Assembly (NCBI RefSeq): GCF_036322585.1
Contig: NZ_AP024600.1
Coordinates: 3,224,001-3,288,000 of the forward strand
Direction of reading: 5' to 3'
Length of the DNA stretch: 64,000 nt
Source of the DNA: Luteolibacter sp. LG18
Lineage (GTDB): Bacteria; Verrucomicrobiota; Verrucomicrobiia; Verrucomicrobiales; Akkermansiaceae
Shown here: positions 1 through 64,000 of the stretch, in pieces
Layout of the letters: each line of letters starts with the position of its first letter
Numbering within the stretch: position 1 is the stretch's first letter
Notes under the pieces: model-generated
Told to the model about the DNA's origin: nothing
The model's database searches: none
What the model saw: only the letters and a program-made list of their open reading frames with translations
Program-made: the position numbers and the translations under genes

Positions 1-819
1 AGCTTCCTGTCCTCGCTCGGCCTCACCGGCTACGTGCCCTCCACCGGCCGCGGCCGCGTGATCCTCAACGGGCTCGCCGGACGCGACACCGCCTACACCT
101 ACACCGTCGGCTACTCGAACGCCACGGCCCAGTATTGGGTGACCGCCGCCGCCTCGAACGGCGCGTGCGGTTGCTACAACATGAAGCCGGGCACCTACAC
201 GATGACGGTCTACAAGAACGAGCTCGCCGTCTACACGGAGAGCGTCACCGTCACCGCCGGGAACCCGACCACGCTGAACACCCGCACCATTTCCGGCGAT
301 CCCAGCGCGGTCACGCCGATCTGGCGCATCGGCGATTGGGACGGCACCCCGCTGGAGTTCCTCAATGGCGGGAACCTCAACGCCATGCACCCGTCCGATG
401 TGCGGCAGTCATCGTGGGCGGCGGTCACGCACGTCATCGGGACGAACGTGGCGTCCGATTATCCGGCCTACCAGTGGAAGGACATCAACGGCACGAACAC
501 CATCACCTTCAACCTCACCGCCGCCCAGGTGGCCGCGCACACCGTGCGCGTCGGCCTCACCGCGGCGTATGAAGGCGGTCGTCCGAAGCTGACGGTGAAC
601 TCGTGGAGTTCCTCGAATCCCTCCGCCTCCAGCCAGCCGGACTCGCGCAGCCTCACCATCGGCACCTACCGCGGGAACAACGTGACCTACACCTTCAGCG
701 TGCCCGCCAGCGCCTTCGTCACCGGTACGAACACGATCAAGATCAACCCGATCTCCGGCAGCGGCGCCACCGGCTACCTGAGCGCCGGTTACAGCATCGA
801 TTGCATCGACTTCTACTGA
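1..819 (+). CDS. Rhamnogalacturonan lyase (PL4-like), C-terminal part
   Basis: The reading frame is open from the first base, so the gene is cut by the window edge and only its last 272 codons are seen. The visible part starts in a fibronectin-type III-like segment (YVPSTGRGRV, then MKPGTYTMTVYKNE) and continues into a carbohydrate-binding-like jelly-roll segment (IWRIGDWDGTPLEFLN, ending GYLSAGYSIDCIDFY). These are the second and third domains of polysaccharide lyase family 4, which cleaves the rhamnogalacturonan I backbone of pectin by beta-elimination. The catalytic N-terminal domain lies outside the window, so activity cannot be judged. The protein is probably exported. Two 161-bp repeat units follow immediately downstream. 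The family call rests on remembered motifs. Confidence 0.8.
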   Translation, partial: SFLSSLGLTGYVPSTGRGRVILNGLAGRDTAYTYTVGYSNATAQYWVTAAASNGACGCYNMKPGTYTMTVYKNELAVYTESVTVTAGNPTTLNTRTISGDPSAVTPIWRIGDWDGTPLEFLNGGNLNAMHPSDVRQSSWAAVTHVIGTNVASDYPAYQWKDINGTNTITFNLTAAQVAAHTVRVGLTAAYEGGRPKLTVNSWSSSNPSASSQPDSRSLTIGTYRGNNVTYTFSVPASAFVTGTNTIKINPISGSGATGYLSAGYSIDCIDFY

Positions 820-856
820 AGCGTCCCAGCGCCCCTGCCTTCGCAACGATGCGTGG

Positions 857-1162
857 AGGTAGGGTCGCACCGCCGGGGCGGACCGGGTCTAACAGATCCG
901 TCCGCTGCCACGGGCGCGTCCCATCCCCTGATCTGTTGGGGCGGAGTTGGATTCGTGGACGACGTCCAGCGCCCGGTCATCTCGGCGAGATGCCCCTACC
1001 TTTGCAGCGTGCCGCGGAGGTAGGGTCGCACCGCCGGGGCGGACCGGGTCTAACAGATCCGTCCGCTGCCACGGGCGCGTCCCATCCCCTGATCTGTTGG
1101 GGCGGAGTTGGATTCGTGGGCGCCGTCCACCGCCCGGTCATCTCGGCGAGATGCCCCTACCT
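857..1162 (-). repeat. 161-bp palindromic repeat, two tandem units (reverse orientation)
   Basis: Two units start at 857 and 1018, exactly 161 bp apart. Relative to the array at 13.2 kb they are reversed. Each is about 145 bp, bounded by AGGTAGGGT and its complement, with a GGTCGC/GCGACC-type hairpin at one end and a CATCTCGGCGAGATG hairpin at the other. A GC-rich spacer of about 16 bp separates the units. They fill the gap between the PL4 gene and the next gene; no coding gene is supported here. Confidence 0.9.
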
Positions 1163-1249
1163 CCAGGGGCCATCCGCGGGGTGTGTAAATTCTCCGTCAA
1201 CCGCCAGCGGTGGCTTGTGCAGGCCGGAGATGAGCCGTTGATTCGAGGA

Positions 1250-2548
1250 ATGAGGAAGGTGAAGTCATGGGGTGTGAAGGTCATGATGGCCATCATGGTG
1301 TCGGGGGCGATGGCAGCCGCGCAGCGCGTGCCGGACGTGGCCGCGCAGGAGGCTCGGGAAAGGACCGGCCGGGAGCTGCGCGAGGCCTTGGAATCGGTGA
1401 AGGGCGTGGACTCCACTCCGGCCTCGAAGGCGATCCTCGCCGATTTCGGGACCTATGCGGAGGTCTATGATCATCGTTCGAATGTTTTCGAAAGGGCATT
1501 GGAAACCGGGAACAAGGATCTCCTGGAGTGCTGCACGGGGTATGTGGAGATAGGAAAGCTCGATGGCCTGAGGTGGATCGACGCGGACCGGGTTGCGCGC
1601 GATTTCGCAGGGGCGTGGAAGGCCTTGGCGAGGTGGCGTCATCCCCGGTCGAATTCCTTTATGGCGCAATTCCTGGCGGCGCCGGATATGCCTGAAGAGG
1701 TGGGTCCCTGGTATGGTGGTTACGGCACCCGCGGGCTGCAAGGGTGTTTCGCCCGTCTGATCATTGAGGAGAACCTCGGGAGCAAACCGGCGCTGCTCGC
1801 CCTGCTGAATGACAAGACCACCAGCGCGAGCAAGCGCCGCACCATCGTGTGGGCGATGCAGCACGATGCCTCGGCGGAGAACAAGGCCGCGCTGCAGAAG
1901 ATCGCGGCGAACGATGCCGATCAGGATGTTCGCGAGGAAGCCGCGAGCTCGTTGGTGCGGATTGCCGTGACCGGCGGTGTCGCGGCGGAAATCACTCCCG
2001 GGGTTGCGGTGAAGCTGTCTCCCTCGGAACTGCAATTGCTTCTCGATAAGAATGCCGACCATCGGGCGGATCTCACCCTTGCGGAGCTTCAGACGCTTTT
2101 GAAGGATCATCCATCGGACCTCTTCAGCGATCCGCCCGAGTTCAAGCGCTTCGTTCGTCTCCTCGCCTGGTGTCAGGAGGTGATGAAACAGCCACGGGCG
2201 GAGGAACTTTTGCCCCTGATTCTGAAGGAGGTCGAAGCGCGGAACGCATTGGACCGGAAACCGGTGGGATGGGACGAGATCGCGATCTTCGGTCAAGGTG
2301 GCGACGTCGGATTACTGATCGGTTGTGTGATCGAGATCTCCGGCACGAAGGGATTCCAGAAAGTGCTGGATATCGTCGTGGCGGCGGACGATCTGCCGAA
2401 GCTGAAGGTCCTGCTGAAGCGGGTGGAGGTGCTTTCCGATCGGAAGCCGTATGATCTCCTCGTGGAGGCGAAACTCGGCGCATTCAAGTCCGGGCGTTTG
2501 AAGGAGGCGGCGGAGCGTCATCTGAAGGAACGGGAGGTGGTGAAATGA
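1250..2548 (+). CDS. Secreted protein of unknown function, possible HEAT-like repeats
   Basis: This 432-residue protein is not recognised. The start at 1250 was chosen because it is preceded by GAGGA and opens a basic, hydrophobic signal peptide (MRKVKSWGVKVMMAIMVSG, then AMAAAQ). Longer in-frame starts would translate the 161-bp repeats. The middle (about residues 165-240) has helical pairs such as KPALLALLNDK and DQDVREEAASSLVRIA, which resemble HEAT repeats, suggesting a helical scaffold. The stop overlaps the next start in an ATGA, so the two genes are probably translationally coupled. Confidence 0.6.
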   Translation: MRKVKSWGVKVMMAIMVSGAMAAAQRVPDVAAQEARERTGRELREALESVKGVDSTPASKAILADFGTYAEVYDHRSNVFERALETGNKDLLECCTGYVEIGKLDGLRWIDADRVARDFAGAWKALARWRHPRSNSFMAQFLAAPDMPEEVGPWYGGYGTRGLQGCFARLIIEENLGSKPALLALLNDKTTSASKRRTIVWAMQHDASAENKAALQKIAANDADQDVREEAASSLVRIAVTGGVAAEITPGVAVKLSPSELQLLLDKNADHRADLTLAELQTLLKDHPSDLFSDPPEFKRFVRLLAWCQEVMKQPRAEELLPLILKEVEARNALDRKPVGWDEIAIFGQGGDVGLLIGCVIEISGTKGFQKVLDIVVAADDLPKLKVLLKRVEVLSDRKPYDLLVEAKLGAFKSGRLKEAAERHLKEREVVK

Positions 2549-3603
2549 AGGGTGTCCGGTCTTTCGCTTGGCCTCGTGGGACGGTTGGCTTATCTGTTTC
2601 GAAGATGAGATTGTTGCTCCGCCCGCTCGCCCTGTGGCTGTTGGTCGCGCCCTTTTCGCAGGGCAAGGACTCGCTGAAGATGCTGGAGGCGTTTTGGAAA
2701 TACGACTGCCGCCAGATGCAGGACGGTGGAAGGGATCCGGCGCCGGTCCGGCTCGATGCCTTGTTGGCGGATGAAGAGCATGGTGTGATCGAGGGCTTGC
2801 AAACGCTATCTGCGGTCCGGCGCGAGAGGGGCGTGGCCGCCATCGCCGGGCTGGAGAAGCTGAAGGCGATGCACCGGGCGAGGACTTTCAAGGTGCTGTT
2901 TCCGGATGACTGGCAGGAGGTGAAGGCCCAGGATTTCGAACAGCGGTTCTGCGATCGCATCGATGCCCTGGTGATGGAGCTCCGCGCGGAAGCACACGAG
3001 GTGCCGAAGCCGGCCGCGCCGGTCGCCCCGGCGGATCTGGCGCGGGCCGCCGCGGAGTTCGAGGCTGCGGTGAAGCAGGCGGATTTCTCGCCCTCGCCGA
3101 CGCTGGACAAGCGAACGAGGGCGAGCGAGCAGGACGCGCTGCGATTGCTGATGGCGCTCAGGGAAGGGAAAGTCGCCGCGGATTCCGCGGAGGCGAAGGC
3201 GGTGGCGGCGGCGATCCGGACGGCGTTGGCCAAGCTGGATGCCGCGGTGGTGGAGAACTACCAGTGGCAGCCGGTGATGGCGAATGTCGCTCCGCCCGCG
3301 GGGACGCCCAATGCGGCCGCGGGCATGAGTCCGATGGCGATCGATGACCCCGGGCTGAGGCGGAAGTACCTGGAGGCCATCGCGGAGAACCAGGCGAAGA
3401 GCGAGAGGAATCAGCAACAGAGCAGCATGACGGGGATACGGGGCAGTCTCGTGCTCCATGTCTCGGGGCTGGAGCCGTGGGCAAGCGCCGCGGGACTTTC
3501 CAAGGAGGAACTCGCCACCCGGTTCACCGCGGAGGGCAAGAGCCGCGAGCTGCTGCGGGAGCGGCTGGGTTTGGCGAAAGGGAAGAATCCGGCGAAGAAG
3601 TGA
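2545..3603 (+). CDS. Hypothetical secreted protein, coupled to upstream gene
   Basis: This 352-residue protein is not recognised. The start at 2545 has a good Shine-Dalgarno sequence (GGGAGGTGG) and a 4-bp overlap with the upstream gene. An internal ATG at 2605 opens a more typical signal peptide (MRLLLRPLALWLLVAPFSQG), so that start is a real alternative. The rest is charged, Ala-rich and probably helical (for instance PADLARAAAEFEAAVKQ), with a Lys-rich C-terminus. Coupling to the preceding HEAT-like protein suggests a joint role in the cell envelope; nothing more specific can be said. Confidence 0.55.
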   Translation: MKGVRSFAWPRGTVGLSVSKMRLLLRPLALWLLVAPFSQGKDSLKMLEAFWKYDCRQMQDGGRDPAPVRLDALLADEEHGVIEGLQTLSAVRRERGVAAIAGLEKLKAMHRARTFKVLFPDDWQEVKAQDFEQRFCDRIDALVMELRAEAHEVPKPAAPVAPADLARAAAEFEAAVKQADFSPSPTLDKRTRASEQDALRLLMALREGKVAADSAEAKAVAAAIRTALAKLDAAVVENYQWQPVMANVAPPAGTPNAAAGMSPMAIDDPGLRRKYLEAIAENQAKSERNQQQSSMTGIRGSLVLHVSGLEPWASAAGLSKEELATRFTAEGKSRELLRERLGLAKGKNPAKK

Positions 3604-3673
3604 ACGGGGGCGATATGGATGCCGTCGGGATGTGAATAAGTAATATCTTTCGGGATGGCGTTCCTCCTGTTAG

Positions 3674-5419
3674 ATGTGCGGCATGGTAGATCAGCCCCCG
3701 TCTTCCCGCCGCCTTGTGTTCGTCTTGCACGCCTACACCCACACGCCCGCGCGGATGTCTTCCGTGGAGGCCTTCATCCGGGAGGTGCTGCCGGGGGCTG
3801 AGGTGAGGGTGCCGCCGCTGCCCTTTCAATTGTTCTCGTTCGCCAGCTTGAACGCGGTGGCGCGCGAGGTGCTGGCGGCGATGGACGAGGAGGTCCGGCG
3901 GGCGGAGGAGTCCAGCGCACCGTATGAGGAAATCATCCTCGTGGGCTACAGCGCGGGCAGCCTGCTGGCCCGTAAGCTCCAGATCCTGATTCAGGGGGAG
4001 ACGAAGGACGCCCCCTTCGAGGACTCGGAGGTGGAGTTCGAGGAACCCGCTCGTCCATGGGCGAACAAGGTCAGCCGGATCATCCTGCTCGCGGGCATGA
4101 ACCGCGGCTGGGCGTTCAGTTCGCACATGAAGTGGAAAACCCTCGCCAAGTTCGGGGCGGGGGCGCTGCTCGGCCATTTCCTGCGTTTCGTCACGGGGAA
4201 GGAACTCATGATCTTCCAGACCCGGCGCGGCGCTCCTTTCCTCACCCAGCTCCGGCTCCAGTGGATGGCCATGGAGCGGCGGGTGCCGTCCGGGAGGAAG
4301 CCGGCGATGGTGGTGCAACTGCTCGGCTCGATCGATGACATCGTCTCACCCGAGGACAACATCGACCTCGTCACCGGCAGAAATTTCGTCTATCTCGACG
4401 TGCCTTACTCGGGCCACACGTCGATCATCGATCTGGACGAAAACAAGGATGGCAACGGCTATGGCCAGGGACGGAAAGAAGTGCTGCGCGTGGCCCTCAC
4501 CGGGTCCGAGGAAAGCCTGCGCGCCGAATCGCTGGAACCGGTCGACGAGGTGCCGGTGGACGCGCTTTCCGGGAAAGAGGACAAGGTGCCGCCGCATGTC
4601 ATCTTCGTGATGCACGGCATCCGGGACGAGGGGCATTGGACCCGGAAGATCGCGCGCGCCGTTCAGCGCGAGGGCAAGCGGATTCCGAAGGTTTATAGCA
4701 CCGAGACCTCCACTTATGGGTATTTCGCGATGCTGCCGTTCCTGTTGTCATGGACAAGGCGCCAGAAGATGGAGTGGCTGATGGATCAGTACGTGGAGGC
4801 GAAGGCCCTGTATCCTGATTCTCCCTTTTCCTACGTGGGGCATAGCAACGGCACCTACCTGCTGGCGAAGGCGCTCACCAGCTACCGGGCCTGCCGTTTC
4901 GAGAACGTCGTCTTCGCGGGCAGCGTGGTGCGGCGTGACTACGATTGGCTGGCGGCGAAGCAACGCGGCCAGGTCGAGCGGTTGTTGAACTACGTGGCCA
5001 CGGGCGATGGCGTGGTGGCGGCCTTTCCCGGGTCATTCGAGGTGTTCGGCTCCGAACTGGGCAGCGCCGGTCATAACGGATTCCGCCAATGCACGAAGGA
5101 GGGCAAGGACGGACTCTATGAAATCCGCGCGGTGAGCGGAGGCCACGGCGCGGCGATCAAGGAGGGCAACTGGGAGGCCATCGCCCACTTTATCGTCCAC
5201 GGCAAGCCCGCGGCCGAGACCCGGGTGAAGGTCGAGGAGAAACGCGCGTGGTGGTGCGTGATGCTGGGAGCCGCCGCGCCATTGCCGGTGGTGGTGCTGG
5301 CGGTGCTGTTGGTGACGATCGCCCTCGTCATCTGCGAGCAACCCGCTTCGTCCGAGTGGCGAGCGGCCATTCTCGCACTGTACTTCGCGTGCCTCGGCGT
5401 GATCCTCACCAAGGCGTGA
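3674..5419 (+). CDS. Tandem alpha/beta-hydrolase protein with C-terminal membrane segments
   Basis: The 581-residue protein contains two alpha/beta-hydrolase-like domains. The first has the nucleophile elbow GYSAGS (Ser93), with candidate Asp222 (GSIDD) and His248 (SGHTS). The second begins near residue 308 (VIFVMHGIRDEGHW), with elbow GHSNGT (Ser391) and candidate Asp445 (TGDGVV) and His491 (GGHGAA). Both triads therefore look complete. Residues 527-554 and 563-579 are hydrophobic and probably anchor the C-terminus in the membrane. Substrate is unknown; esterase or lipase activity is likely from the fold. There is no signal peptide, so the catalytic domains probably face the cytoplasm. Confidence 0.7.
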   Translation: MCGMVDQPPSSRRLVFVLHAYTHTPARMSSVEAFIREVLPGAEVRVPPLPFQLFSFASLNAVAREVLAAMDEEVRRAEESSAPYEEIILVGYSAGSLLARKLQILIQGETKDAPFEDSEVEFEEPARPWANKVSRIILLAGMNRGWAFSSHMKWKTLAKFGAGALLGHFLRFVTGKELMIFQTRRGAPFLTQLRLQWMAMERRVPSGRKPAMVVQLLGSIDDIVSPEDNIDLVTGRNFVYLDVPYSGHTSIIDLDENKDGNGYGQGRKEVLRVALTGSEESLRAESLEPVDEVPVDALSGKEDKVPPHVIFVMHGIRDEGHWTRKIARAVQREGKRIPKVYSTETSTYGYFAMLPFLLSWTRRQKMEWLMDQYVEAKALYPDSPFSYVGHSNGTYLLAKALTSYRACRFENVVFAGSVVRRDYDWLAAKQRGQVERLLNYVATGDGVVAAFPGSFEVFGSELGSAGHNGFRQCTKEGKDGLYEIRAVSGGHGAAIKEGNWEAIAHFIVHGKPAAETRVKVEEKRAWWCVMLGAAAPLPVVVLAVLLVTIALVICEQPASSEWRAAILALYFACLGVILTKA

Positions 5420-5436
5420 GCGGCATTTGGTGGTGG

Positions 5437-6048
5437 CTAGCGGGGATCCTCTTCATGCCGCTCCGTTCCGGGATTTCCGGCGGTGCGGGGTGGGCCCGCC
5501 TGATGCGGTGCACCGTGTTCCGGCGGTTGCCCGCTGTCGTTCCGCCCGAGCAGATAACCGGCGACGGTGCCGAGCAGGCCGATGACGGGAATGATCTGGT
5601 CCTTGCTGTAGCCAACCAGCACGAGGATCACGGCCATGACACATACCAGCGGCACGGTAAATGTTCTCATCAGGATGGTGGGCGCGTGTTTCCCCTTCAG
5701 GATGAGCCAGGACATCAGCCCGAAAAGCACGAGGGTGAAGGCGAGGATCGCGCCGGCGGAGGCGAGGGAGGTGGTCTGGTTCCAGGTGTTGGCTCCGGTT
5801 TCTGCCAGTTTGGTCTCGGCGGTTTGGAGCTTTTGGGCGGCTTCCTCCCGCTCCTGTTTCAGACTGTCGATCAGGGCTTTGAACTGCGCGGGGTCGGCCG
5901 TAGTATGCATTTGCACACCGGTTTCCTTCGGGGTGTCCCGGGCTGGCGGAAGATTCCGCGCGGCCTTGTCTTTTTCGAGTTTCAGCTCCGCGATCGTGGC
6001 CTTGAGCTGCTCGGCGTCGGGCGAGGGTGGAGGCGTGGTCTCGTTCAT
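5437..6048 (-). CDS. Small membrane protein with N-terminal coiled coil
   Basis: This 203-residue protein has a Glu/Lys-rich coiled-coil region (residues about 10-85, e.g. QFKALIDSLKQEREEAAQKLQTAE). Three hydrophobic segments follow (SAGAILAFTLVLFGLMSWLI; FTVPLVCVMAVILVLVGY; IIPVIGLLGTVAGYLLG), then a Pro/Gly-rich hydrophilic tail. The family is not recognised. Its start overlaps the stop of the upstream lipoprotein gene by 4 bp (ATGA), and that lipoprotein also has a coiled coil, so the two probably act together in the envelope. Confidence 0.65.
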   Translation of the reverse strand: MNETTPPPSPDAEQLKATIAELKLEKDKAARNLPPARDTPKETGVQMHTTADPAQFKALIDSLKQEREEAAQKLQTAETKLAETGANTWNQTTSLASAGAILAFTLVLFGLMSWLILKGKHAPTILMRTFTVPLVCVMAVILVLVGYSKDQIIPVIGLLGTVAGYLLGRNDSGQPPEHGAPHQAGPPRTAGNPGTERHEEDPR

Positions 6049-6524
6049 CTTCTTTCAGGGGTGGTGGTTGGGTGGGCGGTGGCTTCGAGACGGGCGAGCT
6101 CGGCTTCAAGCATGGCGATGGCCTCGTCATATTTCCGTTGCTGTTCCTCAAGGTGAGCCCGGTATGCCGCCAGCGCGCGAGCATACTCGTCCCGGGTGCC
6201 AGCCACTTCGGGAACCGTTTGAATGTTTTCCCGAAGACCGGAAGACGAGGGCCAGATCGGACGTTCCGCCGGTGGCTCGGGTTCGTGCTCGGAGGCAAGC
6301 TTGGTCGCCTTCTCCTGTTGGAGAGCTTTGATTCTCGCCCGCAGCTCGGCGGCTTGGGCCCGCGGGGATTTGGCCGGCGGGAGCGGTGTGGTTCCGGACA
6401 AGGCGGGTGGTTGGTGGGACGGTTGATGCGGGATCGCGATCACCGCCGGAGGCAGCGGGCCGGGGCCTTCACATCCGCACAGGGATAGTATTCCCGATGC
6501 GGTCAGGATAAGTGATTGTTTCAT
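6045..6524 (-). CDS. Predicted lipoprotein with coiled coil
   Basis: This 159-residue protein starts at 6524 with MKQSLILTASGILSLCGC, a signal peptide with a lipobox-like Cys. A longer in-frame start at 6701 would add unlikely non-coding sequence ahead of it. After the lipid-anchor Cys comes a Pro-rich linker, then two helical charged segments (AQAAELRARIKALQQEKA; EEQQRKYDEAIAMLEAELARLEA) predicted to form coiled coils. It is translationally coupled to the small membrane protein downstream. Function unknown. Confidence 0.6.
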   Translation of the reverse strand: MKQSLILTASGILSLCGCEGPGPLPPAVIAIPHQPSHQPPALSGTTPLPPAKSPRAQAAELRARIKALQQEKATKLASEHEPEPPAERPIWPSSSGLRENIQTVPEVAGTRDEYARALAAYRAHLEEQQRKYDEAIAMLEAELARLEATAHPTTTPERR

Positions 6525-6711
6525 CTGAGGGGGTGTGAATGATAGAGTATGGCCTTGTGATCGTGCAATGAAGAAATGTGTATCTATCCAGGGGCTGCTG
6601 GGAATGATGCATGAGGCGTGGGGGCTTCCGGGGTGCCCGGCGCCTTCTCCGCCAACCGGGAGGGGAAGGGCGGCGTCTGCGGGAAGGACACGTCCTGACA
6701 AGCAAAGGGAG

Positions 6712-6776
6712 GGGGCGTGCCCCTGGCAGCGGACGGAGTTGATAGACCCGGTCGCCCCGGCGGTGCGACCCTACCT
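6712..6776 (+). repeat. 161-bp repeat, partial unit (right half)
   Basis: The last ~65 bp of a repeat unit, containing the GGTCGC/GCGACC hairpin and the terminal ACCCTACCT. The leftmost bases of the unit overlap the end of the adjacent minus-strand gene, whose TAG stop is formed by the repeat terminus. Confidence 0.75.
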
Positions 6777-7787
6777 TCCCGGCGGGTGGACCTCGATGGC
6801 GAGGTCGTCGAGGTAGATCGGGGTGCCGGAGCGGTTGTCGAGGGAGAGGGTGAGATCCTTGCCGTTGAGGTCGATGGACGGCGGGGCGGGGGACCGGCGG
6901 TCGGAAAGGTCGCTCGGGCCGCGCAGCAGGTTTTCCGGCACGGTGAGCTCGATGCGGAAGGGCGACCAGCCGCCCTGCGGCAGCGGGGTGGTGGCGACCG
7001 CGGCCTCATACTGGATCATCACCGGATAGCCGCTGGCGACGAAGCGCAGGCTGCCGCGCAGCGTGTGGGCGGCGGGATCGGAGACCTGGGACCAGCCGGT
7101 GACGATGACGCGCAGGCCGGGCACGGCCTTCAGCGCCTTGCCGTGCTGGTCGAGGATGATCTGGTTCAGGAAGGCGTTGTCCTGCATGCGGATCACGTTG
7201 CGGCCGGACTTCGCGTAGAGGCGGCCCTTGCTGTGGCGGCCGATCTCGCAGACCTCGGTGCCGGGGGTGGCGAAGAAGTCCTGCCAGTAGAGCACCGAGC
7301 GGCTGATGGCGGTGGGGCTCTGGGTCAGGTCCATCGACTCGAATCCGGCGTTCCGCAGCGCGTAGACGCTGGTACGGCTCTGGTAGTAGAATACCGCGCC
7401 GGCGGTGGCGAGCCCGGCCGCGGCCAGCGCGGCGACGATCCATTTCCAGCGCGCCCTGCGTTCCGGGCCGGGCAGGCCCGCGCGCTCCGCGCCGCCGTAG
7501 CGGACCGTCTGCTGGCGCTGCACCGACCACATCGGCGCGCCGGGGCGGGGATCGAAGACGACGCGGCGCGTTTCCTCCCACTCCAGCTTGCCGGGGTCGA
7601 TGGCCTCCTGGAGGGTGGCGTCGAAGCGGATCGCGCGGGCGCAGTAGCGTTCGGCCTCGGGTTCGGTGCGCAGCCGGTGTTCGAGGCGGTCGCGCTCCTC
7701 CTCGGTGAGGGATTGATCGAGGAAACGTGACACCAGCCGCTCGAGCTCCGCATCCGGCGGTCCGTCATCGGAGGGCATCCGGGTCAT
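6771..7787 (-). CDS. Putative anti-sigma / FecR-like membrane regulator
   Basis: This 338-residue protein starts at 7787 in an ATGA overlap with the upstream sigma-factor gene, which makes a regulatory partner role likely. Residues 1-70 are an acidic cytoplasmic helical domain (DAELERLVSRFLDQSLTEEE) typical of Planctomycetes/Verrucomicrobia anti-sigma proteins. A membrane segment lies near residue 120 (IVAALAAAGLATAGAVFYY). The remainder would be periplasmic and resembles a jelly-roll, carbohydrate-binding type domain (NAGFESMDLTQSPTA). The TAG stop lies within the terminal AGGTAG of a partial 161-bp repeat, suggesting that the repeat insertion set the C-terminus. The anti-sigma role is inferred from context. 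Confidence 0.65.
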   Translation of the reverse strand: MTRMPSDDGPPDAELERLVSRFLDQSLTEEERDRLEHRLRTEPEAERYCARAIRFDATLQEAIDPGKLEWEETRRVVFDPRPGAPMWSVQRQQTVRYGGAERAGLPGPERRARWKWIVAALAAAGLATAGAVFYYQSRTSVYALRNAGFESMDLTQSPTAISRSVLYWQDFFATPGTEVCEIGRHSKGRLYAKSGRNVIRMQDNAFLNQIILDQHGKALKAVPGLRVIVTGWSQVSDPAAHTLRGSLRFVASGYPVMIQYEAAVATTPLPQGGWSPFRIELTVPENLLRGPSDLSDRRSPAPPSIDLNGKDLTLSLDNRSGTPIYLDDLAIEVHPPGR

Positions 7788-8485
7788 TCGGCGAGGGCGG
7801 ATTTCCTGAGCACGCAATCGCGCAGCAGGGCGCGGAGCCGTTCCAGCTTCTTGTAAAGGGCGTCCCTTGAGATGCCGGTGGCGGCGGCTTCGGCCTGGAG
7901 GGCGCTGGGTTCGCGGGAGGCGTAGCGGAGTTCCAGCAGGCGGCGCGGCGCGGACTTCAGCGACTCGAGGCAGCTCTGGAGCGCGGAGATGCGGGCGGCG
8001 GGCTCGCGGGTTTCCTCCTGCTCCATCGCGGCCACGGTTTCGGCGAGTGACGACAGCACGTCGGGGGAGAGGGTGACCTGCGGGTGGCGGTATTTCTTCC
8101 GCACCTCGCCCTTCGCGATGCGCTTGGCGCACTCCAGGCAGAAGGCGAGGAAGGCGTCCGGGGCGGCATCGCGCGGGCCCTTCTTCCACGCCACCAGGGC
8201 GACTTCCTGGATGCAGTCGTCGATGGCGGAGCGGTCGCTGAGAAAGCTGGTGAGGTAGGCGCGGACCGAGAGCTGGCAGCCCACCCACTGGCGGGTGAAG
8301 GCGTCCGTGTCCTGGTCGGCGAGGCGGGTATCGAGCTCCGGCAGCAGGCGGCGGGTGAGGCCGGGCAGGCGGTCCAGCAAGGGCACGCGGCCACCGCTTT
8401 CCGGCGGGGCTTCCACATACGCGGGAATGAGCGGCCAGTCCCCGAGGGGCATGGCGGATTCATCGGTGGGCGTGGCGCGGAGCAT
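7784..8485 (-). CDS. RNA polymerase sigma-70 family factor, Rhodopirellula/Verrucomicrobium type
   Basis: This 233-residue sigma factor has a region 2 (QLSVRAYLTSFLSDRSAIDDCIQEVALVAW) and a C-terminal region 4 helix-turn-helix (SALQAEAAATGISRDALYKKLERLRALLRDCV). This matches the expanded sigma subfamily of Planctomycetes and Verrucomicrobia. The start was set at 8485 (MLRATPTDESAM); a shorter start at MPLGDW is possible, and longer ones extend into sequence without conservation signals. It is coupled to the putative anti-sigma gene and divergent from the beta-strand-repeat gene at 8778. Targets are unknown. Confidence 0.8.
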   Translation of the reverse strand: MLRATPTDESAMPLGDWPLIPAYVEAPPESGGRVPLLDRLPGLTRRLLPELDTRLADQDTDAFTRQWVGCQLSVRAYLTSFLSDRSAIDDCIQEVALVAWKKGPRDAAPDAFLAFCLECAKRIAKGEVRKKYRHPQVTLSPDVLSSLAETVAAMEQEETREPAARISALQSCLESLKSAPRRLLELRYASREPSALQAEAAATGISRDALYKKLERLRALLRDCVLRKSALAE

Positions 8486-8777
8486 GACGCGTGGTTCTCT
8501 TACAGGACGATATCGGAGGCCGGATGGCAATGCCGGAGTGAAGCGTCCGGTCCACACAGACGTGGCGGCGGGCCGGGATGTTTCAAGGATCGTGAGGTGC
8601 GCCCGGTGTTTCAAACAAGTGGCTCGGCGGGCTTTTCGCGAGGGGCGAAAAAAAATCCGTCAGATCCGCGCGGGTTCCGCCACTACCCACGCAGGGCCGC
8701 CATCGGGCACCTGCGGCCGATGGGATTCCCCCGCTAACCACCTTGGGAAAACCATCGGAAATTCCATCGCAGAACCC

Positions 8778-11700
8778 ATGAAATCCCAAGCATCCCCAAC
8801 CGCCGCGCCCGTGCGACCGGGCGTCACGCCGCTCGCGGCGATCCTCGCGCTGATCGTGTCCCCCTCGGTCCAGGCAGCGAATATTTCCTGGAACGCGGGC
8901 ACCGGCCTGGCCGGTTCCTTCACCACCGGCTCGAATTGGGTCGGGGGTGTGGTGCCGGGCGCGGCGGACGTGGCGAAGATCGACAACGGCGGCATCACCC
9001 TCGGTGCCAGCACCGTGACCATCGCCGCGGGGGACGTCATCGCCGTGACCACCGTGGACCTGTGCGCCACCAACGTGAACAACAACCGGCCGGTGATCAG
9101 CCAGTCCGGCGGCACGCTCACCACCGGCACGCTGTTGCTCGGCCACGCCGCCTATGGCGGCACAAAAAGCCCGGAGTACCAGCTTTCCGGCGGCACGCTG
9201 GGGATCACCACCGCGTGGTCCTTCGGCGATGGCACGGCGATCAAGTTCACCGCCACCGGCGGCACCGTGAACTACTCGGGCGGGGCCTTCATCTTCGGCA
9301 ACAACGGCGTGAACCACCCGATCACGCTCTCGAACAACGCGGCGGTCAATTACACCTCGTCCTCCCAGATCACCTTCGGCGGTGGCACGGCGGCGGGCTC
9401 CGCCACGCTCTCGATGGCCGGCACCTCCAGCTTCACCGCGAACACGGTGGGCACCATCCTGATGGGCAACGACGGCACCCGCGGCAACTCGATCACGCTC
9501 GCGGACAGCGCCACCTTCAGCGCTTCGGCCGCCACCTTCGCCATGGGCCAGTGGAACAACGGCAGCGCCACCGTGCCCGCCACCGCCGCGGGCACCATCA
9601 CGCTCGGAGGAACGTCGTACTTCAACGTCGGCAACCTCAAGACCGGCGGCAACAACGCGCTCAACCCGCAGTGGGGCGTGGTGAACCTCAACGGCGGCAC
9701 GCTGGAGGCCAACACCGTGCAGATCGGATCCAGCAATGCCGGCGCGGACGCCACCCACAATGTGGTCAATGCCAACGGCGGCATCGTGAAGGCGAAGGTC
9801 GCCAGCACCAATTTCTTCAACGGCGTCTTCCTCAACCTGCTCGCGGGCGGTCTCACCTTCGACACCAACGGCAAGGCGGTCACCATCGTCAACCCGATGA
9901 CTGGCGCGGGCGGCCTCACCAAGAAGGGCGCGGGCACGCTCACGCTTTCCAACAGCACGCTCACCTACGCCGGAGCCACGGTGATCAACGAGGGCACGCT
10001 TGCCCTGCCCAGCGCCACCTTCCCGGACACCGCCAGCGTGACCATCGCCAGCGGCGGCAAGATCTCGCTCGGCAGCGGCCTGGAGGACCAGGTGGGATCG
10101 CTCACGATCAACGGCGTGGCGATGCCGGATGGCGTTTACGGTTCCTCCGCCTCGGGCGCTCCGCTGGCGAACCAGAGCGACGTGTATTTCGCGGGCACCG
10201 GCACGCTGCGGGTGGGCGCGCCGACCGCCGCGCCGCGCGCGCTGGTGTGGGAGGGCTTCACCACCCAGCAGTGGGTCACCGGCGATGCGGCCACCGGCTT
10301 CCTCGTCGATGGCGTGCGCACCGGATTCCATCTTTTTGACAACGTGACCTTCGCCGATGGTCCGGACGCCACCCAGCGCACCGTCGCGCTGACCGGCACG
10401 CTCCAGCCCGGCAGCATCACGGTGAACAACAGCGCGGGCAACGACTACTCGCTCACCGGCACCGGCGTCATCGGCGGTTCCACCGGCGTGGTGAAGCAGG
10501 GCGCGGGCAAGCTCACCCTCGGCGGCACCGGCAACACCTACTCCGGTGCGGTCAACGTCAACGCGGGCACGGTGGTGATGGGCAGCGACACCGCCTTCGG
10601 CCTCAGCAGCGGCATCACCATCGCCGCGGGCGGGCAGGTGGACATCAGTGGCCGCGGCCCCGGCGCGATCTACACCTACACCATCGCGGGTACCGGACCG
10701 AACGCCACCGCCGCGATCGTGAACGGCGGCGCGATGCGGCAGGGCGACGCGGGCATCAAGAACCTGATCCTCACCGCCGATGCCTCGATCGGCAATACCG
10801 GCAACCGTTTCGACATCGGCCAGGGCGGCACCGTGACCGGGAACAGCCACACGCTCACCAAGGTGGGCACGAATGACATGGGCTTCCGCGGCGATGCCTC
10901 GGGATCGCCGATCAACATCGTCGCGGCGGGCGGCACGATCTGGGCGGAAACCTCGACGGGTGCCTACGGCGGCGCGGGCGGCACGCTGCGGGTGAAGTCC
11001 GGCGCGCGCGCGGGCACCTACGGCGCACTTGGTATCGCCACCCCGGTCACCATCGAGAGCGGCGGCATGCTGCACAACCAGGGCGGCGGCGCGGGCACCT
11101 GGAGCGGGGCGTTCTCGCTGGCGGGCGAGGTCGCGATCGATTCCACCGGCGGCACGATCGCCCTCAGCGGCGCGGTGTCCGGCACCGCGAATGTCACCAA
11201 GAGCGGCGCGAACAACGTCACCGTGACCAACCCGGTGTGGGCGGGCAACACCACCGTCACCGCCGGCCCGCTCACGCTCGCCACCACCGGCCTGAGCGAC
11301 ACCGGCCGTGTCACGCTCAATGGCGCGACCTCGACGCTGAGCCTCACGCACGGCACCGCGGACACCGTCGGCACGCTGTTCCTCGATGGCGTGCAGCAGG
11401 CGGCGGGCACCTACGTTTCCACCACCAATACCCAGAACATCCCGGGCGCGATCGCCACCGCGCACATCGTGGGTGCCACCGGCAGCCTGGTGGTGACCAC
11501 CGGTCCGGTGGTGCCGCCGTTCGACACCTGGGCGAACGCCCGCATCACCAATCCTGCCTACGCGAACCTGAAGGGGCGCCTCGACGATCCGGACGGCGAT
11601 GGCATCAACAATGTCACCGAGTTCCTCTTCGGCTCCGATCCGCAGGCCGCGGGCGAACCGCTGGTGGGCATGGTCCAGGCGGGCAGCGTGATGGTGATTT

Positions 11701-11903
11701 ACTGGAACGAGCACGGCACCGGCGAGGTCTACGTCCTCCAGGAAACCGGCACCCTCGCGGGGAATTCGTGGGCCGCGAGCGCGGTGGTGCCGGTGGTGTC
11801 CGGAGACCAGAGCGGCGTGCCGGCCAATTACGTGCGGAAGGAGGCGATGGTGCCGGTCGACAGTGGCAGGAAGTTCCTCCGCGTCCGCGCTTCCGAGAAC
11901 TGA
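8778..11903 (+). CDS. Autotransporter-associated beta-strand repeat protein
   Basis: This 1,041-residue Gly/Thr/Ala-rich secreted protein has a signal peptide (about residues 1-37, ending SPSVQAAN). It contains many repeats of the form GGLTKKGAGTLTLSNSTLTYAGATVINEG and GGTGNTYSGAVNVNAGTV, the hallmark of autotransporter-associated (PATR) repeats, which build a right-handed beta-helix. No outer-membrane beta-barrel is seen. The C-terminus has a calcium-loop-like DPDGDGINNVTEFLFGSDP motif and ends in a beta-rich module. The start at 8778 directly precedes the signal peptide. Likely displayed or released at the cell surface; ligand unknown. A related protein is at 26122. Confidence 0.85.
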   Translation: MKSQASPTAAPVRPGVTPLAAILALIVSPSVQAANISWNAGTGLAGSFTTGSNWVGGVVPGAADVAKIDNGGITLGASTVTIAAGDVIAVTTVDLCATNVNNNRPVISQSGGTLTTGTLLLGHAAYGGTKSPEYQLSGGTLGITTAWSFGDGTAIKFTATGGTVNYSGGAFIFGNNGVNHPITLSNNAAVNYTSSSQITFGGGTAAGSATLSMAGTSSFTANTVGTILMGNDGTRGNSITLADSATFSASAATFAMGQWNNGSATVPATAAGTITLGGTSYFNVGNLKTGGNNALNPQWGVVNLNGGTLEANTVQIGSSNAGADATHNVVNANGGIVKAKVASTNFFNGVFLNLLAGGLTFDTNGKAVTIVNPMTGAGGLTKKGAGTLTLSNSTLTYAGATVINEGTLALPSATFPDTASVTIASGGKISLGSGLEDQVGSLTINGVAMPDGVYGSSASGAPLANQSDVYFAGTGTLRVGAPTAAPRALVWEGFTTQQWVTGDAATGFLVDGVRTGFHLFDNVTFADGPDATQRTVALTGTLQPGSITVNNSAGNDYSLTGTGVIGGSTGVVKQGAGKLTLGGTGNTYSGAVNVNAGTVVMGSDTAFGLSSGITIAAGGQVDISGRGPGAIYTYTIAGTGPNATAAIVNGGAMRQGDAGIKNLILTADASIGNTGNRFDIGQGGTVTGNSHTLTKVGTNDMGFRGDASGSPINIVAAGGTIWAETSTGAYGGAGGTLRVKSGARAGTYGALGIATPVTIESGGMLHNQGGGAGTWSGAFSLAGEVAIDSTGGTIALSGAVSGTANVTKSGANNVTVTNPVWAGNTTVTAGPLTLATTGLSDTGRVTLNGATSTLSLTHGTADTVGTLFLDGVQQAAGTYVSTTNTQNIPGAIATAHIVGATGSLVVTTGPVVPPFDTWANARITNPAYANLKGRLDDPDGDGINNVTEFLFGSDPQAAGEPLVGMVQAGSVMVIYWNEHGTGEVYVLQETGTLAGNSWAASAVVPVVSGDQSGVPANYVRKEAMVPVDSGRKFLRVRASEN

Positions 11904-11922
11904 AGATTTCATAGGGTACGCA

Positions 11923-11977
11923 TGCTCCCGTCCGCGGCCGGTTGATCGGGTAATGCACCCGGACCGCGGGCGGGCAT
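11923..11977 (+). terminator. Imperfect GC-rich hairpin after beta-strand-repeat gene
   Basis: TGCTCCCGTCCGCGGCC pairs imperfectly with GGACCGCGGGCGGGCA across a ~20-nt loop, 20 bp after the stop codon. There is no T-run, so it is only a possible terminator or mRNA-end stabiliser. Confidence 0.4.
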
Positions 11978-11986
11978 CATCTTGGG

Positions 11987-12018
11987 AGGCCTATAGGACC
12001 CATGCGTCCTATAGGCCT
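11987..12018. promoter_or_regulatory. Perfect 13-bp inverted repeat upstream of GH76 gene
   Basis: AGGCCTATAGGAC (11987-11999) and GTCCTATAGGCCT (12006-12018) form a perfect inverted repeat with a 6-bp loop. TATAGG-type words continue to about 12030. It lies ~75 bp before the GH76 start and has no T-run, so it could be an operator or a short dispersed palindrome. Confidence 0.5.
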
Positions 12019-12091
12019 TATAGGTATAGGTCCCATTCTTCTCCCCCGTCCCGAAAGATCTCCACGCAACCGAGCGTTCTCCCGACATCGC

Positions 12092-13228
12092 ATGACCCCT
12101 GAAACCCACCTCGACCGCCGCGCCACGCTGAAGACCCTTGGTCTCGGCTGGCTCGCGTTCCAAGCCCCCGCGCGGTTGCTCGCGCTCACCCCCGCCGCCA
12201 CTCCTTCCCGCGCGATGGAGGTCTCCACGTTCCTCCAGAATTACTGGGATGAGAAGCGGGAGATCTACATGGACAAGGAAGACAAGAAGGGCCCCACCGC
12301 GGTCTGGGCGGCGGGCATCATGTTCTCCGCGCTCGTCGGCGGCGCGCGCCATGACAAGGCGACGTTCCTGCCGCGGATGAACCGCTACTTCAAGGGACTC
12401 GATTGCTACTGGGACACCAAGGCGAAGATCGCCGGCTACGAGCCGCTGCCCACCGCGGGCGACGGCCATGACAAGTACTACGACGACAATGCCTGGATGG
12501 TGCTCACCTTCCTGGAGGCCTACGAGCTCACCGGCGAGCAGAAGTACCTGCGCCGCGCGCGGGAGACGCACGACTTCGTGCTGAGCGGCTGGGACGAGCA
12601 GGCGGGCGGCGGCATCTGGTGGCACGAGCGCCACAACGACGACGGCAAGAACACCTGCGTGAACGCCCCCGCGGCGCTGAGCTGCTTCTACCTCTCGAAA
12701 TACAGCGATCCGAAGACCGCGGAGAAACTCATCGTGCAGGGCAAGAAGATCGTCGAGTGGACGGTGAAGACCCTGCAATCGCCGGACGGCCTGTTCATGG
12801 ACCACATCAAGGTCACCACCGGCCGGGTGAGCCGCGCGCGCCTCACCTACAACACCGCGCTGATGCTGCGCTGCTTCCTGTGGCTGCATTCCTCCACGAA
12901 CGACGCGAAGCACCTCGAGGAAGCGAAGCGCGTGGGCAAGGCCGCGGATTGGTTCCTCGACGGCGGCACCGGGGCCTACCGGGACCTGCCGAAGTGGTCG
13001 CACCTGATGGTGGAGGCGGACATCGAGATGTACCGCCACACCCGCGATGACTTCTACCTGAAGCGCGCGCGGAAGACCTGCGACGTGCACTACCAGGATT
13101 GGAAGAAGGCACCGAAGCCCGAGATCATCGACAATGCCTCCTACGCCCGCGAGCTGTGGTTGCTCGAGGACCTCGATAGCCCGGAGGGCGTGAAGTTCTG
13201 GCAGAAGGCGGACCGGGTGAAGGGGTAG
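12092..13228 (+). CDS. Glycoside hydrolase family 76-like enzyme with Tat-like signal
   Basis: This 378-residue protein begins with a twin-arginine-like leader (DRRATLKTLGLGWLAFQAPARLLAL), implying export. The motif YYDDNAW (Asp131-Asp132) is the catalytic aspartate pair seen in GH76 endo-alpha-1,6-mannanases. The surrounding helices (AWMVLTFLEAYELTGEQKYL; GGGIWWHERHNDDGKNTCVNAPAALSCFYL) fit the (alpha/alpha)6 barrel. The predicted reaction is hydrolysis of alpha-1,6-mannan. The start at 12092 was preferred to an in-frame ATG at 12002, which would translate the upstream palindrome. The gene ends just before the six-unit repeat array. Confidence 0.8.
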   Translation: MTPETHLDRRATLKTLGLGWLAFQAPARLLALTPAATPSRAMEVSTFLQNYWDEKREIYMDKEDKKGPTAVWAAGIMFSALVGGARHDKATFLPRMNRYFKGLDCYWDTKAKIAGYEPLPTAGDGHDKYYDDNAWMVLTFLEAYELTGEQKYLRRARETHDFVLSGWDEQAGGGIWWHERHNDDGKNTCVNAPAALSCFYLSKYSDPKTAEKLIVQGKKIVEWTVKTLQSPDGLFMDHIKVTTGRVSRARLTYNTALMLRCFLWLHSSTNDAKHLEEAKRVGKAADWFLDGGTGAYRDLPKWSHLMVEADIEMYRHTRDDFYLKRARKTCDVHYQDWKKAPKPEIIDNASYARELWLLEDLDSPEGVKFWQKADRVKG

Positions 13229-13234
13229 GCATGA

Positions 13235-14183
13235 AGGTAGGGTCATCACGCCGAGATGACCGGGCGGTGGAGGTGGTTCGCGGAACCAAGTCCGCCCCAT
13301 CAGACGAAGGGATGGGGCATGCCGGTGGGAGCGGACGTGGCCCTGCGACCCGGTCGCCCCGGCGGTGCGACCCTACCTCCGCGGATCGCTGCGAAGGTAG
13401 GGTCATCTCGCCGAGATGACCGGGCGGTGGAGGTCGTTCGCGGGAAGGAGGCCGCTCCATTGGACGATGAGATTGGGACGCGCCGCTGGCAGCGGACGGA
13501 TCTGTTAGACCCGGTCGCCCCGGCGGTGCGACCCTACCTTTGCGGCGCGCCTCTGGAGGTAGGGTCATCTCGCCGAGATGACCGGGCGGTGGAGGTCGTC
13601 CGCGAAGCCGAGTCCGCCCCAACCGACGAAGGGATGGGGCGTGGCGGTGGGAGCGGACGCGGGTGTGAGACCCGGTCGCCCCGGCGGTGCGACCCTACCT
13701 TTGCGGCGCGCCTCTGGAGGTAGGGTCATCTCGCCGAGATGACCGGGCGGGGGAGGTCGTTCGCGAAGCCGAGTCCGCCCCAACCGACGAAGGGATGGGG
13801 CGTGCCGGTGGGAGCGGACGCGGGTGTGAGACCCGGTCGCCCCGGCGGTGCGACCCTACCTTTGCGGCGCGCCTCTGGAGGTAGGGTCATCTCGCCGAGA
13901 TGACCGGGCGGGGGAGGTCGTTCGCGAAGCCGAGTCCGCCCCAACCGACGAAGGGATGGGGTGGGCCGGTGGCAGCGGACGTGTCTGTTAGACCCGGTCG
14001 CCCCGGCGGTGCGACCCTACCTTTGCGTCGCGCCTCTGGAGGTATGGTCATCTCGCCGAGATGACCGGGCGGGGGAGGTCGTTCGCGAAGCCGAGTCCGC
14101 CCCAACCGACGAAGGGATGGGACGCGCCCGTGGCAGCGGACGCGGCCATTCGACCCGGTCGCCCCGGCGGTGCGACCCTACCT
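13235..14183 (+). repeat. 161-bp palindromic repeat, tandem array of six units
   Basis: Units begin at 13235, 13395, 13557, 13718, 13879 and 14040; the last four starts are exactly 161 bp apart. Each unit opens with AGGTAGGGT plus the hairpin TCATCTCGCCGAGATGA. It has a central CGCCCCA/TGGGGCG stem and ends with a GGTCGC/GCGACC hairpin and ACCCTACCT. Most spacers read TTGCGGCGCGCCTCTGG or nearly so. The array spans the whole gap between the GH76 and GH32 genes; the last unit overlaps the GH32 stop codon. Open frames inside it are repeat translations, not genes. Confidence 0.92.
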
Positions 14184-16337
14184 TTGCAGCGCGCTGCGGA
14201 GTTCGTGGAGCTCGAAGGCGTGGATGAGCGGCGTGCCGGTTTTGGAGGAGAGGGAGAAGGAGCGCTTCTTCGGATCCGCATTGCCGGGCATGGGGATGTA
14301 GCATTGACCGTCGCTGGCGAAGACCTCCAGGCCGTTGCGGTCGCAGTAAAGGGTCATCCGCTGGCGGCCGCCGATGAGGGGCGCGGCGGCGGCGTGGCCG
14401 TTGACGATGAGCTGCTGCGTCTTCATGTCGTAGGCGATGGCGTGGCCGCGGAGTTCGATTTCGAACTGTTCGGCATCGCCGGGTTCGAACTCGACGCGCA
14501 TTTCATAAAGATCCGCATCCGCGATGGTGAGGGACATGGCGGCTCCGCGCGGGAGCTTGAAGGGATAGTCGGAGTTCCCGAAATCCAGGGTCTTCACCCG
14601 CAGCTTCTCCAGTTCCTTCACCGGGGTGAAGGTGAGGCGCGGTCCATCCGGAGTGGTGACGAGGTTCAGCTCCAGCGGCAGGCTCATGGATTGGTTGAAC
14701 GGCATGCCCTTCGTCTCCGTCTGCCACCAGCCGATGAAGACGCGGCGGCCGTCCGGGACATCGCTGAAGGATTGCGCGGCGTAGAAGCCCTTGCCGCGGT
14801 GGCCGGGGAGCATCGGCGTTTCCGGCTTGAAAGCCTTCCCATCGAAGGAGCCGACTTGATATTCGCTGCTGGCGGCGGTGAGCACCCACTTCTTTTTCGC
14901 GGGATCGCCATCGACGGGCAGTTCGAAGAGGTCCGGGCATTCGAAGAAACCGTCGGTCTTGCTGGCGAAGGTCCAGTGTTTCAGATCCGGCGAGGTGTGG
15001 AAGTGGATGGTGTGGACCTTGTTCAGCTCCACGTACACGGCCATCACCCATTGCTTCGTGGGTTCGTGCCAGATCACCTTCGGATCGCGGTTGCCGTGGG
15101 TGACTTGTTTGACGACGGGGTTCTCCGCGTACTTGGTGAAGGTGCGGCCATCCGTGCTCCAGGCGAGGCACTGGGTGTATTCGTCCCCGGCGGCGGTGTA
15201 GAAGAGGATGAGCGGCGGCTTGCCATCCTTGCCGAAGCCGCTGGTGTTCTTCCAGTCCACCACGGCGCTGCCGCTGTACATCATGCCGGTGTCATCCGGG
15301 AAAAGCGCGTCGCCGAGTTCCTTCCAGTGGACGAGATCCGGGCTGACGGCGTGGCCCCAGTGCATGTTCCCCCAGGTGATGCCGTAGGGATTGTGCTGGT
15401 AGAAGAGATGGTACTCGCCGTTGTAGAAGACGCAGCCGTTCGGGTCGTTCAGCCAGCCGCGGGCGGAGGAGAAATGGTACTGCGCGCGTAGTGGTTCGCT
15501 GTAGGGTTTTGGATCGGGCCGGGGTTCCCGGGATCGGACGATCCGGTCGAGGGCGGCCGGGTCCGGGGAAAGGCGGTCCACGCGCAGGTATATGTCCTTG
15601 CCCTTCCACGGGCCGAGGTCCATGGGAGCGTACCAATCGGCATCATCGGCCTCCGCGAGCTCGATGTCATTGCGGGCGACCACCTTGCCATCCACGCGGA
15701 GGGTGAAGGTGCGCTTCGGCGCGCCATTGCGGATGGGGATGAGGAGATAAGGTGCCTCACCGGAGACATTGACGGAGAGTTCATTCCACAGGCCCGGCGG
15801 CTTGGCGTCCATCTGCACGATGTGATCCACGTTGATGTGTCCCCAGCCGCCTTTCGCTTCATCGATGATGCGGAGGGTGGCGGTCTTTCCCTTGAAGCGG
15901 CGCACGTCCCAGAATCCCGGCTCCAGCGCTTCGGTGCCGCCGGGCTTGTCCTGCGTGCCGGTGGAGCCGAGGACGACCTGGCCATCGATCACGAGCTGGA
16001 GCTCGAGCTTGCCCGGCCGCTTGCCGCCGCCGATGAGGAAGGCGATATGGTTCCGCTCGATGGCGAAGGGCGGCGAGGTGAGCGTGCCGGTGGAATCATC
16101 GCCACCGTGGAAGGAATTCGCGAGGCGCGCGCCATGGAATCCGGTGACGGGCATCTGCGAGGCGAGGCTGCCGCGTGCCGGTCCGGTTCCGAAGGCGTCT
16201 CCGGTGGCGGTCCAGGGATCGTAGGACTCGCCCTCGAAATCCCCGAGGACGAGATCGTTCTCTCCATGCGAAATTTCCGCCCGGATGGGCAGAGTGGATA
16301 GACCGATGAGGATCGTGGAGAGAATGGCTCGGTTCAT
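14178..16337 (-). CDS. GH32 exo-fructosidase (levanase/inulinase-like), secreted
   Basis: This 719-residue protein has a signal peptide (MNRAILSTILIGLSTLPIRA) and an N-terminal beta-sandwich of about 250 residues that resembles a carbohydrate-binding domain. The five-bladed GH32 catalytic domain follows. Its active-site motifs are intact: WLNDPNG with nucleophile Asp298, RDP (Arg417-Asp418-Pro419) with the transition-state Asp, and ECPD with acid/base Glu466. A C-terminal beta-sandwich completes it. The predicted activity is release of fructose from levan, inulin or sucrose outside the cytoplasm. The TAG stop lies in the end of a 161-bp repeat, and the gene is flanked by arrays of that repeat on both sides. 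Specificity between levan and inulin cannot be told. Confidence 0.9.
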   Translation of the reverse strand: MNRAILSTILIGLSTLPIRAEISHGENDLVLGDFEGESYDPWTATGDAFGTGPARGSLASQMPVTGFHGARLANSFHGGDDSTGTLTSPPFAIERNHIAFLIGGGKRPGKLELQLVIDGQVVLGSTGTQDKPGGTEALEPGFWDVRRFKGKTATLRIIDEAKGGWGHINVDHIVQMDAKPPGLWNELSVNVSGEAPYLLIPIRNGAPKRTFTLRVDGKVVARNDIELAEADDADWYAPMDLGPWKGKDIYLRVDRLSPDPAALDRIVRSREPRPDPKPYSEPLRAQYHFSSARGWLNDPNGCVFYNGEYHLFYQHNPYGITWGNMHWGHAVSPDLVHWKELGDALFPDDTGMMYSGSAVVDWKNTSGFGKDGKPPLILFYTAAGDEYTQCLAWSTDGRTFTKYAENPVVKQVTHGNRDPKVIWHEPTKQWVMAVYVELNKVHTIHFHTSPDLKHWTFASKTDGFFECPDLFELPVDGDPAKKKWVLTAASSEYQVGSFDGKAFKPETPMLPGHRGKGFYAAQSFSDVPDGRRVFIGWWQTETKGMPFNQSMSLPLELNLVTTPDGPRLTFTPVKELEKLRVKTLDFGNSDYPFKLPRGAAMSLTIADADLYEMRVEFEPGDAEQFEIELRGHAIAYDMKTQQLIVNGHAAAAPLIGGRQRMTLYCDRNGLEVFASDGQCYIPMPGNADPKKRSFSLSSKTGTPLIHAFELHELRSALQR

Positions 16338-16404
16338 GGGGCGGGGGATACGTGGGGCAGCCGGTTTGATTTCATCTTGGAGGGGAGGATGGGGAAACGG
16401 AAGA

Positions 16405-17226
16405 GGCGAATGTGTCTTTGCAGCGCGCCTCTGGAGGTAGGGTCATCTCGCCGAGATGACCGGGCGGGGGAGGTCGTTCGTGAAACCGAGTCCGCCCCAA
16501 CTGACGAAGGGATGGGGCGGGCCGGTGGGAGCGGACGTGGCCTTTTTCCCCCCGGTCGCCCCGGCGGTGCGACCCTACCTTTGCAGCGCGCCTCTGGAGG
16601 TAGGGTCATCTCGCCGAGATGACCGGGCGGGGGAGGTCGTTCGCGAAGCCGAGTCCGCCCCAACTGACGAAGGGATGGGGCGGGCCGGTGGCGGCGGACG
16701 AACCCTCTTCTCCCCGGTCGCCCCGGCGGTGCGACCCTACCTTTGCGGCGCGCCTCTGGAGGTAGGGTCATCTCGCCGAGATGACCGGGCGGGGGAGGTC
16801 GTTCGCGAAGCCGGGTCCGCCCCAACTGACGAAGGGATGGGGCGGGCCCGTGGGAGCGGACGTGACCGTTCGCCCCGGTCGCCCCGGCGGTGCGACCCTA
16901 CCTTTGTGGCGCGCCTCTGGAGGTAGGGTCATCTCGCCGAGATGACCGGGCGGGGGACGTCGCTCGCGAAGCCGAGTCCGCCCCAACTGACGAAGGGATG
17001 GGGCGGGCCGGTGGCGGCGGACGAACCCTCTTCTCCCCGGTCGCCCCGGCGGTGCGAATGTGTCTTTGCAGCGCGCCTCTGGAGGTAGGGTCATCTCGCC
17101 GAGATGACCGGGCGGGGGACGTCGCTCGCGAAACCGAGTCCGCCCCAACTGACGAAGGGATGAGACGGGCTCGTGGGAGCGGACGAGGGTGTGAGACCCG
17201 GTCGCCCCGGCGGTGCGATCCTACCT
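16405..17226 (+). repeat. 161-bp palindromic repeat, tandem array of five units
   Basis: Units start at 16435, 16598, 16760, 16921 and 17083. They have the same structure and orientation as the array at 13.2 kb. Unit 4 ends with a variant tail (GCGAATGTGTCTTTGC instead of GCGACCCTACCTTTGC). The same variant tail precedes unit 1 at about 16407, as if left from a lost unit. The array fills the gap between the start of the GH32 gene and the end of the DUF4394-like gene. Confidence 0.92.
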
Positions 17227-17233
17227 CACGAAG

Positions 17234-17266
17234 AAGGCCCCGCTTCCGTGGAGGAAGCGGGGCCTT
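17234..17266 (-). terminator. Rho-independent-like terminator of the DUF4394-like gene
   Basis: A perfect 14-bp stem (17234-17247 with 17253-17266, AAGGCCCCGCTTCC) with a 5-nt loop lies 34 bp beyond the minus-strand stop codon at 17300. On that strand it is followed by CTTCG, a weak T-run. Confidence 0.65.
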
Positions 17267-17299
17267 GCGATGGTTTCCGGGAAGGAGTTGCTCAGCGGC

Positions 17300-20200
17300 T
17301 CATGGAGGCGGCAGGACGAAGGTGTTCACGTCCAGGACCACCCGGCCACCGGTGGTGGAGCCGGGGAAGTAGCCGACGGCCTGGTCGCTCTTCTGGAGGT
17401 AGAGGCCGGTGCCGCGCACCGACTTGCCGAGCACCGGATCGAAGACGGTGAAGCTGAAGGTGCCGTTGCCGCGGCTGATGCTCCAGCTCAGGAGCGATCC
17501 GGGCGGGATGACGGGGACGCCGTTGTTGACCACCGGAAGGGTGTTTTCATCCGCCAGCAGGTTGCCGCCGGCGAGCTCCATGGTACCGACTCCGCTCGGG
17601 TAGAGGCCGGTGCGGTTGAAGAGGCTGCCATTGGCGAGCAGCACGGTGTCGACCCCGCCGAGGTGGGTGCCGCCGGCGTTCGGGGCCTGCGGGGGCTTGT
17701 TCCAGACGAGTTCACCGGTGACGTCGGTGGTGGGGTTCGCCCACAGCGTGAGGTCGCCGCCGAAGCCGCCCGAGGGGTTCACACTGGGGAGGTTCGAGGT
17801 GTAGAACGCGATGGCCTTGTTGTCCGTGAGGCTGGTGCTGGCGGTGAAGGAATTGCCGTCCGGCAGCAGGCCGCGGAGGTTGGTGGTGCCGCCGCCGGTG
17901 ACGGCCGCGGTGGCGTAGCCGTAGCCGGGGTAGGTGGCGAGGTCCACGCTGCGGAGGCCGATGTGATAGGTGCCGGTGTCGTTGGTGCGGGGCACCTCGG
18001 AGTGCAGGGTGCCGGTGACGGCGCCGCCATTGAGCGAGAAGTCGATCACGCCGGAGGAGCTGCGGTCGAGCATGAGCAGGCCAGCGGGGGTGGCGACATT
18101 GACGGTGGGCGAGCCGGTCGGGAAGGTGACGCGGGTGCTGGTGTTCGAGCCGGTGGTGACGATGCGGATGGTGCCGGCGCCCTTCTTGGAAAGGCGGGCC
18201 TGGCCCCAGCCGATCACCTTGCCGGTGACATCGGTGAGCACGCCATTGTAGCCGCGCGGGCCGGAGGCGGCGCTGGTGGGCACCACGGTGACGGTGGCGG
18301 TGCCGGTGTCCGTGCCGTCCTGGTTCACGGTGTAGGTGAACTGGCCGGTGTAGCCATCCGGGATGATGAGCGTGCGGCCGTTCTCGATCTGGATGAGGGG
18401 ATCGCTCACGGAGGAGATGTAGAGCGTGCCGGGCAGGGTGTCGTTCGCCAGCGGGTTGAGGCGGGTGGGGCCGTCGGTGGCGTTGAGCGTGTCATTGGTC
18501 TGCGGGATCAGCCCGTTGCCGGAGAGGTTCACCTCGAAGGCGGCGATTTCGGCGTCGTTGCTGATGATGTGCAGGGTGTCGCCCTGGATGCCGGGGACGG
18601 TGGGCAGGAAGGTGACGGTCACGACCACCGAGGAATCGCCGGGGATGGTGCCCGCGGGGTTTCCGGTGGCGCTGAAAGCGAGGCCGGTGGTGAAGGTGGT
18701 GTAGTAGGTCAGCGGCTCGCTGCCGAGGTTCCGCAGCGTGATGGTCTTGGTGACCGGCACGTTCACGGCGGTGGCGAAGTTCGCGGTGCTCAGGTTGTCC
18801 GCCACCACGGTGCCGGTGGGGTTTTCCACCGAGAGGTCCGCCTGCGCGGCCCAAAGCACCAGGCTGCGGATGGCGGTGGCCCCGGCACCGATGTTGCCGA
18901 TGGAGGTGGCCTGGCCGGTGGCCAGATCGATCCGGTAGAGGCCGGTGGTGGCGGCGACCTGCGAGGTGAGCCAGCCCTGGCCGGTGGCGGCGGTGTTCGA
19001 GGCGGCGACGGCCACGGAGTGCGGGATGTCAAAGCCACCGATCGGGCTGATCGTCAGCGCCGGGCCGCCGAGGGTGACGGGCAGCGCGTTGGTCTGGGTG
19101 CCGGCGTTGAGCGGGTTCTGGATGTAGAGGCTGCCGGTGGTGGAGCCCAGGGTGTAGAGGGTGGTGGCCGGTCCGGTGATGGACTGGGCGTAGCTGTTGG
19201 TGTAGCCGGCGGAGCGGATGCCGGTGAGGCTGAGCGGGGCGTCCGGATTGGTGCCGGCGACCGCCGCGCCATTCAGGTCGCCATCGATCGGCACGCCGGT
19301 GGTCGGATTGATGCGGAAGTTCAGGCCGGTGCCGGTGACCACGCGCAGGCGGTCGAGGGTGGGGTTGAAATCCATGCCGTAGCCGCTGGTGGCGGGATCC
19401 GGGAAATCGATGGCGACGGCGGAGGCATTGACGTAGGCGATGCCCGAGGCGGCCCCGACCAGGGTGAGGCCGCCGGTCTGCGGATCGACGAGGTAAAGCG
19501 AGCCGGTGTTGGCGGTGGCATTGATGCCGAGGCCGTAGAGCTGGCCGGTCTGCGGGCGGCTGGAGAGGGCCACCAGGGTTTCACCGGGAGTCAGCGAGAC
19601 CACGCCGACCGCCACGGTGGTGGTGGTGGTGGGCGTGGCGGGATTGAAGCGGACGAGGTTCGCGCCATCCGCGGTGAGGGTGAGGGCCGCGCCGGTGTTC
19701 GGGACCAGGGCGGAGGAGCGCACGATCAGGCCGGTGTCTCCCAGCAGGGTGGCCGCGGCGGTGACGAGGTTGATCGAGTAGAGCTTCGAGGAAACGCCGC
19801 CGGTATTGGAGACGAGGTAGCCGATGCCGGAGGCGACGGCGGTGTTGCTCGCGGGGGCGTTCACGCCCGGGGCGATGTCGAAGGACGAGCGGGAGACATC
19901 GAGCGCGACGGCGCTGAGGGTGATGCCGGCGACGAGCGTCTGGGTGCCGCTGTTCGGATTGCTCTGGATGTAGAGCGAGTTGGTGGTGTCGTTGATCGTG
20001 TAGAGCGTCGCGATGTTGCCGTTGTTCGGGACGTTGTTGGTGTAGGCGGCCGCGCCCACGGTGGTGGTGGCGCCGTTGATCGCGCCATCCGGGTTGGTGC
20101 CGGTGGTCACGGCGCCGCCGTTGTCACCGTCCACACCCGCGCCGGTGTTCGGGTTGATGCGGAAATTGAGGCTGCCTGCGACGACTCGGAGTCGGTCCAC

Positions 20201-20668
20201 GGCGGGGTTGAAATCGATGTCCCACTTCACCGTGAGCGGATCGGGGAAGTCGGTGGCAAGGACGCCATTCGAGGTGAAGGCGATCTGCGAGGCGGTGCCG
20301 ACCACGGAGGCGAAGCCGGTGGTCGGGTTCACGATGTAAAGGGTGGCGGTGTCCGTGGTGGAGTTCACGCCGAGTCCGTAGAGGAGCTGGTTCTGCGGGC
20401 GCACGTCGATGGCCACCAGGGATTCACCGGCGGTCAGGCCGGTGACGGTCACCGGGGTGGTGGGCGCGGACGGATTGAGGGTGAGGAGGGTGGAGATTTT
20501 TCCATCCTCGGTGAGGAGGTGCATGGTGTCCGCTCCCGCCTGGGCGGCGCAGAGGCCGGTGGCCGTCAGTAGCGCGAGACGCAGCAGGGAGCCGCGGGAG
20601 CGGCCGGTGGAAACCGGGGCAGGGGCCTGCCGTGGCGGGAAAGTGTGAGGGGCGGGATGGGATGACAT
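17300..20668 (-). CDS. Large secreted protein with two DUF4394-like modules
   Basis: This 1,122-residue exported protein has a basic N-terminus and a signal peptide ending near residue 46 (CAAQAGAD). Two ~270-residue modules share motifs such as GESLVAIDVRPQNQLLYGLG, FRINPNTGAGVDGD and GETLVALSSRPQTGQLYGLG, FRINPTTGVPIDGD. These match the DUF4394 family, a predicted beta-propeller-like surface domain. Then come an Ig-like choice-of-anchor segment (TITLRNLGSEPL, VTVTFLPTVPG) and a long beta-rich C-terminus common in Verrucomicrobia secreted proteins. Function is unknown; adhesion or matrix roles are plausible. A terminator follows it. Confidence 0.7.
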   Translation of the reverse strand: MSSHPAPHTFPPRQAPAPVSTGRSRGSLLRLALLTATGLCAAQAGADTMHLLTEDGKISTLLTLNPSAPTTPVTVTGLTAGESLVAIDVRPQNQLLYGLGVNSTTDTATLYIVNPTTGFASVVGTASQIAFTSNGVLATDFPDPLTVKWDIDFNPAVDRLRVVAGSLNFRINPNTGAGVDGDNGGAVTTGTNPDGAINGATTTVGAAAYTNNVPNNGNIATLYTINDTTNSLYIQSNPNSGTQTLVAGITLSAVALDVSRSSFDIAPGVNAPASNTAVASGIGYLVSNTGGVSSKLYSINLVTAAATLLGDTGLIVRSSALVPNTGAALTLTADGANLVRFNPATPTTTTTVAVGVVSLTPGETLVALSSRPQTGQLYGLGINATANTGSLYLVDPQTGGLTLVGAASGIAYVNASAVAIDFPDPATSGYGMDFNPTLDRLRVVTGTGLNFRINPTTGVPIDGDLNGAAVAGTNPDAPLSLTGIRSAGYTNSYAQSITGPATTLYTLGSTTGSLYIQNPLNAGTQTNALPVTLGGPALTISPIGGFDIPHSVAVAASNTAATGQGWLTSQVAATTGLYRIDLATGQATSIGNIGAGATAIRSLVLWAAQADLSVENPTGTVVADNLSTANFATAVNVPVTKTITLRNLGSEPLTYYTTFTTGLAFSATGNPAGTIPGDSSVVVTVTFLPTVPGIQGDTLHIISNDAEIAAFEVNLSGNGLIPQTNDTLNATDGPTRLNPLANDTLPGTLYISSVSDPLIQIENGRTLIIPDGYTGQFTYTVNQDGTDTGTATVTVVPTSAASGPRGYNGVLTDVTGKVIGWGQARLSKKGAGTIRIVTTGSNTSTRVTFPTGSPTVNVATPAGLLMLDRSSSGVIDFSLNGGAVTGTLHSEVPRTNDTGTYHIGLRSVDLATYPGYGYATAAVTGGGTTNLRGLLPDGNSFTASTSLTDNKAIAFYTSNLPSVNPSGGFGGDLTLWANPTTDVTGELVWNKPPQAPNAGGTHLGGVDTVLLANGSLFNRTGLYPSGVGTMELAGGNLLADENTLPVVNNGVPVIPPGSLLSWSISRGNGTFSFTVFDPVLGKSVRGTGLYLQKSDQAVGYFPGSTTGGRVVLDVNTFVLPPP

Positions 20669-20810
20669 GGTTGTGGAACGGTCTTTGAGCGTCGATCAAA
20701 CTATCCACTAAATCCGGATAGAGAAGACACTTTTTCCACAAACCTTGATAGAGGTATAAGGCCGCCGACGTGGCGGTCATCTCCGGCCTCCGCACTGACA
20801 CATGATGGGA

Positions 20811-20862
20811 CGCCCGGTGGATGGCCGGGCGCCCCCTCATCGCATTGCTAATGTACCCTGAA
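20811..20862 (+). repeat. Hairpin plus ATTGC element upstream of regulator 1
   Basis: A CGCCCGG/CCGGGCG hairpin (20811-20831) is followed by CCTCATCGCATTGCTAATG and TACCCTG. The same arrangement lies upstream of the paralogous regulator at 22.3 kb, and in reverse orientation at the terminator at 29.3 kb. It may be a shared regulatory leader or a short dispersed repeat. Confidence 0.55.
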
Positions 20863-21015
20863 AAAACTTTTTGGGGCGGACGCGGCGTGGGAAACTCCGT
20901 TGGGTTCCGGGGCTTCCCACGCCGGCCGTGTGGCTGGGTTTATGCCTCCCGGAGTCGCAGTTCACAGGCCACCCGCGGGCGCTTCCACTGTGGTGTGTTG
21001 GGGTACAGTTGGGCT

Positions 21016-21045
21016 TTGACAAGGACCCGCCGTTGTCCCGAGGAT
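21016..21045 (+). promoter_or_regulatory. Predicted promoter of regulator 1
   Basis: TTGACA (21016-21021), an 18-bp spacer and GAGGAT (21040-21045) lie 6 bp before the GTG start, so transcription could begin at the start codon. GAGG might instead act as a ribosome-binding site. Confidence 0.45.
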
Positions 21046-21051
21046 GGGGCC

Positions 21052-22116
21052 GTGAACCCGCTGGAACGGAAGAACCTGCCGGTGCGGCTGGCGGACGAGA
21101 TCGAGCGCGCGATCCGGGCGGGCGAGTGGACGGTCCGCCTCCCGGGCCACCGCACGCTGATGAAGACGTACGCGGTGAGCGCGAAGACGTGCATCGCCGC
21201 GATCGCCCACCTGCAGGAGCGCGGGCTGGTGTCCTCCCCGGAGCAGGGGAAGCGCCACCGGATCCTGCTGGAGGGGAAGCCCGCCACCCACGGCCTGGAA
21301 ACGCTGCTGATGCTCGATGACATGAGCGCGCCGAGCGGCGGCCACCGGCTCTCGCTGCAGGCCTATGCCGAGGCGTGGGAGGAAACCGGCGGCCGGGTGG
21401 TGAGCCTGCGTTTCGATTTTCCCCGCTACCGCCACCCCGGGCACCTGCTGCGGGAGGCGGTGGCGACCCACCGCGCGGACGCGCTCTACCTGCAGGTAGC
21501 CACCGCGCCTTGGGTGCGTGCGGCTGCCCGGCTGCGGCCGACCTACCTGGATGGCGGCGAGTGGGGTCCGGAGAAGAACTACACCGGCGTCGGGTTCAAG
21601 ATGGGCATCACCGTCGGCGAGGTGGCCAGGGCCCTGCGGGCGCTGGGCCACGAGCGCATCGCGGTGCCGCTGGAGCTGGTGGGGCCGATCTTTGAAGCGG
21701 GCATTCGCACCCATCTGGCGGAGGCGCTGGAGCTGCGGGACGGATCATCGCGGGTGGCGGCGCTTTCGCCGGTGTTCCCGGAGGGGCTGCCGGAGGCGTG
21801 GCTGGGGTATTGGAAGAAGCTGTTTGCCTCCACGCGGCCCACGGCGGTGATCGTGACCAAGGACTTGCACTTCCTTTCGCTCCAGGGGTTCTGCACGCAG
21901 CACGGGATCGCGATCCCGCGGGATGTGTCCGTGGTGTGCCTGGAAAGCACGGACGCGCTGGCCTGGTGCAGCCCGGTGCCGACCCGCATGCGCTTCCCGA
22001 TCGAGGAGGCGATCCTGTATTTCAAGAAGTGGATCCGCGGCGGTTGCCGCCCGCTCGGCACGCGGGTGCTGCCGATGGAGCAGGTGCCCGGTGCCACCGT
22101 GGCCCCGCCGAGGTGA
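21052..22116 (+). CDS. GntR-type winged-helix / LacI-type sensor hybrid regulator 1
   Basis: This 354-residue protein has an N-terminal winged helix-turn-helix (residues ~5-70: LADEIERAIRAGEWTVRLPGHRTLMKTYAVSAKT). It is joined to a periplasmic-binding-protein-like sensor domain as in LacI regulators (LGHERIAVPLEL; RPTAVIVTKDLHFLSLQGF; GIAIPRDVSVVCLES). It is predicted to bind DNA in response to a sugar-like ligand. The GTG start at 21052 matches the start of the paralogue at 22578 residue for residue (MNPLERKNL). The two are the same length, so they arose by duplication. Target genes are not evident; neighbouring glycan-degradation genes are candidates. Confidence 0.8.
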   Translation: MNPLERKNLPVRLADEIERAIRAGEWTVRLPGHRTLMKTYAVSAKTCIAAIAHLQERGLVSSPEQGKRHRILLEGKPATHGLETLLMLDDMSAPSGGHRLSLQAYAEAWEETGGRVVSLRFDFPRYRHPGHLLREAVATHRADALYLQVATAPWVRAAARLRPTYLDGGEWGPEKNYTGVGFKMGITVGEVARALRALGHERIAVPLELVGPIFEAGIRTHLAEALELRDGSSRVAALSPVFPEGLPEAWLGYWKKLFASTRPTAVIVTKDLHFLSLQGFCTQHGIAIPRDVSVVCLESTDALAWCSPVPTRMRFPIEEAILYFKKWIRGGCRPLGTRVLPMEQVPGATVAPPR

Positions 22117-22163
22117 GGCGCTGGGTGGATGCGCGAACTCCCTTGCACGGCTGGTCCGCCATT

Positions 22164-22256
22164 GAGGGGCTAGGGTTCAGGGGCTGGGGGCTAGGAAGAG
22201 AGGGAAGAACCAGAGTAGCGCTCTTCCTCTTCCTAGCCCCTAGCCCCTAGCCCCTC
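22164..22256 (+). terminator. Large inverted repeat after regulator 1
   Basis: The left arm (22164-22204, with GAGGGGCTAGGG and GGGGGCTAGGAAGAG) pairs with the right arm (22221-22256, CTTCCTCTTCCTAGCCCC then repeated TAGCCCC). The right arm holds three TAGCCCC/CTAGCCCC units. It could form a strong hairpin 47 bp beyond the stop codon. There is no T-run; it may terminate transcription or stabilise the transcript. Confidence 0.5.
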
Positions 22257-22336
22257 TACCGCGGACTGGATGTGCAAAGCCCTTCGCTTCTCTTCCCCCA
22301 CCCACGTTCTCCCGAACGCGGCCACGGAAGAGAGGC

Positions 22337-22390
22337 GCCCGGCCGCGGACGGCCGGGCACCCTCATTGCATTGCTAATATGTACCCTGGA
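22337..22390 (+). repeat. Hairpin plus ATTGC element upstream of regulator 2
   Basis: GCCCGGCC (22337-22344) and GGCCGGGC (22351-22358) form a perfect hairpin, followed by CCTCATTGCATTGCTAAT and GTACCCTG. It aligns with the element at 20811-20862 upstream of regulator 1. Confidence 0.55.
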
Positions 22391-22490
22391 AAGGAAACGG
22401 GATCGCGGCGAAGGCACCGCCACGCACCGGACGCGCGCTTCTCCTATCTCCTTCCCGGCCACGTGGTTCAAGCGGCGAGGGTGGATTCAG

Positions 22491-22513
22491 ACCGTACTGA
22501 AAACCAGTACGGT
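22491..22513. promoter_or_regulatory. Perfect inverted repeat, possible operator of regulator 2
   Basis: ACCGTACTG and CAGTACGGT flank a 5-bp centre. The site is 30 bp upstream of the predicted -35 box of regulator 2, a sensible position for an activator or autoregulatory operator. Confidence 0.5.
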
Positions 22514-22543
22514 TGAGCGCCGCCGCACGGGTTTCCTTCCGCT

Positions 22544-22572
22544 TTGACACCTCCTCCCGGCGGCGGGAGAAT
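22544..22572 (+). promoter_or_regulatory. Predicted promoter of regulator 2, possibly leaderless
   Basis: TTGACA (22544-22549), a 17-bp spacer and GAGAAT (22567-22572) end 5 bp before the GTG start. No Shine-Dalgarno sequence fits between them, so a leaderless transcript is likely if this promoter is real. Confidence 0.5.
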
Positions 22573-22577
22573 GCCGC

Positions 22578-23642
22578 GTGAATCCGCTGGAGCGAAAGAA
22601 CCTCTCGGTGCGCCTCGCCGATGAAATCGAGCGCGCGATCCGCGGGGGCGAGTGGACCGGCCACCTGCCCGGCCACCGCACGCTGATGCAGACCTATTCG
22701 GTGAGCGCCACGACGTGCATTGCCGCGATCGGCCACCTGGAGACGCGCGGCGTGATTTCCGCCGGGGAGCCGGGCAAGCGCCGCACCATTCTCGCCAAGC
22801 CGAGGTCCGCCTCCCGCGCGCTGGAGACGCTGCTCATGCTCCATGACATGAACGCGCCGAGCGGCGGCCATTCCATCGCCATCCGTGCCTACAGCGCGGT
22901 GTGGGAGGAAGGCGGCGGACGCGTGGTGAGCCAGCGGGTGGACTTCCCCCGCTACCAGCGCCCGGGCCGGTTGATGAAGGAGATCGTGGAGCGCCACCGC
23001 GCCGATGCGATCATCCTGCAGGTGGCCACGCTGCCGTGGATCAAGGCGGCGATGGCGCTGTGTCCGGCCTTCCTGGATGGCGGCGAGGTTTCGAAGATCA
23101 ACGCCGCGGGAGTCAGCTACAGCATGGGTTCCGAGATCAAGCGGATGGCCGCGATGCTGTACTCGCTGGGCCACCGCCGGATCGCCGCGCCGATGGAACT
23201 GCTGCCGAAAAGCTTCGAGGTCTCCGTGCGCACGCGCATGTCCGAGGTGCTCGGCGGTTCGCCCGGCTCCGCCCACATCGCGGCGCTGTGTCCGGTGTTT
23301 CCCGAGATCGTCCCCGCGGCCTGGCACGGCTATTGGCGGAAACTGTTCGCCACGGTGAAGCCCACGGCGGTGATCGTGAGCAAGGACCTGTACGCGCATT
23401 CCCTGTTCGGCTTCTGCTCGCGTCACGGCATCGCCATCCCGCGGGATCTCTCGGTGGTGTGTTTGGAAAGCCCGCCCTCGCTGGAGTGGTGCGATCCGGT
23501 GCCGACGCGCATGCGTTTCCCGATCAAGGTGGCGGAAGGGATTTTCCGGAAATGGCTCCGCGGCGGTTGCCGGCAGATGCCTCACACGGTGGTGCCGCTG
23601 GAATACGTGCCCGGCGAGACCGTGGCACCGCCGCGGGGATAG
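22578..23642 (+). CDS. GntR-type winged-helix / LacI-type sensor hybrid regulator 2
   Basis: This 354-residue paralogue of the gene at 21052 has the same architecture. The N-terminal winged helix-turn-helix is LADEIERAIRGGEWTGHLPGHRTLMQTYSVSATT; the sensor domain includes LGHRRIAAPMELLPKSFEV and GIAIPRDLSVVCLES. DNA-binding regions are much alike, while the ligand pocket region differs more, so the two may read related operators but different ligands. The GTG start is supported by alignment with the paralogue. A 161-bp repeat unit starts 3 bp after its stop codon. Confidence 0.8.
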   Translation: MNPLERKNLSVRLADEIERAIRGGEWTGHLPGHRTLMQTYSVSATTCIAAIGHLETRGVISAGEPGKRRTILAKPRSASRALETLLMLHDMNAPSGGHSIAIRAYSAVWEEGGGRVVSQRVDFPRYQRPGRLMKEIVERHRADAIILQVATLPWIKAAMALCPAFLDGGEVSKINAAGVSYSMGSEIKRMAAMLYSLGHRRIAAPMELLPKSFEVSVRTRMSEVLGGSPGSAHIAALCPVFPEIVPAAWHGYWRKLFATVKPTAVIVSKDLYAHSLFGFCSRHGIAIPRDLSVVCLESPPSLEWCDPVPTRMRFPIKVAEGIFRKWLRGGCRQMPHTVVPLEYVPGETVAPPRG

Positions 23643-23645
23643 GAA

Positions 23646-23789
23646 AGGTAGGGTCATCTCGCCGAGATGACCGGGCGGTGGACGACGTTCGCGGAAAAGG
23701 CTCCGCCCCCGCAGACGCAGGGCAGGGGACGCGCCGGTGGGAGCGGACGGGGGGGAGACCCGGTCGCCCACGGCGGTGCGACCCTACCT
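23646..23789 (+). repeat. 161-bp palindromic repeat, single unit
   Basis: A full-length solitary unit with AGGTAGGGT at the start, the TCATCTCGCCGAGATGA hairpin and the terminal ACCCTACCT. It sits between regulator 2 and the ECF sigma gene. Confidence 0.9.
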
Positions 23790-23883
23790 TTGCGCCGCGT
23801 TCCACGTTCAGAAAAATTCCCGCTCCGGTCATAAATTTCCGCCGGTCCGGCGCTATGTTCCATGGGAGCCCCCTCCCGTGCGC

Positions 23884-24378
23884 ATGGAAAGTGAAGCGAC
23901 ATCCTCCGACTGGGATACCTGGCTGGCCGCCATGGTCGACCGCTTCCTGCTCTTCGCCCGTCAGCAGACGCGCTGCGGCCACGATGCCGAGGACGTGCTC
24001 CAGGAATCGCTCGTCGAGACCTGGAAACGCGCCGGCGGCCGGCCCGAGTCCGCCCTGGTCTTCGCCACCATCCGCCGCCGCGCCATCGACCTCGGCCGCC
24101 GCACCGACCGCCGCGTGAAACGCGAGCAGGCCGAGGCCCTCGACGCCCCCTTCACCCTGCCCGCCCACGATGACGACGCGCCGCTGCTCCGCGAGCTGGA
24201 GGGCGCGCTCGCCCACCTCCCCGCGCCGCAGCGCGAGGTGCTCACGCTGAAGTTCTGGGGCGGCCTCACCTTCGAACAGGTCGCCGCCACCCTGGAGATC
24301 CCGCAGGGCACCGCCGCCTCCCGCTACCGCTCCGCGCTCGAAACCCTCCGCCACTCCCTCACCCCGGCCCTGTCATGA
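23884..24378 (+). CDS. ECF-type RNA polymerase sigma factor
   Basis: This 164-residue protein has sigma region 2 (GHDAEDVLQESLVETWKRAG, then RRRAIDLGRRTDRR) and region 4 (PAPQREVLTLKFWGGLTFEQ, then VAATLEIPQGTAASRYRSALETLR), the minimal ECF architecture. It redirects RNA polymerase to a specific regulon. The ATG at 23884 was chosen; a GTG two codons upstream is possible. Its stop overlaps the next start (ATGA), and the next protein has the layout of an anti-sigma factor. The third gene encodes an exported PDZ protein, so an envelope-stress type module is plausible. Confidence 0.88.
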   Translation: MESEATSSDWDTWLAAMVDRFLLFARQQTRCGHDAEDVLQESLVETWKRAGGRPESALVFATIRRRAIDLGRRTDRRVKREQAEALDAPFTLPAHDDDAPLLRELEGALAHLPAPQREVLTLKFWGGLTFEQVAATLEIPQGTAASRYRSALETLRHSLTPALS

Positions 24379-24824
24379 ATGCTCCCGATCCACTGGAAGC
24401 CCTGCTGGCGAAACTCACGCCCACCCCCGCCGATCCCGCCCTGATGCAGCGCCTCCGCGCGGCGAACCCGGACGCGCCCGCCAAGGTGATTCATTTTCCG
24501 CTCCGCCGCTGGCTCGCCATCGCCGCCGCCATCGCCGTGATGGCCCCGCTCGCATGGCAGTCCCGCGAAACACCCGCCGCCCCGCGCCCCATCGCCACCA
24601 CGCCCGCTGCCGCCCCGCAGCCGGGATCGGCGCTGGAAAGCCGCCAGCACCTCATGGACGTCACCGACCTGGGCATCGTGACCCGCGGCGACCGCCAGCC
24701 GGAGCGCCTGATCCGCACCACCTGGATCGATGAAATTTACTACGTTCCTAGTGCCGGAACCGAGCCGGTGAAGGAAGTCCGCCTCCGCGAGGAGGTGATG
24801 CCCGTGAGCCTGACCACCTACTGA
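24375..24824 (+). CDS. Putative anti-sigma factor, single-pass membrane protein
   Basis: This 149-residue protein has a short cytoplasmic N-terminus (MNAPDPLEALLAKLTPTPAD), one membrane helix at about residues 44-61 (RRWLAIAAAIAVMAPLAW) and a periplasmic tail of about 85 residues. Its start overlaps the sigma gene by 4 bp. No zinc-finger motif (HxxxCxxC) is seen, so the anti-sigma role rests on position and topology. Confidence 0.6.
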   Translation: MNAPDPLEALLAKLTPTPADPALMQRLRAANPDAPAKVIHFPLRRWLAIAAAIAVMAPLAWQSRETPAAPRPIATTPAAAPQPGSALESRQHLMDVTDLGIVTRGDRQPERLIRTTWIDEIYYVPSAGTEPVKEVRLREEVMPVSLTTY

Positions 24825-24857
24825 TCCCCCTGGGAAAACCATCCAAACCATCATGCC

Positions 24858-25772
24858 ATGAACACGAACCGAACCACCCTGGCCGCCCTGCTCGCGGCCC
24901 TCGCCACGGCCTCCGCGCAGGAACCCGCCCCCGCGCCGGTCGTCAAGCCCCTGCCGCCCGCCCGCCTCCATCCCGCCGAACCGCGCGAGCCCGGCGAGCC
25001 CACCCACGCCGAGGCCGCCGTGAGCGTCTTCAGCAGCGGGGGAGAGGGCGAGGGCAATGTGGTCATCGCCGTGGATGGCGACCACGTCGCAAATCCGATG
25101 CGCTGGCAATACCGGCTGGACGGGGACGATCAAGCGATGCCCCTCAGCCCGCGCGAGGGCCCCATCGGCTACCTCGGTGTCTCCACCGTGCTGCCCGGCC
25201 CGGAAGTCGCCGCCCAGCTCCCCATTCCGCCGGACACCGGGCTCGTCGTCGCGGCGCTCACCAAGGACAGCGCCGCCGACAAGGCCGGACTGGAGCGCAA
25301 TGACGTGCTGGTGCGCCTGGACGACCAGATCCTCATCCATCCGCGCCAGTTCGCCGTGCTGGTGGCGAACCACAAGCCCGGCGACACCGTGAAGCTCACG
25401 CTGCTGCGGAAGGGCAAGCAACAGGAGATCACCGCCACCCTCGACAAGCGCGAGCTGCCGAAGAACCCGCCCGCGCAGGCGAGGACCTTTCGCTTCGAGG
25501 GCCGCGATGGCGGGGGCGGTCCGTCCATCACCATCGATGGCCAGCCGGTCGAACCCCTCCGCACCTTCACCAAGCGCCTCCAGGCCGGAGACGATCTCGA
25601 TCCGCAGATCCGCGAGATCCGCGAGCGCGTGGAACAGCTCGCGAAGCAACGGCTGGAACTCCACTCGCCCGAAATGAGGAAACCCGCCGAGAACGCGGAA
25701 GCCCGCGTGCGCGAACTCCAGGAGCGCATCGAACAGCTCACGCGGGAGTTGGAAGCGAAGGAAAAGAAATGA
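24858..25772 (+). CDS. Exported PDZ-domain protein with C-terminal coiled coil
   Basis: This 304-residue protein has a signal peptide (MNTNRTTLAALLAALATASAQ) and a Pro-rich linker. A PDZ domain lies at about residues 98-190 (GYLGVSTVLPGPEVAAQL; DSAADKAGLERNDVLVRLDDQ; PGDTVKLTLLRKGKQQEI), as in HtrA proteases. No trypsin-like protease domain is present. The C-terminal ~70 residues form a coiled coil (EIRERVEQLAKQRLEL; RVRELQERIEQLTRELEAK). It follows the sigma/anti-sigma pair by 33 bp and may be the periplasmic sensor or effector of that module. A terminator follows. Confidence 0.75.
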   Translation: MNTNRTTLAALLAALATASAQEPAPAPVVKPLPPARLHPAEPREPGEPTHAEAAVSVFSSGGEGEGNVVIAVDGDHVANPMRWQYRLDGDDQAMPLSPREGPIGYLGVSTVLPGPEVAAQLPIPPDTGLVVAALTKDSAADKAGLERNDVLVRLDDQILIHPRQFAVLVANHKPGDTVKLTLLRKGKQQEITATLDKRELPKNPPAQARTFRFEGRDGGGGPSITIDGQPVEPLRTFTKRLQAGDDLDPQIREIRERVEQLAKQRLELHSPEMRKPAENAEARVRELQERIEQLTRELEAKEKK

Positions 25773-25786
25773 AGCGCGCGCCGAAA

Positions 25787-25872
25787 AGGTAGGGTCGCAC
25801 GCCGGAGCGGCCGGGTCTAACAGCTCCGTCCGCTCCCACGAGCCCGCCCCATCCCTTCGTGGGATGGGGCGG
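25787..25872 (-). repeat. 161-bp repeat, partial unit (reverse orientation)
   Basis: The AGGTAGGGTCGCAC end and the central GC-rich stem of a unit are present; the other half is missing. The central stem is now directly followed by seven Ts and works as a terminator. Confidence 0.8.
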
Positions 25873-25879
25873 TTTTTTT
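25844..25879 (+). terminator. Rho-independent terminator of the sigma/PDZ operon
   Basis: CCGCCCCATCCC, a TTCGT loop and GGGATGGGGCGG form a perfect 12-bp stem followed by seven Ts, 71 bp after the PDZ stop codon. From 25880 to 26121 I see no further feature. Confidence 0.9.
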
Positions 25880-26121
25880 CTCCCTGAACCGCGCTCACCG
25901 ATCGGGTCTCCGTGAGCGTGGGGTGGTCCCCCGATACCCGGTCCACCCACCGGCTCCGCGAGCCCCGACCGCACTCTATCAAGGTACGGCCTGATCCCGG
26001 CCCGCCCGCTTGAAAGGCAGTCGCGGCGGGGGGATAGGGGATCGCATGCCAGATCCGGGGGGCTCCGTTTGCCCCACCACGCCGGGTCTGGACCGTTCAT
26101 TCGCATCGCCCCACCAGACCC

Positions 26122-29100
26122 ATGAAACCCAGGCTCCTCCGCGCTTGTCTCCCCGGCCTCTCCCTCATCGTCCTGACCACCGCCACCGTCCGCGCCGACA
26201 ATGACGGTACCTGGCAGGGCACCGCCACCACCGGTACGTGGCAGGACACCACGAAGTGGGTGTCCGGCCTCCCCGCCTACGGTGGTTTTAGTACCGCCAC
26301 CTTCGGCAGCAACATCACCGCCACCACCACCATCGACCAGGACTTGCCCGGCCTTCAGATCGGCAACCTCGTCTTCAGCGACAACGGTGCCTCCGGCTCC
26401 GCGTGGACGCTTTCCGGGGCCAATGCCATCACCCTCGGCAACGGCCTGACGCCCGGCCAATCCTCCACCGTCACCACCACCACCGCGGCCACCATCGGTA
26501 CCGTGCTCGCGGGCCTCAACGGCCTGACGAAGAACGGCGCGGCCACGCTCACGCTCACGAATTCGAACAGCTACGGCGGCGGCACCCTGGTCAACGCCGG
26601 CACGCTTTCGCTCGGCACCGGCGGCACCGGCGCGAACACCTCCACCGTCACCGCCCTCGGCACCGGCACGGTCACCATCAACTCCGGGGCGACCGTCCGC
26701 CTCTGGATCCAGAACAGCAACAGCTTCACGATCGCCAACCACTGGATTCTCGATGGCGGCCGCGTGCTCGGCGAGGACGGCATTTACACGCTCTCCGGCA
26801 CCATCGTGCTCGGCGCGGGCGGCGGCACCCTCGCCGCGAACTGGACCGGCAAGACGATCACCTCCACCGGGGTGATCTCCGGCGATGGTCCGCTCACCCT
26901 CGCGCTCGGGCCCTCTTCCACCGGCGGCTGGGTTTTCCTCAACGGGGCGAACACCTACACCGGCGCGACGAGCATCCCCGGCGCGGGCGTGACCGTGTCC
27001 TCGTTCAACTCGGTGTCCGGCGGCACCGCTTCGTCCAGTCTCGGCGCTCCGTCCTCCGTGGCGAACGGCACCATCGCCATCGGTGCCACCACCACCACCG
27101 GCAAGATCGATTACACCGGCAGCGGGGAAACCACCGACCGCGTGATCAACCTGAGCGGCGGCAGCGGTGGCGCGAGCGTGAACCACCTCGGCACCGGCCT
27201 GTTGAAATTCACCTCCGCCTTCACCGCCACCGGCGCGGGTGCCAAGACCCTCGGCCTGAGCGGCGGCACCAGCGGCAGCGGCGAGATCGCCGGAGCGATC
27301 GTGGACGCGGCCGCCGGCACCACCCAGCTCGCCGCCACCTTCGCCACCAATGCCACCCAGGTGACGCTCGCTTCCGTCGCGGGCATCACCACCAGCTCCA
27401 TCCTCACCGGCACCGGCATCGCCGCGGGCACCACCGTGACCGCCATCGATACCGCGAACAAGAAGGTGACCCTGAGCACCCCGGCCACTGGTGCCAGCGG
27501 CGCGGTGGGGTCCACCTACAGCGCCTCGGGCGTGGTCAATCCCACCGCGATTTCGAAATCCGGCACCGGCACCTGGACGCTCTCCGGCGCGAATTCCTAC
27601 AGCGGCACGACCACCGTGAACGCCGGCGTGTTGAAGTTCGCGAACCCCGCGGCGCTCTACAACAACATCCCGGCCTCCTGGACCTCGGCGAACCTCACCG
27701 TGGCCTCCGGTGCCACTGCCGCCTTCCACCTGGGCGGTGCGGGCGAGTTCACCGCCGCCAACGTCACTGCCCTTTCGGCACTCACCAATGTCGCCAGCGG
27801 CACGCCCGCCAGCCTCGGCTTCAAGAGCGGCTCGTTCATCGGCCTGGACACCACCAACGCCCCCGGCGGCACCGTCACGTTCAGCGGCGCGTTCGCCGAC
27901 CATGTCGCCGGCACCACCACCGATACCCTCGGCCTGCGCAAGCTGGGCACCGGCACGCTGGTGCTCACCGGCTTCAATGCGAACACCGCCGGCACCGTGG
28001 TGGAAGCGGGCACGCTCGACCTCGCCGCGGGCGGCGGCAGCGGGGCCATCCGCGGTTTTCTCACCGTGAATGCCGGAACCACCCTCAAGGTCAGCGCGGC
28101 CAATGGCATGGGTACCAACCAGAACCAGCGCATCGGCAACACCACGCTCAACGGCACCATCGACATCCAGAACACCGGCCTGAATTCCTTCACCACGATG
28201 ACGTTCACCCTCACCGGCGGCACCATCACCGGCATGGCGGGATCGAAGCTCGACCTGCGGAACAATGGCGGCGGCAATGTGTTCGTGAACACGCTGGCCT
28301 CGGCGGCCACCTCGGTCATCAGCGTGCCCACGCTCGGCACCGCGGGCAATGATCCCGTCTTCAACACCGCCTCCGGCACCACGCCCTCCGGCATAGACCT
28401 GCTGGTCAGCTCGAACATCATCAACGACGCCGGCACCGGCGGCAACAGCGCGGGCACCCACAGCGTCACCAAGAACGGCGCGGGCCATATGCGCCTCACC
28501 GGCGTGAACTCCTACACCGGTGCCACCATCGTGAACGCCGGGACCCTGGGCGGCAGCGGCTGCGCCACGTCCGCGCTCACCGTGAACGCCGCGGGCACGC
28601 TCGCTCCCGGCGCGGGCATCGGCACCTGGGCCGCCACCGCCGCCACCTTCGCGTCAGGCGCCACCTTCAAGGCGGAGATCAACAGCTCCACCGCCACCGC
28701 CGACAAGCTCGCCGCCACCGGCGCGGTGAATCTCGGCGGGGCCACGCTGTCCGTCTCCGACCTCGGCTCCGCCACCCTCGCCGCGGGCACGAAGCTCACG
28801 CTCGTCGATTACACTGGTGGCACGCTCACCGGCACGTTCGCAGGGCTGGGGGAGGGAGGAACCGTCACCGCGGGAGCGAACACCCTCATCATCCACTACT
28901 CGGATAGTAGCAAGGTGACGCTGACGGCGGCTGGCGGTGGCTACTCCGCCTGGGCCGCCGCCAACGCCGGGGGCCAGGCCGCGGAGCTCGATGCCGACGG
29001 CGACGGCGTCCCGAACGGCGTGGAGTATCTCATGGGCCTCACCGGCACCGGCTTCACCGCCAATCCCAAGCCCGTCAACGGCGTGGTCACCTGGCCGAAG

Positions 29101-29262
29101 GACCCCGCCGCCGCCGCCACCTACATCGTGCAGGTTTCCTCGGACCTCGCCACCTGGACCACCGCGCCCGGCGGCGTCACGGACAATGGCAGCTCCGTGA
29201 GCTACACCCTTCCTCCCGGCGATTCGAAACGCTTCGCCCGCCTCAAGGTCACCCTGCCCTGA
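26122..29262 (+). CDS. Autotransporter-associated beta-strand repeat protein
   Basis: This 1,046-residue secreted protein has a signal peptide of about 27 residues (ending ATVRADND). It contains many Gly/Thr-rich repeats such as GLTKNGAATLTLTNSNSYGG, KSGTGTWTLSGANSYSGTTT and KNGAGHMRLTGVNSYTGATI, the PATR signature predicting a long beta-helix. Near the C-terminus is a calcium-loop-like ELDADGDGVPNGVEYLMGL, then a beta-rich end module. There is no outer-membrane barrel. It shares architecture with the protein at 8778, so the two are probably paralogous surface or matrix proteins. A strong terminator follows. Confidence 0.85.
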   Translation: MKPRLLRACLPGLSLIVLTTATVRADNDGTWQGTATTGTWQDTTKWVSGLPAYGGFSTATFGSNITATTTIDQDLPGLQIGNLVFSDNGASGSAWTLSGANAITLGNGLTPGQSSTVTTTTAATIGTVLAGLNGLTKNGAATLTLTNSNSYGGGTLVNAGTLSLGTGGTGANTSTVTALGTGTVTINSGATVRLWIQNSNSFTIANHWILDGGRVLGEDGIYTLSGTIVLGAGGGTLAANWTGKTITSTGVISGDGPLTLALGPSSTGGWVFLNGANTYTGATSIPGAGVTVSSFNSVSGGTASSSLGAPSSVANGTIAIGATTTTGKIDYTGSGETTDRVINLSGGSGGASVNHLGTGLLKFTSAFTATGAGAKTLGLSGGTSGSGEIAGAIVDAAAGTTQLAATFATNATQVTLASVAGITTSSILTGTGIAAGTTVTAIDTANKKVTLSTPATGASGAVGSTYSASGVVNPTAISKSGTGTWTLSGANSYSGTTTVNAGVLKFANPAALYNNIPASWTSANLTVASGATAAFHLGGAGEFTAANVTALSALTNVASGTPASLGFKSGSFIGLDTTNAPGGTVTFSGAFADHVAGTTTDTLGLRKLGTGTLVLTGFNANTAGTVVEAGTLDLAAGGGSGAIRGFLTVNAGTTLKVSAANGMGTNQNQRIGNTTLNGTIDIQNTGLNSFTTMTFTLTGGTITGMAGSKLDLRNNGGGNVFVNTLASAATSVISVPTLGTAGNDPVFNTASGTTPSGIDLLVSSNIINDAGTGGNSAGTHSVTKNGAGHMRLTGVNSYTGATIVNAGTLGGSGCATSALTVNAAGTLAPGAGIGTWAATAATFASGATFKAEINSSTATADKLAATGAVNLGGATLSVSDLGSATLAAGTKLTLVDYTGGTLTGTFAGLGEGGTVTAGANTLIIHYSDSSKVTLTAAGGGYSAWAAANAGGQAAELDADGDGVPNGVEYLMGLTGTGFTANPKPVNGVVTWPKDPAAAATYIVQVSSDLATWTTAPGGVTDNGSSVSYTLPPGDSKRFARLKVTLP

Positions 29263-29300
29263 GCGCCACCGGTTTCATCGGGTAGAACAATGCAATAGGA

Positions 29301-29339
29301 AGCGCCCGGCCGGTCCATAGGCCGGGCGCTTTTTCTTTC
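29301..29339 (+). terminator. Rho-independent terminator after beta-strand-repeat gene
   Basis: AGCGCCCGGCC (29301-29311) pairs perfectly with GGCCGGGCGCT (29320-29330), followed by TTTTCTTT. The hairpin and the adjoining ACAATGCAATAGG resemble, in reverse orientation, the elements upstream of the two hybrid regulators. Confidence 0.88.
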
Positions 29340-29345
29340 GCAGGG

Positions 29346-29474
29346 TAGCTGAAAGCTCCGCTTTCAGAATGTAGGGGGAAGCTCCGCTTTCCCTCTGTGG
29401 GGAGGACCTCGTTCGGCCTCACAGCCCACCGCCAACGGAGCTGGCGGATACATTTCGAAAGCGGAGCTTCCGAC
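29346..29474. repeat. Cluster of short GAAAGCTCCGCTTTC-type palindromes
   Basis: CTGAAAGCTCCGCTTTCAG, GGAAGCTCCGCTTTCC and, inverted, GAAAGCGGAGCTTCC lie within 130 bp in a gap between two convergent genes. They look like short REP-type palindromes. No gene is supported in this gap. Confidence 0.6.
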
Positions 29475-29477
29475 TAC

Positions 29478-29516
29478 AAAAAAGCCCCCGGAGCGACGCG
29501 TGGCATCACTCCGGGG
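29478..29516 (-). terminator. Rho-independent terminator of the CxxCH-protein gene
   Basis: Read on the minus strand, CCCCGGAG and CTCCGGGGG pair across a 15-nt loop and are followed by CTTTTTT, 36 bp after the stop codon of the minus-strand gene. Confidence 0.82.
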
Positions 29517-29551
29517 ACCGGGCTGGTTTGGGTTTTTACCAGAGAATCAGT

Positions 29552-30955
29552 TCACTTCGCGTTGCCGGGCAGCGACCACAGGAAGTCCACCTTCAGCGTG
29601 CCAGCGAAGCGCGGGTCATCCAGGCTGATGTAGCGGTCTCCCGAGTAGTTCGGCGCGGTGTCGAGGTTCTTCGGATTGTAGTTCGCAGCGGCGTGGCAGC
29701 TCATGCAATTGCTTTGAACACCGTAGTTGTTCGCCACCGGCTGGCCGTCGTAGGTGCCGGGGATCGAGTCCGGCAGGTCGGAGGGCGTGAAGCCCGCCTC
29801 CAGCCACGGATTGTAGGCGTAGAGCGAGTTGCCCGTGTTCTTCCCGCCCACATAGGGCTGGGAGGGGACTTCCGTGGTGTAGGCGATGGACATCGCGTAG
29901 TTCGCCGCCGGGCCGGTGATCTGCGCCGGGCGGTTCTTCGCGATCTCCACCGAGCTCGGGGCCAGCGGGTTGGCCGGGGTGGGAGTCCACCAGAAGGTCT
30001 GCCACGTCCAGCGCGTGATCTCCCGGCCGGACACGTGCATCGCCTGCAGGATGGCGTAGTCGCCCTGGGCCGCGCCGTAGGACTTCAGCGCCGTGGCCTG
30101 GTCCGAGTTCAGCCGGAAATTGATCAGGCTGGATACCGGATAGGTCGTCTCCGGCGTGCGGGTGCTGCCGTCCTTGTTCGGCTTGGTGTCGATCTTGCCG
30201 TCGCCCTTGCCCTCGTTCTTCACGTCGATCCACACGGCTCCCGGCCATGTCTCCGAGCCCCACGCCTGCGGGGTGGCGGGTGGTCCCGGCCACACCGGCA
30301 GCTGGTAGTAGCGGCCGTCCACCAGGTCCTTCTGCTTGATCACCTGGAACACCGGCTTGAGCGCCAGCGCCGTGATCGGGAACACCGGGACCTCGTCCGA
30401 GCCATAGCTCAGCAGCTGGTCCAGCACGGACTTCTCCAGCAGCCCCTGCTTGATGATGTGCTCCGCGGCGGTGGGATCGTACTTCACGAAACCGAGCACC
30501 GTGGCGGTGCCCGCGGCCTTCAGGTGCGGGTCCTTGCCGTGCTTGAGCTGGCGGAATTCCTCGAGCTGCGGGCGCGCGCGGCGGGCGAGCTGGAGCAGGT
30601 TGTTCTTCGGCGTCTTCGAGGCGGCGATCACGTCCTGCGGCGTCAGCCAGGTCTCGAACACGCGCAGGTTCTGCCCGTTGTCCTTCTGGTCCGTCTCCGC
30701 CGTGAGCGAGGCCCACAGCCCCCAGCCGTGGCGGTAGATCTTCTCATAGGCCGGCGTGTTCACCGTCGGGTCCGTGACGCCGGTGTCCGCCACCCACTTC
30801 AGGATGGTGGCCTCGTTCTCGGGGAAGCTATAGCCCGGGATCTTCGGGTCCGGCAATGGAACCGGAACGAAATCGGCCATAACTTGAGATGAGGAGGCGA
30901 TGAGTCCACTTATGGCAAAGGCGGACAGCATCAGCCGGGTTTTCAATGGGTTCAT
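29552..30955 (-). CDS. Exported protein with one CxxCH (heme c) site
   Basis: This 467-residue protein starts at 30955 with MNPLKTRLMLSAFAISGLIA, then a cleavage region (SSSQVMADF), so it is exported. A single heme c attachment motif CMSCH lies near residue 417. The rest is rich in aromatic residues and Pro (e.g. ITRWTWQTFWWTPTPANPLAP), with no other recognised domain. Covalent heme would make it a periplasmic redox protein, but the partner is unknown. No electron-transfer gene is adjacent. The in-frame ATG at 31030 was rejected because it delays the signal peptide. Confidence 0.6.
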   Translation of the reverse strand: MNPLKTRLMLSAFAISGLIASSSQVMADFVPVPLPDPKIPGYSFPENEATILKWVADTGVTDPTVNTPAYEKIYRHGWGLWASLTAETDQKDNGQNLRVFETWLTPQDVIAASKTPKNNLLQLARRARPQLEEFRQLKHGKDPHLKAAGTATVLGFVKYDPTAAEHIIKQGLLEKSVLDQLLSYGSDEVPVFPITALALKPVFQVIKQKDLVDGRYYQLPVWPGPPATPQAWGSETWPGAVWIDVKNEGKGDGKIDTKPNKDGSTRTPETTYPVSSLINFRLNSDQATALKSYGAAQGDYAILQAMHVSGREITRWTWQTFWWTPTPANPLAPSSVEIAKNRPAQITGPAANYAMSIAYTTEVPSQPYVGGKNTGNSLYAYNPWLEAGFTPSDLPDSIPGTYDGQPVANNYGVQSNCMSCHAAANYNPKNLDTAPNYSGDRYISLDDPRFAGTLKVDFLWSLPGNAK

Positions 30956-31230
30956 GGTTGCGTTTGTGTTGGGGATACAGGCTTTGGGGGAGATTGGGTC
31001 AGGTTTTCTGGAGTTTTGTTGAAAAGGCAATGTCTATTTCGCGTGGGGTGGGGTGTGGATATGTTTTATCTTTCGTTTATGCTGTTAGATAGGTGCTGTG
31101 ATCCAAGGGTTTCCAAATGCCATGTCCGGAAAAGTGGACATGACCGTGTGACGGAATTTTTTCCGTGATCACCGGCGACCGCCGGGCCCGATAGACCCTG
31201 CGGGTTCTATGGAGGGCAGCCTGCCGCCGC

Positions 31231-32727
31231 TTATCGCGCCCCGTACTTCGCCTCCGGCTTCTTCTCGAAGCCCGCGTCGGACGGGAACACCGAGACCGCC
31301 GTGGTTTTCCCCGGCGCGCGGCGGGCGGTGCCCGGGCGTTTCACCAGCTCATCGCCGAGTTCCTCGCGCTGCCGGTCCGCGAGTGCGGAAAGGCGTGCCA
31401 CCACCTCCGGACGGGCGGCGGCGAGATCGCTCCGCTCGCCCGGATCGGCATCCAGATCGTAGAGCTGCGCGGCGGGGATCTTCACCTGCGTGTAGGGCAC
31501 GGCCTTGCCGTCCTTCCCCGGCGGTTTTCCCGCCAGCGAGCTGTAGCTGCGCGCGAACTCCAGCTTCCACTTGCCCGAGCGCATCGATTCCAGGTCATTG
31601 CCGTGGTAGTAGAAAAACAGCGCCTCGTGCGGCGCGCGATCGCTCTTTCCCGTGATCACATCGCCGATGTCCACGCCATCGATCTTCCGCGCCGGCAGCT
31701 CCGCTCCGGCCAGCGCCGCCACCGTCGGCAGCACGTCGATGGTCGCCAGCGGCACATCGCAGGTGCGGCCCGCCGGGATGTGGCCCGGCCAGCGCATCAG
31801 CGTCGGCTCGCGCACGCCGCCGTCCCAACTCGTGCCCTTGCCCTCCCGCAGCGGCCCGGCGCTGCCCGCGTGATCGCCATGGTTCAACCACGGCCCGTTG
31901 TCCGAGCAGAACATCACCAGCGTGCGGTCATCGATGCCGCTGCGGCGCAGTTCCCCCAGCACCTCGCCCACCGACCAATCGAGCTCCGCCACCGCGTCCC
32001 CGAACAGCCCGCGCTCCGTCTTGCCGCGGAACTTGTCCGAGACATGCAGCGGCACGTGCACCATCGAGTGCGGCAGGTAGAGAAAAAACGGCCGCTCCTT
32101 GTGGCGGCGGATGAAGTCCACCGCGCGCTCCGTGTACCATGTCGTGAGCTGGTCCTGCGCCGCATCGTCCACCGCTGGATTCACCACCGTGTTGCCCTCC
32201 AGCAGCGGCAGCGGCGGGTGCGTGTTGCCCGGCAGCGGCCGCATGTCGTTCGAATACGGCAGGCCGAAATACTCATCGAAACCCTGCTGCGGCGGCAGGA
32301 ACTCCCGCGCGTCCCCCAGGTGCCATTTCCCGATGCAGGCCGTCGCGTAGCCACGGGTCCTGCACACCTCCGCGATCGTCGTTTCCTCCGGAGCCAGCCC
32401 CACCTTCGAGTGCGGGAACAGCGCGCCAGCGATTCCCACCCTGTTTGGATAACACCCCGTCATCAGCCCCGCGCGGCTCGCCGAGCACACCGCCTGCACC
32501 GAGTAGAAGCTCGTGAACCGTGTCCCCTCCGCCGCCATCCGGTCCAGGTTTGGCGTCGCGTAACCCTTCGCCCCGAACGGGCCGATGTCGCCGTAGCCCA
32601 TGTCATCGATGTAGATCACGATCACGTTCGGCGGCACGGGCTTCTCCTCCGCCGCGCGGACGGAAGGAACCACCACGGCCACCAGCAACCCCAGCACGGC
32701 CCGGAACACGGAAGGACAAGCGATCAT
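31231..32727 (-). CDS. Sulfatase (alkaline phosphatase superfamily), exported
   Basis: This 498-residue protein has a signal peptide (MIACPSVFRAVLGLLVAVVV, then PSVRA). It carries metal-binding aspartates in YIDDMGYGD (Asp41-Asp42) and the sulfatase signature CSASRAGLMTG, in which Cys81 is converted to formylglycine by a maturase (C-x-A/P-x-R type). The motif GKWHLGD and later FCSDNGPW complete the active site. It hydrolyses sulfate esters, probably of polysaccharides, outside the cytoplasm. The ATG at 32727 gives a normal signal peptide; in-frame starts at 32730 (GTG) and 32811 (ATG) are possible. No maturase gene is in the window. Confidence 0.88.
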   Translation of the reverse strand: MIACPSVFRAVLGLLVAVVVPSVRAAEEKPVPPNVIVIYIDDMGYGDIGPFGAKGYATPNLDRMAAEGTRFTSFYSVQAVCSASRAGLMTGCYPNRVGIAGALFPHSKVGLAPEETTIAEVCRTRGYATACIGKWHLGDAREFLPPQQGFDEYFGLPYSNDMRPLPGNTHPPLPLLEGNTVVNPAVDDAAQDQLTTWYTERAVDFIRRHKERPFFLYLPHSMVHVPLHVSDKFRGKTERGLFGDAVAELDWSVGEVLGELRRSGIDDRTLVMFCSDNGPWLNHGDHAGSAGPLREGKGTSWDGGVREPTLMRWPGHIPAGRTCDVPLATIDVLPTVAALAGAELPARKIDGVDIGDVITGKSDRAPHEALFFYYHGNDLESMRSGKWKLEFARSYSSLAGKPPGKDGKAVPYTQVKIPAAQLYDLDADPGERSDLAAARPEVVARLSALADRQREELGDELVKRPGTARRAPGKTTAVSVFPSDAGFEKKPEAKYGAR

Positions 32728-32830
32728 CACGAAGAAAAGGAACCTCCGCCATACGCCCCGCCGCCGCCGGTTGTTTCGCGGAACGTGGGGGAGTGGCGGC
32801 AGGCGCGGCATCCAGAGGGGGCTCTGGATT

Positions 32831-33487
32831 TGGAGTGCGGCGAGGCATCCTGCCCCTTACCCACATCTGCGAGGCGCCGCCTTTTGGTAGCCGCGCTGGT
32901 GACAGCGTGGGCGGGGTGGGGCCACCCACACCCTTGTGGCTCCAGTCCCCATCCAGCGACCGCCAGTTCCAAGCCCGGAGGGCGACGTAACTTAGCCGGG
33001 GCGCGCAAGCCCCCGGATCGCATCGCGGCGGAATCTTCAAGTCCCGGAAGGGACGACGCGGCCTGCGCTCTCCAGGCGGATCCGCCCGTCCTGTTTCTTC
33101 GGGTGATCCGGCACCCTTTGAACGGCGGATGCGGATGTTCATTTGGATTGTCGCTTGGCCTCCGGTTGCGTCGCCCCTCGCCGGGGCTCAGGAGGGTTGG
33201 CGCGAATCCAAAGCGAGAAACCGGATGCACAGGCTCGGGTGAATCCTCCCTGCCCACGTTGTCACCACCGCGGCCACGGTTTGCACCGGAGATGTGGGTA
33301 AAGGGGAGGAGGCATCGCCGCTTTGAGCGGAGGCGAGTCATCGCCGGGGGCAACACCTGCATTCGCCAACCCGCTCCCTCGTTCCAGAATCATCTCTTCC
33401 CTGGTTCCCGCTCCTCTTCCACAGCTCCGCTACAAATCCCGTCGATTCTCTCCGGCACCCAAAGCGGCGATGCCTCGCCGCACTCCA
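32831..33487. mobile_element. 190-bp miniature inverted-repeat element, interrupted copy
   Basis: The ends (TGGAGTGCGGCGAGGCATC at 32831 and its complement ending at 33487) match the intact element at 35394-35583. The copy is split by a 459-bp insertion at 32850-33308 flanked by an 8-bp duplication. Removing the insertion and one duplicate leaves exactly 190 bp, the length of the intact copy. Confidence 0.9.
32850..33308. mobile_element. 459-bp non-coding insertion element with terminal inverted repeats
   Basis: It begins CTGCCCCTTACCCACATCT and ends with a near-perfect inverted copy (AGATGTGGGTAAAGGGGAG). It is flanked by direct 8-bp duplications GAGGCATC (32842-32849 and 33309-33316). No transposase is encoded. 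The interior holds small palindromes (AAGTCCCGGAAGGGACG; CCGGGG/CCCCGG around 32995-33015). It is therefore a non-autonomous element that inserted into a second miniature element. Confidence 0.88.
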
Positions 33488-33530
33488 AATCAGAGACGCT
33501 CCTTTCGGTGAAACCGCTCCTCCGCTCCGC

Positions 33531-34670
33531 TCAACGCGGATCCACCGGCTGCCCTCCAGACGGCGCGGTCGATTGCACGGGAAACTCCAGCTTCCACTCT
33601 CGCAGATCGATCTTGTCCTCCAGCTTCGCCGGTATCTCCGCGTTCCAGGTCACCTGGTCGTCGAACTTCCACTGCCAGCCGTGTTCCACATGGGCCGGGC
33701 CGAGGAGCGCCAGCGCCTCGCGGTACGTCGCCGGGGTGCGGGCGTGCAGCGCGGCCGGATGGATGGCGGCGTCTCCCGTGTAGCAAACCACGCGGCCCTC
33801 CCTCATGCCCAGCCGCGGTGCCGCGCCTTGGCCGATCGCCCGGGCCTGCTCGCCGGAAAGCGGGGCCAGCCCCTCGGGATCGCGGTCGAGATCCACCACC
33901 GATGGCGTTTTCGGCCGTGGCTGGATCGTCCACGTCACCGCATCGGCCAGGTGCCGTGGCAGACCCGGGAGCGAACACTCCACCCCGTCATCGAACCACC
34001 AGCGGCACGCCCCCCCGGTCACCGCGGGATCCAGCCAGCCCGGACCGAAGATCTCCAGCGTCTCCGCGAAGGTCTTCGGCATCCGCTCCCGCTGCTTCGC
34101 TGCCAGCACCACCGGACGGCGCGTGAAATACGCCGCGAACCGTCCCTCGAGCGGGACCGGAATGAACACCGGTGCGTCCTCCGGCTTGAGCGCGCGGGCA
34201 ATTTCGAACGGGCTCGTCTTCTCCGGCACGGGTCGTCGATTGCCGCCCGGAATCGTCCTGATGCGGGGCGGTGCCTCGGCGCTCCAGGTCGGGCGCTCCA
34301 ACGGGTCGTCCAACGGCCGGTCCAACGAGATCGGATGTGTGCCGCCACGCACCACGACCTCATCGTCGAAATGCCACTCCAAGATCCCGACTCCGCTCAA
34401 GGGAGAAACCCATCCCGGACCGTAGGCGGCCAACGCTTCCTCCCACGTGTCCGGTTTCCGCTCGCGAAGCCGCCGATCCAGGAGCAGCGGGCTGGCGGCG
34501 GTGTAGCCGATGAATCGCCCGTTCTGCGCCCACCCCCTGCCGACATGGGGCAACAAGCTCCGGTTCAGGGAAGCCGTCCAATCCGGCTCCTCCGCCCGCA
34601 CCGCGGACAAGCCGGAAAACAGCAGGGCGGAAACCGACAGGGAAACGGCAACGGCGGACACACGGATCAT
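33531..34670 (-). CDS. Exported protein with three internal ~60-residue repeats
   Basis: This 379-residue protein has a signal peptide (VSAVAVSLSVSALLFSG, then LSAVRAEE). Three repeats share a pattern G-R-x-x-x-Y-T ... R-x-P-x-T-(W/F/Y)-x-E-(A/T)-L ... (F/Y)-GPGW ... W-x-F-D-D. They begin at about residues 48 (NGRFIGYTAASPLLLD), 172 (EGRFAAYFTRRPVVLA) and 290 (EGRVVCYTGDAAIHPA). The two linkers are Pro-rich and end in a conserved W-P-type strand. I do not recognise the family. It is presumably a periplasmic or surface protein with three similar domains. A GTG nine bases upstream is an alternative start. Confidence 0.6.
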   Translation of the reverse strand: MIRVSAVAVSLSVSALLFSGLSAVRAEEPDWTASLNRSLLPHVGRGWAQNGRFIGYTAASPLLLDRRLRERKPDTWEEALAAYGPGWVSPLSGVGILEWHFDDEVVVRGGTHPISLDRPLDDPLERPTWSAEAPPRIRTIPGGNRRPVPEKTSPFEIARALKPEDAPVFIPVPLEGRFAAYFTRRPVVLAAKQRERMPKTFAETLEIFGPGWLDPAVTGGACRWWFDDGVECSLPGLPRHLADAVTWTIQPRPKTPSVVDLDRDPEGLAPLSGEQARAIGQGAAPRLGMREGRVVCYTGDAAIHPAALHARTPATYREALALLGPAHVEHGWQWKFDDQVTWNAEIPAKLEDKIDLREWKLEFPVQSTAPSGGQPVDPR

Positions 34671-34827
34671 CGCCGCCACTCTAACAATAATCCCGCCGCC
34701 GTGTTTGTAAAATCTCCGTCAATCAAGAGATGTCCCGGAGATAGGGAAGGGCAGGGGATGCAATCCCCGGGGCGCGTGTCTTTTTCCTTCGACTCCGGTC
34801 CGTCTTGCCCTACCCATCCGGCCATCC

Positions 34828-35358
34828 ATGAGCGAGGACACGTCCAATCCCTACTCCCCACCCGCCAGCGAGCCCCTGCCACCATTGGCCGCGGAATCAG
34901 GAGAGTTTCCCCTCGCGTCCCCGTGGACCCGGTTTCACAGCGTCGTCATCGATGGAGTGGTCAATCTGGGCGTCGTCCGCCTCATCCGCTTCGCGTTCTC
35001 CTCCGCCGGGTTCCCTCTGGTGTGGGCCGAATCGGGGGCCTACGCATCCGGGAAGAACTACCTGCTGGCCCTGTTGGGCATCATCGTGTTCTACGCCGTG
35101 CAATCGTGGCTCCTCTGCCGCAGCGGCCAGACCATCGGCAAAAAACTCACCGGCATCCGCATCGCCACCATGACCGGAGGCAAGCCTTCCGCCATCGATC
35201 TCCTGCTGAAGCGCTATGGCTTCTCGAGCCTCCTCATGTTCATTCCCATCGTCGGCGGAATCATCAGCCTGGTGGACATCCTGAGCATCTTCCGCAAGGA
35301 CCGCCGCTGCCTCCACGACCAGATCGCGGGAACCCAGGTCGTCCGCGTCACGGGCTGA
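34828..35358 (+). CDS. RDD-family membrane protein
   Basis: This 176-residue protein has a Pro-rich N-terminus, then three hydrophobic segments: FHSVVIDGVVNLGVVRLIRF, NYLLALLGIIVFYAVQSWLL and FSSLLMFIPIVGGIISLVDI. The features of the RDD family are present: WTRFHSVVID (R-x-x-x-x-x-D), the GQTIGKKLTGIRI loop after the second helix, and the terminal D-x-x-A-G-T-x-V-V. RDD proteins are proposed transporters or membrane-associated proteins of unknown substrate. The gene is single, with a miniature element 36 bp downstream. Confidence 0.85.
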   Translation: MSEDTSNPYSPPASEPLPPLAAESGEFPLASPWTRFHSVVIDGVVNLGVVRLIRFAFSSAGFPLVWAESGAYASGKNYLLALLGIIVFYAVQSWLLCRSGQTIGKKLTGIRIATMTGGKPSAIDLLLKRYGFSSLLMFIPIVGGIISLVDILSIFRKDRRCLHDQIAGTQVVRVTG

Positions 35359-35393
35359 AACGCATTCAAAAAGGAGGCAGGGTGCCTCTGATG

Positions 35394-35583
35394 TGGAGTG
35401 CGGCGAGGCATCGCCGCTTTGAGCGGAGGCGAGCCATCGCCGGGTGCAACACCTGCATTCGCCAACCCGATCCCTCGTTCCAGAATCACCTCTTCTCTGG
35501 TTCCCGCTCCTCTTCAGCGGTTCCGCTGCAAGTCCCGTCGATCCTCTCCGGCACCCAAAGCGGCGATGCCTCGCCGCACTCCA
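35394..35583. mobile_element. 190-bp miniature inverted-repeat element, intact copy
   Basis: Perfect 28-bp terminal inverted repeats (35394-35421 and 35556-35583, starting TGGAGTGCGGCGAGGCATC) enclose about 134 bp of non-coding sequence. It shares the interior with the copy at 32831-33487 (e.g. CAACACCTGCATTCGCCAACC). No open frame of its own; presumably mobilised in trans. Confidence 0.9.
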
Positions 35584-35597
35584 AATTCAGAGCCGCC

Positions 35598-35972
35598 TCA
35601 CACCCCCGGCACGTACGGCGCATCCAGTACCGTCACCGTGCCATCCTCGTTCGCCGTGAAAGCATTCGTCGGAAACAGGATCTCCGGCGTTTCCGGCGCC
35701 TCCTCCAGCGCCGCCAAGGCCAGGATCAGCTCCGTCAGGTGGCCGTGCGCGCGGAACACCTTCACCGCGCTGGTGCCCAGCGTGTCCACCGCCTCCTGCG
35801 GCGTGAGCCGCGGATTGCTCCAGATCGTCTCGATCCCCTGGCGCTGCATCGCGCACAGCCGCTGGAAGTTCGTGGCCGCGCTCTGCCGCACCACCCGCGG
35901 CACCAACTGGCGCATCTGCTCCTTCGTGGGTTCCTGGACGGGCGGCTTCTCGATGGGTACGAATAGTTTCAT
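35598..35972 (-). CDS. Small hypothetical protein, possibly phage-derived
   Basis: This 124-residue protein begins MKLFVPIEKPPVQEPTKEQM. Its core is helical with repeated Gln, Ala and Leu (LCAMQRQGIETIWSNPRLTP; LTELILALAALEEAPE). The family is not recognised. Its start overlaps the preceding stop (ATGA), making it the last of three co-directed genes. The set looks like small phage structural or accessory genes, but no diagnostic phage gene is adjacent. Confidence 0.45.
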   Translation of the reverse strand: MKLFVPIEKPPVQEPTKEQMRQLVPRVVRQSAATNFQRLCAMQRQGIETIWSNPRLTPQEAVDTLGTSAVKVFRAHGHLTELILALAALEEAPETPEILFPTNAFTANEDGTVTVLDAPYVPGV

Positions 35973-36613
35973 AGAATGGTCACGGTAGGGGTGAGGTAGG
36001 TCCCGCTCGTGGCATACAGGTTGATGCCGACGATGGCGCAGTAGAGCGGTTTCCCGGAGCAGTCCGGAGGAAGATCCACGCCCGGCGAGTTCGTCTCCGC
36101 GTAGGCCTCGCCATCGATGAACCACAGGTAGTACACGGCCCCGTAGTAGTTATTGTAGTAGGCCCACTCCGTCAGCTCCACGTTCGCCCCGGCGTAGACC
36201 GGCCCCACGATCTCCGGCGCATTCTGGATCACCGGAGTGAAGTCCAGGTGCAGGCTGTTCGAATCCTCCGTCGAGGTGCCGGCCGCGTTGGTGGCCTCCT
36301 CGCTCAGGAAGATGTCCGCATCGTGGAGACTCTGGTCGGACAACTCCAGCGGGCCCGTGTACAACTCCTGCGCGCCGACATAGGGTCCATAGTAGAGCCA
36401 GGTCCTGGAGACGAACTCCGCCCCGCGCCACTCCGCCGCCGTGATCAGGTTGATGTAGGCCCCGACCTGGTTCACCGGATCATCGATCGCGATGAACATC
36501 GCCCCCGGGTTCAGCAGCACCGGCGGGCCCGTGGGACCGGCCGCCCCGTCGAACACCACCGCGCCGCGGATCGCCCCGCCCCGGACCACGCCGCCATTGA
36601 GCACTCCGATCAT
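35969..36613 (-). CDS. Hypothetical beta-rich protein, possibly a phage tail-like structural protein
   Basis: This 214-residue protein starts MIGVLNGGVVRGGAIRGAVV. Its C-terminal half is beta-rich with an Ig-like feel (LTEWAYYNNYYGAVYYLWFIDGEAY; LPPDCSGKPLYCAIVGINLY), as in some phage tail or capsid decoration proteins. This is an impression, not a family match. It is preceded by a gene 4 bp away and overlaps the next by 4 bp, so the three are an operon. Confidence 0.4.
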   Translation of the reverse strand: MIGVLNGGVVRGGAIRGAVVFDGAAGPTGPPVLLNPGAMFIAIDDPVNQVGAYINLITAAEWRGAEFVSRTWLYYGPYVGAQELYTGPLELSDQSLHDADIFLSEEATNAAGTSTEDSNSLHLDFTPVIQNAPEIVGPVYAGANVELTEWAYYNNYYGAVYYLWFIDGEAYAETNSPGVDLPPDCSGKPLYCAIVGINLYATSGTYLTPTVTIL

Positions 36614-36617
36614 GACC

Positions 36618-36941
36618 TCAGGAAAGGCGGCGGATCGGGAGGCAGATCACCTGGATCGGAGGGCCGGAGTAATAACCCACGTCCAGGTTCAGCCGTCGAT
36701 TGAACGCCACGAACCGCGCCTCCGTCTTCGGCGTCGCCTGGTTCAGCGCCCCGTCATCGATCAGCAGCACGCCCGTGCCGGATGGCGCCGGCTGCGAAAG
36801 CGTGATTTCGGACGAGCCCGAGCCGATCGCTGCGTCGCTCTTGCAGCAGAGCAGATACTCCACCCCGGGGAACAGGGTATCCAGGTAGAAACTGCCCGAG
36901 GTCGTGATCTGATAGCCGGTCGTCGCGAGAGAGGTCGCCAT
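36618..36941 (-). CDS. Small hypothetical protein, first gene of a three-gene operon
   Basis: This 107-residue protein is beta-rich (MATSLATTGYQITTSGSFYL; VEYLLCCKSDAAIGSGSSEI). It has no recognised motif or signal peptide. The start at 36941 was chosen as the first ATG in a run consistent with a compact protein; a longer in-frame start at 37046 exists. It sits 4 bp before the next gene. Function unknown; a phage origin is possible. Confidence 0.4.
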   Translation of the reverse strand: MATSLATTGYQITTSGSFYLDTLFPGVEYLLCCKSDAAIGSGSSEITLSQPAPSGTGVLLIDDGALNQATPKTEARFVAFNRRLNLDVGYYSGPPIQVICLPIRRLS

Positions 36942-37079
36942 GATGAAAAGGGGTTCGAAGTCCTGACGAATGGAACTTACGACCACCCTCCCGCCCGCGC
37001 CATGGAACACCTGGCCAACCGGACCCGCGGGAGCTACGAAATCCATCGTATCCCACGGGCCCGATCCCGCGGCACCGTC

Positions 37080-37850
37080 TCACCGCAGCCCGCCGGCCAC
37101 GTAGAACAGCTCGCCCGTCACCCACGAGGAATCGTCGGATGCCAGGAACACCGCCGCGCTCCCGATGTCATCCGGGCGGCCGATCCGGCCCAGCGGCGTG
37201 GTCGCCTCCAGGTGCTTCCGGAATTCGCTCTCATCCGTCGCGATGCCCGCGCTGCGCGTCCCCTCCGTGTCCACCATCCCCGGATTGATCGCGTTCACCC
37301 GGATCCCGCGCCCGCCCAGCTCCTTCGAAAGCACACGCGTGATCGTGTCCACCGCGCCCTTCGTGCCGCTGTAAATGGCGGACCCCGCCGGCGCGTACGT
37401 GCTCACCACCGAGCTGATGTTGATCACGCTCCCGCCCGCCGGATTGAACTGCTTCGCCGCCTCCTGCGTCGTCAGCAGCAGCCCCAGCACGTTCAGGCCG
37501 AACTGCCGCTGGAACGACTCCGCCGTGATCTCCTCCAGCGGCGCCATCTCGTAGATCCCCGCGTTGTTCACCAGGATGTCGATCGGCCCGTGGGCCGCCA
37601 CGCTCTCCGCCACCAGCCGCGTGATGTCCTCCTGCTTCGAAACATCCGCCTGCACCGCCACCGCCTTGCCTCCCGCGGCCGTGATCTCCGCCACCACCCG
37701 GTCCGCCCCCTCCCGGCTTGAGGCGTAGTTCACCACCACCGCCGCTCCCTCCGCCGCCAGCAGGCGCGCGATGGACGCCCCGATGCCCTTCGAGGCTCCG
37801 GTGACGATGGCGGTCTTCCCTTGCAATTTGCTTCCAGTGCTCGTGCTCAT
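37080..37850 (-). CDS. SDR-family NAD(P)-dependent oxidoreductase
   Basis: This 256-residue protein has the classical short-chain dehydrogenase motifs. These are the cofactor-binding TGASKGIG (residues 17-24), NNAG (95-98), catalytic Ser146/147 in NISSVVS, Tyr160 and Lys164 in YSGTK, and the usual RVNAINPGMVDTE after it. It belongs to the 3-oxoacyl-ACP-reductase-like branch, and the substrate is unknown. It is divergent from a TetR regulator with a palindromic operator in the shared promoter region, so the regulator probably represses this gene. Confidence 0.9.
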   Translation of the reverse strand: MSTSTGSKLQGKTAIVTGASKGIGASIARLLAAEGAAVVVNYASSREGADRVVAEITAAGGKAVAVQADVSKQEDITRLVAESVAAHGPIDILVNNAGIYEMAPLEEITAESFQRQFGLNVLGLLLTTQEAAKQFNPAGGSVINISSVVSTYAPAGSAIYSGTKGAVDTITRVLSKELGGRGIRVNAINPGMVDTEGTRSAGIATDESEFRKHLEATTPLGRIGRPDDIGSAAVFLASDDSSWVTGELFYVAGGLR

Positions 37851-37890
37851 GTCGATGACGTTGGTTTGTGTTTTGAATCCCGTGATCCTG

Positions 37891-37912
37891 TTCTGTAACG
37901 AACGATACAGAA
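37891..37912. promoter_or_regulatory. Palindromic TetR-type operator between SDR and TetR genes
   Basis: TTCTGTA and TACAGAA are perfect arms around an 8-bp centre (ACGAACGA) that is itself half-palindromic. The site is 41 bp from the SDR start and 49 bp from the TetR start, which suits repression of both. Confidence 0.75.
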
Positions 37913-37960
37913 CTAGCCGCTGGACTTTTCCCGGTCAAGTGACATTTTTTACCGAAAGGT

Positions 37961-38584
37961 ATGAATGCTCCCAAGCCCGCCACCCCCATCGGCCGCCCGC
38001 GCGCCTTCGACGCCGATCAGGCGCTCGAAAAGGCCCTGCTGCTGTTCTGGGAAAAAGGCTACGAAGGCACCTCCCTTAGCGACCTCACCGCCGCCATGGG
38101 CATCAACCGCCCCAGCCTCTACGCCGCCTTCGGCAACAAGCAGGCCCTCTTCCAGAAAGTCCTCGCCCGCTACAGCGAAGGTCCCGCCGCCTACGTCAAG
38201 GCCGCCCTCGCCCTGCCCACCGCCCGCGCCACCGCCGAGGCCCTCCTGCGCGGCGCCCTCGATCTCCAATCGGACCCCGCCCACCCCCGCGGCTGCCTCG
38301 CCATCCAGAGCGCCCTCGTCTGCGGCGATGAAGCCCGCCCCGTGCGCGAGCAACTCATCGCCCAGCGCTGCGACATGCAGGCCGCCCTCGCCGCGCGCTT
38401 CACCCGCGCCCGGAAAGCCGGCGAGTTCTCCAAGGACGTCGACCCCGCCCGCCTCGCCCGCTACCTCTGCACCGTCCTCCAGGGCATGGCCGTCCAGGCC
38501 ACCAGCGGCGCCACCGTCGAGGAGCTCCGCGGCATCGCCGAGCAAGCCATGTTCGCTTGGCCCGCCGATCCCCGCGCCAAGTAG
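37961..38584 (+). CDS. TetR-family transcriptional regulator
   Basis: This 207-residue protein has an N-terminal TetR helix-turn-helix (AFDADQALEKALLLFWEKGY, then EGTSLSDLTAAMGINRPSLYAAFGNKQALFQKVL). The C-terminal ligand-binding domain is helical (GCLAIQSALVCGDEARPVRE). It most resembles the branch of TetR regulators that control a neighbouring SDR oxidoreductase. It is transcribed divergently from that gene, with a palindromic site between them, and is probably a ligand-released repressor. A palindromic hairpin follows the stop codon. Confidence 0.9.
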   Translation: MNAPKPATPIGRPRAFDADQALEKALLLFWEKGYEGTSLSDLTAAMGINRPSLYAAFGNKQALFQKVLARYSEGPAAYVKAALALPTARATAEALLRGALDLQSDPAHPRGCLAIQSALVCGDEARPVREQLIAQRCDMQAALAARFTRARKAGEFSKDVDPARLARYLCTVLQGMAVQATSGATVEELRGIAEQAMFAWPADPRAK

Positions 38585-38603
38585 CGCGAAGCCCGGCTTC
38601 GCG
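38585..38603 (+). terminator. Short palindrome after the TetR gene
   Basis: CGCGAAGCC and GGCTTCGCG flank a single C directly after the stop codon. Without a T-run it is only a possible transcript end. Confidence 0.4.
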
Positions 38604-38705
38604 TGTGTCTGACGGAGCGTTTCGAAAAGGAAGCTCCCGGCATCCCACCGGCGGGGGCCATGCGTGACGGGGAAACGCCGTGAAAGGCGGGCCGGGTGAG
38701 GGACC

Positions 38706-39671
38706 TCAACCATCGAAATACGCCACCTCGCTGTTGGGGTTGGCATGGTTCACGTAGTCGATGTCCGCGGGCAGGAAGAACGAACGGGAGTCCCGCGGCA
38801 CGAAGGTCAGCGTGCCGCCCTCCACCAGCCACGGGTACAGGCCCACCAGTTGGAAGATCTCGTCGTAGCCGTAGCCCGGCCACTTGGCGAACATCAGCGG
38901 AGTTTGCCGTCCCCCGGGTAGATTCACCACCAGCGGCATCGAGCCACGCCGGGCATGCCAGACATAGGCCTGCATCAACTTCTTGGCGGGGATGCCGCCC
39001 ATGGCTCCGAAGTGCCCGCCCAGGATCGGGCGGTAGCGGACTTCGTTCACCGGCTCGTGGTTGTAATATCCGGGCACGCGCCAGAGGCCGAGGCCCAGCC
39101 GGTGCATCACCCGCGTCCGCTCGATCTCGGTGTCGGAAAGCGCCACGCGGTCCGCGTCCAGCATCGTCACCAGCGCCGCGTCCTCCAGCGCGAGGAATCT
39201 CCAGAAGCCGCCGGGGGAATAGCGGATCGAGGGGCTCTTCATCAGGTGCACCTCCCAGCCCGCCTCCACCAGATCCCCCGCCAGGAACTCCAGGTCGCTG
39301 GCCAGATAGGCCCGGAATTCCACGTCCGGATTGCGCGCGATCTGCTCCGGCCCCGCCACCAGCATCGGCTCGATGTAACTCTCCCAGGGATCGAAACGCT
39401 TGATCAACCCCATCCTCCGCGCGTGGACCAGCCGCTCCCGGGTGGGGACCGGCAGGTCGGGATCGTCCGCGCCCACGTGCTTCCAGAACACGGTGGCCGC
39501 CGCGATGTGGGGGTGGCCCTGGCTTGGCCCGGGCCTGGTCCTCCCGCTCGGGATGACACGGGCGACCCCGAACCATTCCTCGAGCTCCGCCTTCTCCGCG
39601 GCGGTCGCCGTGGCCTCGTAGTCCTCCAGCATGTCTTCGCCAAGGATCGGAAACATGTCGGCCCAGTTCAT
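38706..39671 (-). CDS. Glycosyltransferase-like protein (GT-A-like, DxD motif)
   Basis: This 321-residue protein has no signal peptide. Its middle contains ALVTMLDADRVALSD, a DxD-like motif typical of GT-A glycosyltransferases, followed by GGHFGAMGG and a Trp/Tyr-rich region (AKWPGYGYDEIFQLVGLYPW). That layout fits galactosyl/glucosyltransferases that act on cell-surface glycans. The family assignment is tentative. A further pair of glycosyltransferases lies 5 kb away at 43241-46287, so this may belong to the same surface-glycan locus. Confidence 0.5.
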   Translation of the reverse strand: MNWADMFPILGEDMLEDYEATATAAEKAELEEWFGVARVIPSGRTRPGPSQGHPHIAAATVFWKHVGADDPDLPVPTRERLVHARRMGLIKRFDPWESYIEPMLVAGPEQIARNPDVEFRAYLASDLEFLAGDLVEAGWEVHLMKSPSIRYSPGGFWRFLALEDAALVTMLDADRVALSDTEIERTRVMHRLGLGLWRVPGYYNHEPVNEVRYRPILGGHFGAMGGIPAKKLMQAYVWHARRGSMPLVVNLPGGRQTPLMFAKWPGYGYDEIFQLVGLYPWLVEGGTLTFVPRDSRSFFLPADIDYVNHANPNSEVAYFDG

Positions 39672-39964
39672 GGCCCGAACCCAGCAGAACGCCAGGAGCC
39701 GCGCAAGATGGAACCTGTTATGGCCGATTATGTGGCGTTTGATGATCCAAGGGTGATCTGTTGAAATAACAATAAGCGCGGTTCCTGAGTAATAATTTGA
39801 CGCGATCAGATGTGACTGTTAGGCGTGCGATGTCTGACGCGAATGGGGAATAGTTAGAAGAATTGGTCGGAATTAACTCCCGCCTCGTGGTGGGATTGGA
39901 GCCGACGCCCCAGGCCGATCTCCATCGGAGTCAGGCAAAAACTCCAACATCCAATCGTCAAGGC

Positions 39965-40807
39965 ATGACAGACCAACATCCACAAAACCAGGGCGGTGCT
40001 CCGGAAGCCCATCCTTCCCGCCGGGCCTTCCTGAAGAAGGGCTCCTTCGCCACCGTGCTCGTCAGCTCGCCCGGCATCCTCGGCGGCCTCATCAGCGCCG
40101 CCGGTGCCGGCGTCGGGCTCGCCATCACCACCGGGGGCGGCACCACCACGCCGAAGGACTACCGCATCAAGTGCACCGCCCCGGCGAGCAAGGACGGCAC
40201 CGACGCCGGAACCGAATACATCATCCAGGCTTACGATGGCAGCGGCAACAAGGTGGGAACCCAGGTGGCCGTCAAGGCGCTGGTTCCGCACTCCAGCATC
40301 CAGAACGGGGACAAGCCGGTGGGTACCTTCACGGGGTCGGCGAGGCTCCAGATCACCCAATACGATTCCACTGGAGCGGTGGACACGGGCGCGACGCAAG
40401 GCCCCAGACAGGGCAACCCCGCCACGTTCTCGGCCGCGCTCACTCCCAACTACCACTCCCCGAACATCCAGGTGACGGTCCCGGGCTCCCAGCCCACCGT
40501 CACAACGATTTCCAATCTGCTCATCGGGGGCGTCAACTGGGAGGTGAAGATGTACACAACATTCGATACACCGACCGGAAATGGCACGGCATCCGTGACC
40601 ACCAAGGTCCACTCGAAGGTCTACATCTACCCGCCTTCCGGAGTCGTGGCCAAGGTGAACGGCACCACGGTGAGCGGCACCACGCCGTTCTTCTCCGAGA
40701 AGGACGTGGATATCACCGTGGAATCGGAAGAGATGACCGGCACCACCATTCCCGATACCACCACGGGTCCCGAGACGACCGAGCCCGAGACCACCGTCGC
40801 GCCCTGA
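39965..40807 (+). CDS. Tat-exported hypothetical protein with acidic Thr/Pro-rich tail
   Basis: This 280-residue protein starts at 39965. It has a twin-arginine signal (SRRAFLKKGSFATVLVSSPG) followed by a hydrophobic stretch (GLISAAGAGVGLAITTGG). The body is beta-rich (YIIQAYDGSGNKVGTQVA; ARLQITQYDSTGAVDTGA), and the end is Thr/Glu/Pro-rich (TIPDTTTGPETTEPETT), a likely flexible tail. The family is not recognised. A terminator-like hairpin separates it from the operon at 40900. Confidence 0.6.
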   Translation: MTDQHPQNQGGAPEAHPSRRAFLKKGSFATVLVSSPGILGGLISAAGAGVGLAITTGGGTTTPKDYRIKCTAPASKDGTDAGTEYIIQAYDGSGNKVGTQVAVKALVPHSSIQNGDKPVGTFTGSARLQITQYDSTGAVDTGATQGPRQGNPATFSAALTPNYHSPNIQVTVPGSQPTVTTISNLLIGGVNWEVKMYTTFDTPTGNGTASVTTKVHSKVYIYPPSGVVAKVNGTTVSGTTPFFSEKDVDITVESEEMTGTTIPDTTTGPETTEPETTVAP

Positions 40808-40832
40808 TACGGGTTCGACCGGGTTGAATCAA

Positions 40833-40874
40833 CTTGCACGGTTCCGCCCCGCGGCTACCGTGCAAGCTTGTTTT
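40833..40874 (+). terminator. Rho-independent-like terminator
   Basis: CTTGCACGG (40833-40841) and CCGTGCAAG (40858-40866) form a 9-bp stem with a 16-nt loop, followed by CTTGTTTT, 25 bp after the stop codon. Confidence 0.75.
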
Positions 40875-40899
40875 GGAACCAGATCACACTTGGAGGGAA

Positions 40900-41964
40900 A
40901 TGATCAAAAAATCGCCGCTTGCGATATCTGCCGGATTCATCCTGATCATTGCCGGAGTCTGGCTGGTCTCCTGGCTGACCGGACCGAAAGCCGCCGGATC
41001 CGAAGGGAGGTCCGACATAACTCCCCTGGCCGCGAAGCCGGGCGCACGGCCCTCCTTGCATCAAAGTGCCGCCTCGCTGCTGGCGGGCAAGGACCGGGCG
41101 GCGGCGATCAAGAAATTCAAGCAGAACCAGTTGGAACTCGCCCGCCAGGGCAAATTGACCAGTGCCGACCTCATCGCCCGGTTCGAGGAGTTCAAAGCGG
41201 CGGGCGCATCGGCGGAAGAGCTGGAGGATCTGGCCGAGTTCTTCATGAGCGAGTGCCGCCCACTCATGAATGCCGGGGTCTATCTGGCCATGGTGGCGGA
41301 TCTCGATTCCGGGCGGACCAAGACGAGGCTGCTCCAAACCGCCTACAGCGAAGCGAAGCCCTCCGACATCCCGGACCTGCTCGGGGCGCTCAAGAACTGG
41401 AATCTGGCCGACCAGCTCCAGTTCGCGGACTCCGCTTTGAGGAATGCATTCACGCCGAAAAGCGACGCGGAGGTCACCCAAATGATCCGCAGCCTCGACG
41501 ATGCCTCGGCCAGCGAGGTGGAAAAGAGCCGCTACCGGATCATGCTGGCCACCTTGATGGGGGATTACATTTCCAACAACGAGGACGCCTGGAAAACCAT
41601 TCCCTATGCCTCGATGGTGAAAGCCCTCGGCCTCCCGGAAGATCAGAACCTGGCTGCCTCGTACGCCGGGAAATTCCTCGCCCATGGCGATCAGGACCAG
41701 CTTTCCGCGATGTTCGCCGGGAAGGACGAACGGCAGAGGTCGTCCTTTCTAAGCACCGCCATGACCCGGGCCGGCGGACTGGATTCCACCACCGCGGCTT
41801 GGGTCAAGTCGGCCATGCTTCCCGATGATCTATTGCATAAGGCCAACCTGCCGGCGCTCGTCCAACAGATCGAGATCAAGGAAGGGCCGGAAGCCGCCCG
41901 CAAGTTCGTCCAGGATCATCTGAACGAGGAGGAAAAGGCCGCGTTCATCAAACAACAGCCATGA
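40900..41964 (+). CDS. Membrane-anchored hypothetical protein, first gene of a four-gene operon
   Basis: This 354-residue protein has a strong Shine-Dalgarno (GGAGGG) and an N-terminal anchor or signal (MIKKSPLAISAGFILIIAGVW). The body is helical and Lys/Glu/Ala-rich with repeated helix pairs (SAASLLAGKDRAAAIKKFKQ; LQFADSALRNAFTPKSDAEV). This suggests an all-helical scaffold outside the cytoplasm. The family is not recognised. It overlaps the next gene by ATGA and precedes two glycosyltransferases, so a role in glycan display is possible. Confidence 0.6.
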   Translation: MIKKSPLAISAGFILIIAGVWLVSWLTGPKAAGSEGRSDITPLAAKPGARPSLHQSAASLLAGKDRAAAIKKFKQNQLELARQGKLTSADLIARFEEFKAAGASAEELEDLAEFFMSECRPLMNAGVYLAMVADLDSGRTKTRLLQTAYSEAKPSDIPDLLGALKNWNLADQLQFADSALRNAFTPKSDAEVTQMIRSLDDASASEVEKSRYRIMLATLMGDYISNNEDAWKTIPYASMVKALGLPEDQNLAASYAGKFLAHGDQDQLSAMFAGKDERQRSSFLSTAMTRAGGLDSTTAAWVKSAMLPDDLLHKANLPALVQQIEIKEGPEAARKFVQDHLNEEEKAAFIKQQP

Positions 41965-43244
41965 CCCCGCTCCTCACCTCGAAGCGCGCGCGCGGGCTGT
42001 CGGCGGCCGCCATGGTCGGCATTTGCATGGGAGCCTTGGGTTCGTGCGAGCGGAAGCAGGACGCGGGCGGCGGCCCGGAGTCGACCCCGCCCGCGGACCG
42101 CGCGGAATCCCGGAAACAGGATCGCTCGGACCGGCTCGCGGCCGTGCTCCGGCAGTCCGCCAGCCCGGGCCCGGATGGCGGGCGCGCCACCATCGCCCGC
42201 ACGGCGGACCTCATCGCGGAGATGATCCGCAGCCACGACGATGCCGGTCTGCGCGAGCTGCTGGAAAAATGCGACAAGGAACTCCATGTCAGCCATCAAC
42301 TCGTCGGCGTGGCCCTGGCTGGCGCGCTGAAGCCGGAGGAGTGGAACGACGCTCTCGAGCGTCTGGGCGGGCTGCGGACGGTGAATGGACTGCAGTTCGC
42401 CTCGGGCCTCACCGCGAAGGCCATCCTCCTCGATCCCGGTCGCGGAGAGGCGCTGCTCCAATCGAAGGTCTTCACCGAATTCACGGAGGCCCGGATCGGC
42501 AATCCCTCCAGCGCGATCTGGGGCGCGGTCGGCTCGCTGCTGTATGCCGATGCGAAGACCGCGGATCTCCAGCGCATCATCGCCATGGCCTCGCCCCTCG
42601 ATGCGGGTGGGCGCGAGTCGAGCCAAACGCCGCGCGGCTATCTCGCCAGCGGCCTCGCCGTGGAACTCCGGAAGAGCATCGCCGCGGGCGACTCCGATTC
42701 GCTGCGTGGATTCGGGACCTTGTTTCCCGAGGACATCAAGGTGAGCGCGATCGGCCAGATCCTGGGGAGCGGTGGACTCAAGTTCGACGCCGCCAATCTG
42801 CCCGTCTTCCAGGCCGTGCTGGACGACATGAAGGCGACTCCCGGATTCACACCCGGGAGCTTCTTCCGGCTCGGCGCGAACATGTCGAAGGATGCCTTCG
42901 AGAAGGTCCTGCTCAAGGATCCATCGTTGCAGGACTCCGACCAATTGAAGGAAACCGTGAAGGGCTGGGTCTCGCAGCGTCCGAAGTCCTCCGTCGAGCT
43001 TGTGCTGAAGACCGGCAGGCAGGAACTCCTCCGCCCGGCCTTCGCCGAATGGATGAACCAGGATTCCATCGAAGCCTCGCAATGGCTCGTCAAGCAGCCC
43101 GGCGGGGAGTCGACGGACCTCTGCGTGGAGGAGCTGTGCATCTATCTCGCCGGCACCGACTCGAAGTCCGAGGCGAGCGGATGGCTCTCGAAATTGCCCC
43201 CGGAGAGGCAGGACGCCCTGAAGAAGAAATACCGTTTTGAATGA
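41961..43244 (+). CDS. Predicted lipoprotein with helical repeats
   Basis: This 427-residue protein has a lipoprotein signal peptide with lipobox LGSC (MVGICMGALGSC). A Gly/Pro-rich linker and then a long all-helical domain follow (LRELLEKCDKELHVSHQLVG; KETVKGWVSQRPKSSVELVL). Its helical pattern resembles that of the preceding gene, to which it is coupled by ATGA. It is not recognised but was probably derived from the same ancestor. Likely anchored to the outer or inner membrane. Confidence 0.6.
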   Translation: MTPLLTSKRARGLSAAAMVGICMGALGSCERKQDAGGGPESTPPADRAESRKQDRSDRLAAVLRQSASPGPDGGRATIARTADLIAEMIRSHDDAGLRELLEKCDKELHVSHQLVGVALAGALKPEEWNDALERLGGLRTVNGLQFASGLTAKAILLDPGRGEALLQSKVFTEFTEARIGNPSSAIWGAVGSLLYADAKTADLQRIIAMASPLDAGGRESSQTPRGYLASGLAVELRKSIAAGDSDSLRGFGTLFPEDIKVSAIGQILGSGGLKFDAANLPVFQAVLDDMKATPGFTPGSFFRLGANMSKDAFEKVLLKDPSLQDSDQLKETVKGWVSQRPKSSVELVLKTGRQELLRPAFAEWMNQDSIEASQWLVKQPGGESTDLCVEELCIYLAGTDSKSEASGWLSKLPPERQDALKKKYRFE

Positions 43245-44113
43245 CCGCGTCCGACTGCTCCCATCCGCCCGATCGCCCGCGGATCCTGATCGGGATCTGC
43301 ACCTGCCTGAAAAACGTGGAGAAGCGCGGCGCGGTCCGTGACACCTGGCTCTCCACCTGTCCTCCCCATGTCCGCGGGGTTTTCTTCCTGGGGGAAGCGG
43401 AGGGCGCGGCGGATGCGCCGGAGGACCAGTCCGCCGCGGACATCCGCGTGGTCCCGGGCGTGTCCGACGGCTACCACCATCTCCCGGCGAAGGTCAGGGG
43501 CTTCTTCAAACTCGCGCTCCAGGCTTACGACTTCGATTGGTTGTTCAAGTGCGATGACGACACCTATGTCGCGGCCGATCGTCTCGGGGAACTCACCCTC
43601 GGCGGCCACGACCACGTCGCCGATGCCGCTTTCTTCCACTATCGCGGAGCAGGCAGCGGCGGGGCCGGCTACCTCCTCTCCCGCAGGATGGTGGAGGAAC
43701 TGGCGGCCGATGATTCCCTGCCCGCCACCGGCGCGGAGGATCTCATCCTCAGCGGCGCCGCCGCGGAACGGTGCGGACAGGTGTTGGCGAGCGATCGCCT
43801 GTGCTATCACAACCGCTCGTATCCCACCCGCGAAAACAACCTCATCACCTCCCACTGGCTGTCACCCGAAAGAATGGCCGCCGTCCACACCATCTACACC
43901 TCCGAGCCCTGGCATGTGATGGCCGTGTCCCATCCGGACTGGGCCGATGAGGTCCGGTTCTATGACAACGGGGTGATGGCCCGGAAGTCCTCGTGCGCCT
44001 CCGGCGTGTGGGATGTCGAGGACGGGGAGATCGTGGTGATGCGTTGGTTCGAGGGTCCCGAGGACCGCATGCATGTCGCGGCCACCCCAGCCCTGGAAAC
44101 CGCCCAACCATGA
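43241..44113 (+). CDS. GT31-like beta-1,3-glycosyltransferase
   Basis: This 290-residue protein has the hallmarks of galactosyltransferase family 31. They are RDTWL near the N-terminus (residues 34-38), the DxD-type metal site LFKCDDDTYV (Asp105-107), GGAGYLLSRRMV, and the acidic GAEDLILSGAA (E-D motif). GT31 is best known from eukaryotic beta-1,3-galactosyltransferases and Fringe, and bacterial members are uncommon. It has no signal peptide. It overlaps the genes on both sides by ATGA, so a coordinated set of surface-glycan enzymes is likely. Substrate unknown. Confidence 0.7.
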   Translation: MTASDCSHPPDRPRILIGICTCLKNVEKRGAVRDTWLSTCPPHVRGVFFLGEAEGAADAPEDQSAADIRVVPGVSDGYHHLPAKVRGFFKLALQAYDFDWLFKCDDDTYVAADRLGELTLGGHDHVADAAFFHYRGAGSGGAGYLLSRRMVEELAADDSLPATGAEDLILSGAAAERCGQVLASDRLCYHNRSYPTRENNLITSHWLSPERMAAVHTIYTSEPWHVMAVSHPDWADEVRFYDNGVMARKSSCASGVWDVEDGEIVVMRWFEGPEDRMHVAATPALETAQP

Positions 44114-46287
44114 CCCACCCGATGATCCGGATCTTCCTCACCGCGGACAGGAGCGAGCTCGAGGCCGTGCCCGCCCTCCTCGCGAGCGTCATGAGAAGGA
44201 CCGCCGTTCCCGTGCAGGTCCGGATCGGTTGCTTCGATTTCGCCCCGCCGTCCTTCCGCGCCCGCCACCTCGCGGTGGATTTCGTTTCCCTGCCGGCATC
44301 GGGGTTTTCCGCTGCCTCCCGTGGCACGGACGGGTGGGCCATCCTCGACCGCCTCACCTCGGATTGGGAATCGTTTCTCTTCATCAATGGGCCGCTGCTC
44401 GTGTTTGGCGATCTTGCGGAGATCCTCCACCGGAGTGCTCCTGCCGGATCGGAGACCGGTGAAGCCGGGGAAGGGGAAGGGGAAGCCCTGCCCCCCGAGC
44501 CGGGGGCCTGGTGGGTCTCCCGTGCCTCCACCCGGTGCCTCGCTCCTCTCCGCGGGATGGTTCCCTGCGGCGGGCCACCTACCGCCGGATTTTCCGACAG
44601 CCTCGTCCATTGGAAAAAAGGAGACCGTCCGTGGAAAAGGAATGGCGGCGGTGCCCCAAGCGCGGGCCTGTGGGCCAGCGAGAAGGTCTCCTGGGAATGC
44701 CTCCGCATGGGGCAGTGGGAGAAGCCCCTCGTCCTCGAGATCGAGCCGGGGAATCTAGCGCGGGCGATCGATCTCGCGGAGCGCGGTTGGAAGGTGCTCG
44801 TCGAGGACCGGGACGGCGTCTTGCAAAAAGTCGCCCCCGCGCTTCCCGATCTGAAGGTCGTGCCGGAGATCCCGCCGGAGCACGGCGATGCCGGCGGGCC
44901 ACCATCGTTTGTCCGCTTCGGCTCCAGCCCCGATACGGCGGAAACGCCCGGCTTGCTCGAGGGGGGCGCACCCTGGCTCGTGCACCGGCACTGGCGGCCC
45001 CGCCACATCCTGCTCGGCGGCCCCGTCTCCGCGCGCGAGGTGCGCGGGCTCATCGCCTCTGGCTACACCCGGGCCGCCATCTTGCCGCGGAATACCTGGC
45101 AGCCGGGTGGCCAAGACCCCGGCACCCTCGACTATCGGGACATCGAACTCCCGGACGACGCGGAATCCGCAGACGAAACGTCCTTCGTGGAAAAAGGGTG
45201 GGACGCCTTCTTCGTCCACGATGGCACGCCTCTCCCGGTCGAGCGGCCGACCCACCTCACCGGTGTTCCCATCGTGCGCAGGGCGAAGGAGGAAGCCCTC
45301 GCGGAAGACGGCGTGCCGCCCGATCGACGGCTGTCCGCCCTCGCCGCCGCCTGGCGTCGGGACCTCGATCACAGCGGGCGGGTGGGGGAGACCGTCAGGC
45401 CCATCAACATCGTCCTCCACGGGGATCCCATGCTCATGATCCCGCTGGCTGTCACCATCCACAGCATCGTCCGGAGGACGCTCCATCCCGTGCATGTCCG
45501 TTGCTATTTCCGCGGCGAGCCTCCCGCGGACTTCCACGCCGCGAACCTGCTGGTGGAATTCATCGCCGTCCGCCCCGCCCGCATCGCGGAAGGCCTGCCC
45601 TCCTACGATGGCCTCGAGATCCTGCGGGATCATCCGCAGGAGTGGGACCGCTGCTGGCTCATGGACTCCGATCACCTCATGACCGCGGATCCCGCCGCCG
45701 TCTACTTCGATGACATGCGCGGATGCCAGGTCATGGCCTCCACCGTCGGCATCAAGCTCGGCACCTGTTGGGACATCCGTGACCCCAGCCGGGAACATGA
45801 GATCTTCTCGAACTGCCCCATCCTCAATCTCATCGAAACCGGCCACGCCGACACCTGGAGCAGGATCGACGAACTGCGGCGCGTGCAAAGGGTCAACGGC
45901 CACCATTCACTGGTCTCCGTCGCCGGAGGCAGCCTGCGGGTCCTGCCCGACCGCTGGGGGCGGGCCGTCTACGTCAATGACATCGACCGCGACTACACCG
46001 CGCTCCTTCCCGGCGTCGTCCGTCCCGAGAAGGACTGGTTCGAGAACTACGGGGTGCTCAGCTATTCCTACGGTCCCAAGCCATGGACCGCCGGGGCTTC
46101 CTTCCCGTCCGATCCACGCGTGCGTGAAAGGATCTGGTTCAAGGAATACTCCACCTGGGAAAAACTCCGGGACGGTGACTGGTGCCATCCGGACGGATGC
46201 TCGATCCTGCCGTGGCGGCGCTCTCCCGCCGCAGCCCCTCTTCATTCGGGTCCCCCCGTGATTCCGGATCACAGATCCCTCACCTGA
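44110..46287 (+). CDS. Two-domain glycosyltransferase-like protein
   Basis: This 725-residue protein has an N-terminal domain (MIRIFLTADRSELEAVPALL; FLFINGPLLVFGDLAEIL) and a C-terminal domain. The latter includes PINIVLHGDPMLMIPLAVTI and DRCWLMDSDHLMTADP, a DxD-type motif as in GT8-like galactosyltransferases. The N-terminal copy has no clear DxD and may be inactive or a divergent second domain. The start at 44110 overlaps the GT31-like gene's stop by ATGA; a longer in-frame ORF upstream was rejected. It is the last gene of the operon; the next feature is the end of an insertion element. Confidence 0.6.
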   Translation: MTHPMIRIFLTADRSELEAVPALLASVMRRTAVPVQVRIGCFDFAPPSFRARHLAVDFVSLPASGFSAASRGTDGWAILDRLTSDWESFLFINGPLLVFGDLAEILHRSAPAGSETGEAGEGEGEALPPEPGAWWVSRASTRCLAPLRGMVPCGGPPTAGFSDSLVHWKKGDRPWKRNGGGAPSAGLWASEKVSWECLRMGQWEKPLVLEIEPGNLARAIDLAERGWKVLVEDRDGVLQKVAPALPDLKVVPEIPPEHGDAGGPPSFVRFGSSPDTAETPGLLEGGAPWLVHRHWRPRHILLGGPVSAREVRGLIASGYTRAAILPRNTWQPGGQDPGTLDYRDIELPDDAESADETSFVEKGWDAFFVHDGTPLPVERPTHLTGVPIVRRAKEEALAEDGVPPDRRLSALAAAWRRDLDHSGRVGETVRPINIVLHGDPMLMIPLAVTIHSIVRRTLHPVHVRCYFRGEPPADFHAANLLVEFIAVRPARIAEGLPSYDGLEILRDHPQEWDRCWLMDSDHLMTADPAAVYFDDMRGCQVMASTVGIKLGTCWDIRDPSREHEIFSNCPILNLIETGHADTWSRIDELRRVQRVNGHHSLVSVAGGSLRVLPDRWGRAVYVNDIDRDYTALLPGVVRPEKDWFENYGVLSYSYGPKPWTAGASFPSDPRVRERIWFKEYSTWEKLRDGDWCHPDGCSILPWRRSPAAAPLHSGPPVIPDHRSLT

Positions 46288-46293
46288 AGGAAC

Positions 46294-46312
46294 CTGCCCT
46301 TTACCCACATCT
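46294..46312 (+). mobile_element. End of the CTGCCC-TTACCCACATCT element family
   Basis: CTGCCCTTTACCCACATCT matches the terminal inverted repeat of the 459-bp insertion at 32850-33308. The other end is not visible here. Palindromes AAGGGATCGC and GATCCCGGAGGGATC follow within 250 bp, so a decayed copy or relative probably occupies about 46294-46560. No gene is seen in 46313-46574. Confidence 0.6.
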
Positions 46313-46355
46313 GTCGTGTTCTTCACGGTGCTCCTGGTCCCGAAGGGATCGCTCA

Positions 46356-47133
46356 TCAACGCCTGGGGTTTGCAACCCTGATCTTATACACGTCTTTCGC
46401 GTGTCCGTGGAGTAGCGGAACTGGTGACAGTTCCGGCTGGGCAATTCCTCCCTGATCTTCCGACACCATGACTCTCGATCTTTCCCCGGGCGAATTCTGG
46501 ATCCCGGAGGGATCGCAGCCGGGAACGAAGGCCTGCGGAAATCCATTTCCCATTCCGCCCGCGGAGCCGGGGCTCGCGTCCCGCTCCGGCGTGGACTCCG
46601 CCAGGCTGAACGAGAACGCCTCATCCTTCGCGGACACCCCATCCTCTGCCCGGACCGGATCTACGATCTTCGCCGTAGATCCATCCTCCGGCCGCAACGG
46701 CCCGTGCACGTCCGGATCGAGCCCGCCCGCCACGTCCAGCCAGTGCGCGAAGTGCGGATCCACCTTGCCCTCCCGCCGCAGCCGCAGGAAGTCCGTGGCG
46801 ATGCGCAGGTGCTGGCCGATCATCTCCTTGAACGCGCGGAAGAAGGTCCGCACCGGGGAGGGCAGGGCACTGTCGGCGTAGCGGCCGGTGGCGTTGTTCA
46901 CGGCCACGTGGCTGAAAGCCTCCAGCAACTCCTGCCGACGCAGCGCCGGGGACAGCGCGCCGAAGTCGTCGTGGAGGAAACGGCTGCGGGTCCCGGCCTC
47001 GGTATCGCGCAGCCAGCGGGTCAGCGTTTGCTCGGACACATGGCCCTCGTCCAGCAGCCAGGCGGCGAGGCCCTCGGCGTGCTCCTCGATGACGTGGTGG
47101 GGCTGCGAGTCCTCCGCCAGCGCGATGTGGATC
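46356..47133 (-). pseudogene. Truncated toxin-core fragment (fourth copy), toxin-less
   Basis: From about 47133 down to 46575 this matches the core of the giant toxin (HIALAEDSQPHHVIEEHAEG; FSHVAVNNATGRYADSA; ending FSLAESTPERDA). It begins only five bases beyond the stop of the preceding immunity-like gene, with no start codon of its own. The matching sequence then breaks off, and the frame runs on to 46356 through unrelated sequence (GMGNGFPQAFVPGCDPS), which overlaps the insertion-element remnant. It is best read as a degraded displaced cassette that has lost its toxin tip and immunity gene. Confidence 0.75.
46575..47133 (-). repeat. Toxin core repeat, copy 4 (partial)
   Basis: About 560 bp matching the 3' part of the core repeat found at 48533-49935, 52195-53590 and 56690-57995. 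By eye it is nearly identical to them. Confidence 0.85.
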
Positions 47134-47138
47134 CGTCT

Positions 47139-47399
47139 TTAGTTCTTCATCTTGATTCGACCCTTTAGTTTCTCATCCAAGGTCGAATCGTCGTAGCCAT
47201 TCTTTTTCCATTTGTCCCAAGCGCCGATCATGAGCAAGGAATCGACGCTCATGTCGAAGAGTGATTGGAGATCATGCACGAGATGGAAGTGGTCTTGCCG
47301 GGACGGGCCACCCTTCTCGAGGAGATAGCGGAAAATCGAAGTAGGCGAAGCGCCTTCTCCAAGAAGATTGCGAGCGTGGTTGGCTGTTTCTTCGTTCAT
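47139..47399 (-). CDS. Putative immunity protein for toxin tip 3
   Basis: This 86-residue protein starts MNEETANHARNLLGEGASPT; it is helical, with HFHLVHDLQSLFDMSV, and has no recognised family. Its start overlaps the stop of the toxin-tip gene at 47396 by 4 bp (ATGA), the same position that SUKH-3 genes take after the other two tips. It is therefore the likely cognate immunity gene. The core fragment of copy 4 begins immediately after its stop. Confidence 0.6.
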   Translation of the reverse strand: MNEETANHARNLLGEGASPTSIFRYLLEKGGPSRQDHFHLVHDLQSLFDMSVDSLLMIGAWDKWKKNGYDDSTLDEKLKGRIKMKN

Positions 47400-49909
47400 C
47401 GTTCAAAAACTACTCGGACAACGGAATAGTCTCCGGGCTTGCCGTCGGCTTCAAGGATTCGGACTTTGGTGAAACCGTATTTGGCTGCTTGGCCCCCGGT
47501 CCATGTTTTGGCTGCCGATTCTTCAAGGGTGATTCCGGAGGCTGTTAGTTCGTTGAGTTTGTCGAGGTTTGTGCCGGAATACCAGTTTCCGCCGATCCGC
47601 TCAACGCGTTCCCCATAATGGGTCATCATGGCTTTGAACATCGCCGTGCCCCGGACAGGGGAATCCTTGCCTGCCACGATTCCAAAATCAAGGGTGCCTT
47701 GATCGGAAAGGACGGCGAATATTCCCCGTTGCACCGGTCCGTGGAACCACCAGTTGAAGGATTTTTCATCGCCCGACGGGGCGGAGGTGGACGGATTCGG
47801 ATCGGTTGATGCTTCGTTCGTGGCGTCACCTCTATTGAGCTTGTCTTCCGGGTCTCGAGATCTATCCAAACTGGAGTCCTGTGGACCTCCGCCGGACGGC
47901 GGATGGGGCGCTCCTGCTCCTGGGTTCTCGATGGAGAAGGAAGTCTCCTGATGCGGTCCGCCATCGGCCTCCTGGCCCACCTTGATGGCGGCGGGGAGCC
48001 AGTCTTTGACATTGTCCAAAAAGCTGCGAACATTGGCTTGCGGTCCGAATTGCGAGGTGATCGGCACGCCCTTCGTGGCTGTCGTGACGCTCTGGTCTTT
48101 TCGGGCCGCATTTTTATCAACGATGCCGAACTCGTAGAAGATCGCGTGTTCGTGCGATTTTGGTTCGCGCGTGTTGAACCAGGCAACTAATTCCTTGCCT
48201 TCGATCTCAATGGGCATGGCGTAATAGTGGATCGCCGCAGTAGTTTCCGCTTTCCGCGCGTCAGGAGCGATCGAGCCGAGATGGAGCGCCTGGACCGTGA
48301 TGTCTTGAAGTTGGTGCGCGGATCGAAACGCCTTTTCGGTGTGGAGGCGGGATGCCGCCTTCCCTTTGCTTTCCGAGGTGAATTTGATCCAGTGACCGGA
48401 GTCGACATTCAGGATCATTTTTCCCTGCAACTGTGTGGCAATGTAAGCTCGGATGGTATTGCGCCAATCCTTCTGTCCGGCACCCGGCAACGCCTCCGAT
48501 GAGATCCGCAGCGGCGTGATCGGCCGCGCGTCCCGCTCCGGCGTGGACTCCGCCAGACTGAACGAGAACGCCTCATCCTTCGCCCGGTCCGTATCTACTG
48601 CCTTCGCCGTAGATCCATCCTCCGGCCGCAACGGACCGTGCACGTCCGGATCCAGCCCTCCCGCCACGTCCAGCCAGTGCGCGAAGTGCGGATCCACCTT
48701 GCCCTCCCGCCGCAGGCGCAGGAAGTCCGTGGCGATGCGCAGGTGCTGCGCGATCATCTCCTTGAACGCGCGGAAAAAGGTCCGCACCGGAGAGGGCAGG
48801 GCGCTGTCGGCGTAGCGGCCGGTGGCGTTGTTCACGGCCACGTGGCTGAAGGCCTCCAGCAGCTCCTGCCGACGCAGCGCCGGGGACAGCGCGCCGAGGT
48901 CGTCGTGGAGGAAACGGCTGCGGGTCCCGGCCTCGGTATCGCGCAGCCAGCGGGTCAGCGTTTGCTCGGACACATGGCCCTCGTCCAGCAGCCAGGCGGC
49001 GAGGCCTTCGGCGTGCTCCTCGATGACGTGGTGGGGCTGCGAGTCCTCCGCCAGCGCGATGTGGAGCGTGGTCGAGCCATCCGGCTCGCGGGCATTCCAG
49101 CGCATGCCCATGATGGGAATGGTGGAAAGGTCCACATCGCGGGCCAGCCCCATGTCCTTCCCCGCCTGACGCAGCATGATGGCCACGCGGGCCCGGGCCT
49201 GGGCAATCTTTCCGGCGGAATCCCCGGCCCATTCGGCGAGGTTCTTGGATGGCAGCTCGTCCACGGCGAGGTTCCGGCCGGTGCCCTCGGCTCCTGACTG
49301 GAGCTGCTGGATGAGCGAGGCATTGGCGCGCGCGAGCTCCACGCCCCGGTCCTGCTCATGGGCGATGATGGCGGCGGCGGCCTCCTCGCGACTGGCGAAG
49401 TCCCGCACCCGCTGCCCCTCATCGTGGTAGTGGACCGTGAAGGTCCCGTCCGGCTGCGGTTCGATGCCGGGGATGCCGGCGCGCGCCGCCTCCGCCAACT
49501 GCAGGCGGTCGATCGAGGCACGGCTGTTGGCCGCGCGTTGCTCGATGGGTGTGGCCTTCCAGATCTCCTGGTGCAGGCGCGCCGCCGCGACCGGATCGGT
49601 GAGCGCCATCTGGGAAATGCTCCCCGCCTCCCGCGCCCCGATGCCCGCCAGCTCCAGCCCCTGGCGATCGCTGAAAACCTTGCGCAGCGCGGACGCGTTC
49701 GCCCCCTCGATCAGGGTGTGGCTGCCCGCGCCGAAGATGCCGTAGAGAAACGCCACGCCGAAGGCCTCCCCCAGGTGCTCGCGCTCCTGTCGCAGCAGGC
49801 TCTCCCACTCCGGACCGGGAATGTCCTTGCTCAGCGCGGAGGCGATCTGTTGCAGGCCCGGTTCGGTCAATTGCTGGACCACCCCGGCCGAGCCGCCAGC
49901 CGCGGTCAT
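47396..49909 (-). CDS. Displaced toxin cassette 3: core + LPD3-like domain + unrecognised toxin tip
   Basis: This 837-residue frame starts within the giant toxin's core (MTAAGGSAGVVQQLTEPGLQQ); the frame is open back to just after the stop of the SUKH-3 gene at 49940. The core (to about residue 435) is followed by a domain resembling LPD3 of phage polyvalent proteins (ITPLRISSEALPGAGQKDWR; ALHLGSIAPDARKAETTAAI; FYEFGIVDKN). A linker and a unique C-terminal ~120 residues follow (FNWWFHGPVQRGIFAVLSDQ; YGERVERIGGNWYSGTNLDK; AAKYGFTKVRILEAD). That tip is not recognised. The ATG used as start may not be translated; the gene probably serves as a recombination donor. Confidence 0.65.
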   Translation of the reverse strand: MTAAGGSAGVVQQLTEPGLQQIASALSKDIPGPEWESLLRQEREHLGEAFGVAFLYGIFGAGSHTLIEGANASALRKVFSDRQGLELAGIGAREAGSISQMALTDPVAAARLHQEIWKATPIEQRAANSRASIDRLQLAEAARAGIPGIEPQPDGTFTVHYHDEGQRVRDFASREEAAAAIIAHEQDRGVELARANASLIQQLQSGAEGTGRNLAVDELPSKNLAEWAGDSAGKIAQARARVAIMLRQAGKDMGLARDVDLSTIPIMGMRWNAREPDGSTTLHIALAEDSQPHHVIEEHAEGLAAWLLDEGHVSEQTLTRWLRDTEAGTRSRFLHDDLGALSPALRRQELLEAFSHVAVNNATGRYADSALPSPVRTFFRAFKEMIAQHLRIATDFLRLRREGKVDPHFAHWLDVAGGLDPDVHGPLRPEDGSTAKAVDTDRAKDEAFSFSLAESTPERDARPITPLRISSEALPGAGQKDWRNTIRAYIATQLQGKMILNVDSGHWIKFTSESKGKAASRLHTEKAFRSAHQLQDITVQALHLGSIAPDARKAETTAAIHYYAMPIEIEGKELVAWFNTREPKSHEHAIFYEFGIVDKNAARKDQSVTTATKGVPITSQFGPQANVRSFLDNVKDWLPAAIKVGQEADGGPHQETSFSIENPGAGAPHPPSGGGPQDSSLDRSRDPEDKLNRGDATNEASTDPNPSTSAPSGDEKSFNWWFHGPVQRGIFAVLSDQGTLDFGIVAGKDSPVRGTAMFKAMMTHYGERVERIGGNWYSGTNLDKLNELTASGITLEESAAKTWTGGQAAKYGFTKVRILEADGKPGDYSVVRVVFER

Positions 49910-49935
49910 CTCCGCCAGGCGGGACTCCAGCAGGA
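48533..49935 (-). repeat. Toxin core repeat, copy 3
   Basis: About 1.4 kb matching the core in the giant toxin. At its 5' end it joins LLESRL to AEMTAAGG, skipping sequence present between these words in the full-length gene. This is a direct sign of recombination. Confidence 0.85.
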
Positions 49936-49939
49936 TGAG

Positions 49940-50470
49940 TCAGTCTTCCCGCCCATCCGGGAGCAATGGCTTGTCGACGAGCCACTCGCAGCGAGCTACC
50001 GGTGGTTGGCCGGGTTGAGCTTGTCGATTGAAAACGGGATAGAGCGTGTAATTGGGGGATGGGCGGATGCCGAGGATGCAGGCAATCAATGCATCGTCGA
50101 AGGTGTCGCCATCCTGATAGATGCCGTAGTCGGTGTTGGAGTAGGGGGTGCCATCTTCTGCGATCAACAGGTCGATGGGTTCGTCATACAATGTCCCAAT
50201 GGCATAGAGCTTTTTGCCAATGGCTTTCTCTTCCTCTTCCAAATATTCAGTGGGGTATCCCACTTTTCCAGGGTCGATGATGAATCGGGAACGTGCAAAT
50301 TCGATGCCAGTGGCGGGGTCGGGCGCATAATAAAAACCTCCGAACTCTCCTAGGGCCTTTTCGGCTGCTGGAAATGGGGAGGCAGCTTTCCCGTTCCAAT
50401 CCTTTTGAAGGCCTGTCCAGCCACCAGATCGGAGAATTTTCTCCACTTCGTTAGGGAATCTTTTTTTCAT
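49940..50470 (-). CDS. SUKH-3-like immunity protein for toxin tip 2
   Basis: This 176-residue protein resembles SUKH-family immunity proteins. It starts MKKRFPNEVEKILRSGGWTG with a G-W motif, then FPAAEKALGEFGGFYY, and ends VARCEWLVDKPLLP. SUKH proteins bind and neutralise toxins of contact-dependent and secreted polymorphic systems. It starts 5 bp after the stop of the deaminase-tipped gene at 50476. A paralogue with the same spacing follows the giant toxin (53624). The two differ most where they would touch their toxins. Confidence 0.72.
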   Translation of the reverse strand: MKKRFPNEVEKILRSGGWTGLQKDWNGKAASPFPAAEKALGEFGGFYYAPDPATGIEFARSRFIIDPGKVGYPTEYLEEEEKAIGKKLYAIGTLYDEPIDLLIAEDGTPYSNTDYGIYQDGDTFDDALIACILGIRPSPNYTLYPVFNRQAQPGQPPVARCEWLVDKPLLPDGRED

Positions 50471-50475
50471 GAAAT

Positions 50476-53400
50476 CTATTGCGATGGTTGGCGTTCTTCA
50501 GCTTCCAGGAAGCGAATTTCAAATTTGTTGAGAGCGGGAGCACAAGAAGTGCAGGGATTGCGTATCAGGCCATCTTTTTCCCCGCCGATCCGCGTCGCGA
50601 CGATGGTGGTGCCGTGTGGGTCGATTCCATTCTTTAACATATCGGAGATCATCCAAATTTCAGCGCAGCGGGAATGGAATTTACTTCGATCAGCAAGAGA
50701 TACAGAATCCAAGGCGGCTTTGACGTCGGGATGTAAATCCTCGTGACGAAAGGGGGTGATGGTGGAACTGAAGCCGTGAATGGCTTTGCCATCCTTGATC
50801 AGTGTGGCCATCATGCCTCTCTCTCTCGGATTTTCCGAAGTGAATTCCCGGTGCTTGGCTCGGGCTGCTTCCAGCAGGGGCTGGATTTCCTCCCGCGTGA
50901 TTCCCTGGGCCTCGGCCTTGGCATAGTCCGGTTCGCGGGAGGCTGGTTCTGTGCTGTCGGCTTTGGCCAGGGCGGGGATGCGCTGCGGTTGGTTCCACAC
51001 GGAAGGTGCATCGGTGCCCTCTGGCAGGTGCTCCGGCTTGATGGCGGTGGCGAAGGCTTCGTCGGGAGTCTTCCCCGCGAGATCCATCACCGGTCCGACT
51101 TCCAGCGTGCGGACGGTGAGGCCCTCCTTGCGGGTTTGCGGTGCCCATTCCCCGAGGGCGATTGCTACGGGGCGCGTCGTACCATCGGAGAAGGTCATCC
51201 ACGCGTAGCGGTGGTGCAAGGCGGATTGGCCGTTTTGGCCGAAGGGCTCGCTCTTGACCGGAACGGAGTGATCCAGCAATTCGCGCAACCGCGCGGCGGC
51301 TTCGTAGTGGAGTGAGGATGCGGTGTCGGAAGGTGCCTTAACCTGCCTGAAGCCCGGGGAGTTGTCAAACCCGACGGAGCCTTCCGGCAGCTTGACCGGA
51401 CCTTGCTCCTTGAAGTCTTGGTAGAGTCGGTCGGTGACAGTCTTGCCGACGGTCTCCCAATCCTTGGCCCCCTTGGGTGCGGCATCAGCCGGGAGGGACG
51501 CCGATGCTTCCAGTAGCTTCGGGACAGAAGGCTGGAGTGAGGAGGAGTCGTCCCCGGGATGCCCGATGGAGAAGGAGGCATCCTGTGCAGGTCCGCCATC
51601 GGCCTCCTGGCCAACCTTGATGGCGGCTGGAAGTGTGTCCTTGATTCGGGAGAGGAACTCGCCTACCGTCTTGTCAGGTCCGGATTGCGGGGCGTTAGAA
51701 GTGGTGGCAGTGTCACCCTTCCCAAGCCCCTGGGCAGTCCGGGCCTCGTTTTTTTCCGCATTGTGGGTGGTTGCCCGTTCAGGATCGAACAGGCCGAATT
51801 CGTAGAACGTTACCCGTTCACCGAGGAGAGCGGTCCGTGTGTTGAACCAAGCAATTTGATGTTGGCCATCGATTTCAACGGGAAGGGCGAAATAGTCGAT
51901 TTGCTTCGTGCTGCTTTTCTTTCCTTCGCTGGGCTGCATCTGGCCCAGGTGAATCGCTTGCTCTGTGATCGTGTCGAGGTGAGTGGCGGCTCTGTAGCCT
52001 TGCTCCCGGCGTAGTTTGCTAGGGGCCTCGCCTTTGCTTTCAGCATTGAAATGAATTTCGATGCCGGAATCCCTGTTGATCAACGATCTTCCCTGAAGTG
52101 ATGCGGCGATGTAGTCCCGGATCTGCCGGTGCCAGTCCTTCTTCCCGCCCGGCAGCACCTCCGATGAAATCCGCAGCGGCGTGATCGGCCGCGCGTCCCG
52201 CTCCGGCGTGGATTCCGCCAGGCTGAACGAGAACGCTCCATCCCTCGCGGACACCCCATCCTCCGCCCGGGCCGGATCTACGATCTTCGCCGTAGATCCA
52301 TCCTCCGGCCGCAGCGGGCCATGGATGTCCGGATCGAGCCCGCCCGCCACGTCCAGCCAGTGTGCGAAGTGCGGATCCACCTTGCCCTCCCGCCGCAGCC
52401 GCAGGAAGTCCGTGGCGATGCGCAGGTGCTGGCCGATCATCTCCTTGAACGCGCGGAAAAAGGTCCGCACGGGGGAGGGCAGGGCACTGTCGGCGTAGCG
52501 GCCGGTGGCGTTGTTCACGGCCACGTGGCTGAAGGCCTCCAGCAGCTCCTGCCGACGCAGCGCCGGGGACAGCGCGCCGAGGTCGTCGTGGAGGAAACGG
52601 CTGCGGGTCCCGGCCTCGGTATCGCGCAGCCAGCGGGTCAGCGTTTGCTCGGACACATGGCCCTCGTCCAGCAGCCAGGCGGCGAGGCCCTCGGCGTGCT
52701 CCTCGATGACGTGGTGGGGCTGCGAGTCCTCCGCCAGCGCGATGTGGAGCGTGGTCGAGCCATCCGGCTCGCGGGCGTTCCAACGCATGCCCATGATGGG
52801 AATGGTGGAAAGGTCCACATCGCGGGCCAGCCCCATGTCCTTCCCCGCCTGACGCAGCATGATGGCCACGCGGGCGCGGGCCTGGGCAATCTTTCCAGCG
52901 GAATCCCCGGCCCATTCGGCGAGGTTCTTGTGTGGCAGCTCGCCGATGACGAGGTTCCGGCCGGTGCCCTCGGCTCCCGCCTGGAGCTGCTCGATGAGCG
53001 AGGCATTGGCGCGCGCGAGCTCCACGCTCCGGTCCTGCTCATGGGCGATGATGGCGGCGGCGGCCTCCTCGCGGCTGGCGAAGTTGCCGGTCCGCTGCCC
53101 TTCATCATGGTAGTGAACGGTGAAGGTCCCGTCCGGCTGCGGTTCGATGCCGGGGATACCGGCGCGCGCCGCCTCCGCCAACTGCAGGCGGTCGATCGCG
53201 GCCCGGCTGTTGGCCGCGCGTTGCTCGATGGGCATGGCCTTCCAGACCTCCTGGTGCAGGCGCGCCGCCGCGACCGGATCGGTGAGCGCCATCTGGGAAA
53301 TGCTCCCCGCCTCCCGCGCCCCGATGCCCGCCAGCTCCAGCCCCTGGCGATCGCTGAAAACCTTGCGCAGAGCGGACGCGTTCGCCCCCTCGATCAGGGT

Positions 53401-53565
53401 GTGGCTGCCCGCGCCGAAGATGCCGTAGAGAAACGCCACGCCGAAGGCCTCCCCCAGGTGCTCGCGCTCCTGTCGCAGCAGGCTCTCCCACTCCGGACCG
53501 GGAATGTCCTTGCTCAGCGCGGAGGCGATCTGTTGCAGGCCCGGCTCGGTCAATTGCTGCGCCAC
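50476..53565 (-). CDS. Displaced toxin cassette 2: core + LPD3-like domains + YwqJ-type deaminase
   Basis: This 1,029-residue frame starts with GTG at 53565, inside the core; an in-frame stop lies just upstream, so it lacks the giant toxin's N-terminal ~665 residues. It carries the core, two LPD3-like domains (ending YFALPVEIDGQHQIAWFNTR; LHHRYAWMTFSDGTTRPVA) and a deaminase domain at about residues 918-1027. That domain has C-A-E (Cys967-Glu969) and PCTSC (Cys1005, Cys1008) as predicted zinc ligands and catalytic Glu. This fits the YwqJ family of nucleic-acid deaminase toxins. Followed 5 bp later by a SUKH-3-like gene. Confidence 0.72.
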   Translation of the reverse strand: MAQQLTEPGLQQIASALSKDIPGPEWESLLRQEREHLGEAFGVAFLYGIFGAGSHTLIEGANASALRKVFSDRQGLELAGIGAREAGSISQMALTDPVAAARLHQEVWKAMPIEQRAANSRAAIDRLQLAEAARAGIPGIEPQPDGTFTVHYHDEGQRTGNFASREEAAAAIIAHEQDRSVELARANASLIEQLQAGAEGTGRNLVIGELPHKNLAEWAGDSAGKIAQARARVAIMLRQAGKDMGLARDVDLSTIPIMGMRWNAREPDGSTTLHIALAEDSQPHHVIEEHAEGLAAWLLDEGHVSEQTLTRWLRDTEAGTRSRFLHDDLGALSPALRRQELLEAFSHVAVNNATGRYADSALPSPVRTFFRAFKEMIGQHLRIATDFLRLRREGKVDPHFAHWLDVAGGLDPDIHGPLRPEDGSTAKIVDPARAEDGVSARDGAFSFSLAESTPERDARPITPLRISSEVLPGGKKDWHRQIRDYIAASLQGRSLINRDSGIEIHFNAESKGEAPSKLRREQGYRAATHLDTITEQAIHLGQMQPSEGKKSSTKQIDYFALPVEIDGQHQIAWFNTRTALLGERVTFYEFGLFDPERATTHNAEKNEARTAQGLGKGDTATTSNAPQSGPDKTVGEFLSRIKDTLPAAIKVGQEADGGPAQDASFSIGHPGDDSSSLQPSVPKLLEASASLPADAAPKGAKDWETVGKTVTDRLYQDFKEQGPVKLPEGSVGFDNSPGFRQVKAPSDTASSLHYEAAARLRELLDHSVPVKSEPFGQNGQSALHHRYAWMTFSDGTTRPVAIALGEWAPQTRKEGLTVRTLEVGPVMDLAGKTPDEAFATAIKPEHLPEGTDAPSVWNQPQRIPALAKADSTEPASREPDYAKAEAQGITREEIQPLLEAARAKHREFTSENPRERGMMATLIKDGKAIHGFSSTITPFRHEDLHPDVKAALDSVSLADRSKFHSRCAEIWMISDMLKNGIDPHGTTIVATRIGGEKDGLIRNPCTSCAPALNKFEIRFLEAEERQPSQ

Positions 53566-53590
53566 CCCGGCCGTGCCGCCCGCCGTAGGT
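52195..53590 (-). repeat. Toxin core repeat, copy 2
   Basis: About 1.4 kb matching the core in the giant toxin, from TAGGTAGVAQQLTEPG to FSLAESTPERDARP. Homology at the 5' side stops near 53588, just before the next immunity gene. Confidence 0.85.
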
Positions 53591-53623
53591 CATGGGTGCC
53601 GGAGGGTGGTGACCTGAAATGCC

Positions 53624-54175
53624 TTACGACGGACCTTCCTCGCGAGGATCCGGGAGCAAAGGCTTGTCCAGCAGCCATTCGCAGCGCGCGACAGGAGGGT
53701 AGTCAGGTGAGGACTGCCGGTCGAAGACTGGATAGAGGGTGTAATTCGGGCATGGGCGGATACCGAGAATGCAGGAAATCAATGTATCGTCGAAGGTGTC
53801 GCCGTCTTGGCAGAGACCGTATTCTGAAAGTGAATAGGGAACTCCATCATCGGCGATTAAGATGTCGATTGGGTAGTCGAATATCTTGCCGATTGGATAG
53901 AGTTTCTTTCCTAATGATTCTTCTTCTTCCTCGAATGAATCGGCAGGGTATTCGAAATGTCTTGGATCGATGCTGAATTCGGATCTGGCAAACTCGATGC
54001 CAGTAATGGGGTCGGGTTTGTAGTAAAATCCCGCGAATTCTTTTAAGACGTTTTCGGCTGCGGGGAATATCTCGAAGTGGGCGGGTAACTCAAAATTGAT
54101 TTGTTCGCTAGGAGTTCCGGTCCATCCGCCAGCTCGAAGAATTTTCTCCACTTCGTCAGGAAATCTTTTTTTCAT
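53624..54175 (-). CDS. SUKH-3-like immunity protein for the giant toxin's tip
   Basis: This 183-residue protein is a clear paralogue of the protein at 49940: MKKRFPDEVEKILRAGGWTG, then FPAAENVLKEFAGFYY, EEEEESLGKKLYPIGKIFDY, and VARCEWLLDKPLLP. It also has the SUKH G-W motif. It starts 5 bp after the toxin's stop codon at 54181. It differs from the other in the N-terminal third and centre, as expected of immunity proteins matched to different toxin tips. Confidence 0.75.
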   Translation of the reverse strand: MKKRFPDEVEKILRAGGWTGTPSEQINFELPAHFEIFPAAENVLKEFAGFYYKPDPITGIEFARSEFSIDPRHFEYPADSFEEEEESLGKKLYPIGKIFDYPIDILIADDGVPYSLSEYGLCQDGDTFDDTLISCILGIRPCPNYTLYPVFDRQSSPDYPPVARCEWLLDKPLLPDPREEGPS

Positions 54176-54180
54176 GAAGT

Positions 54181-57100
54181 CTATTGCGGTGATTCAGTGT
54201 GTGTTTGTGCTTCTAGAAATCGGACCCCGAAATCTTCAAGGGCTTTTCTACAAGAAGAGCAAGGATTTCGGAGTTGGCCATTTTTCTTCCCGCCAATACC
54301 GGTTGCCGCGATGACGGATCCTTGCGGATCGATTCCATTTTTTAACATTTCAGAGAGTATCCAGATTTCAGCGCACCGTGAGTGATATTTGCTTTGGTCC
54401 GCTGGAGAGATTTTTTCCAGGGATTCTTTCACGCGAGGATGGAGATCTTCGTAGCGGAAGGGAGAGAGTCTTGAGCTGAATCCATGAATCACTTCGCCAT
54501 CCTTGATCAGCGTGGCCATCATTCCTTTCGCCCGAGGATTCTCCGAAGTGAATTCCCGGTGCTTGGCTCGGGCTGCTTCCAGCAGGGGCTGGATTTCCTC
54601 CCGCGTGATGCCCTGGGTAGTGGCTTTCTGGTAATCTGGTTCGCGGGACGCTGGTTCCTCCCGGCCCATCTTCGGCGGGGCGGGGATGCGCTGCGGTTGG
54701 TTCCACACGGAAGGGGCATCGGAGCCCTCTGGCAGGTGCTCCGGCTTGATGGCGGTGGCGAAGGCTTCGTCGGGAGTCTTCCCCGCGAGATCCATCACCG
54801 GTCCGACTTCCAGCGAGCGGACGGTGAGGCCCTCCTTGCGGGTTTGCGGTGCCCATTCCCCGAGGGCGATTGCTACGGGGCGTGTCGTACCATCGGAGAA
54901 AGCCATCCACGCGTAGCGGTGGTGCAAGGCGGATTGGCCGTTTTGGCCGAAGGGCTCGCTCTTGACCGGAACGGAGTGATCCAGCAATTCGCGCAACCGC
55001 GCGGCGGCTTCGTAGTGGAGTGAGGATGCGGTATCGGAAGGTGCCTTAACCTGCCTGAAGCCCGGGGAGTTGTCAAACCCGACGGAGCCTTCCGGCAGCT
55101 TGACCGGACCTTGCTTCTTGAAGTCTTGGTAGAGTCGGTCGGTGACAGTTTTGCCGACGGTTTCCCAATCCTTGGCCCCCTTGGGCGCGGCATGCGCTGG
55201 AGGGGACGCCGATGCTTCCAGTAGCTTCGGGGCAGAAGGCTGGAGTGAGGAGTCGTCCCCGGGATGTCCAATGGAGAAGGACGCGTCTTGATGTGTTCCG
55301 CCATCGGCCTCCTGGCCCACCTTGATGGCGGCTGGAAGTGTGTCCTTGATTCGGGAGAGGAACTCGCCTACCGTCTCGCCAGACCCGGGCTTTGAGGCCG
55401 ATTGAGGGCTTTCGCCTGATGTCGAAGCGCTCTGGAAGCCCGGGTCGCTTTTTTGCTGCCATAAGCCGAACTCGTAAAAGACAGAGTGGTCGCCATTCTT
55501 TTCTTTCATGGCGTTGAACCAGGCAATCCCGGTCTTCCCGTCGATTTCGATGGGCAATGCGTAGTAATCGACTCGCTCCGTATTGAGCCTTCCCTTTGAT
55601 GTGGCGACATGGCCGAGGTAGAGGGCATCTTCGGTGATCGTCTTGATCTCAGTTGCGGCCCGGAAGGCGGGTTCTCGACGGAGTTTGCTTGGTGCCTCGC
55701 GTCGGCTTTGGGCCGTGAAGCGTATCGTGCCGTTGGTGTCTTTATTGAGCAGATCCTTGCCCTGGAGATGTTCGGCGATGTAGTTGCGGACCGCGATGTG
55801 CCAGTCCTTCTTCCCGCCCGGCAGCACCTCCGATGAAATCCTCAGCGGCGTGATCGGCCGCGCGTCCCGCTCCGGAGTCGATTCCGCCAGGCTGAACGAG
55901 ACGTCCTGGCCATCGAGGTCCATCTTCGGAGGTGCCTCCCGGCTTCCGACTCTTTCCTCGTGATTGTGCTCCGGCTTGATGCCTGCCTGAAAGCGCTCAA
56001 GCTCGGACTTGATTCGGAGGGATGATGAGCTAGCATCCCCCTGTGTCGACGTGTCGGCCAAGACTCCAAGTCCGGTTTCCGGATGCGGCTCTTGGAGAGT
56101 TACCACGTCGGCACTTTTTTGTTTTCTCTGCAAAGCGTCCGCTAGTGGAAGAACCTCGACTCCGATCGTTAGAACCTCGGAAGAGTAGGCTTGATCTGCC
56201 GTTTGTTTTTCGGGACGGGCCTTTTCAGACATCCGATCGATGGTCAGCAGCACATTGCGCCGTGTGCCATCTGGGAAATCCGCCCACGCATAGCGGCGAT
56301 GCACCTCTTGAACAGTGGGGTCTCCTTTTCCTTCGGGTTCCACCGCACTCAGTTTCGAGTTCCTGAGGAGCTCGGGCAGGTTGGCCGCGGCGATGAAATG
56401 GAGGCGTGCCGGTTCACCGTCCTTGAACGAGCGGAGCTTGTGGGCGGTTTTGGATTTGCTCCAGGCGATGGCTCCCTCGGGCGTCTCGATGAGCTTCGGC
56501 CAACCCGCGCTGATGGCGTCGAAGTTTCGCGTGAACCACGTCCTGAGCTCGGATGGCTTTTCCGGCGCATCCGGGTGGGATTCCTGGAGCCGGACGGGCA
56601 GGGGAGCTTCGGTGATCGGCCGGGTGCCGGGGCCGAGCGGCGGTATGGCGAAGGAGTAGGGCGTGGTTCCATTCGCTCCCTGCGTTTCATCTACTGCCTT
56701 CGCCGTAGGTCCATCCTCCGGCCGCAGCGGCCCGTGCACGTCCGGATCGAGACCGCCCGCCACGTCCAGCCAGTGCGCGAAGTGCGGATCCACCTTGCCC
56801 TCCCGCCGCAGGCGCAGGAAGTCCGTGGCGATGCGCAGGTGCTGGCCGATCATCTCCTTGAACGCCCGGAAGAAGGTCCGCACGGGGGAGGGCAGGGCAC
56901 TGTCGGCGTAGCGGCCGGTGGCGTTGTTCACGGCCACGTGGCTGAAGGCCTCCAGCAGCTCCTGCCGACGCAGCGCCGGGGACAGCGCGCCGAGGTCGTC
57001 GTGGAGGAAACGGCTGCGGGTCCCGGCCTCGGTATCGCGCAGCCAGCGGGTCAGCGTTTGCTCGGACACATGGCCCTCGTCCAGCAGCCAGGCGGCGAGG

Positions 57101-59979
57101 CCTTCGGCGTGCTCCTCGATGACGTGGTGGGGCTGCGCGCCCTCCGCCAGGGCGATGTGGAGCGTGGTCGAGCCGTCCGGCTGGCGGGCGTTCCAACGCA
57201 TGCCCATGATGGGAATGGTGGAAAGGTCCACATCGCGGGCGAGCCCCATGTCCTTCCCCGCCTGACGCAGCATGATGGCCACGCGGGCGCGGGCCTGGGT
57301 GATCTTTCCGGCGGAATCCCCGGCCCATTCGGCGAGGTTCTTGGATGGCAGCTCGCCCACGGCGAGGTTCCGGCCGGTGCCCTCGGCTCCTGACTGGAGC
57401 TGCTGGATGAGCGAGGCATTGGCGCGCGCGAGCTCCACGCTCCGGTCCTGCTCATGGGCGATGATGGCGGCGGCGGCCTCCTCGCGGCTGGCGAAGTTGC
57501 CGGTCCGCTGCCCCTCATCATGGTAGTGGACCGTGAAGGTCCCGTCCGGCTGCGGTTCGATGCCGGGGATACCGGCGCGCGCCGCCTCCGCCAACTGCAG
57601 GCGGTCGATCGCGGCCCGGCTGTTGGCCGCGCGTTGCTCGATGGGCATGGCCTTCCAGATCTCCTGGTGCAGGCGCGCCGCCGCGACCGGATCGGTGAGC
57701 GCCATCTGGGAAATGCTCCCCGCCTCCCGCGCCCCGATGCCCGCCAGCTCCAGCCCCTGGCGATCGCTGAAAACCTTGCGCAGCGCGGACGCGTTCGCCC
57801 CCTCGATCAGGGTGTGGCTGCCCGCGCCGAAGATGCCGTAGAGAAACGCCACGCCGAAGGCCTCCCCCAGGTGCTCGCGCTCCTGTCGCAGCAGGCTCTC
57901 CCACTCCGGACCGGGAATGTCCTTGCTCAGCGCGGAGGCGATCTGTTGGAGACCCGGTTCGGTCAATTGCTGCGCCACCCCGGCCGTGCCGCCCGCCGCG
58001 GTCATCTCCGCCAGGCGGATGCCACCGGCCGTGAGCTTGCCGCCCACGCCCCCGGTCGCCAGACGGGAAACCTCCCCCTCCAGCGCCTTGGAAAGGAACG
58101 GCATCTTGCCCGCGAAAATCCCGGCGTCCACCCGGTCCAGCGCCGTTTGCACGCCCGCGATGGCCAAGGCCAGCGCCGCCCGTTCCTCCGGCGGTGCATT
58201 CGGCGCCATCCGCTCCACCGTGCGCGCGGATCGCCCCAGCCGGGACTCCAGCAGGATCGGCAGCCCCGTGCCATACGGTGCCATTGCCGCGCCCATCTCC
58301 ACCAGCCCCTGCGAGGCACTCACCGCCGCATTGTCGAAATGATCCCAAAAACCCTTCGCATCCTCCACCCGGGCGCGCGCCGCGCGGATCGGATGGTTGC
58401 CCATGTCCCCGAAAAAGGCCGCCGCTCCCTTCGAACGATCCGCGAAGATGCGGAGAGCCTCCTTCTCCTTCTCCGTCAGCTCGCGGCGGGGATCCTGCCC
58501 GCCCGGAGCCATGCCCCAGTGCTCCTCATCCCACTCCTGCTGCGCGTTCAGATACAGGGCAGGATGGTGCGGCAGCTCGCTGGCAGGCAGCGAGGTCCGG
58601 CCGCCCTCCAGCACCTGCCCGAACACCGCCGCGTTGAACCGCGCGTCCCCCCCACGCGTCCCCATCTCGAACTGATCCGCCCCCGTCCGGAAGCCCTCGA
58701 AGATCTTCGCCGCGTGGCCCTTCACATCCCAGCCATCCGCCTCCGCCATGGACATCATCATCCCCAGCACCCGGTCCTGCCCCCTCACGTCCAGCTTGCC
58801 ATATCCCGATAGAAACGGCCCCAGCTCGTCCGTTGGCGCGCTCGCCCGATCCTTCTCCGCCGCCGCCCGCCATTTCCACAAGCCGTTCGCCACCGCGATC
58901 TCCCGGTCCGTGTAGCGGCCCAGCACATCCGCGTAGGCGCTCGAAACCGCGCTCCCGTGGAGCTTCGGATCCGCCCCCGGGAAATCCAGCGCTGCCTTCA
59001 TCCCCGCCTCCAGCGGCAGCCCGCGGATCGCCGCGAGCCGCGCGTTCTCCGCCGCCCTCCGCAGTTTCACCGTCGTCGCCTCGCGCTCCTCCAGGAACCC
59101 CAGGCTCAACCCCTGGAAGCCCTCCTCCGTCCCCGGATCGTCCCGTTGGTAAATCTCCCGGGAAACCTGCGCCCGCGTCCACGGCCACGTCGCCTCCACC
59201 TCCGAGGGCGTCTTGCCCGTCCAGTACGAAGCCGTCAGCAGGTTCGCATAGTGGACCTTGTCCGCATCCGCCGCCGTGCCCAGGCGCGCGTCGAATTCCT
59301 CCCGCTGCTCCGGCCGGAACGCCTCCCGCATCAATGCCGGCCCGCGGTTGATCCGCCGCAGCACCTCCAGCTGCTCCCTCCGCTCCTGCGCCTGCGCCTC
59401 CGTCTGTCGGTCCGCCAGGTATTGCAGCGGCTCCTCGCCCCGGTTTCTACGGAAAGCCTCGTACATCGAGATCGCGGACTCCAGCACCGCCAGCTCCGGC
59501 GGCACCCGCCGCCCCGTGATCGGCATCGGATGTCCCGGCAGACCGTGCTTGGGATCCACCACCACGTTCCCCTCCGCATCGAAAAAGCCCGGCGTCGCCT
59601 CCACCTGCTTCCGCTCCTCCTGCCTCCGGATCCCGTCCGCCTCCTGGTGCCACTGCCAGGCCAGCTGATCCAGCCGCGCCTGATCGTTCTCCCGGGAAAA
59701 GTACGCATCCAGCGTGGCCCCGCTCCGGTCCCGCGTCGCCCGCTCATGCAAGATCGGAACCTCCAGCTCCACCCGCGCGTTCCCGTTCACCGGATCGATC
59801 CAGTCCGGAGACCGCTGCTCCACCACCGCCGGGGCCGATGGCACGACCGGAGCCGGAACCGGTGTCGGTGCCGGAACCGGCGAATGGGCAGGGGAGGGCG
59901 CCGGCATCTCCCCGGCTGGCAGCAGCTCCTCTCCGGTCGATTCCCCGGACGGATTCTTCAAAAGCTCGATGGACGCCAT
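54181..59979 (-). CDS. Giant gp16-like internal-virion / polyvalent protein with YwqJ-type deaminase toxin tip
   Basis: This 1,932-residue protein starts at 59979, one base after the stop of the preceding gp15-like gene. Residues ~25-60 are Pro-rich. Residues ~60-660 are helical with Gly/Ala-rich hydrophobic stretches (VSASQGLVEMGAAMAPYGTG; LGEAFGVAFLYGIFGAGSHT lies in the core) that could insert in a membrane, as in T7 gp16. The repeated core spans about 663-1096. Three LPD3-like domains follow (~1140-1276, ~1376-1503, ~1563-1733). The tip (~1820-1930) has C-A-E (Cys1869, Glu1871) and PCSSC (Cys1907, Cys1910) as in YwqJ-type deaminases. It is the only full-length toxin here; the SUKH-3 gene follows. 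Family names other than the deaminase are recalled, not searched. Confidence 0.75.
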   Translation of the reverse strand: MASIELLKNPSGESTGEELLPAGEMPAPSPAHSPVPAPTPVPAPVVPSAPAVVEQRSPDWIDPVNGNARVELEVPILHERATRDRSGATLDAYFSRENDQARLDQLAWQWHQEADGIRRQEERKQVEATPGFFDAEGNVVVDPKHGLPGHPMPITGRRVPPELAVLESAISMYEAFRRNRGEEPLQYLADRQTEAQAQERREQLEVLRRINRGPALMREAFRPEQREEFDARLGTAADADKVHYANLLTASYWTGKTPSEVEATWPWTRAQVSREIYQRDDPGTEEGFQGLSLGFLEEREATTVKLRRAAENARLAAIRGLPLEAGMKAALDFPGADPKLHGSAVSSAYADVLGRYTDREIAVANGLWKWRAAAEKDRASAPTDELGPFLSGYGKLDVRGQDRVLGMMMSMAEADGWDVKGHAAKIFEGFRTGADQFEMGTRGGDARFNAAVFGQVLEGGRTSLPASELPHHPALYLNAQQEWDEEHWGMAPGGQDPRRELTEKEKEALRIFADRSKGAAAFFGDMGNHPIRAARARVEDAKGFWDHFDNAAVSASQGLVEMGAAMAPYGTGLPILLESRLGRSARTVERMAPNAPPEERAALALAIAGVQTALDRVDAGIFAGKMPFLSKALEGEVSRLATGGVGGKLTAGGIRLAEMTAAGGTAGVAQQLTEPGLQQIASALSKDIPGPEWESLLRQEREHLGEAFGVAFLYGIFGAGSHTLIEGANASALRKVFSDRQGLELAGIGAREAGSISQMALTDPVAAARLHQEIWKAMPIEQRAANSRAAIDRLQLAEAARAGIPGIEPQPDGTFTVHYHDEGQRTGNFASREEAAAAIIAHEQDRSVELARANASLIQQLQSGAEGTGRNLAVGELPSKNLAEWAGDSAGKITQARARVAIMLRQAGKDMGLARDVDLSTIPIMGMRWNARQPDGSTTLHIALAEGAQPHHVIEEHAEGLAAWLLDEGHVSEQTLTRWLRDTEAGTRSRFLHDDLGALSPALRRQELLEAFSHVAVNNATGRYADSALPSPVRTFFRAFKEMIGQHLRIATDFLRLRREGKVDPHFAHWLDVAGGLDPDVHGPLRPEDGPTAKAVDETQGANGTTPYSFAIPPLGPGTRPITEAPLPVRLQESHPDAPEKPSELRTWFTRNFDAISAGWPKLIETPEGAIAWSKSKTAHKLRSFKDGEPARLHFIAAANLPELLRNSKLSAVEPEGKGDPTVQEVHRRYAWADFPDGTRRNVLLTIDRMSEKARPEKQTADQAYSSEVLTIGVEVLPLADALQRKQKSADVVTLQEPHPETGLGVLADTSTQGDASSSSLRIKSELERFQAGIKPEHNHEERVGSREAPPKMDLDGQDVSFSLAESTPERDARPITPLRISSEVLPGGKKDWHIAVRNYIAEHLQGKDLLNKDTNGTIRFTAQSRREAPSKLRREPAFRAATEIKTITEDALYLGHVATSKGRLNTERVDYYALPIEIDGKTGIAWFNAMKEKNGDHSVFYEFGLWQQKSDPGFQSASTSGESPQSASKPGSGETVGEFLSRIKDTLPAAIKVGQEADGGTHQDASFSIGHPGDDSSLQPSAPKLLEASASPPAHAAPKGAKDWETVGKTVTDRLYQDFKKQGPVKLPEGSVGFDNSPGFRQVKAPSDTASSLHYEAAARLRELLDHSVPVKSEPFGQNGQSALHHRYAWMAFSDGTTRPVAIALGEWAPQTRKEGLTVRSLEVGPVMDLAGKTPDEAFATAIKPEHLPEGSDAPSVWNQPQRIPAPPKMGREEPASREPDYQKATTQGITREEIQPLLEAARAKHREFTSENPRAKGMMATLIKDGEVIHGFSSRLSPFRYEDLHPRVKESLEKISPADQSKYHSRCAEIWILSEMLKNGIDPQGSVIAATGIGGKKNGQLRNPCSSCRKALEDFGVRFLEAQTHTESPQ
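56690..57995 (-). repeat. Toxin core repeat, copy 1 (in the full-length toxin)
   Basis: This is the reference copy of the core. In it, an extra LPD3-like domain (about 56150-56560) separates the core end (STAKAVD) from FSLAESTPERDARP, which in the other copies lie close together. It indicates module insertion or loss. Confidence 0.85.
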
Positions 59980-59980
59980 G

Positions 59981-61435
59981 TCAGTGGGAAGTCGGGTTCG
60001 ATTGGGAAACACGGAGCATCGAGGCCGGCGCGCCCGGCTTGAACGCCATCTGCCCGCTGCCCGAAACAAACGGACTGAACGTCGAGACCATCGACGCCAC
60101 ACGCCGCCCCGCGATCGAGCGCTCCACGTGCGCCTGCACCTCCGGGTAGCTCTTCACCCGCCCCCCACGCACCGCCGTCGTCAAATCACTGCACCACATC
60201 CGGAACCGGTTCTCCGCCGCCCGCGCCGCCTCCGGTGTTCCTAGTAGATCCCCGAAGGCCCCCTCGTCCAGGTAACGCTTGTACGCCAGCGTTCCCTCCA
60301 GCTCCAGATCCTGCGGCGTCATCCTCTCCAGCGAGGCCTCCCGCTTCCCGCGGCTGCCTGGCGAAAGGTGGTCCAGCACCCGCTCCATCTCCGCGTCCCG
60401 CCCCCGCGGCTGCGTCCTCAGTAGCGCCGTCCGCGTGTCATTGAAACTCCGCGCGTAAACCTCCCGGCCCACCTCCGGATCCAGGAACTTTTCATAGAGC
60501 GAACCCACCGCACTCCACGTGCCCGATACCGCCCCCGCCGGCAGCGGCCGGCCCCGCGCCGCCTTGTACTCCGCCAGCGCCCGCACATCCGCCTCCGGCA
60601 TTACCGCCGCCACCCCCGGCCAATCCACCGCCTTGCCACTCCCATCCATCGCCGCCTTCACCTCGTTGAAACGATCCGTCCGCAGCTCCTCCCCGCGGAT
60701 CCCCGCCTTCTCCAGCAGATCCCGCCGCGTGTCATCGTCCAGCGGCATGTGGTGCTGGTAAAGCCCGTCCGCCCCCTTCGCCTCCAACTCCCGCGCCACC
60801 CCCCGCGGATCATGCATCAACCGCTCCTCCAGCGTCTCCCGCGCCGTCGTCCGCTCATAGCCCGCCCTCAGCCGCGCCTGTTGCTCCGCATCGATCAACC
60901 TCGCCGCCGTCGCACGGCCCATCGCCGCATCGAACCCCGCCCGATCCCGGTGGCGCGTCGCGTTCTCCATCTCCGTCGCCAGCGATCGCACCGACTCCTG
61001 ATGCACCGAGCGGCTGATCGCCGCCGCGTTGTCCACCCGCATCCGGTGCGCGAAATCCTGGTGCCGCAGCTCCAGCTCCTGCCGCACCACCGGCGTCAGC
61101 TCCGATGACTGCACCGCCGCCAGCGCCCCATCCAGAAACTCACCCATCCGCCTCGTCCGGCTCGCCGGATCCGGATCCGCCGCGTTCTCCGCCCGCACCC
61201 GCGCCGCCCCATCCTGCCACTCGTTCAGCACCCGGCTCTGGTCCCCCGCGTTCTTCACCTCCTGCACGTTCTCCGCCAGCTTCCGAAATGGCTTGCCCAG
61301 GCTCGCGATCCCCTCCGCCAGCTCCCCCAGCGCCGCCCCCGGTGCCCGCGCCGCCGCCGCGCTCATCGGCGCCATCTTCAAGTGTGTTCCTTGCAACTGG
61401 GGCGGCACCAGCGCCGCATCGAGTCTCACTGGCAT
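59981..61435 (-). CDS. gp15-like internal virion (ejectosome) protein
   Basis: This 484-residue protein is almost entirely helical with many Arg, Glu and Ala residues (LNEWQDGAARVRAENAADPD; LRAGYERTTARETLEERLMH; RVDNAAAISRSVHQESVRSL). The style and position match the second internal core protein of T7-like phages, which with gp14 and gp16 forms a trans-envelope channel. It lies between a gp14-like and a giant gp16-like gene in the same order as in T7. Sequence similarity to T7 gp15 itself is not evident by eye. The start at 61435 is the first ATG; two later Met codons are possible. Confidence 0.55.
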   Translation of the reverse strand: MPVRLDAALVPPQLQGTHLKMAPMSAAAARAPGAALGELAEGIASLGKPFRKLAENVQEVKNAGDQSRVLNEWQDGAARVRAENAADPDPASRTRRMGEFLDGALAAVQSSELTPVVRQELELRHQDFAHRMRVDNAAAISRSVHQESVRSLATEMENATRHRDRAGFDAAMGRATAARLIDAEQQARLRAGYERTTARETLEERLMHDPRGVARELEAKGADGLYQHHMPLDDDTRRDLLEKAGIRGEELRTDRFNEVKAAMDGSGKAVDWPGVAAVMPEADVRALAEYKAARGRPLPAGAVSGTWSAVGSLYEKFLDPEVGREVYARSFNDTRTALLRTQPRGRDAEMERVLDHLSPGSRGKREASLERMTPQDLELEGTLAYKRYLDEGAFGDLLGTPEAARAAENRFRMWCSDLTTAVRGGRVKSYPEVQAHVERSIAGRRVASMVSTFSPFVSGSGQMAFKPGAPASMLRVSQSNPTSH

Positions 61436-61611
61436 GATCGTTTCAGAAAAATGTTAGAAGTTCGAAAAATCAAAAAGGGCAGGGGCCCTCCTCCGCGTGG
61501 CCGCGGGACCGGACGACGGAGGAGGGGAATGCGAGCCCATCGCGCATCACGCCTCATCATCTCTCGGGGACTCCTGCTCCACAGCCTCCCCCGTCACCCG
61601 GTCCCACCGCC

Positions 61612-62142
61612 TCAGCCCATCCGCTTCGTCCTACCCGAATACAACCCGAACGTGTCCGGCATCGTCTTCCTGTACACCGCCTCATCATACTGCGAGATCA
61701 CCGAGCCCACGCCCTTCACCCCCGTCGCGATCGCCCCGATCGTCGCCGCGCTCTTCTGCTGCTGGCCCTCCCAAAGTCCCATCGCCCCCTGCTGGCGCAT
61801 CGCCATCGCCTCCAGGTTCGCCTCCCGCACCATGTCCTGGATCCCCAGCTCGAAGTTCGCCGAAGACTCCCCCAGGATCGTCAGCGGCGTCCCCTCCGTG
61901 CTCAGGGCCCCGCTGTTCGCCAGCTGCACCCGCACCTGACCCATTGCCTGCTCGTTCTGCTCCCGCTGGCGCTTCACCTGCTCCGCCACCTCCAGCTCCC
62001 GGTTCCGCGCCTCCTGCTGCGCCAGCGCATTGTTATACTCCGCCGCCCGCTGCGCCGCCTCCCCCTGCTGGACCTGCCCGTAGGCCGAAAGTCCCGCGCT
62101 GATCGCCGTCGTCGCCAGCGCAATTGCCGTAAGTGCTGCCAT
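61612..62142 (-). CDS. gp14-like internal virion protein
   Basis: This 176-residue protein has a hydrophobic, Ala/Gly-rich N-terminus (MAALTAIALATTAISAGLSA). A Gln-rich coiled coil follows (GQVQQGEAAQRAAEYNNALAQ, then RNRELEVAEQVKRQREQNEQ), then a segment with VQLANSGALSTEGTPLTILG and a C-terminal GAIATGVKGVGSVIS. This pattern is characteristic of the T7 gp14-like outer-membrane-inserting core protein of podophages. The gene is the first of the three-gene set. A 176-bp gap without a recognised gene separates it from the gp15-like gene. Confidence 0.65.
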   Translation of the reverse strand: MAALTAIALATTAISAGLSAYGQVQQGEAAQRAAEYNNALAQQEARNRELEVAEQVKRQREQNEQAMGQVRVQLANSGALSTEGTPLTILGESSANFELGIQDMVREANLEAMAMRQQGAMGLWEGQQQKSAATIGAIATGVKGVGSVISQYDEAVYRKTMPDTFGLYSGRTKRMG

Positions 62143-62154
62143 AATGATGCGTTC

Positions 62155-62262
62155 TAAAAATTCAAAAATCCGAAATCTTAAATGTGAGATCTGAAGTCTG
62201 AAATCCGAGATTTGAAATTTGAAATATCAGATCAGAAATATGAGATCTGAAATCTCTTCCTC
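62155..62262. repeat. AT-rich degenerate short tandem repeats
   Basis: Repeated GAGATCTGAA, TCTGAAATC and TTTGAAATTTG-type words form imperfect direct and inverted copies in a 220-bp gap upstream of the gp14-like gene. Similar TTTCGGATTTTG words occur at about 62940 and 63930. No gene is seen here. Confidence 0.6.
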
Positions 62263-62363
62263 TTCCCCTGGACTCTGGATTGCCCTTCGGGCCATGCCAG
62301 TCAGCGGCTTCGCCGTTCATCTAGCAGGTCGCTAGCGCTCCCGCCGCATTCTGGATTCTGGGC

Positions 62364-62813
62364 CTAGCCCTCTTCTCTTACTTCTTCCGTCTTCCCGTCT
62401 TCCGTCTGGAGCGAAGCGACATGATGAATCATCCCCCGGTCCATCACCTCGAACTCATGCCGCTGTAGTACTTTCGAAAGCGACTCCTGCCGGCACGTCC
62501 CCAGCATCGCCCCGTATCCCAGCGCCCTCGCCTCCGCCTTCAGGAACGCGATCACATGGCCCAGCCCCGTCATCACCTCCCGCGGTCTGGCATCCGGGTC
62601 CGCCACCAGCCACTCCAGCATCGCCACCCCCGTGCTGTTGTCCAGGTAGCACCAGCCCGCCGCCACCGGCCGACCGCCCACCTCCGCCATCACCCCCAGC
62701 GCCGGCAACATCGCCACCGGCACCGCCTGCCAACCATGCCCCCGCCACCACCCCGCCACCAGTGGATGGTCCGCCTCCTTCTCGATCAACCTCACGCGGA
62801 ACCCGGATGCCAT
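62364..62813 (-). CDS. GNAT-like acetyltransferase
   Basis: This 149-residue protein starts at 62813 (MASGFRVRLIEKEADHPLVA). It has a GNAT-like fold: a strand with AEVGGRPVAAGWCYLDNSTGV, then AMLEWLVADPDARPREVMTG, and a C-terminal GYGAMLGTCRQESLSKVLQR. It lacks a textbook Q-x-x-G-x-G/A acetyl-CoA loop, so it is a divergent member. Such genes are common next to phage structural genes, which agrees with the gp14-like gene downstream on the same strand. Substrate unknown. The longer in-frame start was rejected because it would translate repeat DNA. Confidence 0.55.
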   Translation of the reverse strand: MASGFRVRLIEKEADHPLVAGWWRGHGWQAVPVAMLPALGVMAEVGGRPVAAGWCYLDNSTGVAMLEWLVADPDARPREVMTGLGHVIAFLKAEARALGYGAMLGTCRQESLSKVLQRHEFEVMDRGMIHHVASLQTEDGKTEEVREEG

Positions 62814-63021
62814 GCGAAAAAAATGCCACCGCCAGCGCAGGGGAGTAAGTGAACACATGGCCAATGTGCGAAATCCAAAGCACCAAATCCAAAACCAAGA
62901 ACCAGATCCCCACCCATCCACCCGGCCCTCTTCCTCTTCGTTTCGGATTTTGAATTTGGGAGCCGGTGCTTGCTCTAACAGGAAGCTTGAACCCTCCGGC
63001 CCCGCGAACCACCCTCCCATC

Positions 63022-63606
63022 ATGAACCACACCGCCTACCAACGCCTGATCATCGCCTATCATGGCTGTGATGCCGGAGTGGCGGACGAGGTCTTCAATG
63101 GAGGATCCCTCAAACCGAGTGAGAATCAATACGACTGGCTGGGAAGGGGAATCTACTTCTGGGAGCACGGTCCCACACGCGCTCTCGAATGGGCAGTCGA
63201 ACAAAAAAGAAGGAGGCGGTTGAAAACACCCGCCGTGGTGGGAGCGCTGATTCAGCTGGGCAGTTGTTTCGATCTTCTGGACGTCCATTTCACCCGGGCG
63301 CTGGAACGTGGCTACCAATGGATGGATTCCATCCATCGGCTGAGTGGGAAGCCTTTGCCTCTAAACCTCCCCGCCAGGGAAGAGGATGGCGACCAACTCC
63401 TCCGGCATTTGGATTGCGCGGTGGTCAATTGGACTATCGAGACATTGGAACTCGATGACCCCTCCGTCAGATTCCAATCCGTCCGCGGTGTTTTCCAAGA
63501 GGGGCAGGAGGCTTTTCCAGGATCGATGATCCGGAGCAAATCCCACATCCAGATCGCCGTCAGGGATCCCGCCTGCATTGTGGGCTATTTCAGGCCGGTT
63601 TCCTGA
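63022..63606 (+). CDS. Putative ADP-ribosyltransferase-like toxin
   Basis: This 194-residue protein starts at 63022 (MNHTAYQRLIIAYHGCDAGV). The motifs Y-H-G near the start, LKPSENQYDWLGRGIYFWEH, and GPTRALEWAVEQ resemble the H/Y-H-G ... G-x-Y-F-x-E ... A-x-x-W/Y-A pattern of ART-fold enzymes. The family seems to be a recurring bacterial protein of unknown activity. It is followed by a small gene 51 bp downstream, so a toxin-antitoxin pair is plausible. It is on the opposite strand to the giant toxin locus. Confidence 0.5.
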   Translation: MNHTAYQRLIIAYHGCDAGVADEVFNGGSLKPSENQYDWLGRGIYFWEHGPTRALEWAVEQKRRRRLKTPAVVGALIQLGSCFDLLDVHFTRALERGYQWMDSIHRLSGKPLPLNLPAREEDGDQLLRHLDCAVVNWTIETLELDDPSVRFQSVRGVFQEGQEAFPGSMIRSKSHIQIAVRDPACIVGYFRPVS

Positions 63607-63657
63607 CCCGGATGCTACACGCTTGCCGAATTGCCGGTGAACAGGTAGTGTTCCGCC

Positions 63658-63912
63658 ATGAGTCCAGTGCGCCCCTTTGTCCCCTACAACCCATTGGAAG
63701 CGTGGGATCGGGTGGAAGCGCGCCTCGAAAAAATGACCGATGAGGAAAAGATCCAGACCCTCATCGACGCGGGCATCCTGACCCAGGACCGCCAGCTCGC
63801 CGAACCCTACAGGACCGGCAAGAGACCGAAACCAGCCACCGTACGGAAAGTGGCCGCCAAGTCCGCGAAAAAGCCTATCGCGAAGCCGACGAAAGAGGCA
63901 GGCCCGAAGTGA
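63658..63912 (+). CDS. Small putative antitoxin-like protein
   Basis: This 84-residue protein starts MSPVRPFVPYNPLEAWDRVE. Its N-terminal ~55 residues (EKMTDEEKIQTLIDAGILTQ, then DRQLAEPYR) form a compact helical motif that I associate with partners of the preceding type of ART-like gene. The C-terminus is Lys/Ala-rich and basic (KVAAKSAKKPIAKPTKEA). Likely antitoxin; the assignment rests on the gene pair. Confidence 0.5.
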   Translation: MSPVRPFVPYNPLEAWDRVEARLEKMTDEEKIQTLIDAGILTQDRQLAEPYRTGKRPKPATVRKVAAKSAKKPIAKPTKEAGPK

Positions 63913-64000
63913 GCCTGCTTCTTCATCTTCGTTTCGGATTTTGGATTTAGGATTTAGTGCTTCGAAGCTACGCTTCGCACACCTCCCAATCCACCACCGC

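Follow-up and report, generated by a model that had tools for sequence, protein, structure and literature searches.

A gene-less inverted-repeat element that appears to specialise in landing on the terminal hairpins of REPIN-like repeats in Luteolibacter sp. LG18

The nested block and its contents

The window analysed here is a stretch of 64,000 nucleotides from Luteolibacter sp. LG18 (genome positions 3224001-3288000, on a single 5.80-Mb contig). Directly upstream of a minus-strand sulfatase ORF (31231-32811; Pfam match 6.1e-55) it contains a 657-bp block of nested repeats, and an intact copy of the outer repeat lies further along the same strand (Table 1). An Rfam scan of window positions 32700-35700 gave zero matches.

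A prior reading based on the sequence alone (the sequence-only reading) had interpreted this block as a 190-bp element split by a 459-bp element, and this was borne out to the base. An exact 8-bp target duplication, GAGGCATC, is present on both sides of the insert as claimed, and the arithmetic of the block (657-459-8=190) is exact. The intact copy does have the perfect 28-bp inverted ends ascribed to it, and over 182 nt the split copy shares 93% identity with it. The ends of the insert, described as near-perfect inverted repeats, match at 17 of 20 positions when its first 20 bases are compared to its inverted last 20. Our data also support the claim that both elements lack a transposase gene and depend on enzymes supplied from elsewhere. 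We refer to the 459-bp insert and its relatives as el.

Table 1. Positions of the repeat features in the window
Feature	Position	Strand	Remarks
190-bp REPIN-like element, split	32831-33487	+	32831-32849 and 33309-33487, with the 8-bp repeat counted in both
Left copy of the 8-bp target duplication GAGGCATC	32842-32849	+	Hairpin loop plus 2 bp of stem on each side
459-bp transposase-less element el	32850-33308	+	Longest inner ORF 52 aa
el left terminal inverted repeat CTGCCCCTTACCCACATC	32850-32867	+	
REP-E, GTAG-tagged REP within el	32887-32910	+	Resembles repeats flanking the RAYT-like gene at genome 3371634 on both sides
REP-B stretch within el	32967-33134	.	Resembles flanks of the Y1 genes at 3208268 and 3554726; el positions 118-285 as query
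REP-E inverted partner, near el right end	33237-33278	-	el positions 388-429 as query
el right terminal inverted repeat CTCCCCTTTACCCACATC	33291-33308	-	Minus-strand reading
Right copy of the 8-bp target duplication GAGGCATC	33309-33316	+	
REP-A hairpin, right end of split element	33464-33487	-	
190-bp REPIN-like copy, intact	35394-35583	+	
REP-A hairpin, left end of intact copy	35394-35417	+	
REP-A hairpin, right end of intact copy	35560-35583	-	

The interior of el resembles repeats found beside other genes. In the window copy, similarity to the repeats that bracket the RAYT-like gene at 3371634 was found for el positions 38-85 and 383-429 (E 9e-5 to 7e-4), and positions 118-285 resemble the flanks of the two Y1 genes listed in Table 1. 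A 259-bp el at 2866293 matches both flanks of a third Y1 gene, at 1478339. The genes at 3208268 and 1478339 match NCBIfam IS200/IS605; the gene at 3554726 is a Y1 gene by Pfam only. When el interiors from two related genomes (G041 and G012) were compared with RAYT loci, zero matches were obtained. Judged by likeness, then, the el interiors tested from the LG18 genome hold REPs of other RAYT or IS200-like genes. Since the el interior matches repeats of other RAYT and Y1 loci, the window block is read as a nest with four levels, consisting of a REPIN with REP-A ends, el, a GTAG-tagged REP doublet and a REP-B stretch. It illustrates how nested intergenic repeats are built up from several REP families.

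GTAG repeats that stand alone, with no el ends, were also seen at several loci in the genome, and a REP-E-like hairpin with a GTGG tag occurs in the window far from the nest (22302-22325, minus strand). In G041, the relative of the sulfatase gene (81% identical) has neither the 190-bp element nor el upstream, and the intergenic space is occupied by a different REP array (G041:C1:2846000-2850000). We rejected this locus as a clean empty site because of that array and because synteny is lost on the other side.

The 190-bp element and its relation to RAYT-like genes

The sequence-only reading had recommended a search for further copies of both elements and for an autonomous relative. For the 190-bp element, a DNA search found at least 32 distinct places, 72-100% identical to the query, in the 5.80-Mb genome; the count is a lower bound, 40 of 61 first-look candidates having been scored. 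Twenty-four of these places are two-ended (including 1658866, which is 153 bp long), and the other eight, being partial or split, were left out of the copy comparison. About ten further places were found in the relative G041, from which nine two-ended copies were compared. All 33 two-ended copies start and end with the hairpin TGGAGTGCGGC-GANNNNTC-GCCGC, with few changes, and so consist of two inverted REP hairpins (REP-A) with outward tags. The two REPs of a copy have identical loops in 15 of 33 cases, which is above permutation (p 0.0004) and confounded by clade structure.

Two other forms were observed. A longer version of the element, flanked on each side by a conserved arm of about 40 bp, is present at 3927686, 3915006 and 1658866 and at three G041 loci (L232, L233 and L238). 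Short, nearly perfect REP-A palindromes that lack the 190-bp spacer and may be collapsed REPINs are found at 5656463-5656486 (L240) and at 4412317, the latter of which hosts an el.

The intact copy folds into a single long hairpin (z -9.28, with 0 of 200 shuffles as good), and the doublet shows compensatory changes. In an alignment of 28 sequences, the end-joining pairs at columns 15/181 and 16/180 have two-sided changes in 10 and 9 sequences, respectively, and are broken in 7 and 4. Any two-sided change was seen in 6 of 46 pairs; most remaining pairs are nearly invariant, and covariation contributes little to the consensus fold (-0.69 kcal/mol).

None of the 24 two-ended LG18 copies had a direct repeat of 5-9 bp in its flanks at offsets of 0-11, and matches of 3-4 bp were limited to one copy or fewer per offset, close to what permutation gives. 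The lack of a 5-9 bp duplication speaks against a DDE-type MITE and is consistent with single-strand transposition.

The REP-A hairpin pattern, with one mismatch allowed, was matched in 15 of 73 genomes of the genus, and in several genus genomes the hairpin flanks the gene for a 178-aa protein. This protein matches NCBIfam REP_Tyr_transpos (6.7e-17; 61.7 bits, below the curated cut-off of 80) and Pfam Y1_Tnp (0.0053; 17.3 bits, below the cut-off of 23). At a threshold of 1e-5 its relatives were found in 38 of the 73 genomes, and the LG18 genome gave zero matches. At G070:C7, for example, the hairpin TGGAGTGCGGCGACATGTCGCC is present on both sides of a RAYT-like gene whose product is 51% identical to the 178-aa protein.

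We assembled 22 such RAYT loci, comprising matches at 44% identity or greater with surrounding DNA. REPs of the same kind flank the gene at 18 of the 22: GGA(G/C)T-tagged hairpins lie near it at 14 loci and a TTGAGT variant at four. Thirteen of the 14 GGA(G/C)T loci have, from the listed positions, an inverted doublet with outward tags, roughly 105-170 bp long. No such hairpin was found at the remaining four loci (L137, L141, L144 and L154), two of which, L141 and L144, are truncated by the ends of their contigs. The density of tagged hairpins was 0.85 per kb at the RAYT loci compared to 0.036 at 17 Y1 loci of the LG18 genome and 0.027 in one shuffle of the same loci. Beside the REP-A hairpin we found GGA(G/C)T or TTGAGT instead of a GTAG-type tetranucleotide; RAYT classes with atypical flanking structures are established (PMC6006769).

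The LG18 genome itself has 17 Y1_Tnp matches (16 above the cut-off) and nine REP_Tyr_transpos matches, together representing 18 distinct genes. With three substitutions allowed, no convincing REP-A was found near any of the 18, the only weak matches being one where a gene match begins (L124) and one at a distance of about 1.4 kb from a second gene match (L225). The cognate transposase therefore appears to be missing from this genome.

The 190-bp element had at first been taken for a simple inverted-repeat MITE. This was not supported, given the lack of a target duplication and the likeness to REP doublets beside the RAYT-like genes of relatives. On present comparisons the best reading is a REPIN, with its cognate RAYT not found in the LG18 genome. 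As no such gene was found there, the LG18 copies are probably relics. Such an inverted doublet of REP hairpins would have been moved via single-stranded DNA by an HUH/Y1 transposase, presumably one of the RAYT clade present in related species.

Insertion of el at the dyad of REP hairpins

The ends of el have the form CT(G/C)CCCNTTACCCACATC. With two or fewer mismatches, this pattern gave 23 matches in the LG18 genome compared to 3 for a reversed control pattern; together with the copy number of the 190-bp element, this shows that the nested repeats are not due to chance. Exact ends were present in four genomes of the 260 from the family, and these four belong to one genus. Allowing one mismatch, they were present in 6 of 73 genus genomes, which added G041, with a real el, and G072, with a single match that had no mate in the surrounding DNA examined. 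A scan of named genomes yielded 11 stretches, three of them contigs of G024, G012 and G002. Nine other loci from the named-genome and viral scans had no properly paired end in the stretch examined (the viral match was at a stretch edge) and were therefore taken as chance.

We compared 14 two-ended copies from four genomes (seven from LG18, four from G002, two from G012 and one from G041). All have terminal inverted repeats. At 13 of the 14, the flanks are the halves of a REP-type hairpin and el is inserted at its dyad, within a base. The hairpin flanks are only partial at G002:C21, and the right half is degenerate at 2866293. The loops vary between sites and species (GAGGCATC, GAGACATC, GATTGCTC, GACATGTC and GACAAGTC) while the position of the insertion is constant. 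A perfect 8-bp repeat flanks six of the copies and a 7-mer flanks two, these two being one locus common to two genomes. The duplication is imperfect or lacking in the other six (7/8 at one, 6/8 at three and none at two). As a control, perfect matches between the flanks of different el sites were seen in 9 of 182 comparisons. The copies are 259-789 bp in size with longest inner ORFs of 34-160 aa and, judged from ORF length, none of them encodes a transposase. Insertion of el with an 8-bp duplication at hairpin dyads is thus recurrent in several genomes. Some el loci are common to relatives (G012:C399 and G002:C262), so there were fewer insertion events than copies. The sequence-only reading had recognised the nested insertion and missed its site, the dyad of a REP hairpin, which is used repeatedly.

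Among the matches examined, five LG18 remnants have one el end. Those at 3919976 and 4604045 adjoin REP-A halves, and those at 3270294, 3174524 and 2580764 lie outside REP-A. The remnant at 3270294 is in the window (46294-46311), where an unpaired left end is followed by REP-C-like sequence, and looks like a truncated el. In relatives, the one-ended copies G012:C616 and G024:C577 (at a contig end) lie within REP halves; G024:C492 adjoins a variant REP half, and G024:C411 lies outside REP halves.

No autonomous el was found by end pattern in the LG18 genome, 73 genus genomes (one mismatch), 260 family genomes (exact), the named genomes or viral contigs, a search that diverged ends would escape. 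A scan of the 73 genus genomes for a REP half followed by CT(G/C)CCC also revealed no autonomous el among the places examined; zero-mismatch REP-half places in G001, G056 and G045 were not el. The autonomous relative anticipated by the sequence-only reading was therefore not obtained in the genomes scanned.

We propose, with a probability of roughly three in four, that two unrelated non-autonomous elements are nested in the window: an outer 190-bp REPIN moved by a RAYT and an inner terminal-inverted-repeat element, el, inserted at the REP-hairpin dyad by a DDE transposase acting in trans. A DDE enzyme that cuts 8 bp apart is the most likely mover of el because of its terminal inverted repeats and 8-bp duplications. 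The cue for this enzyme could be a cruciform structure, the palindrome as a sequence or a protein bound to the REP. This genomic parasite appears to be specialised in landing on another one, since elements related to it occupy the same type of site at other places in the genome and in related species.

Could both elements be ordinary MITEs moved by DDE transposases and nested by coincidence? Both are repeated, have terminal inverted repeats and lack transposase genes, and el makes 8-bp duplications. We nevertheless consider this very unlikely, as the 190-bp copies have no target duplication and resemble REPs beside RAYT-like genes, and as 13 of the 14 two-ended el places share the same kind of dyad.

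It could also be speculated that el and the REP-A halves form one composite that is moved together by a RAYT, the 8-bp "duplication" being part of its design. REP-A halves do flank most el copies, and those at 3114306 are symmetric (GAGGCATC el GATGCCTC). However, loops differ between sites, and in 6 of 14 copies the two sides of el nonetheless carry matching loop sequence; el is also seen in the left REP, in the right REP and in a bare palindrome. Furthermore, 27 of the 32 places of the 190-bp element (eight of the 32 being partial or split) are without an el end, so the proposal that other copies might carry the same 459 bp, which would make it part of the element, did not hold. At the five places with an el end (3257309, 3194880, 3344816, 995711 and 4603914) the interiors and sides differ; flanking 8-mers are identical in the window and at 3194430 and agree at 6/8 positions at 995187 and at 3344027-3344815, and the fifth place is truncated. 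We regard a composite as highly improbable.

A further explanation is that el spread mainly by homologous recombination or REPIN movement after a few founding insertions, and that its site specificity was inherited rather than chosen. The el end types are reassorted among copies, and at two loci (3114306 and 3344027) the flanks have opposite orientation, as expected if two el copies had recombined. On the other hand, duplications, sides, interiors and host loci differ across the four genomes, making this a distinctly doubtful account of the whole pattern. The locus at 3344027-3344815 (L106) has two el fragments that bracket a possible gene (longest inner ORF 146 aa) and is probably rearranged. 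We dropped it as a compound transposon because its flanks look rearranged.

If the nested insertion is as we propose, a stronger form of it is that el is a hyperparasite at home in the terminal-hairpin loop, reading REPs as cruciforms or through a REP-bound RAYT and carrying REPs of other RAYT and IS200-like genes as cargo. Recognition of this kind would lead el to track REPIN populations across species. We think this unlikely in full. The enzyme that cuts for el might also be a protein of the HUH type that attacks both strands of the extruded loop, and not a DDE transposase.

What makes el useful is that a gene-less element makes a precise, repeated choice of target, in which the loop changes between species and the dyad position is constant. 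It thereby offers a natural system for asking whether transposases recognise a hairpin by its shape (or by a protein bound to it) rather than by its sequence.

Comparison with known repeats and REP-targeting elements

IS231A, an autonomous element of the IS4 family, inserts into the terminal repeats of Tn4430. As with el and the REPIN, one element targets the terminal repeats of another, but IS231A is autonomous and el is not. The IS231 subgroup makes duplications of 10-12 bp, longer than the 8 bp of el (PMC2266710, Table 1). According to the same table, the subgroups IS10, IS50 and ISPepr1 have CT-type ends and 7-9 bp duplications, like el. This similarity of ends is two bases only and el has no transposase sequence to compare, so a kinship with these subgroups (PMC2266710) is a lead only.

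The association of REPINs, or REP doublets, with RAYT genes is established (Bertels and Rainey 2011, PMC3116915). As described there, REPINs consist, like the 190-bp element, of two inverted REPs and a spacer, fold as one hairpin, are repeated and are associated with a RAYT, the last being seen here in relatives. In the GI doublet of that study, the first residues of the two 16-mers are separated by 71 bp; the element described here is 190 bp long. It also differs in having a TGGAGT tag in place of GTAG, and no cognate RAYT was found in its own genome. REP dimers have also been described inside other, longer palindromic repeats (PMC3733652); unlike the el nest, the account of them in the text available from that source mentions neither target duplications nor insertion into a second REPIN.

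IS elements specific for REPs include ISPsy8, ISRm22, ISPpu9/10 and IS1397, which, like el, enter REPs at a fixed point (Tobes and Pareja 2006, PMC1525189). According to this source, ISPsy8 and ISRm22 insert at the axis of the REP palindrome, like el, and Tn5 target sites are often palindromic. The repeats generated are 3 bp for ISPsy8, 6 bp for ISRm22 and 2 bp for ISPpu9/10, compared to 8 bp for el, and these IS elements encode transposases whereas el does not (PMC1525189). In the open-licence literature we found no description of a transposase-less element with terminal inverted repeats that is specific for REPIN loops. IS elements that target REPs are known, and a gene-less element with inverted ends and this specificity looks like a new variant.
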